From positions 1,566,501-1,630,500 of the forward strand of contig NZ_CP131039.1 of the NCBI RefSeq assembly GCF_030657335.1: a stretch of 64,000 nucleotides of DNA, given 5' to 3'. The notes below the pieces were generated by a model. The model did not search any database. It saw only the letters and a program-made list of their open reading frames with translations, and was not told the DNA's origin. Positions 1 through 64,000 of this stretch are shown in pieces. The position numbers were made by a program, and so were the translations under genes. Each line of letters opens with the position of its first letter. Position 1 is the stretch's first letter. The stretch comes from Croceibacterium aestuarii. GTDB lineage: Bacteria; Pseudomonadota; Alphaproteobacteria; Sphingomonadales; Sphingomonadaceae.

Positions 1-1
1 G

Positions 2-49
2 GTCCTCGAAGCGAAGATCGACGCCTGGATCGCCGCGAGCAAGGCCTGA
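2..49 (+). CDS. 3' end of an unidentified gene (partial)
   Basis: Only the last 15 codons are inside the window, reading VLEAKIDAWIAASKA and then TGA. The reading frame is open to the window edge. Too little remains to assign a family. A 16-base perfect palindrome (ATCCGCCGCGGCGGAT, 49-64) begins at the stop codon and may help end transcription, but no T-run follows it. Confidence 0.45.
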   Translation, partial: VLEAKIDAWIAASKA

Positions 50-86
50 TCCGCCGCGGCGGATTCGCCGTCTCAGCTCCGCAGGA

Positions 87-296
87 TCATGCCCCGGTGG
101 CGCAGGCTTTCTTGCCCTTGGCCATCCAGACGAGGCCGGCGAGCGCCAGGCCGATCGGCACGCCCACGACCGCGCCAAGCGCGGCGTCTGAGAGCTCGAG
201 CTTGCCAAGCAGCGGAAGCAGGATAGCAGGCAGGACTGCCGGCATCACGACGATCGAAAGGAAGCGTGCGCGCGGGTTTCTGGGTTTGCTTGTCAT
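87..296 (-). CDS. small two-helix membrane protein
   Basis: This 69-aa protein is basic at both ends (MTSKPRNPRAR at the start, MAKGKKACATGA at the end) and has two hydrophobic stretches, about residues 12-30 and 38-57, separated by a short KLELSD loop. It is therefore predicted to be a small inner-membrane protein. A good ribosome binding site (AAGGAGG) sits about 10 bases before the ATG. It is the last gene of a four-gene minus-strand cassette that also encodes a winged-helix regulator, a four-helix membrane protein and a CPBP protease; the gap to the regulator is 33 bases. No function is recognised. Confidence 0.7.
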   Translation of the reverse strand: MTSKPRNPRARFLSIVVMPAVLPAILLPLLGKLELSDAALGAVVGVPIGLALAGLVWMAKGKKACATGA

Positions 297-329
297 GTGA
301 AAGGTACCTCCTTTGTGGGTCTATCCGCC

Positions 330-641
330 CTACTGGGCGGCGACTGCCTGTTCGGCGCTGTCGATCAATGCCTGCAGCGCGCTCATGTGCGACGCGAAGG
401 CGGCGCGGCCCTTGCGGGTGAAACTTGCCCAGGTCCGCGAGCGTCCGTCGAGCGGGCTCTTCTTGAGGCTCACGTAGCCGGCCTCGACCAGCGCCGCGAG
501 ATGCTTGGAGAGCACCGAATCGCTCACGCCAGTGATCTCGCGCAGCTTGGCGAATTCGGCGCTGTCCGCGGTCGCCAGCACGGTGGCGATCTGCAACCGG
601 GCCGGCGCGTGGAGCTGCGGGTCGAGTACGACCGGAGTCAC
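330..641 (-). CDS. winged helix-turn-helix transcriptional regulator
   Basis: This 103-aa protein is almost entirely one winged-helix DNA-binding domain. The recognition region reads LREITGVSDSVLSKHLAALVEAGYVSL, and the wing (KKSPLDGRSRTWASFTRKGRAAF) follows, as in MarR/ArsR-like one-domain regulators. The chosen GTG start overlaps the TGA stop of the upstream membrane-protein gene (GTGA), which implies translational coupling. Such regulators usually control their own operon. The ACTTTCCA-type palindromes in front of the cassette are the obvious candidate target, but that link is inference. No metal-binding cysteines are visible. Confidence 0.82.
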   Translation of the reverse strand: MTPVVLDPQLHAPARLQIATVLATADSAEFAKLREITGVSDSVLSKHLAALVEAGYVSLKKSPLDGRSRTWASFTRKGRAAFASHMSALQALIDSAEQAVAAQ

Positions 642-1096
642 AAGCGACGCTCCATTTCGCGGCGGAAGATGCGGCCCCAGATGACACTGGCGCCCGTCGC
701 GATAATGGCCGCTACGACGCCCACCGCGATGTGGGCTGCGGCGCTCGCACTCTGGTCGAGCAGCCAGATCTGGGTGAGCACCAAGGCTAGCATGGCGCCG
801 ACCAGCACGAAGGTGAAAGGCCGAGTCGCGCCCTTGCGGTAGCCGTTGACGAATACGCCATAGCGCTTGAGATCGTAGCGAAAGACCAGCGCGAGGCCGC
901 CCATCGCCACCGCGAGAGTCGCCATCTGGGTGGTGCCGGGAAAGCCCATCCCGCCGATCAGCAACCCCATGATCGCGCCGAAGGCGGCATGCCGCCATGG
1001 CGGACACAGCCCGAGAGCCGCCAGTTGCGCGCGGGTCGCGCCGACATTGTCGAGCGCGGCGCGTGCTTCGGCGGGGGACAGGGTTTCGTTGCTCAT
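638..1096 (-). CDS. four-helix membrane protein
   Basis: This 152-aa protein has a soluble N-terminus of about 35 residues (MSNETLSPAEARAALDNVG) followed by two pairs of hydrophobic helices, roughly residues 37-53, 57-72, 94-112 and 120-140. It ends with the basic tail RIFRREMERRL. I do not recognise a named family. Its stop codon overlaps the GTG of the winged-helix gene, so the two are probably made together, and a membrane protein paired with a one-domain regulator suggests envelope or small-molecule sensing (inference). The CPBP protease gene lies 37 bases upstream. Confidence 0.75.
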   Translation of the reverse strand: MSNETLSPAEARAALDNVGATRAQLAALGLCPPWRHAAFGAIMGLLIGGMGFPGTTQMATLAVAMGGLALVFRYDLKRYGVFVNGYRKGATRPFTFVLVGAMLALVLTQIWLLDQSASAAAHIAVGVVAAIIATGASVIWGRIFRREMERRL

Positions 1097-1133
1097 CGGT
1101 GCTTTCCTCTGTTGCAGGGTGTCGGAGGCCGGG

Positions 1134-1889
1134 TCATGCGACCAGTGACGAATTGGCTGTTCGGCGCAGCATCAGCCGCGAGACGGCAGGCCGTACGATC
1201 AACGCCATGATATCGACCAGCGCGTGCAGGATGATGACTTTGGGCAGCGAACCCGAGACGACGTAGATCCAGGCGAAAAGGGCCCCGACCTGGCTCGTCA
1301 CCAGCACGCCTTTCCAGCCTTGGTACCAGTGCATCAGGCCGAACGCGATCGTGGCCGCGACCAGCCCCACGAGGGCGGAACCGGTCACTGCGGCGATAAG
1401 GAGCGGAAGAGCGAGGCGAAAGAACAGTTCTTCGCTCAGTCCGGCGTTGAGCGAAACCGGGATCGCCATCAGCGTCTCGTGCCCATTGCGGGGCAGCAGG
1501 GGCTCGATATCGCCGACGACCGGATGGGTCATCTTGCGCAACCGGCGATGCCACACGAACGCCACGACCCCCAACGAGAGGGCCGCTCCGATGAAGAATC
1601 CCGCCAGCGTGTCGCCCGACATGTTCTCTATCGGGACATTGGGGTCGCGCGGAGCCAGCCGGGCAAACTCCGAAGGAATGGCGAAAAGAGCGTCCATCCG
1701 GCCTATCGCGGCGAGAATACCGATCGAGCCGAGGCCCAGGATCACAAAGCTCGTCCAGGTCCAGCTCCAGTAGAAGGCCAGGCGGCGCGCCGAATCCTCG
1801 CACGCACGAAATTCCCTGTAGCGGCGGGTTTCGCGCCAGTTCCATGCGAAGATGATGGTCAGCACGGCGGCCAGCAGCATTGTCGGCAT
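1134..1889 (-). CDS. CPBP family intramembrane metalloprotease
   Basis: This 251-aa multi-pass protein carries the three CPBP (Abi, Rce1-like) motifs in order: motif 1 GLSEELFFR with the paired glutamates and arginine, motif 2 FGLMHWYQG with its histidine, and motif 3 ILHALVDI with histidine and aspartate. Bacterial members are intramembrane endopeptidases; no substrate can be read from sequence. I chose the start MPTMLLAAVLTII. An ATG 25 codons upstream would place the conserved palindromes inside the coding region, which is unlikely. It is the first gene of the minus-strand cassette. Confidence 0.85.
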   Translation of the reverse strand: MPTMLLAAVLTIIFAWNWRETRRYREFRACEDSARRLAFYWSWTWTSFVILGLGSIGILAAIGRMDALFAIPSEFARLAPRDPNVPIENMSGDTLAGFFIGAALSLGVVAFVWHRRLRKMTHPVVGDIEPLLPRNGHETLMAIPVSLNAGLSEELFFRLALPLLIAAVTGSALVGLVAATIAFGLMHWYQGWKGVLVTSQVGALFAWIYVVSGSLPKVIILHALVDIMALIVRPAVSRLMLRRTANSSLVA

Positions 1890-1902
1890 TTCGCGACTCC
1901 AG

Positions 1903-1974
1903 ACTTTCCAATGTGGAAAGTGACTAGCCGTGACTTTCCGATTCGCCAAGAGACAATTTTCCAAAATGGAAAGT
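1903..1974. promoter_or_regulatory. operator cluster with palindromic sites ACTTTCCA-N3-TGGAAAGT
   Basis: Site A (1903-1921) is a perfect inverted repeat with 8-base arms and a 3-base spacer (ACTTTCCA ATG TGGAAAGT). Site B (1956-1974) has the same layout with one arm mismatch (ATTTTCCA AAA TGGAAAGT). A degenerate third copy with the same spacing starts at 1933 (ACTTTCCG ATT CGCCAAGA). The centres are 30 and 23 bases apart. The cluster lies between the divergent CPBP cassette and the 128-aa membrane-protein gene, so one regulator could control both directions. The winged-helix protein at 330-641 is the likeliest ligand (inference). Confidence 0.7.
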
Positions 1975-2040
1975 CACGGATTGCCGGACGTGGCCGGCGG
2001 GCGTAGACGCTCTGGGCAGCAGCAGGATAGGGGGCAGGCG

Positions 2041-2427
2041 ATGGACATACCCGCGTGGATCGCATTCTTCATCGGGCTCTATTCGCTCGCCGCCGCGGTC
2101 GGCGAATTTCGCGAGCCCGGGACCTGGGCGGCGATGATCGAGGATCTCGGCCATTCGGCCGGCCTGCGTTTCCTGACCGGGCTGCTATGCATCGTCCTCG
2201 GCGCGGCAATCTATCTTGTCTGCCCGTGGCGCCCCGGCGACTGGCTCGCGATCGCGGTCAATGTGATCGGCGGGCTATGCGCAGGTGAGGGCTTGCTGAT
2301 CCTCGCAGCCGGCGATCGGTTTCTGGCCCTGGCGCGCAAGCTGATGGGGCGAAGCAGCAAGACCTGGGCCGGTTTCTCCGCGCTGCTGGGCATGGCCGCG
2401 CTGCTCGCCGCGCTGTCCCGGCTCTAG
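2041..2427 (+). CDS. membrane protein, unknown function
   Basis: This 128-aa protein has four predicted hydrophobic helices, near residues 4-20, 41-58, 68-87 and 107-127. It starts MDIPAWIAFFIGLYSLAAAVGE. The start codon follows a purine-rich stretch (AGGATAGGGGGCAGG). It is transcribed away from the CPBP cassette and shares the intergenic operator cluster with it, so it probably belongs to the same regulon. No family name is recognised. Confidence 0.72.
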   Translation: MDIPAWIAFFIGLYSLAAAVGEFREPGTWAAMIEDLGHSAGLRFLTGLLCIVLGAAIYLVCPWRPGDWLAIAVNVIGGLCAGEGLLILAAGDRFLALARKLMGRSSKTWAGFSALLGMAALLAALSRL

Positions 2428-2531
2428 CCGCGCGCCATCCTCGCCCAGTTTGACTTTCGCAAACGCGAATCCTGTGGCACAACCCGGCCGGCGGACGGCA
2501 ACGACTGTCCGGAGAGTTGGGAGAGCTTGCA

Positions 2532-3350
2532 ATGCGTTGGGCCGGTTTGGGCATTCTATCGGGTTTGGTTCTGGGCGCGGTGGCGGTTGGTGCCGCAGCA
2601 CAGGATGCGCCGCTTACGGCGGCGCGCGATTTTTCGGGCGTGTGGACGACTTATCGCGAGCCCGGCGGTCCGCCGCGCGCCGGCGGCCCGATCGCCGCAA
2701 CGCCCGAGGTCCCCTTCACCGCGGAGGGCGAGCGGCGGCGGGCCGAATATGCCAAGCTGGTCGGCGAGGACGCCACCCCCGGCTCGTTCAGCGGCGACAA
2801 TCCGGCGGCGCACTGCGTGCCCTACGGCATGCCGACGATGATGCAGTCGGCTGGGGGCTACCCGATCGAGTTCATCATGCGGCCCGAGCAGCTCACTATC
2901 ATCTACGAGGTCGAGAGCGAGACGCGCCGGGTCTACATGCCCGGCCACGGCGTCCCTCCGGAAAAGCGCCTGCCGGTGCGGCAGGGGTACTCCGAAGGGC
3001 GCTGGGACGGCGATACCCTGGTGGTCACGACCACAGATCTCAGCGATGGGCAGGACCAGCGCACCTATCCGCACAGCGAGGAAGCGAAGATCGTGGAGCG
3101 CTTCCACTTGGTCCCCGATGAAAAGGTCGGCAAAGCCCTCGAATACGAACTGACCATGACCGACCCGGTCTATTATACGCAGCCGATCAGCTTCACGAAG
3201 AAGTGGATGCCGCTCAAGGACGGCCACATCATGGCCTACAACTGCACCGAGGAGCCTTGGCTGCGCCTGCTCGACAAGCGCCGCGAACAGCTCGAGGCCG
3301 GCGAACCGATTACCGCCAAGATGGCCGACGTCATCGACGTCTACGAATGA
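2532..3350 (+). CDS. secreted protein paired with a DUF6152 protein
   Basis: This 272-aa protein has an N-terminal signal peptide (MRWAGLGILSGLVLGAVAVG, cleavage after AAAQ). The mature part begins APLTAARDFSGVWTTYREPGG and is rich in charged and aromatic residues, with no recognised catalytic motif. The ATG is supported by GGGAGAG seven bases upstream; a TTG 15 bases earlier is less likely. The DUF6152 gene begins 20 bases after the stop. Such pairs are periplasmic and recur in sphingomonads, to my recollection, but the function is unknown to me. Confidence 0.75.
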   Translation: MRWAGLGILSGLVLGAVAVGAAAQDAPLTAARDFSGVWTTYREPGGPPRAGGPIAATPEVPFTAEGERRRAEYAKLVGEDATPGSFSGDNPAAHCVPYGMPTMMQSAGGYPIEFIMRPEQLTIIYEVESETRRVYMPGHGVPPEKRLPVRQGYSEGRWDGDTLVVTTTDLSDGQDQRTYPHSEEAKIVERFHLVPDEKVGKALEYELTMTDPVYYTQPISFTKKWMPLKDGHIMAYNCTEEPWLRLLDKRREQLEAGEPITAKMADVIDVYE

Positions 3351-3370
3351 TCCGAGTGGAGACCAGAGAG

Positions 3371-3748
3371 ATGAACCGCACTATCCTTGCCCTGGCCGCC
3401 GCAGCCACGTTGGGCTTTACCGCACACGCCGCCGCGCACCATTCCGCGGCGATCTTCGATTTCCGCAATCCCGTGACGCTCAAGGGCACGGTCAAGGCGA
3501 TCAAGGTGGTCAATCCGCACACCCACATGGTGCTGACCATCACCGACGCGAAGGGTACCCGCGACTGGGATTTCGAGGGCCACAGCGCCAGCAACTTCTA
3601 CCGTGCCGGCTTCACCCGCGGATCGGTCAAGGCCGGAGACAAGATCTCGATCACCATCGCCCCGCTGCGCGACGGGCACGACGGCGGCTACATCGTCGCC
3701 TTCACGACTCCCGCGGGCGACACGGTCGGCTTCGCTCCTCCGGGCTGA
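3371..3748 (+). CDS. DUF6152 family periplasmic protein
   Basis: This 125-aa protein has a clear signal peptide (MNRTILALAAAATLGFTAHA) followed by the family hallmark AAHHSAAIFDFRNPVTLKGTVKAI. Two histidines stand immediately after the cleavage site, and the remaining sequence looks like a small OB-fold-like beta domain. The ATG follows GAGAG and lies 20 bases after the previous gene, which suggests one operon. The biochemical role of DUF6152 is not known to me; the exposed N-terminal His-His could bind a metal (inference). The 3' end overlaps the convergent SRAP gene by 47 bases. Confidence 0.82.
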   Translation: MNRTILALAAAATLGFTAHAAAHHSAAIFDFRNPVTLKGTVKAIKVVNPHTHMVLTITDAKGTRDWDFEGHSASNFYRAGFTRGSVKAGDKISITIAPLRDGHDGGYIVAFTTPAGDTVGFAPPG

Positions 3749-4361
3749 GTCGCATCAGCGACGAAGGGTAGGGCTCGAGCAGGGTCTTCGCGTGGTCCCA
3801 GCCGGCGCGCAGCCAGAGGTCCTGCGCCCGCGGGTCTGCCGGGAGAAGGGCCGGCATCGCATCGCAGCCGGCGTCGCGCAGCAGCGCATTCGGCGCGCAG
3901 GTCAGCAGCGCGAAACTGGGCACCTCGCTGTCCTTCCACACCCCGGCGAAGGCGAACAGCGGCTGGTCGGACGCGGAGAACCAGTGGCGCCTGCGCCGGC
4001 CGCGGCTATCGGTGTCTTTGCTCCACTCCATGAAGGCGGTTGCCGGCGCGAGGCAGCGGAATTCGGGATTGCGCAGATTGCCGACCCAGAATGGGCTGTC
4101 GGTGTTGCGCACCGAGAGCACCCCGTGCGGCTCGCCGCCCCACGCCGATGGAGGCGGCGGCACTCCCCAGAGCCGCGGCACCAGGCGCCGCGGCTGGCGC
4201 GGCGCGCCCGGTCCGGCGATGAACTCGCGACCAGCGGTGACGACCGGGGCGAAGCTGGCAGGGGCGAGGTATCCGCCGGCCCACGGATCCTCCCCGGCTG
4301 CTGCGCCGAACGTGCGCGCGATTGCCACGGCATCGGCGTCGAGGCGGTAGAGCACGGTCAT
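3702..4361 (-). CDS. SRAP-family protein (YedK/HMCES-like) lacking catalytic Cys and His
   Basis: SRAP proteins crosslink to abasic DNA sites through an invariant Cys2 exposed by removal of Met1. This 219-aa protein has the family layout: YRLDADAVAIARTFGA at the N-terminus, VRNTDSPF with the DNA-contacting Asn86, RCLAPATAFMEWSK with Glu112, FAFAGVW, and CAPNALLRDAGCDAMPALLP. Two key residues are changed. Position 2 is Thr, not Cys, and the His expected before the AMP motif is Gly165. No alternative start would restore Cys2. It may bind DNA without crosslinking, or be decaying. Confidence 0.8.
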   Translation of the reverse strand: MTVLYRLDADAVAIARTFGAAAGEDPWAGGYLAPASFAPVVTAGREFIAGPGAPRQPRRLVPRLWGVPPPPSAWGGEPHGVLSVRNTDSPFWVGNLRNPEFRCLAPATAFMEWSKDTDSRGRRRRHWFSASDQPLFAFAGVWKDSEVPSFALLTCAPNALLRDAGCDAMPALLPADPRAQDLWLRAGWDHAKTLLEPYPSSLMRLSPEERSRPCRPRES

Positions 4362-4408
4362 GGCCCGCGGCCCTAGACCTCGCCCCGCGCAAGGTCTATC
4401 GAGAGGCA

Positions 4409-4499
4409 TCCCCGGGGAGCGCGCGTGCGCTGAGAGGGAGGGCTCGCATCCTCCGACCCGTCGAACCTGAACCCGTTAGCACGGGCGGAGGGAGCGGGC
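4409..4499 (+). promoter_or_regulatory. TPP riboswitch (THI element)
   Basis: The leader contains the conserved THI-box segments in order: GGGGAGC, GCGCTGAGAGGGAG (P3 with CTGAGA), the GACCCGT-GAACCTGA core, CCGTTAGCACGG and the closing GGAGGGAGCGGG. These match the thiamine-pyrophosphate aptamer and sit just upstream of a 68-aa ORF and thiC, which the element normally represses when TPP is abundant. Confidence 0.93.
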
Positions 4500-4520
4500 C
4501 TGGCGTTTTGACGGGCCATC

Positions 4521-4540
4521 GCTCTCCCCCCGCGAGGAGC
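4521..4540 (+). promoter_or_regulatory. possible Shine-Dalgarno-sequestering hairpin of the TPP riboswitch
   Basis: GCTCTCC (4521-4527) can pair imperfectly with GAGGAGC (4534-4540), which contains the ribosome binding site of the GTG-started gene at 4546. The same CTCTCC stretch could instead pair with GGAGGGAG at the 3' side of the aptamer. This layout fits translational control. It is inference from pairing only. Confidence 0.4.
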
Positions 4541-4545
4541 AGACA

Positions 4546-4752
4546 GTGAAGTCCGAACTCAAGCCATCCGACGATGCCATTCTCATCGCCGCATCGAACC
4601 TGGCGGCGGCACTGGCGCAGTTGCGCCGGCGCGAACTGTCCAACGCCGGCGAGCCCGACGAGCCGTTCAATTACGGAAAGCAGGAGCAGCGGCTGGCGAA
4701 CATGCTGGGCTGGGCGATCGAACAAGTACAAATCCAGATAAAGGGTAAATAA
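4546..4752 (+). CDS. small protein between the TPP riboswitch and thiC
   Basis: This 68-aa soluble protein starts with GTG behind GAGGAGCAGACA and ends at the base before the thiC ATG. The middle is helical with basic residues (LRRRELSNAG) and the end is IEQVQIQIKGK. No motif is recognised. Because it lies downstream of the TPP riboswitch and abuts thiC, it should be co-regulated with thiamine synthesis. A role tied to ThiC is possible but not shown. Confidence 0.75.
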   Translation: MKSELKPSDDAILIAASNLAAALAQLRRRELSNAGEPDEPFNYGKQEQRLANMLGWAIEQVQIQIKGK

Positions 4753-7141
<2,389 letters not shown>

Positions 7142-7215
7142 GGGCGATCGCTCTCAACAGCCGCGCGCAAAGGTGATATTGCCCCGCGCGCATCGATGAG
7201 GGGGGAGTGCGCGCG

Positions 7216-7668
7216 ATGGATCGTCGTCTTGCCATTGGCCTGCTGGCGCTCGCCGCCTGCACCGCCCCGGCCGCGCTCTGGGCGGCGGGCGGGGCGAGCT
7301 TCGATTTCGACCCCGTGCCGCGCTGGGAAGTCCCGGGGTCCGAGGACCAGGACCTCGCCGAGGCCTGCCCGGCGATCCGGCAGGAATGCCCGCAGCTCGC
7401 CCCGTTCGACGAGATCTCCACCGACATCGCCTTCGACGAACTCTACGACAAGGACGGCCTGCTCACTGGCATCCACGTGACGAGATCGACCGGCTGCAAG
7501 CCGCTCGACGAACACCTCCTGCTCAGCCAACGCCACTTCCGCCTCGTCTTCCGCACCGAGGGCCAGCCCGACCTCGACAACATGCGAATGAGCCTCGGGC
7601 CGGGCGTGAACCCCGACGACGTGCGGATGGTCAAGGCGACAGAGACGAGTGTTAGCGTGGGGTGCTGA
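7216..7668 (+). CDS. secreted protein of unknown function
   Basis: This 150-aa protein has a signal peptide (MDRRLAIGLLALAACTAPAA) with a possible but poor lipobox (LAAC). The mature region starts FDFDPVPRWEVPG and contains two cysteine pairs. The start was chosen because GGGGGGAG lies about nine bases before this ATG; a GTG nine bases earlier would overlap that site. I do not recognise the family. It lies directly before a truncated gene and the AT-richer island. Confidence 0.68.
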   Translation: MDRRLAIGLLALAACTAPAALWAAGGASFDFDPVPRWEVPGSEDQDLAEACPAIRQECPQLAPFDEISTDIAFDELYDKDGLLTGIHVTRSTGCKPLDEHLLLSQRHFRLVFRTEGQPDLDNMRMSLGPGVNPDDVRMVKATETSVSVGC

Positions 7669-7692
7669 GGGTTTAATAGACTGTCACTGTAA

Positions 7693-7914
7693 TTCCACCG
7701 TAAATTTAGCGGCGACGGCACCTGGCGCAGCGCGCTCTACGACAAGGCCTTCGAACTGACCGCTCGCCCACAGCCCGGCTGCTCCGACGGCATGAGCGAC
7801 AACCGCTATCTCTACACGGTCGATGTGCTGGTGAAGGGCGTGCGGCGAAAGGGGCATGCGGAGGGGGGGGGTGAGTTTGAGTCAAAGCAGAACTCTGATA
7901 GCTGCTTCAAGTGA
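7693..7914 (+). pseudogene. truncated COG3650-like gene fragment
   Basis: An open stretch without a start codon reads GDGTWRSALYDKAFELTARP and then CSDGMSDNRYLYTVDVLVKG. The motif CSDGMSD matches the C-terminal part of the intact COG3650-type lipoprotein gene at 20579-21073 in this window. The N-terminal half, signal peptide and promoter are missing, and a TAA stands in frame at 7690. The end (GHAEGGGEFESKQNSDSCFK) runs into AT-richer sequence, so the true 3' end has probably been replaced as well. This looks like a remnant at an island junction. Confidence 0.65.
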
Positions 7915-8115
7915 ATGAACCAAACGCGACCGACATTCTATTTTGACTTCGATGAGGAATCTGGAGCAGACGGCGCGGTACCTGCACTGCAGAAAATTCC
8001 TAAGGATCGGGTTTTTTTGGATGGTAGAAATCTTCGTCACCCGGTCGGCGTCTATAACGTCTCGCTTTCCCAAGCTCTCGACTCGCGAGGGCATGCGATC
8101 TTGCTGAAGCTTTAA
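7915..8115 (+). CDS. N-terminal part of an island protein in broken frame
   Basis: This 66-aa ORF starts MNQTRPTFYFDFDEESGADG and stops at TAA just after GHAILLKL. The reading continues in another frame without a start codon: LAEALIVRNPDLKSF follows directly. I therefore read it as the N-terminal portion of the gene that continues to 8897, separated by a frame change near 8095-8110. It could be a real mutation, a sequence error, or two genes. No slippery heptamer is visible at the break. No family is recognised. Confidence 0.5.
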   Translation: MNQTRPTFYFDFDEESGADGAVPALQKIPKDRVFLDGRNLRHPVGVYNVSLSQALDSRGHAILLKL

Positions 8116-8282
8116 TAGTCCGAAATCCTGATCTCAAATCGTTCTCTTCGGACGAGGACAGCAGGTATCTCGCAGACTATATTCTGCTTTCTATTTACGC
8201 AGCTGCCGAGCACGTAGACGACCTTGAGAACGTCCTAAGGCTCCTATTTCACGACGATAGGGAGTATTCTAAGGCTCCAGAA

Positions 8283-8897
8283 GTGAGGCAGTTTAAATCG
8301 AGTCTCAAGTCGTCTAGGGATCGTGTTGCTGGCTTTGCGAACGCCTTGAAGCATGCTCAGGCGAGAGTAAGACTATACCTAGGAGGTATTGAATACGTTG
8401 GCGAGAAACAGTGTTTGGTGGGGTTTTTTATTGAGGGCATTAAGGACGGAGTGATTGGACCCTCCCCTATTGTGCATCAATCGGAGCGGGTAATTGCGCT
8501 CCCATCTTTCTTTTGGGAGATAACGGAATTTGTACTCACTGCCGCAAATTTGCTCGAAATTGCGGTGAGTTCGATCATTTCAACTGAGCCGGCGGAGCGG
8601 GACCGAGAACGTTCCCCGTTGCCCAAGAATCTGATCGAGAAAGTCGTTAGAATTCCGCACTACAGTTTCGACGGTGTCAACGCTGTCGAAAGATGTAAAT
8701 TTCGCTTTAGGGGTGAAGCGTTTACGCAGGTAATAAACGGTGCAAAACTCATGGGCGCGATCGGGAGAGAATGGCCCGTAAGCTCGGATATCCGATTCAC
8801 GAACAGCTTGTTGACTTATGCAGGTGATGGGGTTTCTCGGCAGTTCGCGTTGGTCGACCCAGGCCAGCTTAGAATGCATCGTTGGTCTCGCGGGTGA
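8283..8897 (+). CDS. island protein of unknown function (main part)
   Basis: The listed start is a GTG, giving 204 aa, but the frame is open back to 8058 with coding-like sequence (YLADYILLSIYAAAEHVDDL). The real gene therefore probably begins in the ORF at 7915 and is frame-broken. The protein is soluble and mixed alpha/beta; HQSERVIALPSFFWEITEF and ILLSIYAAAE are its most hydrophobic parts. AT-rich codon use contrasts with the neighbours. No family is recognised. The coiled-coil protein gene follows after 32 bases and may be co-transcribed. Confidence 0.55.
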   Translation: MRQFKSSLKSSRDRVAGFANALKHAQARVRLYLGGIEYVGEKQCLVGFFIEGIKDGVIGPSPIVHQSERVIALPSFFWEITEFVLTAANLLEIAVSSIISTEPAERDRERSPLPKNLIEKVVRIPHYSFDGVNAVERCKFRFRGEAFTQVINGAKLMGAIGREWPVSSDIRFTNSLLTYAGDGVSRQFALVDPGQLRMHRWSRG

Positions 8898-8929
8898 GCG
8901 ATTGAGAGCAATTGTTGGACGGGGGGAAG

Positions 8930-9901
8930 ATGGGCTGGAGGGGAACGCTTAGGGCAATGGAAGCGGCGTCACGCCGAGCGAACCGCGAGGCTGAGCGCAG
9001 GAGGAAGGCCGAACAGAAGGCCCAAATGATCTCTGACGCCGAGGACGCTGTCACAGAGTGGCGCGAGCATCTCCGTGAGATTGTTTCGTTACACGTAAAT
9101 CCAAACGATGACGTGAACTGGCGCGAAATTAGGGATCGGCCTGAGCCAATTGCACCAAGCCGCTCTAATACCGAGGAAAGCGCGGCACAGTCCCAGTTGG
9201 AGGGTTATGAGCCGCGATTCTTCGATTTTCTTTATGGCGGGTCGGAGAAGCGGAGGGCGAGGCTCGCAGACGCAGTCGTCGAGGCGCGGCAACGCGACGA
9301 AACAGAGTTCAGAAAGCGACTGGCTCAGCACGAACAAGACCACGCGGATTGGCTAGCTGACAAGGAACTCGCTCGGCGATTGCTTTCGGGAGATGTCTCT
9401 GCTGAGCGAGACGTTATCAGCGAGATGAAATCCTGGAGCGATGAAGGGCTGATTGGGACGCGTTTGGCATTTTGCTTTTCGGACGAGTACATTCATGCCA
9501 TCGCCTATGTGCACAATGACGAAGTAGTCCCTAAGGTTCGGCGGAAGCAGCTACAGAGCGGCCGCTTGTCAGAGACGAAGATGCCGGTCGCCGAAGCGAA
9601 CGAGCTATATCAAGATTATGTCTGCAGTGTCGCTCTAAAGGTCGCAGGTGACTTGTTCGGGGTGTTGCCGCGCGACGAGGTTTTCGTCACGTGCTGCGCA
9701 AAAATGCTGGACACCACGACGGGGCGTACAGCAGACACACCCATTCTCTCGGTTCGATTTATTCGCGAAACGTTTGCGAACTTGAGGCTTGCCGCGATCG
9801 ATCCATCTGACTCTATGAGAAACTTTGTTCATGAAATGCGCTTCAAGCGAACGAAGGGTTTCGATCCGATCGAACCACTAAAGCCCCTTGAAGGCGAATA
9901 G
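8930..9901 (+). CDS. coiled-coil N-terminal island protein, unknown function
   Basis: This 323-aa protein starts MGWRGTLRAMEAASRRANRE and continues with a long charged helix to about residue 45 (RRKAEQKAQMISDAEDAV), probably a coiled coil. The middle has another charged helical part (FRKRLAQHEQDHADWLADK). The C-terminal half is globular (FCFSDEYIHAIAYVHNDEVVP) with a CC pair in VFVTCCAKM. There is no signal peptide or membrane helix. I remember similar N-termini in uncharacterised proteins but cannot name the family. It is the last gene of the AT-richer island. Confidence 0.65.
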   Translation: MGWRGTLRAMEAASRRANREAERRRKAEQKAQMISDAEDAVTEWREHLREIVSLHVNPNDDVNWREIRDRPEPIAPSRSNTEESAAQSQLEGYEPRFFDFLYGGSEKRRARLADAVVEARQRDETEFRKRLAQHEQDHADWLADKELARRLLSGDVSAERDVISEMKSWSDEGLIGTRLAFCFSDEYIHAIAYVHNDEVVPKVRRKQLQSGRLSETKMPVAEANELYQDYVCSVALKVAGDLFGVLPRDEVFVTCCAKMLDTTTGRTADTPILSVRFIRETFANLRLAAIDPSDSMRNFVHEMRFKRTKGFDPIEPLKPLEGE

Positions 9902-9909
9902 CCGGACTT

Positions 9910-10326
9910 ATGGCCATGACCTATGCCAAAGATTCCACCGGCCCGTTCTACCACGGCACCCGCGCCGACCTCGCGCCGGGCGACCTGCTCGCCCCCGGCA
10001 ACCGCTCCAACTACGCCGACCGCACCCTTTCGTGGATTTACTTCTCGGGTACGCTCGACGCCGCGACCTGGGGGTGCGAGCTGGCGAAGGGCGAGGGGCG
10101 CGAGCGCATCTACATCGTCGAGCCGACCGGCGCGTTCGAGGACGATCCCAACCTCACCGACAGGAAATTCCCCGGCAACCCGACCGAATCCTACCGCAGC
10201 CGCGAACCGCTGCGGATCGTCGGCGAGGTCGAAAGCTGGGAGCCGCACCCGCCCGAACGCCTCGCCGAGATGAAGGCCTTCCTCGCCCGGCTGGACGCCG
10301 AGGGCGGGCCCGAGATCATCGACTGA
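9910..10326 (+). CDS. arr: NAD(+)-rifampin ADP-ribosyltransferase Arr
   Basis: Arr inactivates rifamycins by ADP-ribosylation. The 138-aa length fits the family. The N-terminal block GPFYHGTRADLAPGDLLAPG holds the conserved His, and SNYADRTLSWIYFSG, AATWGCELA, RIYIVEPTGAFEDDPNLTDRKFPGNPT and SYRSREPLRIVG follow in the family order. The ATG at 9910 or 9916 could be used. Its composition matches the chromosome rather than the adjacent island, and sphingomonads often carry intrinsic arr, so recent acquisition is not indicated. Confidence 0.95.
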   Translation: MAMTYAKDSTGPFYHGTRADLAPGDLLAPGNRSNYADRTLSWIYFSGTLDAATWGCELAKGEGRERIYIVEPTGAFEDDPNLTDRKFPGNPTESYRSREPLRIVGEVESWEPHPPERLAEMKAFLARLDAEGGPEIID

Positions 10327-10363
10327 TCTTGCCCCTGCCGGAGCGCGCGGCCACATAGCTCCC

Positions 10364-10987
10364 ATGTCCGCCGACTGCTGCTCCGCCAAGTCGACCACGC
10401 TCGAACATCTCGCCCGCCAGCGCGACCAGCGGCGCGTGCTGGTGATCGTGCTCGCGATCAACGCCGCGATGTTCGTGTTCGAGTTCGGCGCAGGCGTGAT
10501 CGCCGGGTCCACCGCGCTGATGGCCGATGCCAGCGACATGCTCGGCGATGCGCTGGTCTATGCGGTTAGCCTCTATGCCCTCGCGCGGTCGGACCGGTGG
10601 AAGGCGGGGGCGGCCACGCTCAAGGGGGTGGTGATCCTTGCGCTCGGCCTCGGCATCGCGGTCAATGTCGCGCTCAAGATCCAGAGCGGCGTGCCGCCGA
10701 GCTCCACGCTGATGCTGGCCTTCGGCGCACTGGCGCTCGCCGCCAACCTCGCCTGCCTGCGACTGCTGTGGCGCTTCCGCGCGCACGACGTGAACATGGC
10801 GAGCACCTTCGAGTGTTCGCGCAACGACGTGATCGCCAACTGCGGCGTGCTGCTCGCCGCCGCGCTGGTCTGGTGGCTGGCCTCGCCCTGGCCCGACATC
10901 GTCATCGGCGGACTGATGGCGCTGGTCTTCCTGCGCAGCGCGCTGCGGGTGATCCGCGCGGCCGCGCCGCAACTGCGGGCGGCCTGA
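10364..10987 (+). CDS. cation diffusion facilitator family transporter
   Basis: This 207-aa inner-membrane protein starts MSADCCSAKSTTLEHLARQR, with a Cys-Cys pair near the N-terminus, and has six hydrophobic helices. The metal-site signature of CDF exporters appears as ALMADASDMLGDALVYAVSL in helix 2 and FECSRNDVIANCGVLLAA in helix 5. There is no cytoplasmic C-terminal domain, so it is a short CDF-like member. It probably exports a divalent metal; the ion cannot be decided. The gene lies 37 bases after arr. Confidence 0.85.
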   Translation: MSADCCSAKSTTLEHLARQRDQRRVLVIVLAINAAMFVFEFGAGVIAGSTALMADASDMLGDALVYAVSLYALARSDRWKAGAATLKGVVILALGLGIAVNVALKIQSGVPPSSTLMLAFGALALAANLACLRLLWRFRAHDVNMASTFECSRNDVIANCGVLLAAALVWWLASPWPDIVIGGLMALVFLRSALRVIRAAAPQLRAA

Positions 10988-11040
10988 ACCTTCAAGGTCG
11001 CCACCAGGTCACCAACTTTCCCGGGCCACCGCCCTACCGG

Positions 11041-11135
11041 GTCACCCCGGACCTGTTCCGGGGGCGGTGCTTCCCTTTCCCGGCATCGCGCGACGCAGCA
11101 AGCAAGCACCAGCCCCGGAACAAGTCCGGGGTGAC
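11041..11135. repeat. intergenic inverted repeat element
   Basis: GTCACCCCGGACCTGTTCCGGG (split as 11041-11062) is answered by an inverse-complement copy at 11113-11135 with one difference in the centre (AAGTCCGGGGTGAC). The arms flank about 50 bases. This type of GTCACCCCGGA element is familiar from sphingomonad intergenic regions. It lies between the CDF gene and an HTH gene and could also act as a transcription end. Confidence 0.75.
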
Positions 11136-11233
11136 AGGAACAGGGACCCAGGAACCCGGCCGGGCCGCCCGAGACGCCGACGCCCGCAAAAAACACTTTC
11201 CTACACGCCCCGGTTTGTGGCCTATCCTGCCCG

Positions 11234-11848
11234 ATGACCCACCAAGGCCCGATCACGCCCGCCGCGTCGTCTGCCCCGGACGCCGCCGATCCCCCCACCG
11301 CTGCCGCTCCGCGCTCCGGCGAGCGCTGGACGCCGCCGAAAATGGCCGCGTTCCTGCGCGCGCTCTCGGCCACGCATTCGGTCAGCGCCGCGGCGCGCAG
11401 CGTCGGGATGAGCCGCCAGTCGGCCTATCGCCTGCGCAGCCGGCTCAAGGGCCAGGAATTCGATACGGCGTGGAACCAGGCGTTTCACCACAGCTACGAC
11501 AACCTGGCCCATGCCGCGCTCGAACGCGCGCTCAACGGGATCGAGGTGCCGCACTATTACAAGGGCGAGCTCGTCGGCACCTCGCGCCGCTACGACGAGC
11601 GGCTCACCGTCGCGCTGCTCAACATGGTCGGCAGCGCGCAGACCAGCGGGATCGGCAGCCACCAGCCCGCCGCGCTGCGCAGCGGGCAGCGCTTCGCGGC
11701 GCTGATCGAGCGCATCGAGGCCGGCGGCGAGAGCGCCGCGGCGGATGCCGAGGCGCGTTCCTTCGCCGATTCCGCGGATCTGTCACCCATGCCGGACCAG
11801 CCCGAAATGGCGGATTTGTGCGGTTTCGGGGCAGGCGAGGGTGGGTGA
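11234..11848 (+). CDS. helix-turn-helix domain protein
   Basis: This 204-aa protein has a low-complexity Ala/Pro N-terminus to about residue 30, then RWTPPKMAAFLRALSATHSV with a helix-turn-helix (SAAARSVGMSRQSAYRLRSRLKG, about residues 50-72), followed by a helical middle part and an acidic tail. The HTH resembles those of terminase-like or transposase-like adaptor proteins, but there is no phage context. It probably binds DNA as a regulator. Target and ligand are unknown. Confidence 0.68.
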   Translation: MTHQGPITPAASSAPDAADPPTAAAPRSGERWTPPKMAAFLRALSATHSVSAAARSVGMSRQSAYRLRSRLKGQEFDTAWNQAFHHSYDNLAHAALERALNGIEVPHYYKGELVGTSRRYDERLTVALLNMVGSAQTSGIGSHQPAALRSGQRFAALIERIEAGGESAAADAEARSFADSADLSPMPDQPEMADLCGFGAGEGG

Positions 11849-11976
11849 CAAGGTGTCGCTTGTGTCAACCTGCCGCTGCGCCCCGATGCGCGCGACCCGC
11901 TGCGCGTGCTCCGGGCCGTGCCACCCCCGGAACCGCCGGACTCTTCGTTGATTCCCTTATCGTAAGGAGACGCGAA

Positions 11977-12171
11977 ATGGCGAAGAACACAGGCGAAGGC
12001 TATCGCATCGGTTCGGTCGACGACCGCACCCAGGTCAAGAACCCGGCCACCGGCAAATGGACCAAGCGCGACCGTTCCGACGGCGCCGACGCGGGCGAGT
12101 TCATGGACGTCAAGAGCGACGGCGAACCGTTCAAGGGCGTGGCCAAGGAAAGCGACGGGCGGCGCAGCTAG
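11977..12171 (+). CDS. small hydrophilic protein
   Basis: This 64-aa protein begins MAKNTGEGYRIGSVDDRTQV and is highly charged throughout (NPATGKWTKRDRSDG, KSDGEPFKGVAKESDGRRS), with no hydrophobic segment. It is probably disordered. A strong ribosome binding site, TAAGGAGA, precedes the ATG by eight bases, which supports expression. Similar small basic or acidic proteins are common in sphingomonad genomes, with no assigned role. Confidence 0.7.
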   Translation: MAKNTGEGYRIGSVDDRTQVKNPATGKWTKRDRSDGADAGEFMDVKSDGEPFKGVAKESDGRRS

Positions 12172-12326
12172 GCGCCCGCCGTGGGTGCGGCAGGATTAGC
12201 AAATGCTCATTTTCACCCTTGCCCCGGGTGGCCCCGATACCCATACTGCAGACACGAAACCGGCGCGCCGCAGCGCTATCCATAATACCGGCGCCAGGCC
12301 GGAAACGGGTCTTGCACGTGAGTTCC

Positions 12327-12818
12327 ATGAATGGCGCGCCGTTCTCGCAAGAGGACCGCGATACGCTCATCGATAACCTGCACCAGCTCGCCCGCCGCGT
12401 GGCGGAGCTCGAGGCGCGCGCGGCCAGCGATCCCGGCGCGCCGCGTTCGCTCGGCTTCAGCGACGAGAAGCTGCGCATGATCGCCGGCTCGATCTATCGC
12501 TCGCGGCAGTTCCGCTCGCGCTATTTCGATGCCGATCTGTTCGCCGAGCCGGCCTGGGACATGATGCTCGACCTGTTCATCAATCGCGTGATCGGGCGGC
12601 GGACCTCGACCAGCAGCCTGTGCCTCGCCGCGAACGTGCCCCAGGCGACCGGGCTGAGGTGGATCGCCGTGCTGCAGAAGAAGAACCTGCTGCGCCGCTT
12701 CGGCGCGCCCGAGGACGCGCGGCTCAAGCTGGTCGAGCTCACCGCCGACGGCTTTCAGCTCATGCGCCGCTTCCTCAGCGACAGCGTCACCCGCTTCGAC
12801 ATGCCGATGCCCGATTGA
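12327..12818 (+). CDS. winged-helix domain protein with N-terminal helix
   Basis: This 163-aa protein opens with a helical coiled-coil-like part (DTLIDNLHQLARRVAELEARAA). The second half has a winged-helix pattern: INRVIGRRTSTSSLCLAANVP, recognition-helix-like TGLRWIAVLQKKNLLRRF and a wing ending VELTADGFQLMRRFLSD. This layout resembles MarR-type regulators seen in sphingomonads. A GTG nine bases upstream is an alternative start. No neighbouring gene clearly suggests a target. Confidence 0.7.
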   Translation: MNGAPFSQEDRDTLIDNLHQLARRVAELEARAASDPGAPRSLGFSDEKLRMIAGSIYRSRQFRSRYFDADLFAEPAWDMMLDLFINRVIGRRTSTSSLCLAANVPQATGLRWIAVLQKKNLLRRFGAPEDARLKLVELTADGFQLMRRFLSDSVTRFDMPMPD

Positions 12819-12833
12819 TCCGCGGGCGCCGGC

Positions 12834-13157
12834 TCACCGCTTCTTCACGAACTCCGCCCGCAGCACCAGGCCCTTGATGCCTTCGAAGCGGCAGTCGATC
12901 TCCTGCGGATCGCCGGTCAGCCGAATCGACTTGATCAGCGTGCCCTGCTTGAGCGTGCGCCCCGCGCCCTTGACCTCGAGGTTCTTGATCAGCGTCACCT
13001 GATCGCCGTCGGCCAGCAGGTTGCCGACCGCGTCGCGCACCTCGACCGTGTCGGCCGCGTTCTCGGCCTGCTCGCGGGCGGACTGCTTGGCGGCCAACTC
13101 GGACGCCGGCATCCACTCGCCGCTGTCCTCGTCATAGACGTAATCGTCGTCGGGCAT
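12834..13157 (-). CDS. PhnA-domain protein without the zinc ribbon
   Basis: The C-terminal 70 residues carry the PhnA (YjdM) domain: VRDAVGNLLADGDQVTLIKNLEVKG and then IKSIRLTGDPQEIDCRFEGIKGLVLRAEFVKK. Full-length PhnA proteins begin with a four-cysteine zinc ribbon. Here the 107-aa protein instead begins MPDDDYVYDEDSGEWMPASE, an acidic segment with no cysteines. PhnA is historically named for alkylphosphonate use, but its biochemical role is unclear. The divergent DUF3833 gene starts five bases away. Confidence 0.8.
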   Translation of the reverse strand: MPDDDYVYDEDSGEWMPASELAAKQSAREQAENAADTVEVRDAVGNLLADGDQVTLIKNLEVKGAGRTLKQGTLIKSIRLTGDPQEIDCRFEGIKGLVLRAEFVKKR

Positions 13158-13162
13158 TACCA

Positions 13163-13702
13163 GTGGTCCTCGCATCGTTCGAAGGACCGCATATCACACT
13201 TCGCCCCAGCCGCATCGCCCCGCTCGCCGTTCTCGCCGCGCTCCTCCTCGCGGCGCCGGCCCAGGCCGCTCCGCCGGCCGCCACGGCGTTCGATCCCCTG
13301 GCGTTCTTCACCGGACGCACCACCGGGGAGGGACGGCTGAAGAAAGTGCTCTCGCCCTCGCAGGCCACTCACGTCGAGAGCTTCGGCAAAGTCGACAAGG
13401 ACGGCGTCCTGGTGCTCGACCAGACGGTCGAGATCGAGGGCGACAAGGACCGGGTGCGGCAGTGGCGCCTGCACAAGGTCGCGCCGGGCCGCTACGAAGG
13501 GACGCTGAGCGACGCCAAGGGGCCGGTGGTGGCGACGCTCGAGCGCGGCGTGCTGCACATTGCCTACAGCGACAAGGACGGCTTCCCCTTCCGCCAGAAG
13601 CTGACCCTGGCGCCCGGCGGGCAGCAGGCGCACAATGTGATGAAGGTCCGCCGCTTCGGCCTGACCGTGGCGACGATCGACGAGACCATCACCCGCGACT
13701 GA
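13163..13702 (+). CDS. DUF3833 family secreted protein
   Basis: This 179-aa protein has a signal peptide near residues 17-36 (RIAPLAVLAALLLAAPAQAA). The mature part begins FDPLAFFTGRTTGEGRLKKVL, the typical opening of DUF3833, and continues as a beta-rich lipocalin-like domain that includes VDKDGVLVLDQTVEIEGDK and GRYEGTLSDAKGPV. The GTG start is the only plausible one before the signal peptide. The function is unknown. It is divergent from the PhnA-domain gene with almost no spacer, so promoters must overlap coding sequence. Confidence 0.78.
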   Translation: MVLASFEGPHITLRPSRIAPLAVLAALLLAAPAQAAPPAATAFDPLAFFTGRTTGEGRLKKVLSPSQATHVESFGKVDKDGVLVLDQTVEIEGDKDRVRQWRLHKVAPGRYEGTLSDAKGPVVATLERGVLHIAYSDKDGFPFRQKLTLAPGGQQAHNVMKVRRFGLTVATIDETITRD

Positions 13703-13808
13703 AGCGCGCGCCGGGCGCGACCGGACGCTTCTCGTGGCGCATTCCGGGTGCGGCTGCTACACCGCACCCGACTAGGGCCGATCACCGGCCAGGAGCGCAT
13801 TCCCGACC

Positions 13809-14129
13809 ATGGACATACATTTCAATACCGACAGCAGCGTCATGGGCACCGAAGACGTCGCATCGCGCATCGCGGCGCAAGTGCGCGGCAGCCTCGCTCG
13901 GTTCGCCCAGCGGCTGACCAATGTCGAAGTCTATGTCGTCGACGTCAACGGCGCCAAGGGCGGTGCCGACGACAAGCAGTGCAAGATCGAGGCCCGTCCG
14001 CGCGGCGAGGAACCGGTTGTCGTCACCGCCGAGGCCAGCGACGTCGATTCCGCGGCGCGCAAGGCCGGGGCCAAGATGCTCTCGCTGCTCGACAGTCACT
14101 TCGGCAAGACCGACCGGCACCAGCGCTAA
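13809..14129 (+). CDS. HPF/RaiA family ribosome-associated protein
   Basis: This 106-aa protein fits the short S30Ae-type ribosome hibernation family: MDIHFNTDSSVMGTEDVASR, then NVEVYVVDVNGAKGG, KCKIEARP-like CKIEARPRG and VTAEASDVDSAARKAGAKML near the end. Such proteins bind the decoding region of the 30S subunit in stress or stationary phase. The long C-terminal dimerisation domain of long HPF is missing. The stop overlaps the ATG of the next gene (TAATG), implying coupled translation. Confidence 0.85.
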   Translation: MDIHFNTDSSVMGTEDVASRIAAQVRGSLARFAQRLTNVEVYVVDVNGAKGGADDKQCKIEARPRGEEPVVVTAEASDVDSAARKAGAKMLSLLDSHFGKTDRHQR

Positions 14130-14302
14130 TGGCTGATCTCTACCTCAAGGCGCTGCACTCGGAACGCAAGTCGCTGTGGGCGACCTGCCGCCTCAAGGGC
14201 CTGCCGAAAGACAGCAACGAGCGGCGGCGGATTGCCGATCTCGACGCGGCGATCGCCGCGCAGGAAGCACGGCAGAAGGGCCGCAAGGGGCTCGAGCCCT
14301 AA
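14129..14302 (+). CDS. small basic helical protein
   Basis: This 57-aa protein starts MADLYLKALHSERKSLWATC and ends with a basic helix (AAIAAQEARQKGRKG). Its ATG overlaps the stop of the ribosome-associated factor gene, so it is very likely translated from the same message and may act with it. No family is recognised. The 3' end overlaps the convergent small basic gene at 14299. Confidence 0.65.
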   Translation: MADLYLKALHSERKSLWATCRLKGLPKDSNERRRIADLDAAIAAQEARQKGRKGLEP

Positions 14303-14433
14303 CGGTTCTTCATGTTCTCCAGCCCCTTGATCCCGCCGGGCTTGAGGCTGGGCTGGCTGGCGTTCTGTTTCGGCGGCTTTTCCGCTTTCGGCTTGCGCAC
14401 TTCGCGGTTCGACTTCTTCTGGCTCTTGGCCAT
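14299..14433 (-). CDS. small, very basic protein
   Basis: This 44-aa protein reads MAKSQKKSNREVRKPKAEKP at the start and ends LKPGGIKGLENMKNR. It is lysine-rich and probably unstructured alone. The frame overlaps the end of the plus-strand gene by four bases. Very short basic proteins of this type occur in other sphingomonads, as far as I remember. A nucleic-acid or ribosome role is plausible but unproven. Confidence 0.6.
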   Translation of the reverse strand: MAKSQKKSNREVRKPKAEKPPKQNASQPSLKPGGIKGLENMKNR

Positions 14434-14748
14434 GGTCTTTTTCCATCGGGGCGGGTGCCCCGCATCGCCCTAGGCCCCTTCGCGGGCAAAAGCCCGTCAT
14501 TTCGCCGGCGGTCTGACGGGCAGCGCATAGCGTGCCTGCGAGCAATGATTAGGCGTATCGGCGCAGCCGTGCTATTGCCGCTGCGCTGACGTCGAAATTT
14601 GCGACGGACTTCGGCTTTTGACGACCGCCATCGGCCTTGCCCCTGGCGCAAACCAGACGACGACTTCCTTTCATTTGACGATTTGACGCACGACCCCTGG
14701 CGCCTGTCGCGTCAGGGCAAACAACCTCGTTTCTTGAAAGGAAACACC
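14434..14748. other. 315-base intergenic region with the cold-shock gene leader
   Basis: No convincing gene is seen. The right part should hold the promoter and long 5' leader of the cold-shock gene. Two TTGACG hexamers (14675-14680 and 14683-14688) could be -35 elements, but no matching -10 is clear. The ribosome binding site GAAAGGAAA lies just before the ATG. Long leaders that fold differently in the cold are typical for csp genes. Confidence 0.4.
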
Positions 14749-14961
14749 ATGGCCAAGACTGGCACCGTGAAATTCTTCAACACCGACAAGGGCTACGGCT
14801 TCATCCAGCCCGACGACGGCTCGGCCGACAGCTTCGTGCACATCACCGCCGTCCAGGCGGCCGGCATGCAGTCGCTCGATAAGGACCAGCGCCTCAACTA
14901 CGACGTCGAGATGGGCCGCAACGGCAAGGAAAGCGCAATCAACCTTTCCTCCGCCGACTGA
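14749..14961 (+). CDS. cold-shock protein (CspA family)
   Basis: This 70-aa protein is a complete cold-shock domain. It starts MAKTGTVKFFNTDKGYGFIQ and contains RNP1 (KGYGFIQ) and RNP2 (SFVHITAV). It binds single-stranded RNA and DNA and acts as an RNA chaperone. The 200-odd-base leader fits regulated expression. A GC-rich hairpin (14974-15010) follows the stop. Confidence 0.96.
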   Translation: MAKTGTVKFFNTDKGYGFIQPDDGSADSFVHITAVQAAGMQSLDKDQRLNYDVEMGRNGKESAINLSSAD

Positions 14962-14973
14962 TCTTCGGTGACT

Positions 14974-15010
14974 CTCCCCCGCGGCTCATCGCCAGGTGAG
15001 CGCGGGGGAG
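14974..15010 (+). terminator. strong hairpin after the cold-shock gene
   Basis: CTCCCCCGC at 14974 pairs with GCGGGGGAG ending at 15010, and GCTCA pairs with TGAGC around a TCGCCAGG loop. No T-run follows, so it may be a terminator of low intrinsic strength or a 3' stabilising hairpin. Confidence 0.5.
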
Positions 15011-15044
15011 GGGCCTGATCCCGTCAACCAGGAGGAGCCCACCG

Positions 15045-15296
15045 ATGAGTCAGACGTTCGAATTCTACGACCAGCAGGCCAACAAGGCCGCTACCGAAGC
15101 CAGCGAAGCGACGCTCGACAACGTCCGCGAACGCAACCTGCGCGCCGAGCGGACCTGGCGCGCGCTGGCCGATCAGGCCCGCAAGGTCCTCGTTGACCGA
15201 AAAAAGGCCGAGGTCGAGCGGGCTGAACGCCGCGAACGCGAAGCCGACGAAGAAGCCGCCCGCCGCGCCCGCTATGAAATCGGCGAGGGTCGCTGA
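15045..15296 (+). CDS. highly charged coiled-coil small protein
   Basis: This 83-aa protein starts MSQTFEFYDQQANKAATEAS and is almost entirely a charged helix (VRERNLRAERTWRALADQAR, DRKKAEVERAERREREADEE). It has no signal peptide or membrane part. The ATG is preceded by an excellent AGGAGG site (15030-15036). It may be a structural or stress protein. No family is known to me. Confidence 0.7.
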   Translation: MSQTFEFYDQQANKAATEASEATLDNVRERNLRAERTWRALADQARKVLVDRKKAEVERAERREREADEEAARRARYEIGEGR

Positions 15297-15350
15297 CGGC
15301 AGGCCGGCTGGCCCAGGCCGACCCACGAAGTTCGCTGCTCCGGGCGGAGT

Positions 15351-15599
15351 TCAGGGATCCTCGCTCGGGGCGTTGGGATTGTCCTGCCCCTCGACCTCAT
15401 TATCGCCGAGTTGTCCGTGGCCGTGATAGGCCGCGTTGCTTTGCCCGCCGTGAAATTTCTTGTCGGCGTGCTCCGGTTCGTAAGGTCCCCCGCCACCCGC
15501 GCCGCGCTCCTCTTCGGGAACGAGACTCTCCGGCTCGTTCGTGCGATCTTGCCCGGTAACGGCTTGCGTGGGATGTTTGGCGCGCTTGTTGTCTGTCAC
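15351..15599 (-). CDS. small hydrophilic protein, probably disordered
   Basis: This 82-aa protein is acidic and rich in Gly, Asn, Glu and His (GAGGGGPYEPEHADKKFHGG, AAYHGHGQLGDNEVEGQDN). There is no hydrophobic core. The GTG start is supported by AAGGAGA about eight bases upstream. Such proteins are often stress-induced hydrophilins, but that is inference. It is read convergently toward the coiled-coil gene. Confidence 0.62.
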   Translation of the reverse strand: MTDNKRAKHPTQAVTGQDRTNEPESLVPEEERGAGGGGPYEPEHADKKFHGGQSNAAYHGHGQLGDNEVEGQDNPNAPSEDP

Positions 15600-15686
15600 G
15601 AGGTTTCTCCTTGCGGCTGCAACGGGCCGGCCTCGTCCCCGTTCCGGCTCACCGCAGTCACCTGAGTTTCCCCTGTGCGGATCAGG

Positions 15687-16790
15687 TCAGTCCGCGCGAC
15701 CCTCGTCGAGGTGCCCCCGCTCGGCCGGGACCGCGAAGACTGTCCCCGCCTCGACCCTGTCTCCGCGCAGGACAAGGACCACCCGGTCGCCCGTTTCGAT
15801 CGTGAAGTCGCCGGGTGGGTGCGGGAATACGGGGCCGCTCGGACGGTCGATCTGGACTATGAAGAATGCTCCGCCGCCGCGCGCTTCCGCCTCGGCCACG
15901 GTCTTGCCGGTCAGCGATCCGCCGTCCGCCGCTGCGGCGACTTCGATCTCGAGTCCGAAATCTTCGAGACTGCGGCGCAGTTCCTGCAGTCGGGGCGACT
16001 TTTCGATCAGCCGGTCGGTGTGCGGATAGAGGATCCGCTCGGCGATGTGTTCGGCACCGATGTGGGTCGGCATCACCACCTTGTTCGCCCCGGCATGAAT
16101 GAGCTTGTTTTCGGTGGTCGGCGCCTCGCCGCGGGCGATGATCTCGATCGCCGTGTTGAGGCTGCGCGCCGAAAGCGTGATGAACACGTTGGCCGCATCG
16201 TTGGGCAACACGCTGGCGAGAACCTTTGCGCGGTCGATCCCCGCCTCCTTGAGCGCATCTTCCTCGGTCGCATCGGCCTGGATGACAAGATAGCCAAGTC
16301 CACGCGCTTCGGCGACCTTGGCCGGGTCGCGCTCGATCACCACGAAAGGGCTCTTCGCCGTGTGCAGCTGGGCAGCCAGACGGTATCCGATCCGCCCTAG
16401 CCCGCAGATGATGGTGTGCCGGGACAGATTGTGGATCTCGTTGTGCATGCGATTCAATCCCAGAAGACGAGTGACCTGATAGTGCGTGAAAGCCTGGACC
16501 AACGCGCCGGTGAGCACGATCATGCCGGTACAGCCGAGAATAATCGTGGCGATGTCGAGCGCCCGGAGCCAGGCCGTGTCGATCGGGTGTACTTCGCCAT
16601 AACCGACCGAGAAGATCGTCAGCGTGACCATGTAGAACGCGTCGGACCAGGTCCAGCCCGAGAGTACGAAGCCGGTCGTGGCAAGCGCCCAGACAGCGGC
16701 TACGAAAGCGAGCGCGGCGCCGAGGTTGCGCAAGGGCGACCCGAGCGCTCCTTCGAACAGTTGCTCCGCAGCGCCTTCCGCCCTGTCCAT
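15687..16790 (-). CDS. potassium channel protein with RCK (TrkA) domains
   Basis: This 367-aa protein has two transmembrane helices flanking a pore loop with the filter SVGYGE (61-66), then a long cytoplasmic part. A Rossmann TrkA-N domain follows, with GLGRIG at 130-135 (IICGLGRIGYRLAAQL) and IQADATEEDALKEAGIDRA, and a TrkA-C domain forms the C-terminus. This is the architecture of MthK-type ligand-gated K+ channels. I used the start MDRAEGAAEQ, which has GGAGCG upstream. It lies 55 bases downstream of the SpoIIAA-like gene. Confidence 0.9.
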   Translation of the reverse strand: MDRAEGAAEQLFEGALGSPLRNLGAALAFVAAVWALATTGFVLSGWTWSDAFYMVTLTIFSVGYGEVHPIDTAWLRALDIATIILGCTGMIVLTGALVQAFTHYQVTRLLGLNRMHNEIHNLSRHTIICGLGRIGYRLAAQLHTAKSPFVVIERDPAKVAEARGLGYLVIQADATEEDALKEAGIDRAKVLASVLPNDAANVFITLSARSLNTAIEIIARGEAPTTENKLIHAGANKVVMPTHIGAEHIAERILYPHTDRLIEKSPRLQELRRSLEDFGLEIEVAAAADGGSLTGKTVAEAEARGGGAFFIVQIDRPSGPVFPHPPGDFTIETGDRVVLVLRGDRVEAGTVFAVPAERGHLDEGRAD

Positions 16791-16845
16791 CTGGCGCTCC
16801 CTCCGGCCGGAAATTCTGCTTTGCCCCGCCGGGCTTGTCTTGCGC

Positions 16846-17583
16846 CTAGCGCTTGATCCAGCTCTTGGCATCCTCGATCGCGTCGAGCCCGAAGACTTCG
16901 ACCTCGAGAGGCATCAGCGGTGAGAACAGCCGCGCGGCCTTGGCCATCCACCCGATATCGGTGACCAGCGCCATCCGCGTGAAGGTGTTCCAGTGGCTCA
17001 ACCCGAGCCGAAGATCGGCCCAGGCGGCGTCTCCGGTATAGGTCGCGTATTCCTCGCCCAGCACGATCAGGCACTTGAGTTTGTCGTGGGTCTTTAGCCG
17101 CTCCTCGACCATCGGCATCAATGTATCGCGGTAATCGTCGCCGGTGATCACCCCGACCGCCCGCAAGGCGATAACGTCGCGCGGGAGACCTTCGATCTCC
17201 TCGAAGTGGCCCGAATCGTCCCCTTCGGCGCGGGCCCAAGCCTGCGCTTCCGCCAGCTTGCCGGCGGGAAAGCGGCGAATGCGCGCGGCGACGAAGTGAT
17301 CGGCAATTTCCGGCGCGAACGCGAGCAGCGGAGAATCGCCGACGATGGCGACCTTGCGCACGACTTTCTGGTGCACCTGCACGAAGTGGAAATGACGAGC
17401 CAGTGCGCCGATGCTGTCCCAATGCGGCAACCCGTCGACGCGTATGACCAGATTCGGCACCCGGTCGGTTTCGTTGATTCGCTCGTCGATGGCTTTGGCG
17501 AGATTGGTAAAGTCCTCTTCGCTCAGCCGGCCATGCGGGCGCAGCGTCACGATTTCGGAGTCCGACAGGTCGATTTCGATCAT
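16846..17583 (-). CDS. tandem SpoIIAA/STAS-like protein
   Basis: This 245-aa soluble protein consists of two copies of the SpoIIAA-like (STAS-fold) domain. Copy one spans roughly residues 1-115 (GRLSEEDFTNLAKAIDERIN, VRKVAIVGDSPLLAFA, RFPAGKLAEAQAWA). Copy two spans 125-245 (GVITGDDYRDTLMPMVEERL, MALVTDIGWMAKAARLFSPL, VFGLDAIEDAKSWI). Single-domain homologues are widespread; duplication in one chain is less usual. It precedes the K+ channel gene in the same direction and may be co-expressed with it. Confidence 0.8.
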   Translation of the reverse strand: MIEIDLSDSEIVTLRPHGRLSEEDFTNLAKAIDERINETDRVPNLVIRVDGLPHWDSIGALARHFHFVQVHQKVVRKVAIVGDSPLLAFAPEIADHFVAARIRRFPAGKLAEAQAWARAEGDDSGHFEEIEGLPRDVIALRAVGVITGDDYRDTLMPMVEERLKTHDKLKCLIVLGEEYATYTGDAAWADLRLGLSHWNTFTRMALVTDIGWMAKAARLFSPLMPLEVEVFGLDAIEDAKSWIKR

Positions 17584-17771
17584 CGCCAGGTCCTTTCAGA
17601 TGCGCACTGATCCGAGATCGACTTACGCCTCGGCGGGTGAGCCTGTCAAAGCTCGCTGCATCCGCACGCACGGACGGAAGCGGAGGTCGGACCTGACGCT
17701 TGCGCGCGGCTGCACCTGCGCTAACTTCCTTGCGGGAGAGGATAATTCGGGAGTCGCGGAATGAGGAAGCT

Positions 17772-19325
17772 GTGGCAACTCGCGGTGCTGGGCGGGCGCT
17801 GTTTGCCGGCGCGGGGCCTGCTCATGCCGAGTGGCTGGAATCGCAGAGCGCACACTTCGTTGTCTATGCGGATGACGACGAGGAAGACATCCGCCAGTTT
17901 TCGACCCGGCTCGAACTCTACCACTCGGCCTTGGAACTCGTCACCGGAACCCACAAGCCGGCGCCCAGCCCGTCCAACCGGGTGACCGTCTATGTCGTCA
18001 AGAACGAACGCGAGGTGCGCCGCTTGGCTGGCGAGAAAGCAAACAACATCGCCGGCTTCTACATTCCCCGGGCCGGTGGTTCGGTCGCATTCGTTCCCGC
18101 CGTCAGGATGAATAACGGCGACGAAGATTTCTCCATGATCGTGCTGTTGCACGAATACGCCCACCACTTCCTCATTTCCAATTCCAGCTTCCCGACGCCG
18201 CGCTGGCTCAACGAGGGAGGCGCGGAATTCTTCGCCAGTTCCGAGTTTCCCAAGGACGGCGGCGTTCGCCTCGGCATGCCGGCGATGCACCGAGTGGACG
18301 AAATCTTCTACGCCCGGGACGTGCGGGCGCACGACTTGCTCGATCCGGAGCATTACGCGGACGGCAAGAACAGCGGTTATGACGCATTCTACGGCAAGTC
18401 ATGGCTACTCTATCATTTTCTGACAATGAATCCGGAGCGCGGCGGACAACTGCGGCAATACGTCAGCCTGCTGGCCAACGGCGTCGATTCGGTGTCGGCC
18501 GGTGAACAGGCCTTCGGCGATCTGAAACAGCTCGAGAAGGATCTCGACAAATACACCCGCCAGCGGCTGTACACCGCGATTGTTCCGCCCGACAAATTGC
18601 CCATCGGCAAAGTCGCCGTGCGCAAAGTCTCGCCCGGCGAGGCCGAGATTCTGCCGGTCCGCATGCGCTCCAAGCGCGGTGTCGACAGCGAGACAGCGCC
18701 CGGACTTCTGGCCGAAGCGCGCGAGATTGCAGCTCGCTACCCCGAGAATCCGGCAGTCCTGTCGGAACTTGCCGAGGCCGAATTCGACGCGGGCAACGAC
18801 GACGGGGCAATCGCGGCAGCGGACCGGGCTCTGGCCGTCGACCCTTCGGCGAAGAACGCGCTCGTTCAAAAGGGCTATGCCTTGTTTCGCAAGGCGGAAG
18901 CTGCCGACGCCGAAGCCGCGGATGCCGCCTTCGCCGCAGCCATGCAGCCCTTCGTAAAGCTCAACCACCTCGAGAACGACAACCCTTTGCCGCTGATCTA
19001 CAATTTTCGCAGCTTCGCGGAGCGCGGCGTGAAGCCCGACGAGAACGCGGTTCACGGCCTGGAACGAGCCACCCAATTGGCGCCATTCGATCTCGGCCTA
19101 CGACTTGAACTGGCCGGCTACGAACTGGCCACCGGCGACCTCAAGCGGGCGCGCTACAATCTCATCCCGGTGGCCTACAACCCGCACGGGGGCACGCGCG
19201 CCGAGGCGGCCCGAGCGGTCATCGATCGGATAGACGGCGGCGAAACCGAAATCTCGACCTTGCAGACTCTGCTATATTCCGCCTCCAGTGCGGACGATGG
19301 AGAAGGTGAGGGCGATGGCGCTTAA
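17772..19325 (+). CDS. secreted DUF1570-like metallopeptidase with TPR region
   Basis: This protein of about 517 aa has a gluzincin-type motif LLHEYAHHF (His127, Glu128, His131) and a downstream glutamate in LNEGGAEFF. A tetratricopeptide-like half follows (PENPAVLSELAEAEFDAGND, GAIAAADRALAVDPSAKNAL). The signal peptide ends near GPAHAEW. The start is uncertain. An ATG at 17761 has the better ribosome site and encodes MRKLWQLAVLG, an ideal signal-peptide start, but in another frame. I list the in-frame GTG. A frame error inside the signal peptide is possible. Confidence 0.75.
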   Translation: MATRGAGRALFAGAGPAHAEWLESQSAHFVVYADDDEEDIRQFSTRLELYHSALELVTGTHKPAPSPSNRVTVYVVKNEREVRRLAGEKANNIAGFYIPRAGGSVAFVPAVRMNNGDEDFSMIVLLHEYAHHFLISNSSFPTPRWLNEGGAEFFASSEFPKDGGVRLGMPAMHRVDEIFYARDVRAHDLLDPEHYADGKNSGYDAFYGKSWLLYHFLTMNPERGGQLRQYVSLLANGVDSVSAGEQAFGDLKQLEKDLDKYTRQRLYTAIVPPDKLPIGKVAVRKVSPGEAEILPVRMRSKRGVDSETAPGLLAEAREIAARYPENPAVLSELAEAEFDAGNDDGAIAAADRALAVDPSAKNALVQKGYALFRKAEAADAEAADAAFAAAMQPFVKLNHLENDNPLPLIYNFRSFAERGVKPDENAVHGLERATQLAPFDLGLRLELAGYELATGDLKRARYNLIPVAYNPHGGTRAEAARAVIDRIDGGETEISTLQTLLYSASSADDGEGEGDGA

Positions 19326-19932
19326 GACGCGCCTCTTGTCGGCCGCCGCTCTGCTTGCGCTCGCGGCTTGCGGCTCGCAAACCGACGAAGATCGATCGAC
19401 AAAGGATCAGGCGCCGGCCGGCCAGCTGGCGCCGACGGGCGACGCCCTGGCGCTGCGGCTCGATACGCTCGATGCTGCAGTCATGAAATGGCAGACGGCG
19501 ACCGATCTTGTCACCGCTCACGCGGCGGCGGAGGAGGTGCGCAACCTCGTCGTCGGTCCGGCCGGCCCGATCTACGACGATGCCGACCGTGACGGCGAGG
19601 TCGCGGGCGCGAGCGACGAGGGTTTGCTACCGGGCACGAGGGGGCAAGTGGCACTGGTCGCGGGCGAAGCCGATCGCTGCCTGTTGCAGAATGTGCTTGG
19701 CGGAAGCTGGACCGATCCCGGTGCGCGCTGGGCGCAGGCACTGATTGCTTTCGACAGCTGGCGACCTGGCAACGACGCGATATCCTCGCTTCCCAGCCCG
19801 ACCATGCGCCTCGTCGGCTGGGCGACGCTTGGGCTTGAGTCGCTGCGTATCGACGCCAGTCGTGATTTCGCCCAGCAAGCGGCCCACGAACTGCAGAGCG
19901 TGCGGCGTGCGATAGAGGGCTGCGCCGCCTAG
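19315..19932 (+). CDS. predicted lipoprotein
   Basis: This 205-aa protein has a lipoprotein signal, LLSAAALLALAACGSQTDED, with Cys at the lipobox LAAC. The mature part is helical and contains two further cysteines near the middle and end (DRCLLQN, IEGCAA). Its ATG lies 11 bases inside the end of the metallopeptidase gene, so the two genes are probably co-translated. I see no known domain. Confidence 0.75.
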   Translation: MALKTRLLSAAALLALAACGSQTDEDRSTKDQAPAGQLAPTGDALALRLDTLDAAVMKWQTATDLVTAHAAAEEVRNLVVGPAGPIYDDADRDGEVAGASDEGLLPGTRGQVALVAGEADRCLLQNVLGGSWTDPGARWAQALIAFDSWRPGNDAISSLPSPTMRLVGWATLGLESLRIDASRDFAQQAAHELQSVRRAIEGCAA

Positions 19933-19938
19933 AAGAGC

Positions 19939-20472
19939 TCAGAAGGATTCCGTTTCGATCGCGGGGACCTGCTGGAAGGCCAGGGGATCCGTCCGGTCCA
20001 CGTGCGGCGCATCGGGCGCCGCCGGCGCGATCTGTTCGGGCCTTGGCACTTGCGCCGCTTCGGCGGCGTCCTTGGCCGCCTCCGCGGCGCGCTCCGCGGC
20101 GCGATCGATGCTGCTGCCGACGTGGACAGTGACGTGCGGGTCGCCGTAGTTTGCCTCGAGCGGTTCGGGAGCACTGGCGTAGTCGGCTTCCTGCCAAGTC
20201 TCGGCTGGCAAGGGTGCTACGTCCTGCGGCGGGTAGTACTCGAAACTGTAATCGAGGTCGGGGCGATAGCTGACGCCTCTCGGATTGAGGTCCTGCGGTC
20301 CGGCTTCGTAGATCGGCCGGTAAGGCTCGATCCGGTCGGCGTGTTCGATGACCGACGCCGGCAAGATCTGCGACCGGTGAAACTTCATTTCCGGATGCGA
20401 AGCCTTGCCCCCGACGAAGCCGAGCAGCATTCCGGCGGGAACGAGCGCGGCGAAAGCGTACAGGGGTTTCAT
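19939..20472 (-). CDS. membrane-anchored protein of unknown function
   Basis: This 177-aa protein starts with a membrane or signal helix (MKPLYAFAALVPAGMLLGFV). A Tyr/Pro-rich middle follows (IEPYRPIYEAGPQDLNPRGV, RPDLDYSFEYYPPQDV), then an alanine-rich helix (DRAAERAAEAAKDAAEAAQV). It is likely periplasmic and tethered. It is convergent with the upstream lipoprotein gene. No family is recognised. Confidence 0.65.
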   Translation of the reverse strand: MKPLYAFAALVPAGMLLGFVGGKASHPEMKFHRSQILPASVIEHADRIEPYRPIYEAGPQDLNPRGVSYRPDLDYSFEYYPPQDVAPLPAETWQEADYASAPEPLEANYGDPHVTVHVGSSIDRAAERAAEAAKDAAEAAQVPRPEQIAPAAPDAPHVDRTDPLAFQQVPAIETESF

Positions 20473-20578
20473 CAAGGCGACTCCGATTGCCCCATCCACA
20501 GGACAAATGCGCGCCCACCATCGAGGTTCCGCACGTCAAACCCTTTGCGAAACCGCCCCACCGTCCTAGGTTCGGACC

Positions 20579-21073
20579 ATGACCACACCCCTTTGCCTCG
20601 TAGCCGTTTTGGCACCTGCGTTTCTTCTCGCCGCTTGTGGCAGTTCGGACGCTTCAAGCGAATCCGCCGTCCAAGATGAGACGTCGACCGCACTGGACGG
20701 GGCCGCTGCGCCAGGCGATCCGGGCGACAATGCGCCCTATAACGGCATTGCTGCCGACGAGACGGTCAAGTTCACGGGGACCGAGCCCTTCTGGGGCGGC
20801 GAGGTCACCGGCGAAACGTTAACCTACTCGACGCCCGAGGACCAGGAAGGCGCGACGTTCACGGTGCAGCGCTTTGGCGGACGCGGCGGGCTGTCCTACT
20901 CGGGCGAGTACAAAGGCATGCCCTTCACACTGGGCATCACCCCCGGCGATTGCAGCGACGGGATGAGCGATCGGACTTACCCGTTCAACGCGACACTCCA
21001 GGTGCTCGGCCAGCTTCGCACCGGCTGCGCCTACACCGACAAGCGGCCGCCGATCGAACCGGCCCGTCCGTGA
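20579..21073 (+). CDS. COG3650-like lipoprotein
   Basis: This 164-aa protein has a lipobox (FLLAACGSS) and an acidic linker. A beta-rich domain follows, with TVKFTGTEPFWGGEVTGETL, GGRGGLSYSGEYKGMPFTLG and the hallmark GDCSDGMSDRTYPFNATLQV. It is exported and probably outer-membrane attached. The same CSDGMSD motif occurs in the gene remnant at 7693-7914. Its TGA stop overlaps the GTG of the extradiol dioxygenase gene. Confidence 0.8.
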   Translation: MTTPLCLVAVLAPAFLLAACGSSDASSESAVQDETSTALDGAAAPGDPGDNAPYNGIAADETVKFTGTEPFWGGEVTGETLTYSTPEDQEGATFTVQRFGGRGGLSYSGEYKGMPFTLGITPGDCSDGMSDRTYPFNATLQVLGQLRTGCAYTDKRPPIEPARP

Positions 21074-21876
21074 GCGCCACGACCGACATTCGCCAGCCCG
21101 CGCTGTTCATTCCGCACGGCGGCGGGCCCTGGCCGTGGATGCGCGACATGCGCCCGATGTGGCATGGCCTTGAAGGTTACCTCGCAAACCTGCCCGCGAC
21201 GCTGCCCGAGCCGCCGCGGGCGATCCTGATTGTCTCGGGCCACTGGGAGGCGCCGGCTTTCACGGTCACTGCGGGCGAGGACCACCCCGGGCTGCTCTAC
21301 GACTATTACGGTTTTCCGCCGTCCACTTACGATATCCAGTGGCCTGCACCCGGCGCACCGTGGCTGGCCGAGCGAGCGGAGGGTCTGCTTGCCGAAGCCG
21401 CCCTGCCGACGGCGCGAGAGACTCAGCGCGGCTTCGACCACGGGGTGTTCGTGCCGCTGGCCGTGGCCTGGCCGCAAGCCGATGTGCCGGTGGTGCAGCT
21501 GAGCCTTCACCAATCGCTCGATCCTGCGCTGCATCTCGCCGCGGGGCACGCATTGGCGCCCTTACGCAACGAGGGTGTGCTAGTGCTCGGCTCGGGGATG
21601 AGCTTCCACAACCTGCGCGCTTACGGCAACCCGGCTGTCACCGCACCGGCGGCGGAGTTCGATCGCTGGCTGGTCGATGCCGCAGGGCGCGATGGCGAGG
21701 GGCGCCGCGGCCTGCTCGCTCACTGGCAACAGGCGCCTTATGCGCAGGTATGCCACCCGCGGCCCGAGCACCTCTTGCCCTTGATGGTTGCAGCCGGCGC
21801 GTCGGAGGAGCCCGGCACGCACGATTTCGGTGAGGAAGTCCTGGCCGCCGCAGTGTCGGGCTTCCGCTTCGCCTAG
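21070..21876 (+). CDS. class III extradiol (DODA-type) ring-cleavage dioxygenase
   Basis: This 268-aa protein belongs to the LigB superfamily, YgiD/DOPA-dioxygenase branch. Fe(II) ligands are expected in FIPHGGGPWPWM and in SGHWEAPAF, and the catalytic His in FDHGVFVPL. LGSGMSFHNL and VCHPRPEHLLPLMVAAGA are further family blocks. The substrate is a catechol-type aromatic but cannot be specified. The GTG start overlaps the previous TGA. A disrupted DUF962 gene is convergent with it. Confidence 0.87.
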   Translation: MSATTDIRQPALFIPHGGGPWPWMRDMRPMWHGLEGYLANLPATLPEPPRAILIVSGHWEAPAFTVTAGEDHPGLLYDYYGFPPSTYDIQWPAPGAPWLAERAEGLLAEAALPTARETQRGFDHGVFVPLAVAWPQADVPVVQLSLHQSLDPALHLAAGHALAPLRNEGVLVLGSGMSFHNLRAYGNPAVTAPAAEFDRWLVDAAGRDGEGRRGLLAHWQQAPYAQVCHPRPEHLLPLMVAAGASEEPGTHDFGEEVLAAAVSGFRFA

Positions 21877-22216
21877 CGTATGCCAGCGCGCTCCAGCTCC
21901 GGCCCAAGCCGTCCGGTCAGCCATAGCGCCCACATGCGGAAATCGGCGGCAAGGCTCCACAGCGGGTAAGTGAAGGTGGCCGGATGGTTCTTCTCGACGC
22001 CGAAATGGCCGATCCATGCGAACAGGTAGCCGAGAACGAGGATCGTCGGGAGCCACGGCCACCGGCCGGTAACCACAAGGAATAGACCAGTAGGACGACC
22101 AGGGTCGTGCCCAGATAATGCAGCGCGCGCGTCTGCGGACGCGAATGCTCGCGCAGGTAATGCGGCCAGAAGGCAGAGAAGGTAGTGAATTCGCGTGCCA
22201 CGGCGCGAAGCTGCAT
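21873..22216 (-). pseudogene. frame-broken DUF962 (Mpo1-like) membrane protein
   Basis: The first part reads MQLRAVAREFTTFSAFWPHY and REHSRPQTRALHYLGTTLVV, and the second part, in another frame, reads WLPTILVLGYLFAWIGHFGV followed by EKNHPATFTYPLWSLAADFR. Together they make an almost complete DUF962/Mpo1-like 2-hydroxy fatty acid dioxygenase with its conserved histidines. A one-base slip near 22075-22090 separates them. It may be a genuine pseudogene or a sequencing error. The intact protein would be an inner-membrane enzyme. Confidence 0.75.
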
Positions 22217-22337
22217 CGTCGCTTCGGCGCAGTCAATCGCTCAACGCCTCGCGAAATTGTCCCGCACGGGGACACGCACACAACCCGCGTGGCCGAGGTT
22301 ATTTTCCCTTTACCTTGCCAGGCGTAATTCCCCGCGC

Positions 22338-23198
22338 ATGCACCAGCAGGCCTTCACCCAGAGCGCGCTCGCCGATTTCGCTTCGGCCTATCCGCTCGTC
22401 CCGCAGCATCTGACCCACACCATTGCCAGGCACCCCTTGCTCGAGCTCGATGCGCTTGCCGATCTTGCCGACCGCCTGCGCCCCGAAACGCTCGAGCACA
22501 ATGCCGCGGTCGGCCTCAGGTTGGGCATCGGTTACGACGAGACGCCGTCCAACGGTCTCGGTGTGCGCGAGACGATCGAGCGGATCAACGAATGCGGTTC
22601 GTGGGTGCTGCTCAAGTACGTCGAGCAGGACCCGGCCTATGCCAGGCTGATGCGCGATGTCCTGTCCGAGATCGAGCCCTTGGTCGCGCCCAAGACCGGC
22701 AAGATGTTCCGTTTCGAAGGTTTCATCTTCGTCTCGAGCCCGGACGCCGTGACTCCGCTGCATTTCGATCCCGAATACAACATCCTGTTCCAGGCGCGCG
22801 GCAGCAAGACGATGACCCTGTTTCCCGCCGCCGACCCCGACATCATCGGCGATCCGTTCTTCGAGCAGTATTTTTCCGGCGGGCCGCGCAATCTACCGTG
22901 GCAGGACGATTGGGCGGCGCGCGGGAAGGCGATCTCGATTGCCCCCGGAGAGGCAATTTACGTCCCGATCCTCGCCCCGCACCACGTCAAAGTGCACGGG
23001 GACGTCTCGGTCTCGCTGTCGATCACCTGGCGAAGCGAATGGAGTTGCCACCATGCCGACGCCTGCCGCTTCAACCGGCGCTTGCGCAAGATCGGCCTGC
23101 GCCCAGCCTCGCCCCGGCTCTATCCGCAGAACAACCGCGCAAAATCGTACTCACACCGCGCGCTGAGCAAGCTCGAACGGATGCTCGGCGCGGCCTGA
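22338..23198 (+). CDS. cupin/JmjC-like dioxygenase family protein
   Basis: This 286-aa protein has a helical N-terminus (QHLTHTIARHPLLELDALAD) and a JmjC-like double-stranded beta helix. The metal motif HxD appears in AVTPLHFDPEYNILFQ and the second His in APHHVKVHGDVSVSLSITW. The facial triad suggests an Fe(II)/2-oxoglutarate oxygenase, but the substrate is unknown. Homologues are often called cupin-like or transcriptional regulators. It is monocistronic. Confidence 0.8.
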   Translation: MHQQAFTQSALADFASAYPLVPQHLTHTIARHPLLELDALADLADRLRPETLEHNAAVGLRLGIGYDETPSNGLGVRETIERINECGSWVLLKYVEQDPAYARLMRDVLSEIEPLVAPKTGKMFRFEGFIFVSSPDAVTPLHFDPEYNILFQARGSKTMTLFPAADPDIIGDPFFEQYFSGGPRNLPWQDDWAARGKAISIAPGEAIYVPILAPHHVKVHGDVSVSLSITWRSEWSCHHADACRFNRRLRKIGLRPASPRLYPQNNRAKSYSHRALSKLERMLGAA

Positions 23199-23343
23199 GG
23201 CGCCGGCTTCGCCCGTTGCGGGCGACGGAGCCGGCGGCTTTCCTCCATACGCGGCCCTATTGCGGGCGGAGCACAACTTGTTGGTCCCGCGGTTGCAGTG
23301 CGCGCCGGGGCTGCCTAGGTCTTTCCGTAAATCAGGAGATATC

Positions 23344-23955
23344 ATGGCTGCAGACGTACCCGAATGGCTCGAGCGCATTTTTGACGAACCCCACGCCGGA
23401 CATGCGAAGCTGGCCGTCGCCCGCCTGGCTGGCGAAGGATTGATCGGCCGGGGCGGTTTTACGCTCGGCTCTCCGGCGTTCAAGAACGGCGCCGAACTCG
23501 ATCCGTGTTTCACCGCCGACGAAGAAGATGCCGTGGCCCCGCCGCTCGAGTGGAGCACACCGCCCGCCGGGGCGCAGGAGCTCGTTCTGATCGTCGAGGA
23601 TCCGGACGCCGCGAGTGCAGAAAGCGCTTGCCATTGGCTGGTCTGGGGGCTGCGACCCCAGCAAGGCATGCTGCTTGAGGGCGAAACCCCGCCCCGGGTC
23701 GGCAAGAACTCGCACCAGAACTCCGAATGGCTGCTGCCGAGCGTGCCCGACGGTGACAGCGCGCACGAATATGTCTTCCAGCTTTTTGCGCTCGATACTG
23801 GCGTTCCGCTGATGCCCGGAGCCTCGCGTGCGGACCTGCTCGCCGAGATGAAGGGCCACGTTCTTGCCGCCGCGGTGCTTACCGGAAAGTACCAAGGCCA
23901 AGAAAATGGGGAAGAATGGGGGGAGGAATGGGACGATACGGATGAAATGCACTAA
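23344..23955 (+). CDS. YbhB/YbcL family (PEBP) protein
   Basis: This 203-aa protein fits the bacterial Raf-kinase-inhibitor-like family. It shows SPAFKNGAELDPCFTADEED, PPLEWSTPPAGAQELVLIVEDPDA with the ligand-binding Asp-Pro-Asp, HWLVWGL, KNSHQNSEW, and EYVFQLFALD. No signal peptide is seen, so it is cytoplasmic. The C-terminal tail is very acidic (GEEWGEEWDDTDEM). The ligand is unknown. Confidence 0.9.
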   Translation: MAADVPEWLERIFDEPHAGHAKLAVARLAGEGLIGRGGFTLGSPAFKNGAELDPCFTADEEDAVAPPLEWSTPPAGAQELVLIVEDPDAASAESACHWLVWGLRPQQGMLLEGETPPRVGKNSHQNSEWLLPSVPDGDSAHEYVFQLFALDTGVPLMPGASRADLLAEMKGHVLAAAVLTGKYQGQENGEEWGEEWDDTDEMH

Positions 23956-23993
23956 GCAACCACCACCGAATCATTACCTGAAAGGATAGGCCG

Positions 23994-24242
23994 ATGGCCA
24001 AGAACAACGCATTGCAGAAGCCCGTGACCCTGTCGCCGCAGCTCGAGGCCGTCGTCGGCAAGGGCCCGATGACCCGCGCCCAGGTGACCAGCAAGGTCTG
24101 GGAGCACATCAAGGCGAACAATCTGCAGGACAGCAAGGACAAGCGCATGATCAACCCCGACGCCAAGCTCGGCGCGGTGATCGGCAACGATCAGATCTCG
24201 ATGTTCAAGATGACGGCTGCGGTTTCCAAGCACCTCAGCTAA
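23994..24242 (+). CDS. SWIB/MDM2 domain protein
   Basis: This 82-aa protein is one SWIB domain: LQKPVTLSPQLEAVVGKGPM, then MTRAQVTSKVWEHIKANNLQ, KRMINPDAKLGAVIG and DQISMFKMTAAVSKHLS. In eukaryotes this fold is part of chromatin remodelers. Bacterial stand-alone copies (Chlamydia, sphingomonads) probably act in chromosome topology, but their role is unsettled. A GC-rich terminator follows. Confidence 0.93.
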   Translation: MAKNNALQKPVTLSPQLEAVVGKGPMTRAQVTSKVWEHIKANNLQDSKDKRMINPDAKLGAVIGNDQISMFKMTAAVSKHLS

Positions 24243-24283
24243 GCGGCGCCGCGGGGCTAGGCTCCGCGACCATACAGGTTCGG

Positions 24284-24320
24284 AGCGGGCGGGGCTGGTT
24301 TGGCATCCCCGCCCGCTTTC
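24284..24320 (+). terminator. rho-independent-type terminator after the SWIB gene
   Basis: AGCGGGCGGGG (24284-24294) and CCCCGCCCGCT (24307-24317) form an 11-base perfect stem around a 12-base loop, followed by TTC. The short T-run is weak but the stem is strong. Confidence 0.75.
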
Positions 24321-24330
24321 GTTCGGATAT

Positions 24331-24343
24331 GCGAATAATTCGC
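24331..24343. promoter_or_regulatory. perfect palindrome upstream of the gallate dioxygenase gene
   Basis: GCGAATAATTCGC is a perfect 13-base palindrome 107 bases before the dioxygenase ATG. It could be a regulator site. A TATAAT hexamer at 24395-24400 might be the -10, with no good -35 at the usual distance. Confidence 0.35.
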
Positions 24344-24449
24344 CCACGCGGAAAATTGACTTGTCGCAATGCGGCCCAGCGTGGCATCATGGGATATAAT
24401 CTGCGGACACGCCGAACGGGCAGTGTCGGTGCATCGAGAGGTCTCTGTC

Positions 24450-25709
24450 ATGGCAACCATCGTCGGCGGCGTCGCCACGTCGCACACTCCGACCATCGCT
24501 TTCGCCAAGGATGCGAAGAAATTCGACGACCCCGTGTGGAAGCCGATCTTCGAAGGTTACGAGCCGGTCCAGGCGTGGTTTCACGAGAAGAAGCCCGACG
24601 TCCTGGTCTATATCTACAACGACCACATGACGGCCTTCTTCGATCACTACAGCCACTTCGCGCTGGGTGTGGGCGAGGAATTCGGTCCGGCCGACGAAGG
24701 CGGCGGTCCGCGCGACATCCCGGCGATCAAGGGCGATCCGGACTTCGCTGCACACGTCGCCCGAGTAATGGTCGCCAACGAATTCGACCTCTCGTACTTC
24801 CAGGGCAAGAAGCTCGACCACGGCGCCTTCTCGCCGCTTTCGGTCATGGTCGATTATGACCAGGACGGCTGGGCCTGCAAGCTGCTGCCGATCGTCTGCG
24901 GCGTGCTTACCGTACCGCTGCCCAGCGCCCGCCGCTTCTGGAAATTCGGCAAGAGCCTGCGCCAGGCGATCCTGAGCTATCCGAAGGACATCAAGGTGGC
25001 GATTGCGGGGACCGGCGGGCTCAGCCACCAGGTCCATGGCGAAGGCTGCGGGTTCAACAATCCCGACTGGGATCACGAATTCATGGAAAGGCTCGAAAAG
25101 GATCCCGAAAGCCTGCTCGACCTGCCCATCGCCGAACTGGCCCGCCGCGGCGGCTGGGAAGGCGCCGAAGTCGTCATGTGGATGATGATGCGCGGCGCGC
25201 TGTCGGAAGAGGTCGAAGTGACCCACAAGACCTACTTCCTGCCGTCGATGACCCCGATTGCGACGATGATTTTCGAGGAGAAGAGCCACGACGCCCCGGT
25301 CGAGGATCCAGCCAAGACGCGGGAGCGCGCGACGTGGGACTATGAGGGCGCGGAGAAGATGGAGGGAACCTATCCCTTCACCATCGAGCGCAGCGTGAAG
25401 GGCTTCCGCCTCAATCACTTCCTGCACTCGCTGACCGATCCCGCAGTGCGCAAGCGCTTCAAGGCCGACGAGGAAGCGACGATGGTCGCTGCCGGACTCA
25501 CGGACGAGGAGCGCAAGCTGGTCCGGACCCGCGACTGGATCGGCATGATCCATTACGGGGTCATCTTCTTCATGCTCGAAAAGCTCGGCGCGGTCACCGG
25601 CGTCGGCAACATCGACATCTATGCAGCGATGAAGGGCATGACCGTCCCCGAATTCCAGAAGACCCGCAACGCGCAGATCAACTACGGGGTGGCCGGAAAG
25701 GACGACTAG
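24450..25709 (+). CDS. desB: gallate dioxygenase (fused LigB/LigA type)
   Basis: Gallate dioxygenase cleaves gallate at the 4,5 bond to oxalomesaconate. The 419-aa length and order match DesB of Sphingobium and GalA of Pseudomonas. The LigB-type part has GGVATSHTPTIAFA (His12 region), YIYNDHMTAFFDHYSHFALG, KLDHGAFSPLSVMV and AGTGGLSHQVHGE. The C-terminal LigA-type part has FRLNHFLHSLTD and DWIGMIHYGVIFFMLEKLGA. No other lignin-degradation gene is adjacent, so the pathway context is missing. The exact ring substrate could be another gallate-like compound. Confidence 0.9.
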   Translation: MATIVGGVATSHTPTIAFAKDAKKFDDPVWKPIFEGYEPVQAWFHEKKPDVLVYIYNDHMTAFFDHYSHFALGVGEEFGPADEGGGPRDIPAIKGDPDFAAHVARVMVANEFDLSYFQGKKLDHGAFSPLSVMVDYDQDGWACKLLPIVCGVLTVPLPSARRFWKFGKSLRQAILSYPKDIKVAIAGTGGLSHQVHGEGCGFNNPDWDHEFMERLEKDPESLLDLPIAELARRGGWEGAEVVMWMMMRGALSEEVEVTHKTYFLPSMTPIATMIFEEKSHDAPVEDPAKTRERATWDYEGAEKMEGTYPFTIERSVKGFRLNHFLHSLTDPAVRKRFKADEEATMVAAGLTDEERKLVRTRDWIGMIHYGVIFFMLEKLGAVTGVGNIDIYAAMKGMTVPEFQKTRNAQINYGVAGKDD

Positions 25710-26143
25710 GCGTCGCCTTTTCGGTCGCTACGCGCGCGATTTGCGCGGCCGGGTCGCGCCGGCCATTCGGTTGCCTCTCCGGTCCACAGCGCCAGCCAGA
25801 TAAGCAGCGGCTGTGCCAGCATCCGCGGCACGTGATAGGCGAGGCCCCAGCCGTGGTCGGGGCGGGCGAGGTCCATCAGCATGTGGTTGACGTTGGCCGG
25901 CCAGACGCACAGCGCGTAGAGCGCAAGACCAATGCCGCCGATCTTCCGCAGGCGGCGCGACCACGGTTGGAACAGCGCCGCAGCCCCAGCGAATTCGGCA
26001 AGGCCGGTCAGCGCGACCACGGTTTGCGGCATCGGCACCCAGCCAGGCACGATGCGCAGAAACGGGCCTGGCACGGTTAGGTGGAAATATCCGGCGGCGG
26101 CGTAGAACCCAGCAAGCAACCCGCGCAGGGCGACGCGGGTCAT
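25706..26143 (-). CDS. DoxX family membrane protein
   Basis: This 145-aa protein has four hydrophobic helices (residues about 9-27, 40-56, 70-86 and 103-121) with the DoxX-type pattern ALTGLAEFAGAAALFQPWSR. A basic tail follows (RPGRANRARSDRKGDA). It is the third gene of an operon: its ATG overlaps the stop of the cupin gene (ATGA). Its end overlaps the convergent dioxygenase gene by four bases. Confidence 0.82.
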   Translation of the reverse strand: MTRVALRGLLAGFYAAAGYFHLTVPGPFLRIVPGWVPMPQTVVALTGLAEFAGAAALFQPWSRRLRKIGGIGLALYALCVWPANVNHMLMDLARPDHGWGLAYHVPRMLAQPLLIWLALWTGEATEWPARPGRANRARSDRKGDA

Positions 26144-26577
26144 GCGCCGGGATGCCAGCCAGGCGGTGCCAACGTGAACCCATCGAACTCGAACGCCGGC
26201 GACACCACGCACGAGACCAGCGTGTAGCCGTGCTCTCCCGGCAGCGGTGCCGCCGCCTGCCATTGGTGCGGCGGGATGACGTGTTGCGGGGCGTCGCCGC
26301 CGAGGACCTCGGGGCCGAGATGTACCTCCGCAACCGGCCCCGCGTCGGTAGCGGACATAGAGAGCAGCAACGGGTCGCCGGCGTGCCACAGCCAGGTCTC
26401 GGTCGCGTCGACCCTGTGCCAGTGGCTGCGCTGGTGGCTTTCGAGCAGAAAATAGATCGCGGTTGCCGCCGGTCGCTCACCTTCGGCCGCCGCGGCGCGC
26501 CAGGTCTCGCGAAACCAGCCGCCCTCCGGGTGCGGCGCCAGTGCCAACTTTTCGATCAGCGCCTTGGCGTTCGTCAT
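26140..26577 (-). CDS. cupin domain protein (DUF985)
   Basis: This 145-aa protein shows the Cupin_5/DUF985 blocks: LALAPHPEGGWFRETWR, ATAIYFLLESHQRSHWHRVD, ETWLWHAGDPLLL, and VIPPHQWQAAAPLPGEHGYT before VSCVVSPAFEFDGFTLAPPGW. It is a small single cupin with possible metal ligands His52 and His54 region. It sits between the DoxX and DUF427 genes with stop/start overlaps on both sides, so the three are translated together. Confidence 0.88.
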   Translation of the reverse strand: MTNAKALIEKLALAPHPEGGWFRETWRAAAAEGERPAATAIYFLLESHQRSHWHRVDATETWLWHAGDPLLLSMSATDAGPVAEVHLGPEVLGGDAPQHVIPPHQWQAAAPLPGEHGYTLVSCVVSPAFEFDGFTLAPPGWHPGA

Positions 26578-26864
26578 TCCTCCACAATCTCGACCCCGCG
26601 CCAGAATGCAATGCGGTCACGCACCTTTTCCGCTTCCGGCTTGGGCTCGGGATAGTACCACGCGGCATCCTCGTTTCGCGCGCCGTCGAGATCGATCGTG
26701 TAATAGTGCGCAGTGCCCTTCCACGGACAGACGGTTGTGGTGGGACTCTTGTCGAGCAGCGAGGTGTCGACGTCGCCCTTCGGAAAATAGTGGTTGCCTT
26801 CGACCACAACGGTATCGTCGCTGTGCGCAATGACCTGATCGTTCCAGATAGCTTCGATCGCCAT
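26574..26864 (-). CDS. DUF427 domain protein
   Basis: This 96-aa protein matches DUF427: MAIEAIWNDQVIAHSDDTVV, VEGNHYFPKGDVDTSLLDKS, TTTVCPWKGTAHYYTIDLDG and AAWYYPEPKPEAEKVRDRIAFW. These small beta proteins are often adjacent to redox or cupin genes; no enzyme activity is established. It is the first gene of the three-gene operon, with a start following GGAGAG. Confidence 0.9.
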   Translation of the reverse strand: MAIEAIWNDQVIAHSDDTVVVEGNHYFPKGDVDTSLLDKSPTTTVCPWKGTAHYYTIDLDGARNEDAAWYYPEPKPEAEKVRDRIAFWRGVEIVEE

Positions 26865-26929
26865 GCGAACTCTCCTATTCCGATTCTCGGGCGAAAAACC
26901 TTGCAGGACCCGCTTCGGTTCCGGTTAGG

Positions 26930-27736
26930 ATGGAGGCCATGACGATCCGGACCGGCATCGGCGGGTGGACCTACGCGCAATGGCGCGACGGGACGTTCTT
27001 TCCCGCCGGCCTGGTGCAGAAGCGCGAACTCCAATTCGCGTCCCGCGCGGTCGGAGCGATTGAAATCAACGGCACGTTCTATCGCCTGCAGAAGCCTGAG
27101 TCCTACCGCAAGTGGCGTGACGAGACGTCTGAGGGATTCGTCTTCGCACTCAAGGGTTCGCGCTTCGTCACCAATCGCAAGGAGCTGGCAAGCGCGGGTG
27201 AGGCTATCGAGAGCTTCATGAACCAGGGGCTGACCGAACTCGGCGATCGCCTCGGTCCGATCTGCTGGCAACTGGCCACCACCAAGCGCTTCGCGCCAGA
27301 CGACATCGCGGCGTTCCTGGCGCTGCTGCCGCGCGAGTGGGAGGGGATTGCCATCCGCCACGCCATCGAGGTTGGGCACGAGAGCTTCGCCTGTTCCGAA
27401 TTCGTCGATCTGGCGCGCGAGGCCCGAGTGGCGATCGTCTGGTCCGACCATCCCGAACGAACGCCCATCGCCGACCGAACGGCCGACTTTGCCTATATGC
27501 GGCTACAGGGAATGCGCGCCAAGTGTCCGACCGGCTACGATCAGGACGAACTCGACCGATGGCGCCGGATCTGCCAGAGCTGGGCAAATGGCCACGCCCC
27601 CGACGGCCTACCCTACCGCGGCAATCGCGAAGAGAGCCGTGATCGCCCTGGCGACGTGTTCGTTTTCATGATCAACGGGGCCAAGGAACGCGCGCCGGCC
27701 GCGGCAATGGCGCTCGCCGACCTGCTGAGAGAATGA
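26930..27736 (+). CDS. DUF72 family protein
   Basis: This 268-aa protein has the DUF72 TIM-barrel signature: RTGIGGWTYAQWRDGTFFPA, FASRAVGAIEINGTFYRLQK and FVFALKGSRFVTNRKEL, later LGPICWQL, VWSDHPE and FAYMRLQGM. The role of DUF72 is not established. An ATG at 26939 is an alternative start. It overlaps the dipeptidase gene by four bases (ATGA). Confidence 0.88.
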   Translation: MEAMTIRTGIGGWTYAQWRDGTFFPAGLVQKRELQFASRAVGAIEINGTFYRLQKPESYRKWRDETSEGFVFALKGSRFVTNRKELASAGEAIESFMNQGLTELGDRLGPICWQLATTKRFAPDDIAAFLALLPREWEGIAIRHAIEVGHESFACSEFVDLAREARVAIVWSDHPERTPIADRTADFAYMRLQGMRAKCPTGYDQDELDRWRRICQSWANGHAPDGLPYRGNREESRDRPGDVFVFMINGAKERAPAAAMALADLLRE

Positions 27737-28992
27737 CGATGAAGCGCTTGATTCCATGTGCGACAGCACTGCTTCTCGCCTCTCCACTTGCCGCCGAAAC
27801 GCCCGAACAGACGGCGCAAGCGGCTCTGCGCGAGGCGCCGGTGTGGGACGGGCACAACGACGTGCCGGAAGGGCTGCGCAACCGGCGGGGCAATGTTCTG
27901 GCCGGATTCGACTTTACCGACACGACGCATGAGCCCGATGCTCGCACCGGCGGCACCAGCGCGATGAACACCGACCTCGCACGCATGGCCCAGGGTCATC
28001 TGGGCGCGCAGTTCTGGTCGATTTACGTCCCGGCTACGCTGCCCGAGCCCCAGGCGGTGCTCGAAACGTTAGAACAGATCGACGTCCTCAAGCGCCTGGT
28101 GGCGAAATATCCGGATCGCATGATGCTTGCCACCTCCTCTGCCGATGTCGCGGCGGCCTTCGGGCGGGGCAAGGTCGCTTCGCTGATGGGCATCGAAGGC
28201 GGGCACTCGATCGGTTCGAGCCTTGGCGTCCTGCGGCAGATGTACGCGCTCGGCGCGCGCTATATGACGTTGACGCATTACCGCAACACGCCCTGGGCCG
28301 ACAGCGCCGACGATGCACCCCTGCACCACGGATTGACCGACTTCGGCCGCGACGTGGTGCGCGAGATGAACCGGCTCGGCATGGTGGTGGATCTGTCGCA
28401 CGTCAGCGCCGAAACGATGCGCGATGCCCTGGCGGTGGCCCGAGCGCCGGTTATCTTTAGTCATTCCAATTCCGCCGCCCTCACCAACGATTCGCGCAAT
28501 GTCCCGGACGATGTGCTCGCGATGCTCAAGGACAACGGCGGTATCGTCATGGTCACGGGCGTGGCCGATTTCGTGAGCGAGGGTCGGCGCGCGTGGCTCG
28601 CCGACCAAGCAGCGGAGAAGGCGCGTCTCGAATGGCTGTGGCAGGAACAGCCCGACAAGGTCGCCGCGGAGCTGGAGGCCTGGCAGCAAGAGCATCCCGC
28701 GGTCTCGGTCACGGTTGCCGAGCTGGCCGACCACGTCGACCACATCCGCGAGGTTGCCGGGATCGACCACATCGGGGTCGGCGGCGATTACGATGGGTGG
28801 TACGCTTTCCCGGTCGGCATGGAGGACGTCAGCGGCTATCCCCAGCTGTTCACCGAACTGGCTCGGCGGGGGTACTCGAAGGCGGATCTCGAAAAGATTT
28901 CAAGCGGCAACATGATGCGGGTCATGAAAGCGGCAGAGCGCTATGCGCAGGCGCATAGCGCCGATCCGCCGATCGAGCGCCCGGTCCGCTGA
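27733..28992 (+). CDS. secreted M19 family (renal dipeptidase-like) dipeptidase
   Basis: This 419-aa protein has a signal peptide (MKRLIPCATALLLASPLA). It carries the binuclear zinc site motif WDGHNDVPE (His41, Asp43) and the downstream ligands in GIEGGHSIG, VVDLSHVSAETM and FSHSNSAAL. GVGGDYDGW follows. Members cleave dipeptides and beta-lactam-like bonds in the periplasm. The ATG overlaps the stop of the DUF72 gene. Confidence 0.93.
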   Translation: MTMKRLIPCATALLLASPLAAETPEQTAQAALREAPVWDGHNDVPEGLRNRRGNVLAGFDFTDTTHEPDARTGGTSAMNTDLARMAQGHLGAQFWSIYVPATLPEPQAVLETLEQIDVLKRLVAKYPDRMMLATSSADVAAAFGRGKVASLMGIEGGHSIGSSLGVLRQMYALGARYMTLTHYRNTPWADSADDAPLHHGLTDFGRDVVREMNRLGMVVDLSHVSAETMRDALAVARAPVIFSHSNSAALTNDSRNVPDDVLAMLKDNGGIVMVTGVADFVSEGRRAWLADQAAEKARLEWLWQEQPDKVAAELEAWQQEHPAVSVTVAELADHVDHIREVAGIDHIGVGGDYDGWYAFPVGMEDVSGYPQLFTELARRGYSKADLEKISSGNMMRVMKAAERYAQAHSADPPIERPVR

Positions 28993-29022
28993 GACGCATG
29001 CGGCGCTGTCGCCGGGCCGCGA

Positions 29023-29211
29023 TCAGTCGTCGTCTGCGTGCTCGGGCAATCCTTCGCGGTCCGTCTCGGCGAACTCCTCGAGTTCTTCTTCCGACATCGA
29101 ATCGTACATGCTCTTCGATGCGCCTTGAAGATCGCTGACTTTGGTATCGCCACGCTTGGCCGACAGGGCGGCCCCGGCGGCCTGCTGCTGTGCTTTGGAC
29201 TTGGCTGGCAT
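29023..29211 (-). CDS. DUF3008-like small protein
   Basis: This 62-aa protein starts MPAKSKAQQQAAGAALSAKR, continues GDTKVSDLQGASKSMYDSMS and ends with an acidic tail (EEELEEFAETDREGLPEH). The layout matches DUF3008-type proteins, which are abundant and often stress-related. It has no signal peptide. It is 13 bases downstream of the single-helix protein gene on the same strand. Confidence 0.8.
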   Translation of the reverse strand: MPAKSKAQQQAAGAALSAKRGDTKVSDLQGASKSMYDSMSEEELEEFAETDREGLPEHADDD

Positions 29212-29224
29212 GCTCTGATCTCCT

Positions 29225-29533
29225 TCAGTTTGCTTCGTTCTCCTCGTCGATACCCACCGGGACGGCCACGGTATCGGCCTGCTCGCCGGCCACCATGCCG
29301 GGTCTATCGCTGACGATGCTGTCGGTATCGCTGCCCTCGCTCCGGCTTTGCGTTGTGACCTGGCCTTCGCCTCCCGTGCCATCGGTGCTCCAGGCCCCGA
29401 ATATCCAGATTGCGGACAGGAGGACGATGGCCGCCAAGAGGCTGATCGCCAGCACCCAGCGCACGATGTTCGGCGTGGAGCCGGCACGCGCTGCATCGGT
29501 CGTTTCGTGGACTTCGCTTCCTTCGGTACGCAT
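29225..29533 (-). CDS. single-helix membrane protein
   Basis: This 102-aa protein has one transmembrane helix at about residues 26-46 (VLAISLLAAIVLLSAIWIFG) between a short acidic cytoplasmic part and a longer polar, acidic C-terminal part (SEGSDTDSIVSDRPGMVAGE). No domain is recognised. It appears to be in one unit with the DUF3008-like gene. Confidence 0.65.
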   Translation of the reverse strand: MRTEGSEVHETTDAARAGSTPNIVRWVLAISLLAAIVLLSAIWIFGAWSTDGTGGEGQVTTQSRSEGSDTDSIVSDRPGMVAGEQADTVAVPVGIDEENEAN

Positions 29534-29612
29534 GGGCGGCTCCCGCTAGACTTGGCAACCCGGTGGGTTCGCCAAATTCTACGGTTGCCGGGCCGAAGGG
29601 TTCCGTTTCTCG

Positions 29613-30452
29613 CTAATCGCGCAGCAGTTCGTTGATGCCCGTCTTGGCGCGCGTCTGGGCGTCGACCGTCTTGACGATCACCGCACAGTACAGCGAGGGG
29701 CCGGGGCTGCCGTCGGGAAGCGGCTTGCCGGGTAATGCACCGGGCACGACGACGGCATAAGGCGGGACGACGCCGCGATGGACTTCGCCGGTCGCGCGGT
29801 CGACGATCTTGGTCGAAGCGCCGAGGTAGACGCCCATCGACAGCACCGCACCCTGGCCGACGCGAACGCCCTCGGCCACTTCCGAGCGCGCACCGATGAA
29901 GGCGCCGTCCTCGATCACCACCGGCCCGGCTTGCACCGGTTCGAGAACGCCGCCGATGCCGGCGCCGCCGGAGATGTGCACGTTCTTCCCGATCTGGGCG
30001 CACGAACCGACCGTCGCCCAGGTGTCGACCATGGTGCCTTCATCGACATATGCGCCGATATTGACGAAGCTCGGCATCAGCACGACGCCCTTGCCGATGA
30101 AGCTGCCGCGCCGGGCGACTGCGCCCGGCACGACGCGAAAGCCCGCATCGCGGAAGCGATTTTCGCCCCAGCCGGTGAACTTGTTGGGCACCTTGTCGAA
30201 TGCCGGAGCACCCGCGGCGGCGTTCTCCATCGTGGCGTTGTCGTTGAGGCGGAACGATAAAAGCACCGCCTTCTTGAGCCACTGGTTGACGTGCCAGCCG
30301 CCATCGCCGTCGGGCTCGGCGACGCGAGCCTGGCCGCTGTCGAGCAATTCGAGCGCCGTCTCGACGGCCTCGCGAACGTCGTCGCTGCCCGGCGTAACCG
30401 AGGCGCGGGCCTCCCAAGCTGCTTCGATCACGGCCTCAAGCGCTTCGGACAT
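29613..30452 (-). CDS. dapD: 2,3,4,5-tetrahydropyridine-2,6-dicarboxylate N-succinyltransferase
   Basis: DapD succinylates tetrahydrodipicolinate in lysine and meso-diaminopimelate synthesis. The 279-aa length is normal. The N-terminal helical part ([20 protein letters not shown]) precedes a left-handed beta-helix of hexapeptide repeats with [40 protein letters not shown] and [20 protein letters not shown]. It is divergent from the subtilase gene across 195 bases that include TTCGTAACGAA, a short palindrome. Confidence 0.97.
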
Positions 30453-30647
30453 TAACAGTTCCTCGTTATCGTGCTCGTTGCGACAGCTTTCATTCGTAAC
30501 GAATTAACCGTCCATTCAAGCAATCTGAGCGATTTACGGTAACCTTGCCGCCGGATTGGAGCAAGACGGACGGGCCCAAGAATTCCCATCGGGGTTCAAA
30601 GACAAACGCACAGATTCGGTTTCCGACGCGCATGGAGAGAGTCGCAG

Positions 30648-33062
30648 ATGTTTGGTTCCATCAGCTTTCGCCGTGCCGTGCACCGTGGCAGCGCTCTGAG
30701 TGCCATCGCTTTGCTCGCAGCGTGCGGGGGCGGGGGTGCCAACAGCACCCCCGCACCGCTGCCGATGCCTGCCCCAGCGCCTGCGCCTACTCCGGCTCCG
30801 ACGCCCACTCCCACCCCCACGCCGGCTCCTTCGCCGGCGCCGACCGCAACACCGGTGCCCAGTCCCACGCCACTGCCAGTCGCGCCGCAGTACAACACCG
30901 TGGAATTCCGCCGATCGGACGGACCGCTGCAGCACAACGCTGCTTATGCATGGAACCTCGGTTGGAACGGGCAGGGCGTCACTATCGCCATTGTCGACAC
31001 CGGAATCGACGTCGACAGTCCGGAGTTCGCCGGACGCATCTCCAGCAAGTCGCGCGATATCTTCGATGGCAATAGCGGCCGCGGCTTGAACGCGAGCGAC
31101 GACCACGGCACCAACGTTGCCATGGTCGCCGCAGCCGCGCGCGACAACACCGGTGTTCTGGGCATGGCCTGGGATGCCGGGATCCTGGCTATCCGCGCCG
31201 ACAGCGTGGGAACCTGCAAATCCGACAATCCCGACAGCGCGGACGACTGTGGCTTCGACGATATAGCGATCGCCGACTCCGTGGACTACGCGACCGACAA
31301 TGGCGCAAGGGTGATAAACCTTTCGCTTGGCGGCGGTGCGCCGAACAGTTCCCTCAAGGACGCAATTTCGCGGGCCGTCGCCGCCGGGGTCGTTATCGTG
31401 GTCGCCGCCGGCAACGACGGCTCGACCCAGCTCGATCCATTCGCAGCGGGGCTCGACCTGGCGGGCAACGGTGGAGTGATCGTTGCCGGTTCGGTCGACG
31501 AAAACGGAGTGATTTCGGACTTCAGCGACCGCGCCGGTTCGCAGCCTACCCATTACCTCGCCGCACGCGGCGAAACCATTTGCTGTACCTACCGGGACGG
31601 AACGCTCTACGTCGATCCCGACGGGTACATCTACCTGTTCTCCGGCACCAGCTTTTCCGCTCCGCAGATCTCCGGTGCCGTGGCCTTGCTCGCCCAGGCC
31701 TTCCCCTCGCTGACGGGCAAGGAGATCGTCGATATTCTTCTGCGCTCGGCCTTCGATGCCGGCGTGACTGGTACCGACGACATCTACGGCCGCGGCATTC
31801 TCGACATTGCCCGCGCATTCCAGCCGATCGGCACCACCAGCCTTGCCGGCGGAACCACGCCGATCGCGCTGGGCGACACCACCGGCGCCACTTCGCCGGC
31901 CATGGGCGACGCAGCTGCGGCGGCCTCGTTGCAGTCGGTCGTACTTGACGAATACCGCCGCGCCTTCGGGGTCGACCTCGCCGGAACGCTGTCCGCGGCG
32001 CGTCCGCGCGAACCGCTCTACGGTGCGGTTGGCGTGCAGCGGCACAGCGTTTCGGGCGGCAACGAGCAAATGAGCGTCGCCTTCAGCATCGACGCCCGGG
32101 GCGAGGTCGGCGAAGCGCCGCGCATCCGCCAGCTGCGCCTCGTCAGCGACGATGCCGATACGGCCCGCGTCCTCGCCGGCCGCGTGGCGCTCAAGATTTC
32201 GCCGAAGACCCAGGTCGGTTTCGCCTTCTCTCAGGGGCGTGACGGGCTCGTCGCCCACCTGCAGGGCCAGGAGCGGCCCGCATTCCTCATCGCCGGCGAT
32301 GCTGCGGGCGATTCGGGGCTCTACCAATCGGTCGACACCGCACTGGCGCTGCGCCAACAGATCGGCAGGTGGGGCCTGACCGTCAGCGCCGACCGCGGCG
32401 ATGCGTTGTCGGCCAGCTATGTCCGTCTTGCCTCCGAACAACGCGGCCAGCGTTACCGCGGCAAGGTGCACGATTTCGGCGTTTCGCTCGACCGCCGTTT
32501 CGGGGCTCTGGACACGGCGTTCGGGCTGACATGGATGCGCGAGGACGAAACCCTGCTCGGGGCGAAGTTCCACGACGCCTTCGGGCTGAGCGGGGCCGAA
32601 ACGCTGTTCTTCGATGCCGCCGCCGGATGGTCCTTCGGCGAGAACTGGCGTCTCGGCGGGGCGCTGCGCCAAGGCTGGACGCGCGCGCGCGTCTCGGGCG
32701 CGATAGCCGGCGGTTCCAAGCTGGTCAGCCGCGCCTGGTCGCTCGACTTGACCCGGGCCGGCGTGTTCGCCTCCCGTGACAGGCTCGGCTTACGCTTTTC
32801 GCAGCCCATGCGTGTCGAGAGCGGCGGACTCAATCTCACTCTGCCGGTCGACTACAGCTACGCGACCCTGAGCCCGACTTATGGCATCCGCTCGCTCTCG
32901 CTCAGTCCGCAAGGGCGCGAACTGACGGGCGAACTGGCCTGGTCGGGTCCGTTCCTGCGCGGGCACGGCTCGGCGAGCTTGTTCTATCGCCGGCAGCCGG
33001 GTCACTACGTCAGCCTGCCCGACGACAAAGGGGTTGCGCTGAGCTGGTCGACCGATTTCTGA
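30648..33062 (+). CDS. lipidated S8 subtilase autotransporter (NalP-like layout)
   Basis: This 804-aa protein has an N-terminal signal with lipobox Cys26 ([10 protein letters not shown]), then a Pro/Ala/Thr linker to about residue 78. The subtilisin domain follows with Asp117 (IVDTGID), His153 (DDHGTNVAM), Asn256 (AAGNDG) and Ser335 ([10 protein letters not shown]). Residues about 440-804 look like a C-terminal beta-barrel, ending WSTDF with the terminal Phe of outer-membrane proteins. It probably displays or releases a protease at the cell surface. The N-terminal lipid anchor recalls neisserial NalP. gmk abuts the stop convergently. Confidence 0.87.
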
Positions 33063-33698
33063 TCAGCGCGTCAGGTCGCGAACGAAGTCGATCAGCCCGG
33101 TCTGACGGGTGCGCTCCATGCGCTCGGCGTTCAGGATCTCGCGCACCTTGGTGAAGCAGGTGTCGCGATCGTCGTTGATGACGACGTATTCGTACTCTGC
33201 CCAATGGCTGATTTCGTCGCGCGCCCGGGCCATGCGGCTCTCGATCACTTCGGCGCTGTCGGTTCCGCGGCCGGAGAGGCGGCGCTGCAACTCGTCGAGG
33301 CTGGGCGGAAGGATGAAGACGCTCACCACGTCCTGCTTGTCCTTCTGGTAGAGCTGCTGGGTGCCTTGCCAGTCGATGTCGAAGAGGAAGTCCTGCCCAT
33401 CCTTCAGCGCGCTGCGGATGTGTCCCTTGGGGGTCCCGTAGCGGTGGCCGAAGACGTGAGCCCATTCGTAGAACCCGTCGTCCTCGATCGCCTGGTCGAA
33501 TTCGGCATCGGAGAGGAAGTGATAGTCGACCCCGTCGGTTTCCCCCGGGCGCATGGGCCGGGTGGTGGCCGAAACCGACAGTCTTATATCGGGATCGGAC
33601 GCCAGTAGCATGTGCGAGATCGTCGTTTTGCCCGCCCCGGAGGGGGAGGAGAGCACGAACATCAGTCCGCGGCGTTTGAGCAAAGGGGTACCGGCCAT
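33063..33698 (-). CDS. gmk: guanylate kinase
   Basis: Gmk phosphorylates GMP to GDP. The 211-aa protein has the P-loop SSPSGAGKTT (17-26), VSATTRPMRPGETDGVDYHF, the GMP-binding EWAHVFGHRYGT, and FDIDWQGTQQL. It is a complete enzyme. It directly abuts the convergent subtilase gene without a spacer. Confidence 0.97.
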   Translation of the reverse strand: MAGTPLLKRRGLMFVLSSPSGAGKTTISHMLLASDPDIRLSVSATTRPMRPGETDGVDYHFLSDAEFDQAIEDDGFYEWAHVFGHRYGTPKGHIRSALKDGQDFLFDIDWQGTQQLYQKDKQDVVSVFILPPSLDELQRRLSGRGTDSAEVIESRMARARDEISHWAEYEYVVINDDRDTCFTKVREILNAERMERTRQTGLIDFVRDLTR

Positions 33699-33748
33699 GC
33701 GCGCTGTTGCCGCAGGGGCGGGACCTAAATCAAGAGGCGAGCCAGAGC

Positions 33749-34186
33749 TTATGCCTCTTTGTCGTCGGCGTTCTCGGCAATCTTCTCGAGCGTTTCGTCA
33801 CCGCGGCGAGTGGATTCGCGGCGGCTCAGGCTCCGGTCCAGCACGGCTTTGCCCAGCAAACCGCCGCTGACGAGTAGGAAACCGGGAACCGAGCGGGTCG
33901 CCAGCCGCGAAACGGCGAAGCCGGCGAGGGTGTGTCCCATCGTCTTGCCCTCGACGATTTGCTTGGCCTTCTCGGGGCCGAAGCGAGCGCGCAGCAAGCC
34001 CTTCTCGAGCGAGCGGCGGAAGAGGAACGAGAGGCCGCGAACCGTGACGTCGGCAATCATCAGGTTGGTCGCGGGGTTGGTGCTGGGGCCGGGAACGCTT
34101 TTCACCCCGTTGCGCGCGGACCTGATCGCCCGCCGCACGCGGCGGCCGCCTCTGTCAGTCAAGCGATTGCGAAGTTTCCCTGCCAT
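33749..34186 (-). CDS. conserved hypothetical protein
   Basis: This 145-aa basic protein begins MAGKLRNRLTDRGGRRVRRA and has a central part LMIADVTVRGLSFLFRRSLE with a moderately hydrophobic C-terminal helix (SVPGFLLVSGGLLGKAVLD), then an acidic tail. It may associate with the membrane. It lies between gmk and sspB on the same strand. No family name is known to me. Confidence 0.7.
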   Translation of the reverse strand: MAGKLRNRLTDRGGRRVRRAIRSARNGVKSVPGPSTNPATNLMIADVTVRGLSFLFRRSLEKGLLRARFGPEKAKQIVEGKTMGHTLAGFAVSRLATRSVPGFLLVSGGLLGKAVLDRSLSRRESTRRGDETLEKIAENADDKEA

Positions 34187-34219
34187 TATGCCCCTTCCGC
34201 ACGGGCACCACCCGCCGGG

Positions 34220-34732
34220 TTATTTCTTGCGGCCGAAATCGACCGTGACGACGTTCGAACCGTCGTCCGAAGTAGTAACGTCGCGCGGCTCGCCCCGTTC
34301 CGCGCCGCCCGGCGCGTCATTCTCGGCTTCTTCGTGTGCAGGCGGAGCGACATCGGCAGAGACCGCCTGAAACTGCAGCCCGAAATCGACCGCCGGATCG
34401 ACAAAGGCGGTGATCGCGGAAAACGGGATGTCGAGCTTTGCCGGGACCTGGTTGAACGACAGGCCGACGGTAAAGCCGTGATCGTCGACGTTGAGGTCCC
34501 AGAACTTGTTCTGCAGGACGATGGTCATCTCGTCCGGAAACCGTTCCTTCAGGCTCGGCGGGATCGAAACGCCTGGCGCCCCGGTTTTGAACGTGATGTA
34601 AAAGTGGTGGTTGCCGGGCAACTCGCTGCCCGACGCCTGGACTTCGCCGAGCACCCGGCCGACCACGGCGCGCAGCGCTTCCTGCACGATCTCGTCGTAA
34701 GGTATTAGGCTGTCGGGCGTTTCGTTGGCCAT
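34220..34732 (-). CDS. sspB: SspB family ClpXP adaptor
   Basis: SspB delivers ssrA-tagged peptides to ClpXP. The 170-aa protein starts MANETPDSLIPYDEIVQEAL and has HHFYITFKTGAPGVSIPPSL, FPDEMTIVLQNKFWDLNV and GFTVGLSFNQVPAKLDIPFS, the typical alphaproteobacterial SspB core. An acidic linker and a short C-terminal ClpX-binding tail (VVTVDFGRKK) follow. The start was chosen at the MANE methionine, 84 bases from divergent hisB. Confidence 0.93.
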   Translation of the reverse strand: MANETPDSLIPYDEIVQEALRAVVGRVLGEVQASGSELPGNHHFYITFKTGAPGVSIPPSLKERFPDEMTIVLQNKFWDLNVDDHGFTVGLSFNQVPAKLDIPFSAITAFVDPAVDFGLQFQAVSADVAPPAHEEAENDAPGGAERGEPRDVTTSDDGSNVVTVDFGRKK

Positions 34733-34816
34733 AGCACCGGCTAGGTGGCGAGCGCGGGGCTTGCGGTCAAGCGTCGAATGCTTGCCTGAACGCCGATTCT
34801 GCCTATAGCGCGGCAC

Positions 34817-35410
34817 ATGCGCACCGGTCGGATCAGCAGGGATACCACGGAGACGCGGATCCTAGTCGAGGTCAATCTCGACGGGACCGGTTCCTACCGG
34901 GTTTCGACCGGAATCGGCTTCCTCGACCACATGGTCGAGCAATTTTCGCGCCACTCGCTGATCGACGTGACGATGAAGGTCGAAGGCGACCTTCATGTCG
35001 ACCAGCATCACACCACTGAGGACAGCGCGATCGCGCTCGGCCAGGCCCTTTCGGAGGCGCTGGGCGACAAGGGCGGCATCGGCCGTTACGGCAGCGCCTA
35101 TTCGCCGATGGACGAAACGCTGGCCCGTGTCGCGCTCGACATCTCGGGTCGCCCGTACCTGGTGTGGAAGGCCCATTTCACTCAGGAAAAGCTTGGCGAA
35201 TGGGACACCGAGCTCATCGAGCACTGGTTCCACTCGGTGGCGCAGGCGGCGGGTATCACGCTGCATGTCCAGCTGCTCTACGGCACCAACAACCACCACG
35301 TGTGCGAGAGCATCTACAAGGGATTCGCCCGCGCCATGCGGCAGGCGGTCGAACTCGACCCGAGGAAGGGCGGTGCGGTTCCTTCGACCAAGGGCCAGCT
35401 CGGAGGCTGA
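34817..35410 (+). CDS. hisB: imidazoleglycerol-phosphate dehydratase
   Basis: HisB dehydrates imidazole glycerol phosphate in histidine synthesis. The 197-aa monofunctional form carries [19 protein letters not shown], the metal-binding [17 protein letters not shown] and a second set in [18 protein letters not shown]. It opens the long hisBHAFE-tol cluster. The YciI-like gene follows after four bases. Confidence 0.97.
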
Positions 35411-35414
35411 CGGC

Positions 35415-35702
35415 GTGTTCCTCTTCTCGCTCACGTACACCGCGCCGCTGGCGAAGGTCGATGCGCTCCTTGCCGAGCATCGGGCCTGGCTCCAGGCGCA
35501 GCATGGGGCCGGCAAGTTTCTCGCCTGGGGGCGCAAGGTCCCGCGCGAAGGCGGAGTGATCTTCGCGCTCGCCGCCGATCGCGCCGAAGCCGAAGCGCTC
35601 GCCGCCAGCGATCCCTTCGTCACCGGTGGAGTCGCGCAGACCGAGGTCATCGAGTTCGATCCCGCCTTCGTCGCGCCGGGGCTGGAAGCGCTGAAGGGCT
35701 GA
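35415..35702 (+). CDS. YciI family protein
   Basis: This 95-aa ferredoxin-like protein starts with GTG (MFLFSLTYTAPLAKVDALLA). Family blocks are HRAWLQAQHGAGKFLAWGRK and LAADRAEAEALAASDPFVTG, then AQTEVIEFDP. YciI proteins resemble muconolactone isomerase; their function is not settled. The gene is embedded between hisB and hisH, abutting the hisH ATG, so it is expressed with histidine genes. Confidence 0.9.
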   Translation: MFLFSLTYTAPLAKVDALLAEHRAWLQAQHGAGKFLAWGRKVPREGGVIFALAADRAEAEALAASDPFVTGGVAQTEVIEFDPAFVAPGLEALKG

Positions 35703-36332
35703 ATGGCCGAGGCAATCGCCTTGATCGACTACGGCGCGGGCAATCTCCACTCGGTCCACAACGCGCTGAAGGCTGCCGGGGCGGAGCACGTCGCCCTCAC
35801 CGCCGACCCCGATCTCGTGCGCGGCGCGCAGCGCATCGTCTTGCCCGGGGTTGGCAGCTTCAAGGCCTGCGCCAAGGGTCTGAAGTCCATTCCCGGTCTG
35901 GTCGAGGCGATGGAAGAGCGCGTGCTGCAGGACGGCGTGCCGTTCCTCGGCATCTGCGTGGGCATGCAACTCATAGCGGATCGCGGGCTTGAGCACGGCA
36001 CTACGCTGGGTCTCGGCTGGATTTCAGGTCAGGTCGAACCGATCGAGCGGACGGACCCGGCAATCAAGGTGCCGCACATGGGCTGGAACGACGTCGTGCC
36101 GATGCCGCATCATGGCGGGGCGGGGCTGATCGAGGAAGGCGAGGCCTATTTCCTCCATTCGTATCACTTCGCGGTCGAGAACGGCCGCGATATCGCGGCG
36201 ATGACCGACCACGGCGGTGGCCTCGTAGCGGCGGTGGCGCGCGACAACATGCTCGGCGTGCAGTTCCACCCGGAAAAGAGCCAGGCCTACGGATTGTCGC
36301 TGCTCGAACGCTTCCTGGAGTGGCGGCCGTGA
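35703..36332 (+). CDS. hisH: imidazole glycerol phosphate synthase subunit HisH
   Basis: HisH is the glutaminase that supplies ammonia to HisF. The 209-aa protein has the class I glutamine amidotransferase triad: Cys85 in GICVGMQL, His189 and Glu191 in VQFHPEKS. It starts directly after the YciI-like gene. A REP-like repeat separates it from hisA. Confidence 0.97.
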   Translation: MAEAIALIDYGAGNLHSVHNALKAAGAEHVALTADPDLVRGAQRIVLPGVGSFKACAKGLKSIPGLVEAMEERVLQDGVPFLGICVGMQLIADRGLEHGTTLGLGWISGQVEPIERTDPAIKVPHMGWNDVVPMPHHGGAGLIEEGEAYFLHSYHFAVENGRDIAAMTDHGGGLVAAVARDNMLGVQFHPEKSQAYGLSLLERFLEWRP

Positions 36333-36345
36333 CCGCTGGCTTTTC

Positions 36346-36423
36346 GTCATTCCCGCGAGGGCGGGAATCCAGTGAGGGAGGCGCGAGATCGCCATCGATC
36401 CCCGCCTTCGCGTGGATGGCGAG
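36346..36423. repeat. REP-like palindromic element between hisH and hisA
   Basis: GTCATTCCCGCGAGGGCGGG (from 36346) is a short palindromic unit followed by a degraded inverse-complement unit ATCGATCCCCGCCTTCGCGT (from 36394). This TCATTCCCGCGA-type element is a frequent repeat in sphingomonads. It is inserted in the his operon without breaking a gene. Confidence 0.75.
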
Positions 36424-36438
36424 AGAAGGGGGCGGCGA

Positions 36439-37167
36439 GTGATCGTCTTCCCCGCCATCGACCTCAAGGGCGGCCAGGTCGTGCGGCTGGCCGAAGGCGA
36501 CATGGATCGCGCGACGATTTACGGCGACGACCCGGCGGCGCAGGCGATGATCTTTGCCGAGGCCGGGGCTGAGCACCTGCACGTGGTCGATCTCGACGGC
36601 TCGTTCGCCGGCAAGGTGGAGAACCGCGAGGCAGTCGAGGCGATAGTCGAGGCTTTCCCCGGTTACGTCCAACTGGGCGGGGGCATCCGCAACCGCGAGG
36701 CGGTCGAGGGCTGGTTCGACCTTGGCGTCGCGCGGGTGGTCATGGGCTCCGCCGCGCTCAAGGATCCCGAATTCGTCAAGGACATGGCGCGCGAGTTCGA
36801 AGGCGGCATCGTCGTCGCCGTAGACGCGAAGGGCGGCATGGTCGCGACCGAGGGCTGGGCCGACGTGTCCGACGTGCCCGTGGTCGACCTCGCCCGTCGG
36901 TTCGAGGATGCCGGCGTCGCCAGCCTGCTGTTCACCGACATCGGTCGTGACGGACTGCTCAAGGGCGTGAACATCGAAGCGACGGTCGACCTCGCGCGAC
37001 GGGTCGAAATCCCGGTCATTGCCAGCGGAGGAGTCAAGGGCCTCGACGACATCCACATCCTTGCGCTGCATGCCAACGAGGGGATCGAGGGAGTGATTAC
37101 CGGTCGGGCGCTCTACGAGGGGCGGCTCGACCTTGCGGCGGCGATTGCGATGGCGGGGCGGGCATGA
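36439..37167 (+). CDS. hisA: HisA isomerase (ProFAR isomerase)
   Basis: HisA isomerises ProFAR to PRFAR. The 242-aa half-barrel-duplicated protein starts with GTG behind GAAGGGGG and carries [20 protein letters not shown] with the catalytic Asp8, VQLGGGIRN, and [15 protein letters not shown] with the second Asp. hisF overlaps its end by four bases (ATGA). Confidence 0.96.
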
Positions 37168-37922
37168 CCGTCCGCATCCGCGTCATCCCCTGTCTGGACG
37201 TGGCCGATGGCCGCGTGGTCAAGGGCGTCAACTTCGTCGATCTCAAGGACGCCGGCGATCCGGTCGAACAGGCGCGCGCCTATGACGCGGCAGGGGCCGA
37301 CGAACTGTGCTTTCTCGACATCTCCGCCAGCCACGAAGGGCGCGGTACGCTGCTCGACATCGTCCGGCGGACGGCAGAAGTCTGTTTCATGCCGCTGACC
37401 GTCGGCGGCGGGGTGCGCACGGTCGATGATGCCCGCGCGCTGCTGCTCGCCGGTGCCGACAAGGTGGCGGTCAATTCCGCTGCCGTCTCGCGGCCCGAAG
37501 TGGTGGCCGATATCGCGCACAGGATGGGCAGCCAGTGCGTGGTCGCCTCGGTCGATGCGCGCTGGGTCCACGATCACTGGGAAATCTTCACCCACGGCGG
37601 GCGAAGAGAGACTGGCATCAACGCGGTCGAACACGCTGTAAAACTTGCCGAACTCGGCGCGGGCGAGCTGCTCGTCACCTCGATGGACGGCGACGGTACG
37701 CAGCGCGGGTACGACCTCAAATTAACCAGAGCGATTGCCGATGCGGTCTCGGTACCGGTCATCGCCAGCGGCGGAGTGGGGACGCTCGACCACCTCGTCG
37801 AAGGCGTGACCGAGGGTCATGCCAGTGCCGTTCTGGCGGCCTCGATCTTCCACTTCGGCACGCACACCATCGCCGAAGCGCACGATGCGCTACGCGCGGC
37901 GGGGCTGCCGGCGCGCGTCTGA
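37164..37922 (+). CDS. hisF: imidazole glycerol phosphate synthase subunit HisF
   Basis: HisF is the cyclase subunit working with HisH. The 252-aa TIM barrel has [20 protein letters not shown] with Asp12, [27 protein letters not shown] with the second catalytic Asp, and [17 protein letters not shown]. The start overlaps hisA by four bases. Confidence 0.97.
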
Positions 37923-38001
37923 GCGCACTCGTTACGGTCCCGGCACGGGACAGCCCGTTCGCCGCGCTTGAAATGTCCGCTACCCCTGCAATGCCGCTGA
38001 C

Positions 38002-38172
38002 ATGGGTCTTCGCTGGCTTCTCTGCACCTGCCTCCTGTGCGCCTCCGACGCGGCCTTCGCCGGCGGCGGCGCGCAAGTGCCCGAGGGTTCGCAATTCACC
38101 CTCTTCGCCCTCGGTCTCGCCGGCGTCCTGATTGGCCGCCGGCTTTCGATGCGCGGGCCGGGAGAGGATTGA
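38002..38172 (+). CDS. tiny secreted protein with a PEP-CTERM-like anchor
   Basis: This 56-aa protein has a signal peptide (MGLRWLLCTCLLCASDAAFA), about six residues of mature sequence, then VPEGSQFTLFALGLAGVLIG followed by the RR pair. The order VPE-x-S, hydrophobic helix and arginines matches a PEP-CTERM sorting signal with VPEG in place of VPEP. It may be processed by an exosortase. It lies between hisF and hisE. No exosortase is in the window. Confidence 0.62.
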   Translation: MGLRWLLCTCLLCASDAAFAGGGAQVPEGSQFTLFALGLAGVLIGRRLSMRGPGED

Positions 38173-38205
38173 CGCGCGCGCGCCGTGTGCCCATGCGTGC
38201 GCCGC

Positions 38206-38520
38206 ATGGACACTCTTGACCGTCTCGAGGCCACGATCCGGCAGCGTCTCTCTGCTTCGCCGGAATCGAGCTACGTCGCACAGCTCCACGCCCGCGGTTT
38301 GCCGGTCATCGCCCGCAAGCTCGGCGAGGAAGCCGTCGAGACGGTGATCGCCGCGCTGGCGGGAAGCAACGACGAGCTGACCGCCGAAGCCGCCGATGTC
38401 CTCTTCCACCTGCTCGTGCTGCTCGCCGAGAAGAACATCGCGCTCGCCGATGTACTCGCCGAACTCGACCGGCGCGAGGGCACATCCGGCCTGGACGAGA
38501 AGGCCGCGCGGAGAAGCTGA
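38206..38520 (+). CDS. hisE: phosphoribosyl-ATP diphosphatase
   Basis: HisE hydrolyses phosphoribosyl-ATP. The 104-aa protein carries ATIRQRLSASPESSYVAQLH and the metal site KLGEEAVETVIAALAGSNDE with the EAADVLFHLLVLLAEK helix. The start at MDTLDRLEATI was chosen. The HIT gene overlaps its stop by one base. Confidence 0.96.
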   Translation: MDTLDRLEATIRQRLSASPESSYVAQLHARGLPVIARKLGEEAVETVIAALAGSNDELTAEAADVLFHLLVLLAEKNIALADVLAELDRREGTSGLDEKAARRS

Positions 38521-38897
38521 TGCCCATCGACGCCACCCAACCCTACGACGACCAGAACGTCTTCGCGAAGATCCTGCGCGGCGAATTGCCGTGCAAGAAA
38601 GTCTACGAGGACGAATGGTCGCTGGCCTTTCACGACATCGCCCCGCAGGCGCCGGTGCATATCCTGGTCATTCCCAAGGGCGCCTATGTCAGCTGGGACG
38701 ATTTTTCCGCACGCGCCTCCGCCGAAGAAATCGCCGGCCTGACCCGCGCCGTCGGCCACGTCGCACGCGAGGCCGGACTGGTCGAGCCGGGCTACCGACT
38801 GCTGGTCAACACGGGCACCGAGGGCGGACAGGAGATTCCGCACCTGCATTTCCACGTCTTCGGCGGCAAGCCGCTCGGGCGAATGATCGCCGGCTGA
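38520..38897 (+). CDS. histidine triad (HIT) nucleotide-binding protein
   Basis: This 125-aa protein starts MPIDATQPYDDQNVFAKILR and holds the HIT motif HLHFH (His108, His110, His112) and the block ILVIPKGAYVSWDDF. It resembles the HinT-type hydrolases acting on nucleoside phosphoramidates. It overlaps hisE by one base, placing it in the same operon. Confidence 0.93.
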   Translation: MPIDATQPYDDQNVFAKILRGELPCKKVYEDEWSLAFHDIAPQAPVHILVIPKGAYVSWDDFSARASAEEIAGLTRAVGHVAREAGLVEPGYRLLVNTGTEGGQEIPHLHFHVFGGKPLGRMIAG

Positions 38898-38967
38898 GCG
38901 GCAGCCCGGCACCTTCCACCTCTTGTCCAGTTGCCAGCCGAGTCGCCGGGCGGCTAAGGCGCGAGCC

Positions 38968-39426
38968 ATGACAAGGTGCCTTCTTCCGCCCTCGGGCATG
39001 CTCGACGGCACGACCCACCGCTATCCTCTGCGAGTCTATTTCGAGGACACCGACCTTACCGGTGTGGTTTATCACGCCAATTACCTCAGGTGGTTCGAGC
39101 GCGCGCGAACCGAGTTGCTGCGACTGCTCGGAATCGAACAGCGCGGCACGCACGAAGGTGGGGAAGGGGCCTATGCCGTGGCGGAGTTGTCGATCCGCTA
39201 CCTCAGCCCGGCGCGGCTCGACGACGAGATCCTGATCGAGAGCCGGGCAGTGGAGCTGCGCGCCGCCTCGTGCCGTCTTGCCCAGCGCGCGCTGCGCGGG
39301 GATAGCGTGCTGGCCGAGGCACAATTGCGCGTCGGCTTCGTTGGACCGGACGGAAAACCGCGCCGCCAGCCGCCCCAGTGGCGCGAGGCATTCGCACAGT
39401 TGATGGACGAGCAAGGGACCACATGA
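38968..39426 (+). CDS. ybgC: Tol-Pal associated acyl-CoA thioesterase YbgC
   Basis: This 152-aa hotdog thioesterase has YFEDTDLTGVVYHANYLRWF with the catalytic Asp, then ERARTELLRLLGIEQ. YbgC is generally encoded with tolQRA and acts on short acyl-CoAs or ACP. ATG at 38998 is an alternative start. Its stop overlaps the tolQ ATG by four bases. Confidence 0.93.
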   Translation: MTRCLLPPSGMLDGTTHRYPLRVYFEDTDLTGVVYHANYLRWFERARTELLRLLGIEQRGTHEGGEGAYAVAELSIRYLSPARLDDEILIESRAVELRAASCRLAQRALRGDSVLAEAQLRVGFVGPDGKPRRQPPQWREAFAQLMDEQGTT

Positions 39427-40133
39427 ACCTCACGCAAATTCTCGCTTCGGGCGCAATCTCCGCGCCGACGCGACTTAACCCGCTGCAGCTGTTCCTCGAT
39501 GCGGACATTGTCGTGCAGGCGGTGATACTGGGCCTCGTGCTGGCCAGCATCTGGGTCTGGGCCATCATCGTCAGCTTCCAGCTGAAGATGGGCAGCGTGG
39601 GCCGGCGATCGCGCGAATTCGAACGGCAGTTCCTCAGCGCACGCGAGCCGGAGCGTCTTCTGGATGGAGACCGCCGGTCCAACCCCTCGGTGCGCGTGGC
39701 CAAGGCGGGCCTCGATGAACTGGCTCGCTCGACCGGCAGCAGTGGACGCGTCGCCGATCGAGCCGGCACCGCCGGGCGCGTGGCATTGGCGATGGAAGGC
39801 CAGGTCGCCGCCGAGGCTGACCGTCTCGCCGAGCGCCTCAACTTTCTCGCCACGACGGGTGCGGTTGCTCCCTTCGTCGGGCTGTTCGGCACCGTCTGGG
39901 GGATCATGAACAGCTTCTTCCAGATCGGCCAGCAGCAGAATTCCTCGCTCGCAGTCGTCGCCCCCGGTATTTCCGAGGCACTGTTTGCCACCGCTATCGG
40001 ACTGTTCGCGGCGATCCCGGCAGTCATTGCCTACAACCGCTTCAGCCAGCGGGTGAACACGTTCGAAGCGCGCCTTCAGCGCTTTGCCGACCGCGTCCAC
40101 GCTCAGGTCGGGCGGGAGCTGGAGGAGCACTGA
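39423..40133 (+). CDS. tolQ: Tol-Pal system protein TolQ
   Basis: TolQ is the inner-membrane proton-channel scaffold that, with TolR, energises TolA during division. The 236-aa protein has three helices: one near residues 26-50 (IVVQAVILGLVLASIWVWAI) and two after residue 140 (FLATTGAVAPFVGLFGTVWG, ALFATAIGLFAAIPAVIAYN). These hold the family's conserved Thr and Pro residues. It is followed by tolR after three bases. Confidence 0.97.
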   Translation: MNLTQILASGAISAPTRLNPLQLFLDADIVVQAVILGLVLASIWVWAIIVSFQLKMGSVGRRSREFERQFLSAREPERLLDGDRRSNPSVRVAKAGLDELARSTGSSGRVADRAGTAGRVALAMEGQVAAEADRLAERLNFLATTGAVAPFVGLFGTVWGIMNSFFQIGQQQNSSLAVVAPGISEALFATAIGLFAAIPAVIAYNRFSQRVNTFEARLQRFADRVHAQVGRELEEH

Positions 40134-40136
40134 CCG

Positions 40137-40586
<450 letters not shown>

Positions 40587-40599
40587 CCCGGAACGAAGG

Positions 40600-41409
40600 A
40601 TGGCATCGATCGCGCATCTTCAGCGGGAGGAAAAGCTCGGGCTCGGCGTGGCCGTTGTCGCCCATGTCGCCCTGCTTGCGCTGCTCCTGTGGCATGCCAA
40701 CCGCGCCGCGCCGATCATCCCGCCCCCCGAGCGTATGACCGTGAGCCTGGCCAGCGAGGTAAGTCTCGAATCCACAGCGCCCGACCCTTCCGCCGCCGCG
40801 CAAGCAGCGGTAGCACCCGAACTCGCTCCCGAGCCGCGGCCGATTCCGGCTCCGACGAGCGTGCCGATCCCCGCACCCCAGCCGCGCGCGATCGAGCGGC
40901 CCACGCCCAAGCCGGCCACGCCCAAGACTCCCGCCACCCCCAAGCCGCAGGCCAAGCCGAGCCCCGCGACGAGGAGCAAGCCCGAGCCCAAACCGAGCAG
41001 CAAGCCGGCTGGCGGCGCTCGCCTAGGCGACGATTTTCTCAAGGGCGTCAGCGCCGGCGATCGCAGCGGCGCAGGGACACCGGCGGCAACGTTCGGTCCG
41101 GCCGAACAAGCCAGCCTTTCCCAGGCCATCAATCGTCAGCTCAAGAAGTATTGGCAGGCGCCGCAGGGCCCCGATGCCGAGCTGCTGGTTACGGTACTCG
41201 CCTTCGATCTCAATCGAGACGGCAGCCTTGCCGGTACGCCGCGCGTCGTGCGACAGGAAGGCATCACCCCGACGAACGAAAACCAGGCGGCGCGTCACGC
41301 AGAACAGGCGATCCGTGCCGTTCGCCTGGCCGCGCCTTTCGATTTGCCCGACGAGTTATACGACAAATGGAAGCGCGTGAGTGCCTGGCGCTTCGACAGG
41401 AAGCTGTAA
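40600..41409 (+). CDS. tolA: TolA-like periplasm-spanning protein
   Basis: This 269-aa protein has one N-terminal helix (AVVAHVALLALLLWHANRAA), then a proline/alanine-rich linker (TPKPATPKTPATPKPQAKPS) and a C-terminal domain with FGPAEQASLSQAINRQLKKY and LNRDGSLAGTPRVVRQEG. The arrangement is TolA/TonB-like and its place between tolR and tolB makes TolA the right call. The linker is proline-rich rather than the long helical linker of E. coli TolA. It ends at the tolB start with TAATG overlap. Confidence 0.9.
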   Translation: MASIAHLQREEKLGLGVAVVAHVALLALLLWHANRAAPIIPPPERMTVSLASEVSLESTAPDPSAAAQAAVAPELAPEPRPIPAPTSVPIPAPQPRAIERPTPKPATPKTPATPKPQAKPSPATRSKPEPKPSSKPAGGARLGDDFLKGVSAGDRSGAGTPAATFGPAEQASLSQAINRQLKKYWQAPQGPDAELLVTVLAFDLNRDGSLAGTPRVVRQEGITPTNENQAARHAEQAIRAVRLAAPFDLPDELYDKWKRVSAWRFDRKL

Positions 41410-42800
41410 TGACCTTCAAGACGATCATAGCTCTGACCCTGCTCACGGCCTCCGTGCCAAGCGTCGCACAAGTTGCGCCGGCGGATTCGACTCCGTTGCC
41501 GTCATCCGCTGCGGGGCAAGTCGAAGACGGCGGCCTGACCGGTTCGGTGACCGACGAGAACGCGTGGGAAGACCTCGCGCTCGCCATCCCGAGCTTCGCG
41601 ACCGACCGGGAACAGCCGACGCCTGCCAACAGCGCCGGAACCGGCGCTCTGGCGCTCGAGCTCTCACGCGTGGTCTACAACGATCTCAAGAACAACGGCC
41701 TGTTCAGGCCGACCGGGCCCGATGCGCTGCCCAAGCCGAGCTATGGCGACATCACCAATCCGCAGTTCGGCACCTGGCGGGGGCGCGGGGCGGAAATGCT
41801 CGTGCAGGGGTTCGTGCGCGCCGGTGCAGATGGGAAGCTGACCGTCGGCTGCTATCTCTACGACGTACAACTTGGCGACGAGCTGACGCGGGCAGGCTGG
41901 GTTGTGCAACCTGCCGACTGGCGGCGTGCGGCGCACAAGTGTTCCGATCTCGTCTATTCGCGGCTTTCGGGCGAGAGCCCGTTCTTCGATTCCAAGATCG
42001 CCTATATTGCCGAGACCGGTCCCAAGGATCACCGCGTCAAGCGCCTGGCGATCATGGATTCCGACGGCGCCAACCATCGTTTCATCACCAACGGCCAGTC
42101 TACCGCGCTGACCCCGCGCTATTCGCCGGACTATTCGCAGATCGTCTATCTCAGCTACCTGAACGATCGGATGCGGATTTACGTTTACGACATTGGCAGC
42201 GGGCAGCAGCGGCTGGTCACCGAAAGCGGCAACCCGACCTTCGCCCCGCGCTGGAGCCCTGACGGGCGCACAATCCTCTATTCGATGGCGGTCAACGGCA
42301 ACACCGACATCTACTCCGTCCCCGTCGGCGGAGGAACGCCGCGGCGGCTAACCGACGCCCCGGGAATCGACGTCGGCGGATCGTACTCGCCCGACGGCAG
42401 CCGGATCGTGTTCGAGAGCGACCGCTCGGGCACCCAGCAGTGCTATGTTATGGACGCCAATGGCGCCAACCAGCGCCGGATCAGCTTCTTCGGCGGGCGC
42501 TGCGCAACACCGGAATGGAGCCCGCGCGGCGATCTCATCGCCTTCACGCACATCGTCGGCAACTTCCGCATCGCCGTTATGACGCCCTCGGGCGGAGGGC
42601 TGCGCCACCTGACGAATTCGTGGCAGGACGAGGCACCGACCTGGAGCCCGAACGGCCGCATCGTCCAGTTCTTTCGCACCGCGCAGGGAACCTCGGGCGA
42701 CAGCTCGATCTGGCAGGTGGACCTGACCGGCCGCAACGAGCGGCGCCTCAAGACGCCCGTCGGCGCCTCGGATCCGGCGTGGGGACCGGTTCTGCCTTGA
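41409..42800 (+). CDS. tolB: Tol-Pal system protein TolB
   Basis: TolB is a periplasmic beta-propeller that binds Pal. The 463-aa protein has a signal peptide (MTFKTIIALTLLTASVPSVA), an N-terminal domain (LVQGFVRAGADGKLTVGCYL) and propeller repeats such as TPRYSPDYSQIVYLSYLNDR, APRWSPDGRTILYSMAVNGN and GSYSPDGSRIVFESDRSG. It overlaps tolA (TAATG). Confidence 0.97.
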   Translation: MTFKTIIALTLLTASVPSVAQVAPADSTPLPSSAAGQVEDGGLTGSVTDENAWEDLALAIPSFATDREQPTPANSAGTGALALELSRVVYNDLKNNGLFRPTGPDALPKPSYGDITNPQFGTWRGRGAEMLVQGFVRAGADGKLTVGCYLYDVQLGDELTRAGWVVQPADWRRAAHKCSDLVYSRLSGESPFFDSKIAYIAETGPKDHRVKRLAIMDSDGANHRFITNGQSTALTPRYSPDYSQIVYLSYLNDRMRIYVYDIGSGQQRLVTESGNPTFAPRWSPDGRTILYSMAVNGNTDIYSVPVGGGTPRRLTDAPGIDVGGSYSPDGSRIVFESDRSGTQQCYVMDANGANQRRISFFGGRCATPEWSPRGDLIAFTHIVGNFRIAVMTPSGGGLRHLTNSWQDEAPTWSPNGRIVQFFRTAQGTSGDSSIWQVDLTGRNERRLKTPVGASDPAWGPVLP

Positions 42801-42880
42801 ATGCGTTGTTCGCAGGTACGGGTCGACCCGGGGGCGCCGTCGCCGGGCGGATTTTCATTACAACGTTCAAGGAGAGTTTG

Positions 42881-43390
42881 ATGAACAAGCTGACCATCTC
42901 CCTCGTGACTGCCAGCGCCTTGGCCCTCACCGCATGCGCGAAGAAGGCGCCCGACCAGCTTCCCCCGGCGCCTGAGTCGACATCCGCCCCTGCGCCGACG
43001 CCCACGCCGCCGAGCGGGCCGATTCCGGGATCGGAGGCGCACTTCAAGCAGGTCATGTCGGGGCAGGACGTGATCTATTTCGACACCGACAAGTTCAATA
43101 TCGACAGCGACGATGCCGCGGCGCTGCGCAGTCAGGCGCAGTACCTGCTCCAGTATCCGCAAATCCGTGCCACCGTCGAAGGTCATGCCGACGAACGCGG
43201 GACGCGCGATTACAATCTCGCGCTGGGTGAGCGGCGAGCGAACGCTGCCAAGAACTATCTTGTCAGCCTCGGCGTCCCGGCGGCGCGGCTGTCGACGATC
43301 AGCTACGGCAAGGAACGCCCGGTTGCGCTGGGCTCGAACGAGGCCGCATGGGCACAGAACCGCCGTGCGGTAACCGTGGTATTGAACTAA
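42881..43390 (+). CDS. pal: peptidoglycan-associated lipoprotein Pal
   Basis: Pal links the outer membrane to peptidoglycan. The 169-aa protein has lipobox Cys19 (ALALTACAKK), a Pro-rich linker and an OmpA-like domain with VIYFDTDKFNIDSDDAAALR, VEGHADERGTRDYNLALGER and YGKERPVALG. GGAGAG lies before the ATG. It ends the his-tol unit. Confidence 0.97.
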   Translation: MNKLTISLVTASALALTACAKKAPDQLPPAPESTSAPAPTPTPPSGPIPGSEAHFKQVMSGQDVIYFDTDKFNIDSDDAAALRSQAQYLLQYPQIRATVEGHADERGTRDYNLALGERRANAAKNYLVSLGVPAARLSTISYGKERPVALGSNEAAWAQNRRAVTVVLN

Positions 43391-43415
43391 AAGATCTAAG
43401 GGCTCCTGTCGGCGC

Positions 43416-43571
43416 CTAGTGCGTCGGCAGCGAGACCTGGAGAGCGGGCGTGGCGAAACCGTTCGCCGCGCCCCTGTTGTCCGCACGTTCGAGGTTCGGC
43501 GTCGCCAACAATACGAAGGCCGCCGTCGCCAGGACGGAAATCGACGCGGAAATGGACAACTGCTTGCTCAC
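43416..43571 (-). CDS. small secreted or membrane peptide
   Basis: This 51-aa protein uses a GTG start with AAGGAGA eight bases upstream. It is MSKQLSISASISVLATAAFV and then LLATPNLERADNRGAANGFA. The hydrophobic helix at residues 10-24 suggests a signal peptide or an anchor. Similar peptides near J-domain genes are conserved in this group by my recollection. The function is unknown. Confidence 0.6.
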   Translation of the reverse strand: MSKQLSISASISVLATAAFVLLATPNLERADNRGAANGFATPALQVSLPTH

Positions 43572-43714
43572 GAACGGATCTCCTTGGTGCTCCGTATATG
43601 GGATTTGGCGCGCGTTGTGCAATGCAGCATTTGTCTTAAAGTGTAGCAAACCTGTCCCTTGGCAGGGGTCCCCAGGAAGACCACATAGGATATCATGAGA
43701 CGGGACATGCAGTC

Positions 43715-44248
43715 TTGAGCGGCAGCCGCAGATCGATGGATTGGGGTTTCCCGCGCTGGCGCGGCTACGCCGGTGCGCGCGAAACGGCAAAGGTGCGCCT
43801 GTGCGATCGCCACGGCTGCGACGAACCGGGCGATTGCCCGGCACCGAAGTCCCCCAACAGCGCGGAGCGCTGGTATTTCTGCCAGCGCCACGCAGCCGAA
43901 TATAACCAGAAGTGGGACTATTTCGAAGGTCTCGACAAGGAAGAAGCTGCGGCGCGGGCCAAGAGCGAACAGAGCGAAAACGCCGGCTATGCGGAGGCGG
44001 CGCACTACGGTTGGAGCGGTAGCGGCGATGGGACTCGCTCGGCCGACGAGATGCGAGCGCTCGACCTGCTGGGGCTCGACGCGGACGCCGAATTCGAGAC
44101 GATCAAGAAGGCCTGGCGGGCCAAGGCCAAGGAAGTTCATCCCGACGTCAAGCCGGGGGACGATGAAGCGGCGAAGGCCTTCCAGGCCTATTCGCTGGCC
44201 TACGAGGTGCTGCGCCAGGCTGAAGAGCGGCGCACCTGGAAGGGCTAA
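43715..44248 (+). CDS. J-domain protein with a cysteine-rich N-terminus
   Basis: This 177-aa protein carries a C-terminal J domain with the HPD motif (AKEVHPDVKPGDDEAAKAFQ), so it should stimulate an Hsp70. The N-terminal half has RLCDRHGCDEPGDCPAP and WYFCQRHAAEYNQKWDYFEG, with Cys and His spaced like a small zinc-binding module. The listed TTG start is uncertain; ATG at 43736 (MDWGFPRWRGY) is possible. It is read away from the small peptide gene. Confidence 0.82.
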   Translation: MSGSRRSMDWGFPRWRGYAGARETAKVRLCDRHGCDEPGDCPAPKSPNSAERWYFCQRHAAEYNQKWDYFEGLDKEEAAARAKSEQSENAGYAEAAHYGWSGSGDGTRSADEMRALDLLGLDADAEFETIKKAWRAKAKEVHPDVKPGDDEAAKAFQAYSLAYEVLRQAEERRTWKG

Positions 44249-44444
44249 TAGCCCGGAGCCTCGCGGCTTGCCGCCCTGAGAGGAAAACTAACACCCCGCC
44301 CAGTTCCCGCCATCCACTTCGGGCCCTGGCGCCCGCCGGCTAATCGCGATTTCTGCAGAGATCGGCAGAATAGGTATTTGGCCTGAGCAACATGTTAACC
44401 AATCGGCCGTAACTGAGTCGACGGGATCAGCTTGGGAGGCACCC

Positions 44445-44786
44445 ATGGAACGACGGGTTACGCTGCGACTGGGGACCTGTGTCGAGGTAAGTTGCCTCAG
44501 TTCTTCGGCCGTGTTGCAGGGCGAAGTACGGGATATTTCCGTCCAGGGATGTCGGCTCGAGATCAAGGGCGGGCACAGACATCTTTGTACCCCGGGCAAA
44601 GCCATGTGCATCGACCTGGGCGGTATGGCGGAGGTCGCGGGCAAGGTGGTCTGGATGGAAGCGGCGGATGTCGGGGTCGAGTTCGACGAGCCCCTCGACC
44701 TCAAGCAATACGGCATTCTGTTCTGGCTGGAACGTAGCGCCGGTGTCCATTTCGAACAGCTGACCGACCACCAGATCGCAGCCTGA
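44445..44786 (+). CDS. PilZ domain protein (first of three)
   Basis: This 113-aa protein is a single PilZ domain with the c-di-GMP motifs R4-x3-R8 (ERRVTLRLG) and DISVQG (D-x-S-x-x-G) near residue 28. It has no signal peptide or additional domain. A Cys directly follows the second motif, as in the next two genes. It probably binds c-di-GMP and regulates a partner. The second PilZ gene follows after 16 bases. Confidence 0.88.
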   Translation: MERRVTLRLGTCVEVSCLSSSAVLQGEVRDISVQGCRLEIKGGHRHLCTPGKAMCIDLGGMAEVAGKVVWMEAADVGVEFDEPLDLKQYGILFWLERSAGVHFEQLTDHQIAA

Positions 44787-44802
44787 GCGAAAGGAACTGG
44801 CA

Positions 44803-45177
44803 ATGGACGGCAGGAAGTTCGGTCGGATTCAGGCATCTGGCGAGATTGCGGTCGCTTTGCCGGCCCGCATCGCTCCACTGGATTTGCGCGACATCTCGGT
44901 CAGTGGTTGTGGGGCGCGGGGCCAGGTGGACGGTCTGGGGCCCGGTACGAGGGTTGTCGTAGAATTGCCGGACGGGGCCGCGGTTCTCGGAGAGATTCGC
45001 TGGGCCGACGGCGCGGCCTGCGGCATTGCGTTCGCCCGTGCCTTGCCCGAGGAGGCGGTGCGGGGTTTCCACTGTCGCTCCAGCAGAACGGAATGGGATC
45101 GCCACATCTTTCGCGACAAGTTCGGCCGTCCGCTTCCCGCCCTGCGCGTGGTGCGGATGCGCGAGTGGGAGAGGTGA
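44803..45177 (+). CDS. PilZ domain protein (second of three)
   Basis: This 124-aa single PilZ domain has R4-x3-R8 (GRKFGRIQ) and DISVSGC, so both c-di-GMP motifs are kept. The C-terminal tail (EWDRHIFRDKFGRPLPALRV) is an extension compared with the first copy. It is only 16 bases after the first gene and three bases before the third. The tail might be a partner-binding element (inference). Confidence 0.86.
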   Translation: MDGRKFGRIQASGEIAVALPARIAPLDLRDISVSGCGARGQVDGLGPGTRVVVELPDGAAVLGEIRWADGAACGIAFARALPEEAVRGFHCRSSRTEWDRHIFRDKFGRPLPALRVVRMREWER

Positions 45178-45180
45178 TGC

Positions 45181-45504
45181 ATGGCTGACGACGAGAAGGT
45201 CGAACGCCGCAAGGATGTGAGGTCCGCCCTTGCACTCCCTGTTCTGTGCCGCGTTCCCGCGACGCCGCGCGAGGCAACGATACTCGACATTTCGGTCAGC
45301 GGCTGCCTGATCCGGGCGCCGGGCAGTCTCGAAGTAGGAGCGACCATAATCGTCTCGCTGCCACTGCGCCGCGAAGTATCGGGAATGATCGTCTGGTCGC
45401 GCCCCGGACATGCCGGCGTGCGCTTCCATTCGGCGCTCAGCGCCGACCTGGTCGACGCAGTTGCCGCGCTTCCGGACGAAACCCGGATCGCCAAGGTCGC
45501 CTGA
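45181..45504 (+). CDS. PilZ domain protein (third of three)
   Basis: This 107-aa single PilZ domain has R10-x3-R14 (ERRKDVRSAL) and DISVSGC. It retains both motifs for c-di-GMP. The layout LILCRVP-like core and VIVWSRPGHAGVRFH fits the PilZ barrel. The three genes form one transcription unit that ends at two hairpins. Confidence 0.87.
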   Translation: MADDEKVERRKDVRSALALPVLCRVPATPREATILDISVSGCLIRAPGSLEVGATIIVSLPLRREVSGMIVWSRPGHAGVRFHSALSADLVDAVAALPDETRIAKVA

Positions 45505-45564
45505 TCCGATCCAGCCGGCAAAGGGTTCAACCCGACACCGTCATTCGATCGATTGCCTAAAGAC

Positions 45565-45586
45565 GACAGGGCAGTTACACCCTGTC
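45565..45586. terminator. hairpin between the PilZ cluster and the convergent enzyme gene
   Basis: GACAGGG (45565-45571) pairs with CCCTGTC (45580-45586) around an eight-base loop. It may serve as a terminator in either direction. Confidence 0.5.
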
Positions 45587-45590
45587 GCAC

Positions 45591-45621
45591 GGCGCGCCCC
45601 GCCGGGGGGACGGGGCGCGCC
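45591..45621. terminator. GC-rich hairpin, probable bidirectional terminator
   Basis: GGCGCGCCCCG (45591-45601) and CGGGGCGCGCC (45611-45621) form an 11-base perfect stem around a nine-base loop. It lies between convergent units. There is no long T-run, so it may work with the hairpin 5 bases to its left. Confidence 0.6.
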
Positions 45622-45667
45622 AACTCCCTTCACGACTGGTTTGTCTTTCGTGCGGCGTATCAGCGTC

Positions 45668-46978
45668 TTACACTTCCGCCAGCGCCTGATCGAAGTCAGC
45701 GATCAGGTCGTCGGCGTCTTCGATGCCGATGCTGATGCGCACCAGGTTGTCGGTGATCCCCATGGCCTTCTTGCGCGCGTCGGGGACCGAGAGGTGGGTC
45801 ATGGCCGCGGGGTGGCTGGCGAGGGTCTCGGTGCCGCCGAGGCTGACCGCCAGCTTGGCAACCTTGAGCGCGTCGAGGAAGCGGAAGCTCTCGGCTTCGC
45901 CGCCCTTTATGAACAGGCTGAATGTGCTGCCGGGGCCGCTGCAGTGGCGGTCGTAGATGTCCTTCTGCCGCCCCTCGGGCAAGAGGCCAAGGAAGCCGAC
46001 CCCCTCGACCTTGGGGTGGTCCTTCAGAAAATCGCAGACCCTGATGGCGTTCTCGGTGGCGCGCTGCATGCGGATTTCCAGCGTCTCGAGGCTGCGCAGC
46101 AGCATCCAGGCGGTGTTGGGATCGCAGATGCCGCCCATGGTGTTGCGCAAGGATCGGACCGGGTCCATCCACACCTTGGCGCCCGATATGCCGCCCGCCA
46201 CCAGGTCCGAATGGCCACCCGCATACTTGGTCAGCGAGTAGGCGACGATGTCGGCGCCGTGCTCCAGCGGGCTCTGCCACAGAGGGCCGAGGAAGGTGTT
46301 GTCGATGGCGATCGGCGTTTCGGCCGGGTCGAGCGCGGCGTCGCGCGCCGCCCGGACCGCCTCGATATCGACCAGCGCATTGGTCGGGTTGCCGGGGCTT
46401 TCGAGGAAGATCATCGCCACCTTGCCGCCCTGCTCGGCGGCCATGGCCTTGGCCTCGGCCAGGATCGCATCGAGTTCCTCGCGCGTGGCGCCGGCCGGGA
46501 AGTTGACATGGGGGACGCCGAACTTGCTCAGCCACTTGGCGACGAAGCCCTCGCTGGCGGCGTAGAGGGGGCCGGAGTGGACGATCACGTCGCCGGCCTC
46601 GCAATAGGTCATCATCAGCACGCAGATCGCGGTCATGCCGCTGGAGAAGACCAGCGCATCCTCCGCTCCGTCCCACACCGAGAGGCGGTCCTCGAGGATT
46701 TCCTGGTTGGGACCGTTGAAGCGCGAATAGACCAGGCCGTCGGTTCCGCCCGGGCGTTTGCCGGTAATGCCCTCGAAATGGCGCTTGCCGGCCTCGGCGC
46801 TTTCGAACACGAAGGTGCTGGTGAGGAAGATCGGCGGCTTCAGTGAGCCTTCGGACAGCACCGGGTCGTAGCCATAACCCATCATCAGGGTCGAAGGTTT
46901 GAGCTTGTGTCCGCCGACCGTGGCGACTTCCGGTTTGGGCTTGCGGCGCGGGGTAAGCGGCTTGACGGGATCGGCCAT
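45668..46978 (-). CDS. cystathionine gamma-synthase family PLP enzyme
   Basis: This 436-aa enzyme belongs to the Cys/Met metabolism PLP family (transsulfuration enzymes and methionine gamma-lyase). Key blocks are YSRFNGPNQEILEDRLS, FSSGMTAICVLMMTYC and FLESPGNPTNALVDIEAV, then YSLTKYAGGHSDLVAG with the PLP lysine. The extended N-terminus (MADPVKPLTPRRKPKPEVAT) is unusual. Exact substrate cannot be set from sequence. It has a 196-base intergenic leader with no aptamer I can identify. Confidence 0.9.
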   Translation of the reverse strand: MADPVKPLTPRRKPKPEVATVGGHKLKPSTLMMGYGYDPVLSEGSLKPPIFLTSTFVFESAEAGKRHFEGITGKRPGGTDGLVYSRFNGPNQEILEDRLSVWDGAEDALVFSSGMTAICVLMMTYCEAGDVIVHSGPLYAASEGFVAKWLSKFGVPHVNFPAGATREELDAILAEAKAMAAEQGGKVAMIFLESPGNPTNALVDIEAVRAARDAALDPAETPIAIDNTFLGPLWQSPLEHGADIVAYSLTKYAGGHSDLVAGGISGAKVWMDPVRSLRNTMGGICDPNTAWMLLRSLETLEIRMQRATENAIRVCDFLKDHPKVEGVGFLGLLPEGRQKDIYDRHCSGPGSTFSLFIKGGEAESFRFLDALKVAKLAVSLGGTETLASHPAAMTHLSVPDARKKAMGITDNLVRISIGIEDADDLIADFDQALAEV

Positions 46979-47174
46979 GATCGGCGTTCCTTCCTTGCTT
47001 CGTGCTCCCAGGAAGGCAGGAGCGGGTCGATCGCTCCGGGGCGCTGGCGATCCTAACCTCCGCAGGACCGCATCTCCACCGGACGTCGGCGTGGGTGCCG
47101 ATAATGCGCCACGCGGATAAAGACAAGATGGTTGCCGGTGAAACCGGTTGATGCGTGGTTCCGGCGCGTCGAAG

Positions 47175-48584
47175 CTAGATAAGTGCGGCCACGGCCCAGC
47201 AGCCGAATACCAGCAGGAACACGCCGGCGATGTCGAGGAGGATGCCGGCGCCGACCATGCGCGGCAGATGGATACGGCCGGTCGCCCAGGCGATGGCGTT
47301 GGGACCGGTTCCGGCAGGCAGCATGAAGCCCCAGCTCGCCGCCAGCGCCGCGGGCATCGCGAGCAGCAGAGGATCGACTCCGAGCGCGACGATCAGGCTC
47401 CCGACCACCGGGATGATTCCGCTGGCCGTTGCGACATTGCTGGCGAATTCCGTGACGACAATGACCAGCGCGACGATTGCCAGCGCGACGATCAGGAGTG
47501 GCACTGTGGACAGGAACAGCAGGCTCTGCCCCAGCCAGTCGGCCAAGCCCGAGGCGCCCATGCCCGCGGCCAGCGCCAGCCCGCCACCGAACATCATGAT
47601 CACGCCCCATGGCGCGCGGTCGGCCTCGGCCCAGTTGAGCAGTGCGCGGCCGGTGCCGTCGGGGACGACGAACAGCAAGAGGCCGACCAACACGGCGATG
47701 GTCCCGTCGGTCAATGCGCCTTCGGGCAGCAACGGGCCCAACAGCGGCTGGGTCATCCACAGCACGAAGGCCAGCGCGACGAGGGGCACGAGGCGCTTTT
47801 CGGGTTCCGTCCACGGCGTGTGATCGTCGATCGCCTCGCGCGCGGCGCGCACGTCGAATGGGTGCGTGGCGACCTGTTGGACCTTGCCGACGATCCATGC
47901 CGCCAGCGGGACGCCGACGAATACGATCGGCAGGCCGAACATGGTCCATTCGGCGAAGCTGATGTGGATTCCGACCGTTTCGTCGAGCAGCGCGACGGCG
48001 ATGGCATTGGTGGGGCTGCCGACGATAGTGCCAAGGCCGCCGATCGACGATGCGAAAGCAATTCCCATCGGCAGGGCGCCCGACAACCCCTCCTTCGAAT
48101 CTCCGCTCAAGCCGCCGCCGACCAGCACGGCCAGCGCCATCGGCATCATGATGAGGCTGGTCGAGGTGTTGGAGATCGCCATCGACAGCATCGCCGAGGA
48201 GAGCATGAAGGCGAGCAACAGCTGCATTGCCCCGCCGTTTTCCCCCAACCGCTTGAGGATGCCGAGCGCGAGACGGCGATGCAGACCCGTGCGTTCGATA
48301 GCCAGGGCGAGGAAGGCGCCACCGAGAATCAGGAAGAGGGTGGGCGAGTAATAGGTGCTGGCGGTGTCCTTCGCGTCCATCACCCCGGCCATGGGCAGGA
48401 CGAGGAACGGCAGAAGCGCAGTGGCGGTCAGCGGTAGCGCCTCGGTCATCCACCAACAGGCCATCCACACCACCAGCCCGGCAACGAGCCAAGCCTGTGG
48501 CGGCATCGAGCCCGGCGCGGGAACCGCAAGTGTCAGAGCGAACGCTGCCAGGCCGGCCCAGAACCCGATCCGCTTTGCCAGCAC
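47175..48584 (-). CDS. SLC13/DASS family sodium-coupled transporter
   Basis: This 469-aa inner-membrane protein has about 11-12 helices and the DASS substrate motifs AISNTSTSLIMMPMALA and IVGSPTNAIAVAL with a second copy in VTEFASNVATASGIIPVV and LPAGTGPNAIAWATG. The family imports dicarboxylates, citrate or sulfate with Na+. The GTG start with AAAGGGGG upstream was preferred over a TTG 30 bases earlier. Confidence 0.9.
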   Translation of the reverse strand: MLAKRIGFWAGLAAFALTLAVPAPGSMPPQAWLVAGLVVWMACWWMTEALPLTATALLPFLVLPMAGVMDAKDTASTYYSPTLFLILGGAFLALAIERTGLHRRLALGILKRLGENGGAMQLLLAFMLSSAMLSMAISNTSTSLIMMPMALAVLVGGGLSGDSKEGLSGALPMGIAFASSIGGLGTIVGSPTNAIAVALLDETVGIHISFAEWTMFGLPIVFVGVPLAAWIVGKVQQVATHPFDVRAAREAIDDHTPWTEPEKRLVPLVALAFVLWMTQPLLGPLLPEGALTDGTIAVLVGLLLFVVPDGTGRALLNWAEADRAPWGVIMMFGGGLALAAGMGASGLADWLGQSLLFLSTVPLLIVALAIVALVIVVTEFASNVATASGIIPVVGSLIVALGVDPLLLAMPAALAASWGFMLPAGTGPNAIAWATGRIHLPRMVGAGILLDIAGVFLLVFGCWAVAALI

Positions 48585-48652
48585 CCAATCCCCCTTTACC
48601 CGTCTCCCGCGCAATCCTAGCCTAGCGGGCGATTACGGCAAGGAGGGCAGGC

Positions 48653-49036
48653 ATGGGCGGCGGAAAGGTTACGGGGATCGGCGGCTTTTTCCTCCGGGCG
48701 GACGATCCGGGTGCGCTTGCCGCCTGGTACCGCAAGCATCTCGGGATCGTCGCCACGAAGTCGGGCGAGCCGGATCCCGACGGCAACTGGAACTGGACGC
48801 AGGAGGCCGGCGACACAGTGTTCGCCATGTTCCCGCGGGACAGCGACTACTTCGCCGCCGGCAGGCAGGTCATGCTCAACCTGCGGGTCGAAAATCTGGA
48901 CGCGTTGCTCACGCGCCTCGAGGCCGCCGACGTGGCTATCAGCCATCGCGAGGCAATGGACGGTGTCGGCAGCTTCGCCCGCATCCACGATCCCGAAGGC
49001 AATCCGCTCGAACTGTGGGAGCCGCCCTCAGACTAA
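48653..49036 (+). CDS. VOC family protein (glyoxalase-like)
   Basis: This 127-aa protein has two beta-alpha-beta-beta-beta modules: VTGIGGFFLRADDPGALAAW, YRKHLGI and HDPEGNPLELWEPP at the end. VOC proteins include glyoxalase I and extradiol dioxygenases; the possible metal ligands are not complete here. Its end overlaps the convergent membrane protein gene by nine bases. Confidence 0.87.
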   Translation: MGGGKVTGIGGFFLRADDPGALAAWYRKHLGIVATKSGEPDPDGNWNWTQEAGDTVFAMFPRDSDYFAAGRQVMLNLRVENLDALLTRLEAADVAISHREAMDGVGSFARIHDPEGNPLELWEPPSD

Positions 49037-49603
49037 GCTGCGGCGCAAACGCACCCTGCGACCGAGGTTCGCTGCGCCAACCCATATGCCAAGCGAGGCT
49101 GGGTAGAGAAGCGCGGCGGCACCAACATTGCGAAGGGTAAATCGCGCCCAGTCGATCGGCGACACACCGAGGAGCAGCGTCGAAGCCGCAAGCGGGGTGA
49201 GCAGGAATAAGCCCCCCGCGAGCAGCGCAAGGGTGCGGGCGCGCGAGGGCATTGCCCAACCAAGTGCGAACGGCACGGCGATCGGGTTGAGCAGATAGGC
49301 GGCCATCCACACCGCTGTACCGGCATGAGCTTCACGCAAAGCCGGGGCGATCGCGCTCATCGTCAGGGTATTGCACAAGATCATGACGGGCGCGGAGAGA
49401 GCGATGGCCGCCGCGACCTTGCGCTCACGGAACGCCCTGTCGAGCAGCACGGCGCCGAGACAGCCGAGCGCCCAGCGCACCTTGCCGGTTTCGCGTTCAT
49501 TCCATTCAGCGGCCATCGCCCGAACCCACTCGTCACGCTCGGGACCCCCGACGCGCCGCGCGAAGAGAATTGAGGCTCGCGAAATGCTATGTCCAGCACT
49601 CAT
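49028..49603 (-). CDS. multi-helix membrane protein linked to a PadR regulator
   Basis: This 191-aa protein has a soluble N-terminal part (ERDEWVRAMAAEWNERETGK) and then four or five helices. Such proteins are typical companions of PadR regulators, and the ATG overlaps the PadR stop. The start MSAGHSISRASILFARRVGG was chosen. The function is unknown. Confidence 0.75.
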   Translation of the reverse strand: MSAGHSISRASILFARRVGGPERDEWVRAMAAEWNERETGKVRWALGCLGAVLLDRAFRERKVAAAIALSAPVMILCNTLTMSAIAPALREAHAGTAVWMAAYLLNPIAVPFALGWAMPSRARTLALLAGGLFLLTPLAASTLLLGVSPIDWARFTLRNVGAAALLYPASLGIWVGAANLGRRVRLRRSLV

Positions 49604-49899
49604 GATCTCAGCTCCTGCAACGTGCCCTTCGCTGGCTCTGCCGCGGCCTCGGCCAGCGCCTTCCGCCCCGCGGGCAGAATGCGGTATGCATGGCGTGGAG
49701 GGCGGCCTTCTCGCGCAGGCTCCTGCCACTCGGCTTCCAGCAGGCCGCGCTCGGCCAGGCGAATGAGGATCGGGTAGAGCGATCCGGACTTAAGTCCGGT
49801 GCGTTCGGCAATCTCGAGGCCATAAAGCCATTCGGGACGTGGCGCATCGAGGCATGCAAGCACGCTGAGTGTCTGGCGAGAGGGTTTGCGTTTCCACAT
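49600..49899 (-). CDS. PadR family transcriptional regulator
   Basis: This 99-aa protein is a winged-helix regulator with PRPEWLYGLEIAERTGLKSG, SLYPILIRLAERGLLEAEWQ and RPPRHAYRILPAGRKAL, the PadR signature. It overlaps the membrane protein gene (ATGA) that it probably controls. The start is ATG; a TTG nine bases earlier would overlap the operator. Confidence 0.92.
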   Translation of the reverse strand: MWKRKPSRQTLSVLACLDAPRPEWLYGLEIAERTGLKSGSLYPILIRLAERGLLEAEWQEPAREGRPPRHAYRILPAGRKALAEAAAEPAKGTLQELRS

Positions 49900-49906
49900 C
49901 ACATAC

Positions 49907-49926
49907 AACTCTACCTATATAGAGTT
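49907..49926. promoter_or_regulatory. probable PadR operator
   Basis: AACTCTA (49907-49913), CCTATA spacer and TAGAGTT (49920-49926) form a perfect 7-base inverted repeat with a 6-base spacer, eight bases upstream of the padR ATG. Position and symmetry fit autoregulation by a winged-helix dimer. Confidence 0.65.
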
Positions 49927-49967
49927 TGTCGTCAAGCGTTGAATCGGCAAACGCTTCCTTACGGGAG

Positions 49968-50513
49968 TCAGCTCGCCTTGAGGTCCGCGCTCACCATATG
50001 CCAGCGCAGCTGCGCAGCGCTCGCGCCAGGGACATCGTTGACGCGGCGCAGGACGGCATCGCCGGTCCACTTCTCGGTGTTTCCGGTTACCAGTTCGCAG
50101 CTAAGGGTGGTGGGCGCGGTATAGTAGGACGATCCGGCCGCCCCTTCCATCTGCCCGTCCGACAGAGCGACCGTGATCTTGCGGCAGCGACCAAACTGGG
50201 TAGCGTATTCGGCGGCGCTCATGCCATTCTGGGGGCCACCTTCGCCGAACTGGGCATAGGCTTCGCCAAAGCGCTTGTTCTCCACCGCGCGGGCCCAAGC
50301 GAGCAGGACGTTGCGTGCGCCTTTCTCGCCTTTTTCCGCTTCGGGCACGAGCGGGGGAGCGAGGGCGACGTCCGTCCCGGCGTCGGTCGGTGTCGGGAAA
50401 GCAGCAGTGGGATCCGGGCTCGGCGAGGCCGTTTCGGTCGGCGCCGGCGCTGGCTCTCCGCAGGCACACAGCGCCAGCACCGCGATCACGGCGTAGGACA
50501 TAGTGAGTTTCAT
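49968..50513 (-). CDS. predicted lipoprotein with a Pro/Thr/Ser-rich linker
   Basis: This 181-aa protein has a lipobox (VLALCACGEP), then a proline/threonine/serine-rich linker (APAPTETASPSPDPTAAFPT) and a globular domain of about 100 residues (RNVLLAWARAVENKRFGEAY). It is exported. No family is known to me. It lies 74 bases downstream of infC. Confidence 0.75.
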   Translation of the reverse strand: MKLTMSYAVIAVLALCACGEPAPAPTETASPSPDPTAAFPTPTDAGTDVALAPPLVPEAEKGEKGARNVLLAWARAVENKRFGEAYAQFGEGGPQNGMSAAEYATQFGRCRKITVALSDGQMEGAAGSSYYTAPTTLSCELVTGNTEKWTGDAVLRRVNDVPGASAAQLRWHMVSADLKAS

Positions 50514-50587
50514 GATGGAATCGCGCCTCCTTTGCGGAGGCAACGGGACAGGGCGGTGCGTTGTTCCGCGCACCGCCATATGCGAAC

Positions 50588-51109
50588 CTACTTGGGCGAA
50601 AGCACCATCAGCATCTGCCGACCTTCAAGCCGGGGGTAGGCTTCGACTTTGGCAATTTCAGCCGTGTCGTCCTGCACCCGCTTGAGCAGGTTCATGCCGA
50701 GTTCCTGGTGCGCCATTTCACGGCCGCGGAAGCGCAGGGTCATCTTCACCTTGTCGCCTTCTTCGAGGAACTTGGTCACGCTGCGCATCTTCACGTCGTA
50801 ATCGTGCGTGTCGATGTTCGGACGCATCTTGATCTCTTTGATCTCCTGCGTCTTTTGCGTCTTGCGCGCGGCGTTGGCCTTCTTCTGTGCCTCGTAGCGG
50901 TATTTGCCAACGTCGAGGAACTTGGCGACAGGCGGGTCTGCGTTGGGTGAAACCTCGACGAGGTTCAGCCCAAGCCCGTTGGCCTGCTCCATTGCTTCCT
51001 TGGTGTACATGACGCCGAGGTTCTCGCCTTCATGGTCGATAACCCGGACTTTGTCCGACTGGATCATATCATCGTAGCGCGGGCCGCTCTTTACGGGCGG
51101 GGCCATCAT
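50588..51109 (-). CDS. infC: translation initiation factor IF-3
   Basis: IF-3 keeps ribosomal subunits apart and checks the start codon. The 173-aa protein has the N-domain ([40 protein letters not shown]), the lysine-rich linker ([20 protein letters not shown]) and C-domain ([20 protein letters not shown]). It starts with ATG-ATG, not AUU. rpmI and rplT are not downstream. Confidence 0.98.
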
Positions 51110-51212
51110 GCGCCGGGGTGGACGGGCTATGGGGCAGTCTCCTGATAATTGCCGTTGTGTTCGCCCGCTATGTAGGGAGGAATCCCCTCCGGCGCTAGGG
51201 GGCTTGGGAAGG

Positions 51213-51902
51213 TCAGGCCGCCCGCCGCCAGAGCGGGAATGTCGCCAGTTTGTCCTTGGCGGGGACCACCGCGTTGATTTCCGCCGCCGGCTGCAGGGCC
51301 TGGAGGATTGCGGGGTCGGCGGCGTTCATCCCGCCGGTCAGGGCGCCGTAAGCCGGCAGAATCATCCGTTCGCCGCAGTCGCCGCGGCTGACGACTGCGC
51401 AGGGGCGCCGGATCGAGCGATCGCGGACCCGCAGTTGCACGCGCGGGTGGAAATGGCCGGAAAGCTCGGGCCGCGTCTCGCCGGGCCGGGCGCGGTGGCG
51501 CAGCAGCAGGCCGGCGATGTCGAGTTCCTCGGCCAGGGTGCCGCCCGCCTTCGCCTCCATTCCCGCGTCGTGGTTGCCGGTGATCCACACCCAGTCGGTC
51601 GCGCGGACCAGCGCGGCCAACATTCCCGCGGCGTGCGGCTCCATCCGCTCGGGCCCGGCGTCGTCGTGAAAGTTGTCCCCCAACGTATAGACCCGCCGGG
51701 CCCCGGTCTCGCGGATTGCCAGCGCGAGGCGTTCGAGCGTTTCGCGGCTGTCGTAGGGCGGCAGCATCTGCCCCGACCGGGCGTAGAAGCTCGCCTTCTC
51801 AAGATGCAGGTCGGCGACCAGCAGCGCCCGTTCGCGCGGCCAGTACAGCGCGCGGCCCTGTGAGAGCGCGAATTCCTCGCCTGCGAACGAAAGGGGAACC
51901 AT
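51213..51902 (-). CDS. pdeM: ligase-associated DNA damage response endonuclease PdeM
   Basis: PdeM is a calcineurin-type phosphoesterase encoded with ligase/helicase DNA-repair genes in many bacteria. The 229-aa protein has [33 protein letters not shown] and [16 protein letters not shown], the family metal motifs. The usual ligase and Lhr helicase partners are not adjacent here. It is divergent from hemF with a small intergenic region holding a repeat. Confidence 0.92.
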
Positions 51903-51959
51903 GAACGGTCCTTGCCTCACGCGATTCTGCTTGGCAAGAGCACCATGGCCTTGATCTTG

Positions 51960-52043
51960 GTCATTGCGACGAGCGCAACGACGAAGCAATCCAAGGCGAC
52001 TGCGCGCGACGCCATGGATGCGTCGCAGTGCTCGCAACGACGA
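51960..52043. repeat. palindromic repeat before hemF
   Basis: GTCATTGCGACGAGCGCAAC (from 51960) continues ACGAAGCAATCC and is answered by ATGGATGCGTCGCAGTGCTC and GCAACGAC near 52015-52043. This is a TCATTGCGA-type palindromic repeat of the kind spread through sphingomonad intergenic regions. It separates the pdeM and hemF promoters. Confidence 0.7.
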
Positions 52044-52052
52044 GAGAGACGG

Positions 52053-52910
52053 ATGACCGACTGGTCCCAGCAGACCCAACAAGCCCGAGACTGGTTCGAG
52101 ACGCTGCGCGACGACATCTGCGCGGCGTTCGAGTCGATCGAGCGCGAGGCGGCCTCTGATGCGAAGTTCGAGTATATCCCCTGGAACCGCGAGACCGATG
52201 ACGGTCACGAAGGCGGCGGCGGCGTCCGCGGGGTGATGAAGGGCAAGGTATTCGAAAAGGTCGGGGTCAACGTCTCGACCGTATCGGGCGATTTCGCTCC
52301 CGGCTTCGCGCAGACAATCAACGGGGCGAGCGAGGACAATCCCGGCTTCACCGCCACCGGCATCAGTCTGGTCGCGCACATGGCCAACCCGCACGTGCCT
52401 GCGGTGCACATGAACACGCGCTTCCTGACCACCAGCAAGGCCTGGTTCGGCGGCGGAGCGGACCTCAATCCGCCGATCCCCTATGCCGAGGACACCGAAC
52501 AGTTCCACGCCGCCTTCCGTGCCGCCTGCATGGGCCACAACCCGACCTACTACGAGAAATTCAGGAAGTGGGCCGACGACTACTTCTTCATCCCACACCG
52601 CGGCGTCGCGCGCGGGGTCGGCGGGATATTCTACGACCACCTCGAGTGCGCCGACGAGCCGCAGTTCGAGCGCAACTTCGCGCTCACCCGCGACGTCGGC
52701 AGCGCCTTCCTTGAGGTTTTTCCGAAGATCGTCCGCCGCCGCATGGCGCAGGAGTTCACCCCGGAGGACAAGGCTGCGCAGCTCGAATGGCGCGGGCGAT
52801 ACGTCGAATTCAACCTGGTCTATGACCGGGGCACGCTATTCGGCCTCAAGACCGGCGGCAACATCGATGCCATCCTGATGAGCTTGCCGCCCGAGGTGAC
52901 CTGGAGCTGA
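52053..52910 (+). CDS. hemF: oxygen-dependent coproporphyrinogen III oxidase
   Basis: HemF decarboxylates coproporphyrinogen III in heme synthesis. The 285-aa length is usual. Blocks include GGVRGVMKGKVFEKVGVNVS, HMNTRFL, WFGGGADLNPPIPY, KKWADDYFFIPHR-like KWADDYFFIPHRGVARGVGG and EFNLVYDRGT. An upstream in-frame ATG would extend into a repeat, so the MTDWSQQTQQARD start was chosen. Confidence 0.97.
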   Translation: MTDWSQQTQQARDWFETLRDDICAAFESIEREAASDAKFEYIPWNRETDDGHEGGGGVRGVMKGKVFEKVGVNVSTVSGDFAPGFAQTINGASEDNPGFTATGISLVAHMANPHVPAVHMNTRFLTTSKAWFGGGADLNPPIPYAEDTEQFHAAFRAACMGHNPTYYEKFRKWADDYFFIPHRGVARGVGGIFYDHLECADEPQFERNFALTRDVGSAFLEVFPKIVRRRMAQEFTPEDKAAQLEWRGRYVEFNLVYDRGTLFGLKTGGNIDAILMSLPPEVTWS

Positions 52911-52911
52911 G

Positions 52912-53304
52912 TCAGCTTGCAGCGAGGCGTTGCCGGAACCATTCGGCCAGCTCGTCCTCGCTCAAGGCGCCGGCGGAGAGGGCGAGGAAGGCTTCACGCG
53001 CCTCATCTCCCGGAATGTCGACTTGAACGCCGTTGCGAGCGAGAAAAAGCAAAGAGAGCACGAAAGCTGACCGCTTGTTGCCGTCGACGAAGGGGCGGTT
53101 TCTGGCAACCGCGAAGGCGTAAGCCGCTGCCAGATCACTGAGGTCCTCGTCGCCATAAGACCAACGGTTGAGGGGCCGGGCCAAGGCCGATTTTAGCGCC
53201 CCGAGATCGCGAATGCCCGCGCCGCCGCCGTGCTCGGCAAGTTGGCGTTCGTACACCGCGATCGCCACGGCCAGGTCGATCCAGACCGGTTCGCTGCTGG
53301 CCAA
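52912..53304 (-). CDS. death-on-curing (Doc/Fic) family toxin with altered catalytic motif
   Basis: This 130-aa protein is a Doc-type Fic fold. The signature reads ARNRPFVDGNKRSAF, so the normally essential His before PF is Arg70. Doc toxins phosphorylate elongation factor Tu and need this histidine, so this copy may be weakly active or inactive. The antitoxin gene lies five bases upstream. Confidence 0.87.
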   Translation of the reverse strand: MASSEPVWIDLAVAIAVYERQLAEHGGGAGIRDLGALKSALARPLNRWSYGDEDLSDLAAAYAFAVARNRPFVDGNKRSAFVLSLLFLARNGVQVDIPGDEAREAFLALSAGALSEDELAEWFRQRLAAS

Positions 53305-53309
53305 AGCGA

Positions 53310-53537
53310 TTACCCGACCAGCGCGCGAAGGGTGTCGCGGTTTTCGCGCATGATCTTTTCCGCAAGATCCATCTGCCGTTCGAATTCGGGATCGTAGGGC
53401 GAGACGCGAAATCCGCTGGCCGTTTCACTGAATGAAATACTGTCGCCGACATCGGCACGGAGCTTGGTGAGCATCTCCTTGGGCAGGATAACTCCCGCAG
53501 AGTTGCCGATCCTGGTGATCTTGAGTGTCTTGTGCAT
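53310..53537 (-). CDS. AbrB/MazE family antitoxin
   Basis: This 75-aa protein has a swapped-hairpin AbrB-type domain (LKITRIGNSAGVILPKEMLT, GDSISFSETASGFRVSPYDP) and a helical C-terminus (RQMDLAEKIMRENRDTLRAL) that should neutralise the toxin. The AbrB-type antitoxin with a Doc toxin is a known combination. It is first in the pair, as antitoxins usually are. Confidence 0.9.
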   Translation of the reverse strand: MHKTLKITRIGNSAGVILPKEMLTKLRADVGDSISFSETASGFRVSPYDPEFERQMDLAEKIMRENRDTLRALVG

Positions 53538-53652
53538 ACGTTAGTAATGACATGTCGCAGGTGCCAGGCCTACTGGTTTCAGCCGGATCCCAAATTCATT
53601 TTCTGCCCTTCGCCGCCCGGCATCGCGTCATCGCCCCGCGTTATCGCCATGT

Positions 53653-54795
53653 TCAGGACCGGAATCGCGCCAGGCGTTCGATTGCCGCGTCGAGCGTCGC
53701 GTCCTCCTTGGCGAAACAGAAGCGCAGATATCCCTTTTCCGGCGCGTCGCCGCAGAAGGCGCTGACCGGGATCGCGGCCACACCGGCCTCGCGGATCATG
53801 CGTGTCGCCACGGCCTCGTCATCGGGCTCAAGCCCCGACGCGGCTAGGTCCACGATCAGGAACCAGGTCGCCGCAGAGGGGAGCACCTTATAACAGGCTG
53901 CAGCCAGACCGGTGGCAAGGCGCTGATAGGAGGCGGCATAGCGGGCGCGATGGGCGGCATGCCAGGTTGCGGGCAGGGGGAGGCCCTCGGCCACGGCCCA
54001 TTGCAGCGGCACCGCAGTGGTGAAGGTCAGGAACTGGTGCTGCGCCGCGATACGCTCGGCCAGCGCCGGCGCCGCCAGTGCCCAGCCGACCTTCCAGCCG
54101 GTGAGCGAGAAGATCTTGCCTGCCGAGCCGATCTTGACGGCCCTTTCGCGCAAGCCCTCGATGTGTAGCGGCGAAACATGCGTGCTGCCGTCGATAATCA
54201 TCCCTTCCCATACCTCGTCACAGATCAGCACGAGGTCGTGCGCCGCGCACAGCGCGCCGAGCCGTTCGAGGTCGGTTCGCGTGAGCAACGTGCCGGTCGG
54301 GTTGTTCGGCGTATTGAGAATGATCGCGCGCGTCATGGGACCGATCGCCGCCTCCAGCCTGTCGAAGGGGATGGTCCAGCCCGGCGCCTGCAGCGGCACA
54401 ATGCGCGCGGTACCGCCGGCGCGTTGCACCAGCGGCAGGTAAGCGTCGTAAAACGGCTGCAACAACACCACTTCGTCGCCGGGTCCGACCAAGGCGGAGA
54501 TCGCGGCCGCCAGCGCCTCGGTCGCGCCGGAGGTGACGATCACTTGCGAGGAATCGAGCTCCAGCCCCTGTTCCTGAGCATAATAGCGCACGACTGCTTC
54601 GCGCAGGTGGGGCAGGCCGCGCATCGGCGGATACTGGTTGGAGTGCTCGACCAGTGCCCGCTGCGCCGCTGCCAGCAGCTCGGGCGCGTGCTCGATTTCG
54701 GGAAAGCCCTGACCAAGATTGATCGCCCCCGTTTTGCGGGCGAGCGCAGAGACGCGATCGAACACGGTGTCGGCGAATGGGGGCGGCGGTCGCAT
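53653..54795 (-). CDS. class I/II PLP aminotransferase
   Basis: This 380-aa enzyme has INLGQGFPEIEHAPELLAAA, VTSGATEALAAAISALV, NTPNNPTGTLLT, LICDEVWEGM and SAGKIFSLTGWKVGW with the PLP lysine Lys227. It is closest in motif to methionine/kynurenine aminotransferases, but the substrate is uncertain. It is divergent from rel by 272 bases that show no gene or clear site. Confidence 0.92.
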   Translation of the reverse strand: MRPPPPFADTVFDRVSALARKTGAINLGQGFPEIEHAPELLAAAQRALVEHSNQYPPMRGLPHLREAVVRYYAQEQGLELDSSQVIVTSGATEALAAAISALVGPGDEVVLLQPFYDAYLPLVQRAGGTARIVPLQAPGWTIPFDRLEAAIGPMTRAIILNTPNNPTGTLLTRTDLERLGALCAAHDLVLICDEVWEGMIIDGSTHVSPLHIEGLRERAVKIGSAGKIFSLTGWKVGWALAAPALAERIAAQHQFLTFTTAVPLQWAVAEGLPLPATWHAAHRARYAASYQRLATGLAAACYKVLPSAATWFLIVDLAASGLEPDDEAVATRMIREAGVAAIPVSAFCGDAPEKGYLRFCFAKEDATLDAAIERLARFRS

Positions 54796-55067
54796 GCCGT
54801 TCCGTTACGCCGCCGCGCCGGGCGAAGAAACCGCTTTCCTCCAGCCCGGCGCGCGCGGCGGGGGAGGCGCCGTACCACGCCCCGATGGCTCACGCGCGCC
54901 AACCGTTGCCCCGCGGCCTATCCGGCTCAGCCGCGTTTGGGCGCCGCAGTCTTGACGCGAGGCACTGCCGTCTCTGCCGATCCGGTAAGACCTTCGATGC
55001 ATTCTTTGCAACTCGCAGGCGCTCTTTCCGCTTGCCCAAATCCAGCCTGCCCCACATCTTGCCGGCG

Positions 55068-57149
55068 ATGTTGCGGCAATACGAACTTGTGGAACGGGTC
55101 CAGAGCTATGACCCGGACGCGGACGAGGTCCTGCTCAACCGCGCCTACGTCTACACGGTGCAAAAACACGGGAGCCAGAAGCGCGCCAGCGGCGATCCCT
55201 ATTTCAGTCACCCGATAGAGGTGGCCGGCTTGATCACCGACCTCAAGCTCGACCAGGACACCGTCATTTGCGCGCTGCTCCACGATACCGTCGAAGACAC
55301 GCTCGCGACGATCGAGGACGTCGAGGCCAATTTCGGACCCGACGTCGCCCGGCTGGTCGACGGGGTGACCAAGCTTTCCAAGATCGAGCAGCTGACCGAC
55401 GACGAGCGGGCGGCGGAGAACCTGCGCAAGTTCCTCCTCGCCATGAGCGAAGACATTCGCGTGCTGCTGGTCAAGCTCGCCGACCGGCTTCACAACATGC
55501 GCACGCTGCATTTCATTCGCAGTCCCGACAAACGCCAGCGCATCGCCCGCGAAACGATGGATATCTACGCCCCCCTGGCCGAGCGCGTGGGAATGTACGA
55601 ATACATGCGCGAGATGCAGCTGCTCGCCTTCGAACAGCTCGAGCCCGAAGCCTACGCCACGATCACCGGGCGTCTCGAACAGATCCGCAGCAGCGATGAG
55701 GGGCAGGTCGATGCCATCGCGCTCAAGATCAAACAGGCTCTTGCGGAGGCCGGCATCCGCGTCGAGCTCTCGGGACGCGAGAAGCACCCATATTCGATCT
55801 GGCGTAAGATGGCCGAGCGCCACGTCAGCTTCGAGCAGATTTCGGACATCATGGCGTTCCGCATCATCACCGAGAACGTCGAGGACTGCTACCGTGTGCT
55901 CGGCGTGCTGCACCAAGTCTGGCAGTTCGTGCCGGGGCGTTTCAAGGATTACATCTCGACCCCCAAGACGAACGGTTACCGTTCGCTCCACACGACGCTG
56001 ATCTACGAGAACTCCATGCGCGTGGAAGTGCAGATCCGTACGCGCGAGATGCACCGCCGCAACGAATTCGGCCTCGCGGCACACTGGGCCTACAAGCAGG
56101 ACGACCGCCCCGACGGGCAGGTCGGCTGGCTGCGCGACCTCATCGAGATCGTCGACGCCAGCCACGATGCCGAGGAACTGCTCGAACATACCCGCCTGGC
56201 GATCTATTCGGACCGCATTTTCGCCTTCACCCCCAAAGGCGCATTGTTCCAGTTGCCGAAGGGCTCGACCCCGGTCGATTTCGCTTTTGCCGTGCATACC
56301 GACCTCGGCGCGCAGACCGTCGGCGCGAAGATCAACGGCCGCCACATGCCGTTACGGACGCCGCTGAACAACGGTGACGTGGTCGAAATCATCAAGGGCA
56401 AGAATTCCGAACCGCAGCTCTCGTGGCTTGGCTTCGTCGTGACGGGCAAGGCTCGCGCCTCGATCCGCCGCGCTGTGCGCGCCAAGGAACGCGAGGAAGT
56501 CGCTTCGATCGGCCGCAAGATGTTCGACGACATCGCCGAGCGGGTGCCGGCCAAAATCGGCCGCAAGGCGATCAAGGCGGCGGTCGAGCGGCTCGAGCTC
56601 GAGAATGAGGACGAGCTGATGTACGCGATGGGCTCAGCCAAGCTGAGCGATCGCGAGGTGATGGAGGCGCTGGTGCCGGGCAGCACCGCCGATCTGCCCG
56701 AATTGCCGCCGCAGGGGCGGGCGATCTCGATCAAGGGGCTGACGCCGGGCATGGGCTTCACACTCGCTGCGTGCTGCCATCCGGTCCCGGGCGACCGCAT
56801 CGTCGGGCTGAAGCGGCCGGGCGCCGGGGTCGAGGTCCACGCCATCGATTGCCTCGAACTGGCGAGCGGGATCGACGCCGACTGGGTCGACCTTTCATGG
56901 GGCGAACGCTCGCAGGGTGCGGTGGGCCGGCTGCGCGTCGTGCTGTACCACCGCACCGGCACGCTGGCTGAGATGGCCGCCATTTTCGCGCAAAACCGAG
57001 CCAACGTGATCAACCTCGAACTGACTCAGCGCGACGATCCTTTCCACACCTACGACGCCGATCTCGAAGTCCAGGACCTCGCTCACCTGACGCGGATCGT
57101 CAGCGCGCTGCGGGCGAGCGAGGCGGTCGCCCAGGCGGAACGGATCTGA
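55068..57149 (+). CDS. rel: bifunctional (p)ppGpp synthetase/hydrolase Rel
   Basis: This 693-aa protein has the full Rel layout. The HD hydrolase domain has His48 and His72-Asp73 with Glu77-Asp78 (LLHDTVEDT). The synthetase domain has RFKD at 291-294 (GRFKDYISTPKTNGYRSLH), the RxKD form of bifunctional enzymes. A TGS domain follows (FTPKGALFQLPKGSTPVDFA) and an ACT domain near the end. Hydrolase residues are intact. Confidence 0.97.
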   Translation: MLRQYELVERVQSYDPDADEVLLNRAYVYTVQKHGSQKRASGDPYFSHPIEVAGLITDLKLDQDTVICALLHDTVEDTLATIEDVEANFGPDVARLVDGVTKLSKIEQLTDDERAAENLRKFLLAMSEDIRVLLVKLADRLHNMRTLHFIRSPDKRQRIARETMDIYAPLAERVGMYEYMREMQLLAFEQLEPEAYATITGRLEQIRSSDEGQVDAIALKIKQALAEAGIRVELSGREKHPYSIWRKMAERHVSFEQISDIMAFRIITENVEDCYRVLGVLHQVWQFVPGRFKDYISTPKTNGYRSLHTTLIYENSMRVEVQIRTREMHRRNEFGLAAHWAYKQDDRPDGQVGWLRDLIEIVDASHDAEELLEHTRLAIYSDRIFAFTPKGALFQLPKGSTPVDFAFAVHTDLGAQTVGAKINGRHMPLRTPLNNGDVVEIIKGKNSEPQLSWLGFVVTGKARASIRRAVRAKEREEVASIGRKMFDDIAERVPAKIGRKAIKAAVERLELENEDELMYAMGSAKLSDREVMEALVPGSTADLPELPPQGRAISIKGLTPGMGFTLAACCHPVPGDRIVGLKRPGAGVEVHAIDCLELASGIDADWVDLSWGERSQGAVGRLRVVLYHRTGTLAEMAAIFAQNRANVINLELTQRDDPFHTYDADLEVQDLAHLTRIVSALRASEAVAQAERI

Positions 57150-57153
57150 CGCG

Positions 57154-57516
57154 GTGGGCATCGTCGGTCTCGACCATGTGCAGCTCGCCATGCCCGAAGG
57201 CGGCGAAGGCCGCGCGCGGGCGTTTTACTGCGGGGTGTTGGAGATGACGGAAATCCCGAAACCGCCCCATCTCGCGGTTTCGGGGGGATGCTGGTTCGAG
57301 CGGGCGGGGGTGCATATCCATCTCGGTGTGGAGAAGGATTTTCGCGCCGCCAGGAAGGCGCATCCCGCGCTTCTCGTCGATGACTTGGCCGACTTTGTAT
57401 CTTCGATTGAGGCGCGGGGGGTGAAATTCGTCCCCGGCAAGCCGCTCGGCGGATACCGGCGGGGAGACATCGCTGACCCGTTCGGCAACCGCATCGAGGT
57501 GCTCGAAAAACTCTAG
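57154..57516 (+). CDS. VOC family protein
   Basis: This 120-aa protein starts with GTG (MGIVGLDHVQLAMPEGGEGR) and has GVHIHLGVEKDF, FVSSIEARGVKF and DPFGNRIEVLEKL. Possible metal ligands are His8 and Glu117. It is four bases after rel, probably in the same transcript. The function is unknown. Confidence 0.87.
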   Translation: MGIVGLDHVQLAMPEGGEGRARAFYCGVLEMTEIPKPPHLAVSGGCWFERAGVHIHLGVEKDFRAARKAHPALLVDDLADFVSSIEARGVKFVPGKPLGGYRRGDIADPFGNRIEVLEKL

Positions 57517-57541
57517 GGCGGAGCCAGGGGGGCCTGGGACG

Positions 57542-58510
57542 TCAACCGTTCGGGACTCGCCGGATCGGCACCGGCGCATTGCACAGGTCGATGCCGTGCG
57601 CAGGCGCGATATAGAACGCATCGTCTCGATTGGCCCGGACTTGCAGGTAACGGGCAAAGCTGGCGCTCGCAGTGTCGAGATATTCGAAGGAGGGCGGGGC
57701 TTCTTCCATGTCGCTGCCGAGCCGCACCGAGACGATCGGCGTGCGCTCCTGCTCCGTCGTGTAGACGCCGGCCTCGCCGGTCCCGCGCGGCAGGACGGAG
57801 AGGTATTCGATGCCTTCGATGACCCGGCCGACGACCGCGATATTGCGGTCGAGTTGCCGTGGGGCATGCCCGATGACGGCGTAGAGCTCGCTGCCGCTGC
57901 CCATGTCCTCAATGCTGCGCGCCACGCCGACGGTGCCATAGCAATGCACCGGCCAGGCGGTTTCGCCGCCCTGCTGATCTAGGCCGACCGGCCAGCCGGC
58001 TACGAAGGCTGGAATGGCGTAGGAGTCGATAAATTTGCTGACGACGATCTCTTCCTTCTCCGGCGTCAGGATGAAGTCGCGATGGTCTTGCTGGTCGCGC
58101 TCGACCTGCGTCACGAAGTCGCCGGGTCCCATTGACTGCAGCCCGTCCGGCAGGGGGCGCTTCTCATCGACATCGCCCCATTGGGCGACCCAATTGTCGA
58201 CGACCCGGTAGACACTTAGTCCATCCCAGAAGTGCGCCCTGGCAAGCGCACGGATGTTGTAGGTCCAGCCCGTACTGAAGGGGTGGGGCACGAGCTGGAT
58301 GATCACCCGCCGCGGCTTGCCGGCAGCGTCGGGCGCGAGATCCATGACCAGCAGGTCGGAAGACGGGATCGGCGTCCAGTCGCTCGGCGGAGCGGCCGCG
58401 ACCACCGAGGCCGGGGTGAGCGGTTCGGCGTCTTGAGCGAAGACGGGCGACGCCAGCGTTAGGGCGAGGGTGAGGGCGAACAGTGGCGCAGCGCGCAGGG
58501 ATGGCGTCAT
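57542..58510 (-). CDS. secreted cyclophilin-type peptidyl-prolyl isomerase
   Basis: This 322-aa protein has a signal peptide (APLFALTLALTLASPVFAQD) and a cyclophilin-type domain with WDGLSVYRVVDNWVAQWGDV, AYAIPAFVAGWP and the conserved VIEGIEYLSVLPRG block. It is likely periplasmic and large for the family. It is convergent with the VOC gene. Confidence 0.87.
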   Translation of the reverse strand: MTPSLRAAPLFALTLALTLASPVFAQDAEPLTPASVVAAAPPSDWTPIPSSDLLVMDLAPDAAGKPRRVIIQLVPHPFSTGWTYNIRALARAHFWDGLSVYRVVDNWVAQWGDVDEKRPLPDGLQSMGPGDFVTQVERDQQDHRDFILTPEKEEIVVSKFIDSYAIPAFVAGWPVGLDQQGGETAWPVHCYGTVGVARSIEDMGSGSELYAVIGHAPRQLDRNIAVVGRVIEGIEYLSVLPRGTGEAGVYTTEQERTPIVSVRLGSDMEEAPPSFEYLDTASASFARYLQVRANRDDAFYIAPAHGIDLCNAPVPIRRVPNG

Positions 58511-58526
58511 GCGCCGCACCGTGCCC

Positions 58527-58931
58527 TTAACCGGCAGCATCCTCAAGAGCGTGAATGTCGTCGTCGGAGAGGCCGAAGTGGTGCCCCACCTCGTGAATGA
58601 CGACGTGCAGGACCAGGTCTTCGAGCGTGACGTCGCCGCGATCAGCCCACTCCTCCAGGAGCGCTCGGCGATAGAGGAAGATGCGGTCGGGCATCGTCCC
58701 GCTGTGCTCGATGCTGCGCTGGGTCAGAGCTATGCCCTCGTAGAGCCCGGAGAGCTCGAACGGATTATCGATCCCGAGATCGGCGAGTACTTCGTCGCTG
58801 GCGAATTCTTCGACCCGCAGCACGACATCGCCGAGGTGACGGGCGAACTCTGCCGGCAGGCGCTCGAGTGCGCCGCGCGCCATCGTTTCGATTTCGTCGG
58901 CCAGTGGCGGCAATCCGAATGTGCGGCTCAT
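58527..58931 (-). CDS. minimal zinc metallopeptidase family protein
   Basis: This 134-aa protein is a compact metzincin-like protease with HEVGHHFGLSD (His113, Glu114, His117, and the third ligand Asp123). The N-terminal helix and LAD region precede it. No signal peptide is present. It is 16 bases upstream of the isomerase gene on the same strand. Confidence 0.87.
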   Translation of the reverse strand: MSRTFGLPPLADEIETMARGALERLPAEFARHLGDVVLRVEEFASDEVLADLGIDNPFELSGLYEGIALTQRSIEHSGTMPDRIFLYRRALLEEWADRGDVTLEDLVLHVVIHEVGHHFGLSDDDIHALEDAAG

Positions 58932-59044
58932 TGCGGCTCTGTGGTCCGCCTCGCTTGCCTTGGCAAGCGGCTCCGGCTAGGGCGCGCCTTCCTCGTTACG
59001 GGCGGCTTGCACTCAGGCAGCGAAGCGGCACCGTAGAGGGATGC

Positions 59045-59134
59045 GGAGCGGTGGCCGAGTGGTCGAAGGCGCACGCCTGGAAAGTGTGTATACGGTAACC
59101 CGTATCGTGGGTTCGAATCCCACCCGCTCCGCCA
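59045..59134 (+). tRNA. tRNA-Ser (anticodon GGA)
   Basis: The acceptor stem GGAGCGG pairs with CCGCTCC, followed by discriminator G and an encoded CCA (59132-59134). The anticodon loop CTGGAAA holds GGA at 59079-59081. A long variable arm (TATACGGTAACCCGTAT) is typical of tRNA-Ser, and GGTTCGAATCC is the T loop. Confidence 0.96.
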
Positions 59135-59324
59135 CCGGGCTTTGCAGACAGGACGCAATCCCTCCAGAATCGCGCGGAAACTCTGCATTTCGCCGGGAAT
59201 CTTTGGTACACGCATCCAAGCGCCGCAGTTGAAGGCGAGACGCGAGCCGGGCACCTAGCGACGCGTTAAAAAGACGGTCGAATTGTCTCCGAACGACAGC
59301 CGTCTCAGGCGTCACGCCCGGCGC

Positions 59325-59729
59325 TTAGGGCCGTGTGTACGGCACGAAGTCGCCGAGGAAGACGATGCCCGTCGTAAAGCCATTTGTGCGATCGACGGTA
59401 CGGATCACGTCCTGCTTGCAAAGCTGGCTGCTTGTGCGCTTGATAACGAGGATGTCGCTGGCGTCGAGCGAGCGCGGCTCGGTCGGGCGCGAGACCCAGA
59501 TCGTGTCGCCTGCGCGATAGACGATGGCCGTGTGATCGTAGACTTCCAACCGGTTCATCTGGAAGGCGGAAATGCAGCTTTTCGGCGTGCCGGCGACGCG
59601 GCCCTGGAGCAGCTCGGCGAGGCGTGCTTCCTCGCGTACCTGGAAACGGTTCGGTCCGGCGGTTGTCGCGCAGCCCGAGAGGGCGAGCGCGCCGGCGGCG
59701 GCGGCAATGCCAATATATCTTGTCTTCAT
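59325..59729 (-). CDS. small lipoprotein
   Basis: This 134-aa protein has a lipobox (LALSGCATT) and a single globular domain with two cysteines (SCISAFQMNR, LCKQDVIRTV). It ends GDFVPYTRP. It is the last gene of the minus-strand envelope group. No family is recognised. Confidence 0.72.
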   Translation of the reverse strand: MKTRYIGIAAAAGALALSGCATTAGPNRFQVREEARLAELLQGRVAGTPKSCISAFQMNRLEVYDHTAIVYRAGDTIWVSRPTEPRSLDASDILVIKRTSSQLCKQDVIRTVDRTNGFTTGIVFLGDFVPYTRP

Positions 59730-59760
59730 CGTCGATCTCCTTGCAGATGGGCGGAGGGGG

Positions 59761-60351
59761 CTAGCTCGGGCGCTTGATGGTCGGACCCAGCCGTTCGATC
59801 ACCTCCAGGGCGTGAAAGGCGCGGGTGCTGCTTGCCGGCTTGCGGCCGCGGTGCATGACAATCTCGGCATGGGCCTCGAACCGCTCGACCGTTTGGACTT
59901 CGGCCGGACGGCTCCACAGTGAATCGCCGTAGCCCGGATACCAGTAACGCCAACCAATGCGCGGCTCGTAATAATGCCAGTAGGGCCGCCAGGCGGGGTA
60001 GCCCCACCAGGGATCATATCGCGCATCGGGATAAACTTCGCGCTGAACCTCGTGTTCGACCTCGCGGTCAACGATCTCGAACCAGCCGTATCCCTGCTGC
60101 TGCGTCAGTTCGGCCGCGCGGAACAACAAGTAGCCTTCGACCGTCGCACGCGAGGTGAGCCGGTTGCCCGCGAAGCTGACCAGCCAGCGATCTGCGGCCA
60201 GTCGTTCCTCGTAGTAACCGCCGCTGGTTTTCGCCGCCGGAGCAATCGGCTGGTAGGGGGTCGGCGTTGCGCAGGCCGAGAGCGCCAGGGCGGCGGCGAG
60301 ACCGAGGCCGGCAAAAAACCGGCCTCGGCTGGGGGAGAGTTGGTGAACCAT
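59761..60351 (-). CDS. CC0125/CC1285 family lipoprotein
   Basis: This protein of 196 aa (start at the second Met; an upstream ATG adds four residues) has a lipobox (LALSACATP). TPYQPIAPAAKTSGGYYEER and SRATVEGYLLFRAAELTQQQGYGWFEIVDRE are the family blocks. A Tyr/Trp/Pro-rich C-terminal part follows (WRPYWHYYEPRIGWRYWYPG). Members are uncharacterised. It is close downstream of the acidic secreted protein gene. Confidence 0.82.
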   Translation of the reverse strand: MVHQLSPSRGRFFAGLGLAAALALSACATPTPYQPIAPAAKTSGGYYEERLAADRWLVSFAGNRLTSRATVEGYLLFRAAELTQQQGYGWFEIVDREVEHEVQREVYPDARYDPWWGYPAWRPYWHYYEPRIGWRYWYPGYGDSLWSRPAEVQTVERFEAHAEIVMHRGRKPASSTRAFHALEVIERLGPTIKRPS

Positions 60352-60359
60352 CGTATGCC

Positions 60360-61634
60360 TCACTCGCCAGTCGGCACTTCGTCGGCCGGGATGGCGTATT
60401 CGTGGATGTAGTTGATCACGGCGCGGGAATCGTCGACCGCTGTGGCAAAGGCGTCAAACGTGCCGGTGCCTGAGTAATCAGCGTTGCCGAACACGACATC
60501 GTAGACGTTCACCTCGGTCGGGACCCAGCTGCCATCCGCCTGTTTGACCAGCACGGTCGTCTTCACGTCACCGTACGTGTCCGAGCGGTCGTAGCTGTAG
60601 GCGCTGTAGTCGACGTTCGAATATGTCACGTCCCCGGTGCTCGCGAGATCAATGCCGAGAATGGCGTTCATGTAGGCGACCGCGTCGGGAGCCAGCGTGG
60701 TGAACTTGTCGGCTGCTCCGGCCATCAGGCTGGTGGCGACGATCATGTCATCAACCGTCAACTGGCCGTCGACCAGAAAGTCGAAATCGGTTCCGGGCAG
60801 GTCGGTCACGCCGGGGATGGTTCCCTCGGTCATCAGCGCAACGTAAAGTGCGAGGTTTTCGAGCGGAGCGTCGATCGTCTTGACGCTGCCGTCGGGACTG
60901 GTGACGACCAGGCGGCCGGCGGCATCAGTGCTGAGCGCAGTTGCGTCCGCCAGCAGGGTAACGACTTCCTCGGCGCGATTGTCGAGCACAGAGTTCGGCG
61001 AACGGCCCACGTTGAGGCGGCCGATCTCGACTTCGATTGCCAGGGTCGGGTCGATCGGGGCGCCTTCTTCGTCGAGCGGGATCAGGTTGCCGTTGGCGTC
61101 GATCGGCTGGACGAAGCCCGCGCCGTTGAGGATCGGCACGCCGTTGGCGTCGCGCAGGATAACGTACATGTCGCCGTAGAGATCGCCGCGGGTGCTGCCC
61201 GAATCGCTCGGCGGCTCGCCGTGATCGTTGCGCCCGCCGCCGCCGCCGGCGTAGTCGGGACGGTCGGATTCCTCTTCCGAATCCTCCCCGCCGCTCTCAT
61301 CGCCCGCAGCCTTGCGGCCGATCCCGGCCCAGCTCGGACGGTCGGAGTCTTCTTCGGCATCGGCCACGTCGCGGAAGATGTCTTCCATGCTGCGGTGACC
61401 TTCGCTGCCTCCGGACTCACCCGGCGCGCGGCCTTTGCCCGACTGCTTGCTGCCGCCTTCATGCTCGCTGCCGCTATCGTGATCGCTGCCGCTGTCGTGG
61501 CCGTCGCCGTGGTCCTGCGCGGCGGCAACGCCAACGGGGGCAATCGCGATAGCAATCCCGGCAGTTGCGGTCATAAGCGCGGCCGCTGCCGTGGCGATAC
61601 GGAAATCGGTCATCAGTTTCTTGGAGGTCTTCAT
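60360..61634 (-). CDS. large acidic secreted protein of unknown function
   Basis: This 424-aa protein has a signal peptide (TAAAALMTATAGIAIAIAPV). Next come a His/Asp/Ser-rich stretch (QDHGDGHDSGSDHDSGSEHE), a second acidic region (GGEDSEEESDRPDYAGGGGG) and a globular part with DLYGDMYVILRDANGVPILN and AIEVEIGRLNVGRSPNSVLD. The two DRPxxAG motifs look like a short repeat. It may bind metal or calcium. It lies between the giant barrel protein and the lipoproteins on the same strand. Confidence 0.72.
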   Translation of the reverse strand: MKTSKKLMTDFRIATAAAALMTATAGIAIAIAPVGVAAAQDHGDGHDSGSDHDSGSEHEGGSKQSGKGRAPGESGGSEGHRSMEDIFRDVADAEEDSDRPSWAGIGRKAAGDESGGEDSEEESDRPDYAGGGGGRNDHGEPPSDSGSTRGDLYGDMYVILRDANGVPILNGAGFVQPIDANGNLIPLDEEGAPIDPTLAIEVEIGRLNVGRSPNSVLDNRAEEVVTLLADATALSTDAAGRLVVTSPDGSVKTIDAPLENLALYVALMTEGTIPGVTDLPGTDFDFLVDGQLTVDDMIVATSLMAGAADKFTTLAPDAVAYMNAILGIDLASTGDVTYSNVDYSAYSYDRSDTYGDVKTTVLVKQADGSWVPTEVNVYDVVFGNADYSGTGTFDAFATAVDDSRAVINYIHEYAIPADEVPTGE

Positions 61635-61727
61635 GATCTTCGTCCTTGCTTTACGTTCGATATTGACGACCGTTTGCGGCATGCCGGAAAGCGGCTGAAT
61701 CGGGTGAGTTCCGACTGTGGATTTTAC

Positions 61728-64000
61728 TTAGAGGCGCCACGCAATTCCGAGGCGGAACAACCCTTCGGAGTGATCGAAGCGGTCCGAGTTGTTGCCGTAA
61801 GCCACGTCGTAGGCGGCATATTCGGTGACCGTGTAATCGACCCGCAATCGCACCCGCGGGGCCACGCCGACTTCGAGGCCGAGGCCGTAGCGCAAGCCAT
61901 TTCGCCACTCGCGCGAGCGGGTCGATGCGCCGCTGGTCGAATAGGGGACGTCGAATCGGGTCGTGACCATCCCGAGCCGACCGTAAAGCAGGGCCGCGTC
62001 GCCGAGCAGCAAGCCGGCGCGGGCCGAGGCCCCGAGTGAATAATCGTGCTGCGCCGAATAGATGCGGCCGTTGGGATCGCGCTCGATGTTCCAGTTGATC
62101 GCGCTGATATCGGCCTCGCCCTCGAGACCGAGGTAGGTCCGGCCGAATACCCCGCCGAATCCCGCGAAGATGCCTGCAAGTCCGCCGCGGCTGGCCCTGG
62201 TCACGTCCAGCGCGGTGCCGCCGCTGCGGGTGCCCTGGTTGGAGGTAACCAGCGAACCGTGGCCGATCTGAACGCCTACGTAGGGGCCGGCGAAGTCGAT
62301 CGGCGCCCCGTCGCGCGGTGTCGCGCGGGGCCGCCCGAAGCGGACCCCGCCGCCGAACCGGAACTGGCTTTCGAGCGAGGAGAAGTTGTCGAACTGTCCG
62401 CTGCCCGTCGTGATGTCCAGATCGTCATAGGAAACCACAACGAATTCGGCGCGCACGAAGCTCAGCGCGCCGACCGGGGCCTCGATGCCGCCGCCGCCGC
62501 CGAAGCCGGTGCGACTTGCGGCGCCGGAGTACGAACTTGCCGCGTGATCGTAGCTGGTGCGGAAGTCGGCATTGCTCCAGCCGAACCGGGCGTAGATCAG
62601 GTCGTCGTGCGCGGTGGCCAGGCCGACGCGGGCGGAGAAGCCGTAGGCGTGGTTTTTCGCCATCGAGAACACCCGGTCGGAGTTGTGCGTCCATTCCGGC
62701 CCGTCGACCGACGCTTCGGCCTCGATCCCGAGGTAAAGCGCATCGACCAGCACGCCGTAACCGGCGACCACGACCGCGGAAGGTCCGAAGCCTCCGAAAT
62801 CGGCCGTATTCGCGCCGTTCGAGCCGCGGGGGCCATCGAGGCCCGTGACTTGCGTGCCATGCGCCAACAGAACGCCGGCGTAGGCGCCGCCCGGCGCTGC
62901 GCTGTCGACGCGCAGCGGCATGGCGTCGGCGGCGAACCGGGGGCGCAGCTGCGCGCCGACGCTTACCTCGAAGCGATTGCGCTCGTAATCGTATCCGGCC
63001 GCATCCGAACTGCGTTCGTCGTGGTAATAGGCGAGACCGAGATAGAAGTTGCGGTCGAACCAGTATTTCGCCCACGCATCTCCGCCGATGACGAACTCCG
63101 TGCGCGGATGGCCGACGTAATCGTAGTGAGTGCCGCTCAGCCCGATCCCGGCACTGATGCGCGGGTTCACATTGGCGCGAAGGCCGAGCCGGCCGCTAGT
63201 GAGAATGTAGGCCGAAGCGCCCGGCAAGGTCGTTTCTTCTGCACTGCGGTCGAGCCGGAACGAGCCGCCGAGACCGCCGTCACCGGTCCAGTCGAGTACC
63301 GCCCCCACGTCGAAGGTGGAGATGTCGGGCAGGGCGGGGTCGCGATAGTCGCGCTGCAGCCAGCCGGCGAAGAGTTCGGCGGTGAACTGCCGGCCAAGGC
63401 GGCCGCGCACGCCGGCGGCGAGCGAAACGCCGTCGGAGTTGCGATCGAAGCCGTAATCGTCTGCCGCGTCATCATAATCGCGCCAATCGTATCCCCCTTG
63501 GGCGAACAGTTGAGTGCCCGATGTCAAATCGATTCCCGCGCGGACGCCGATCTCTCCTTGCAGCCGATCGCGGTCGTCGTTGTTGATGGTGCCGGACGAA
63601 GTGGGGACATCGGAAAAATCGTAACGGGTGATCGTACCGGCGAGCCGCCCGCTGAAACGGCCCTTGGTGCCGAGCAGGCCTAGGTAACCGAAGCCGCGCC
63701 GATACTCGGTCGGCTCAAGACCACTCACGGCGTCGGGGGAACCGCGATTCTCGTGATCCCAGCGCCATTCGCCGCCGCCGATGAGCGAAACGCTGTCGCT
63801 CAGCCTCGTGCGGCCGTCGGCCGCCAGCGTCCAGTCGTTGTAGTCTTCGCTGGAAAGTTCGGCGTAGCGCCCGATCTCTCCCTCGGCGCGCAGCGAGGCG
63901 CTGTCGGCGCCGGAGCCGAGATCGGCCCGGACGAACGGACGCGCCAGAAAGTAGAAATCGTCCTTCTCGCGATTGCGAGTGGCATAGACGTTGTCGTTGT
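61728..64000 (-). CDS. giant outer-membrane protein with three predicted barrel units (5' incomplete)
   Basis: The frame is open to the window edge, giving at least 757 residues without a start. The first 400 or so resemble a BBP2-type beta-barrel (LGLLGTKGRFSGRLAGTITR, IGVRAGIDLTSGTQLFAQGG, ISAGIGLSGTHYDYVGHPRT). Two Omp25/OmpA-like eight-strand units follow: GAYAGVLLAHGTQVTGLDGP and, after a linker, GPYVGVQIGHGSLVTSNQGT. The protein ends LFRLGIAWRL. A signal peptide must lie outside the window. No alternative start inside is convincing, because coding-like sequence continues to the edge. Confidence 0.82.
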   Translation of the reverse strand, partial: NDNVYATRNREKDDFYFLARPFVRADLGSGADSASLRAEGEIGRYAELSSEDYNDWTLAADGRTRLSDSVSLIGGGEWRWDHENRGSPDAVSGLEPTEYRRGFGYLGLLGTKGRFSGRLAGTITRYDFSDVPTSSGTINNDDRDRLQGEIGVRAGIDLTSGTQLFAQGGYDWRDYDDAADDYGFDRNSDGVSLAAGVRGRLGRQFTAELFAGWLQRDYRDPALPDISTFDVGAVLDWTGDGGLGGSFRLDRSAEETTLPGASAYILTSGRLGLRANVNPRISAGIGLSGTHYDYVGHPRTEFVIGGDAWAKYWFDRNFYLGLAYYHDERSSDAAGYDYERNRFEVSVGAQLRPRFAADAMPLRVDSAAPGGAYAGVLLAHGTQVTGLDGPRGSNGANTADFGGFGPSAVVVAGYGVLVDALYLGIEAEASVDGPEWTHNSDRVFSMAKNHAYGFSARVGLATAHDDLIYARFGWSNADFRTSYDHAASSYSGAASRTGFGGGGGIEAPVGALSFVRAEFVVVSYDDLDITTGSGQFDNFSSLESQFRFGGGVRFGRPRATPRDGAPIDFAGPYVGVQIGHGSLVTSNQGTRSGGTALDVTRASRGGLAGIFAGFGGVFGRTYLGLEGEADISAINWNIERDPNGRIYSAQHDYSLGASARAGLLLGDAALLYGRLGMVTTRFDVPYSTSGASTRSREWRNGLRYGLGLEVGVAPRVRLRVDYTVTEYAAYDVAYGNNSDRFDHSEGLFRLGIAWRL

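What the first reader, a model, noticed from the sequence alone, without database searches (positions are those of the whole stretch)
61728..64000. Outer-membrane protein with three fused barrel units
The N-terminal BBP2-type barrel is followed by two Omp25-like eight-strand units in one chain of over 757 residues. Fusion of separate barrels in one polypeptide is unusual, because each barrel normally assembles alone through BAM. The two Omp25-like units share motifs (GAYAGVLLAHGTQV, GPYVGVQIGHGSLV), so a duplication is likely.
Basis: partly seen in the sequence, partly recalled or inferred. Interest (0 to 1): 0.6.

Follow-up and report, generated by a model that had tools for sequence, protein, structure and literature searches.

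The report
Three-barrel outer-membrane protein with partner
One bacterial gene encodes three outer-membrane barrels in a row, a rare but already described kind of protein, and wherever the full form was found a gene for an unknown secreted protein lay close by, which suggests that the two work together at the cell surface.

Summary
The gene runs off the window (minus strand, 61728 to 64157) and encodes 809 residues in one frame: BBP2_2, then two OMP_b-brl units. A model of a 50%-identical orthologue has 18+8+8 strands, and each part aligns on its own with a closed barrel. Duplication of the 8-strand unit is supported by a tree.

New here: the full-length fusion occurs in 13 loci, all with a gene for a secreted, Gly/Asp-rich protein of no known family ("gene2") next to it or one gene away. 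In surveys of 397 and 385 genomes no genome had the full-length fusion without a strong gene2 match, or the reverse (11 distinct genomes with both). Single BBP2 relatives lie within 1.5 kb of a GumC-like polysaccharide gene in 20 of 20 loci, the fusions in 0 of 13.

Multibarrels are a described class (Solan 2021, seen only as cited), so this is a new variant. Best reading: a porin of the polysaccharide-cluster lineage, fused to duplicated OmpA-like barrels and dedicated to gene2, exporting or holding it at the surface. Pairing is well supported; export is inference.

The parts
61728..64000 (-). Three-barrel outer-membrane protein gene (809 aa; the 5' 157 bases, with the likely signal peptide, lie beyond the window, ATG at 64157)
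62946..64000 (-). Barrel 1: BBP2-type, 18 strands in the orthologue's model (residues about 41-404; starts about 37 bases beyond the window)
   Evidence: Pfam BBP2_2 43-403; strands; porin folds. Boundaries transferred from the orthologue's model
62337..62888 (-). Barrel 2 (unit A): 8 strands, OmpA-like (residues about 424-607)
   Evidence: boundaries transferred from the orthologue's model
61731..62288 (-). Barrel 3 (unit B): 8 strands, OmpA-like (residues about 624-809)
   Evidence: boundaries transferred from the orthologue's model
62889..62945 (-). Short linker between barrels 1 and 2 (about 19 residues by the model's boundaries; the alignment slice 404-425 is 18-24 residues in the 13 proteins)
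62289..62336 (-). Short linker between barrels 2 and 3 (about 16 residues by the model's boundaries; the alignment slice 608-624 is 15-19 residues in the 13 proteins)
60360..61682 (-). gene2: likely secreted partner, 440 aa as listed (I think the start is M17, at 61634); Gly/Asp/Ser-rich N-terminal region, conserved C-terminal part, no known family
   Evidence: same cluster in 13 of 13 loci
59761..60363 (-). Lipoprotein of the CC0125/CC1285 family (NF047637); overlaps the end of gene2 by 4 bases if it starts at its GTG; near the fusion in 6 of 13 loci
59325..59729 (-). Second lipoprotein-like gene (weak DUF6491, below cut-off); may belong to the operon; one weak homologue beside gene2 in L053

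Best explanation
A three-barrel (18+8+8 strand) outer-membrane protein and a secreted partner protein (gene2) form one surface module. The 18-strand barrel is a relative of single BBP2 porins that sit in polysaccharide clusters; it was fused to an OmpA-like barrel, which then duplicated, and it is no longer found in those clusters. SHOWN by computation: three barrels (in a model of an orthologue), one group of fused BBP2 parts, duplication of the 8-strand unit, co-occurrence and close linkage with gene2. INFERRED: each barrel is folded by BAM from its own last strand; the short linkers make the three barrels lie side by side at 1:1:1; the large barrel serves as a channel for gene2 (or for a polymer that gene2 binds), and the two small barrels hold gene2 at the surface or steady the complex.
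For: Model: 18+8+8 strands (mean pLDDT 69.8, pTM 0.55; strands counted by me). Parts aligned with AlgE Z 20.0 (5.0 A over 308), OmpA Z 19.1 (2.8 A over 179; this entry is itself an integrative model) and OmpA Z 18.5 (2.3 A over 167). BBP2 parts of the 13 fusions form one group against 20 singles, 100/99. Units A and B are sister groups, together split from 13 single 8-strand rows at 100/99. gene2 profile built from 3 loci hit 10 further genomes strongly, and all 10 have the full fusion in the same cluster. The fusion profile found no full-length match in any other of the 397 and 385 genomes. gene2 and barrel trees share 5 of 9 splits, reached by 0 of 2000 label shuffles. 20 of 20 single-BBP2 loci have a GumC-like gene within 1.5 kb, 0 of 13 fusion loci have one in the stretch held. 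Distant gene2-like genes in two further genomes also lie beside an outer-membrane-protein gene, one clear and one weak.
Against: No direct sign of export: gene2 has no known domain and its model failed (pLDDT 35.1), so it could stay periplasmic. Four of 9 splits of the gene2 and barrel trees differ. The model is of an orthologue from 3 sequences only, and one of its five models was poor (mean pLDDT 33.5). The fit of barrel 1 to AlgE is loose (5.0 A) and tied within one Z unit with substrate porins such as a BenF-like porin (19.1), and about as close to OccK7 (19.0), so the fold does not point to polymer export. The 11 carriers' own sequences were in the fusion profile, so finding them again is by construction; only the lack of others is informative, and there only 2 candidates per genome were scored.
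Confidence: 0.45

Rival explanations
1. The fusion is still a polysaccharide porin: the BBP2 barrel exports a polymer made by a cluster elsewhere in the genome, and gene2 binds or organises that polymer at the surface, much as Wzi is linked with capsule organisation (PMC9603273, passage).
For: BBP2 part related to porins that lie beside GumC-like genes, 20 of 20; 87 columns conserved in at least 11 of 13 fusions are kept on average in 61% of those singles. AlgE heads the fold list, but tied with other porins. The window's genome has a Poly_export and GumC/Wzc-like locus near 595 kb and a second Poly_export near 2481 kb, while the fusion is its only BBP2-type match. In G1093 distant gene2-like genes lie on a contig with YjbH and polysaccharide genes.
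Against: None of 13 fusion loci has a GumC- or WbaP-like gene in the stretch held. At least three carriers (G533, G793, G154) also have a separate single BBP2. 12 of the 87 conserved columns are rare in the singles (5 of 20 or fewer).
Confidence: 0.3
2. The barrels are passive structure: the fusion and gene2 form an adhesin or envelope-stabilising complex without transport.
For: 8-strand OmpA-like barrels are often structural or binding proteins (recalled); gene2 is Gly/Asp/Ser-rich at its N-terminal side; sparse distribution fits an accessory role.
Against: The 18-strand barrel is of porin size and keeps many residues of the single porins.
Confidence: 0.2
3. The chain folds as one continuous large barrel or results from a frame error joining genes.
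For: Many of Foldseek's top rows stretch over more than one unit, at very poor TM-scores (TMq 0.11-0.29 in the 50 rows shown).
Against: Each unit aligns alone with a closed barrel; 13 loci encode the same full-length order; no stop or frameshift.
Confidence: 0.03

Closest known systems
Multibarrel outer-membrane proteins (Solan et al. 2021 PNAS; not held, known from passages of citing papers PMC11494523 and PMC8592465)
   Same: More than one barrel domain in one chain; combinations with 8-strand barrels are common (last point recalled)
   Different: Here 18+8+8 with a conserved partner gene; whether this architecture is in their data set could not be checked
GfcD / YjbH (predicted barrels of 12 and 13 strands with a periplasmic domain between; PMC11494523, introduction)
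   Same: Multibarrel, linked to polysaccharide systems
   Different: No YjbH match in Pfam, other strand numbers, no middle domain, three barrels
BBP2_2 single porins (PF10082), and the 18-strand barrels WzpX/S/B of Myxococcus (PMC9603273, passages)
   Same: Barrel 1 is a clear BBP2_2 member; 18 strands; the single relatives examined neighbour polysaccharide genes
   Different: Fused to two more barrels and away from those genes. Whether BBP2 and Wzp are the same family was not tested
AlgE alginate exporter
   Same: Heads the fold list for barrel 1
   Different: 11% identity, rmsd 5.0 A, tied with OprD-type substrate porins

Membership tests
Multibarrel outer-membrane proteins | Two or more separate closed barrels in one chain | tested here: met
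   Orthologue's model 18+8+8 strands; separate alignments of the three parts with closed barrels; prediction only, for a 50%-identical protein, coordinates not inspected
Multibarrel outer-membrane proteins | Exported to the outer membrane (signal peptide, terminal beta-signal) | tested here: inconclusive
   Signal-like N-terminus and last strands of the three barrels judged by eye against a recalled motif; some rows fit poorly; no predictor or experiment
BBP2_2 (PF10082) | Score over the curated cut-off | tested here: met
   241 bits against 23.7
OMP_b-brl (PF13505) | Score over the curated cut-off in each C-terminal unit | tested here: met
   42.6 and 30.9 bits against 28.7
EpsL (TIGR03014) and TIGR03016 | Score over the curated cut-off | tested here: not met
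   20.3 against 275 and 40.5 against 90.85 bits
YjbH/GfcD (PF06082) | Pfam match | tested here: not met
   Not among the three families listed at E up to 1 (HMMER's filters drop most weak matches)
CC0125/CC1285 lipoprotein (NF047637), third gene | Score over the curated cut-off | tested here: met
   198.1 bits against 40
AlgE-type exporter | Fold specifically closer to AlgE than to other porins of similar size | tested here: inconclusive
Polysaccharide-export porin (function) | Needed for secretion of a polymer | not testable with these tools
   Needs a knock-out

The most novel reading that the evidence does not exclude
The fusion and gene2 are a so far undescribed two-part outer-membrane system: a three-barrel protein dedicated to exporting and holding one secreted protein of a new family at the surface, sparsely spread in the window's bacterial class, with gene2-like proteins generally paired with outer-membrane barrels (single or triple).
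Probability: 0.35. Interest if true: 0.68.

Novelty: new variant of a known kind. Interest (0 to 1): 0.52.

Why it matters
It gives a natural three-barrel protein with one inferred origin, an inferred order of events (fusion, then duplication) and a closely linked partner, which makes the open question of what multibarrels are for directly testable. It also ties an unnamed secreted family to outer-membrane barrels.

Tried and rejected
One continuous barrel and frame error: rejected. Intermediates with BBP2 and one small barrel: none among the rows (E up to 1e-30, 2 candidates scored per genome), where the other rows reach at most profile position 450 of 811. gene2 identity: Pfam gave nothing for the window's gene2 and six scattered weak families in 13 members, one member each, best E 0.024; one unrelated solved chain at E 0.22; the model is useless. 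Plasmids: 7 records, all matching the BBP2 part, none covering 80% of the query. Foldseek on the whole model listed TonB receptors first at TM under 0.3: treated as meaningless for the whole chain. Metal binding by a His-rich gene2 was considered and dropped: His is 0-8% of the N-terminal region in 12 proteins. A recurrent small protein near 6 fusion loci was scanned in 4 of the 6 and matched nothing over a cut-off. One gene2 hit, G496 (E 4.9e-4), was set aside as likely chance: it covers only the low-complexity start of the profile (9-125 of 403) and no barrel was found in its flanks at E 1e-4. Solan 2021 is not held. Paper searches listed nothing on this architecture as far as titles and abstract starts show; gene2 has no name to search for, and the term BBP2_2 was read as 'bbp22'. 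Seen of papers: PMC11494523, introduction and passages; PMC8592465, PMC9603273 and PMC10745669, passages only.

Full report
WHAT IS THERE. The frame at 61728-64000 (minus) is open to the window's end. The window lies at 1566501-1630500 of a one-contig 3.35 Mb genome. The next bases give a start at window position 64157 and an 809-residue protein. Pfam: BBP2_2 43-403, E 2.4e-71, then OMP_b-brl, E 4.4e-19. Genome-wide, OMP_b-brl hits both C-terminal units separately and over the cut-off.

THREE BARRELS. In the second look at Foldseek's matches residues 47-410 align with AlgE (Z 20.0, 5.0 A, 308 residues), with substrate porins practically level (BenF-like 19.1, OccK7 19.0); 419-619 with OmpA (Z 19.1, 2.8 A, 179; an integrative model entry); 624-814 with OmpA (Z 18.5, 2.3 A, 167). 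In the 13 proteins the last strand of most barrels resembles a beta-signal by eye, and the alignment slices between barrels are 18-24 and 15-19 residues. As both ends of a barrel face the periplasm (established), the barrels must be neighbours in the membrane (inference).

RELATIVES. A scan of genome contigs found two loci with the same full-length protein: a Sphingomonadales MAG (L033) and a Caulobacterales MAG (L034). Among 98 genomes (the own one included) only the own genome had it full-length; the other listed matches cover the BBP2 part or an 8-strand unit. The window's class is not named by any tool; that it is Alphaproteobacteria is inferred from the two named MAGs.

THE PARTNER. In both loci the neighbours were the same as in the window: gene2 and a CC0125/CC1285 lipoprotein. 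A gene2 profile made from these three loci (A2) hit 5 of 385 class genomes and 8 of 397 family genomes, one of the latter (G496) likely by chance. The ten other new carriers (four of the class, six of the family) all have the full fusion in the same cluster. With the window, L033 and L034 that makes 13 loci: gene2 is directly next to the fusion in 11, and in L033 and L054 the lipoprotein lies between them. Searching the same-sized genome sets with a 13-row profile of the fusion (A5) gave full-length matches in 7 of 397 and 5 of 385 genomes, the same 11 distinct genomes (the own genome is in both sets). Those 11 were in the profile, so the informative part is that no other genome had a full-length match; searches used E up to 1e-30 and scored only 2 candidates per genome. 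The lipoprotein is near the fusion in 6 of 13 loci.

ORIGIN. BBP2 parts of the 13 fusions form one group against 20 single BBP2 proteins (100/99). Units A and B are each one group with moderate support (91/84 and 91/81), and together they split from 13 rows of single 8-strand proteins out of 12 loci (100/99). The singles were best matches among the 98 genomes, not a class-wide sample; L116 and L117 were tried too and gave no row that passed the filter. The simplest order is: one fusion, one duplication, then spread or loss. gene2 and fusion trees of 12 carriers share 5 of 9 splits, all five of them pairs; 0 of 2000 label shuffles reached that (largest 4); the other 4 splits differ. Horizontal transfer was not tested.

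CONTEXT. I took 20 single-BBP2 loci (the ten best single matches of each; two of them, L104 and L105, are nearly the same protein) with flanks. All 20 have a GumC-like match within 1.5 kb of the BBP2 match, and 9 of 20 a WbaP-like one in the stretch held; of the 13 fusion loci none has either (E up to 1e-6). The stretches held are 5.6-14.5 kb for fusions (L033 only 0.7 kb downstream; L058 partly N) and 9.6-18 kb for singles. Of 87 columns conserved in at least 11 of 13 fusions, the residue is kept on average in 61% of the singles, and 12 columns are rare there; I read this as a pore part that has changed little. That 18-strand barrels paired with OPX proteins serve polysaccharide export is published for Myxococcus (PMC9603273, passages). 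The window's genome has a Poly_export and GumC/Wzc-like locus near 595 kb and a second Poly_export near 2481 kb, and the fusion is its only BBP2-type match.

WIDER GENE2 FAMILY. A 13-row gene2 profile over 329 phylum genomes matched 4: the own genome, G250, and two new ones, G1093 and G1045, with short distant copies. Beside these lie outer-membrane-protein genes: in G1093 OMP_b-brl over cut-off, same strand; in G1045 only a weak PagL match below cut-off, divergent. No fusion was found in those stretches.

VERDICT. Multibarrels are a known class, so this is a new variant. The close link with an unknown secreted protein is the main addition; what the pair does remains inference.

Noticed in passing
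L052 (G190) 7351-8334: A second, shorter gene2-like gene directly behind gene2, lacking the middle of the protein
   Followed up: partly
L033 400-1758: gene2 of the Sphingomonadales MAG has an in-frame stop in its N-terminal region; error or pseudogene unknown
   Followed up: no
L058 (G642) from about 7000: A long stretch reads N from within gene2 on, so the 1270-aa frame there is an artefact; left alone
   Followed up: no
L116 (G1093) 3-10142: Two distant gene2-like genes and a single outer-membrane-protein gene, 6-7 kb from a YjbH gene (cut by the stretch) and near a polysaccharide-synthesis gene
   Followed up: partly
L034 11266-12012, L051 8377-8727, L052 7659-8738, L053 10123-10602, L056 10923-11660, L057 7297-8184: A recurrent small protein rich in Gln/Glu/Arg near the fusion in 6 of 13 loci; the L053 match may be low complexity only; 4 of the 6 were scanned against Pfam, nothing over a cut-off
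   Followed up: partly
G000:C1 about 595-598 kb (L121 6879-11413): The own genome's Wzy_C/Poly_export/Wzz-kinase locus; no BBP2 porin was matched there
   Followed up: partly
window 59325-59729: Possible lipoprotein gene with weak DUF6491 similarity behind the operon; one weak homologue beside gene2 in L053
   Followed up: no
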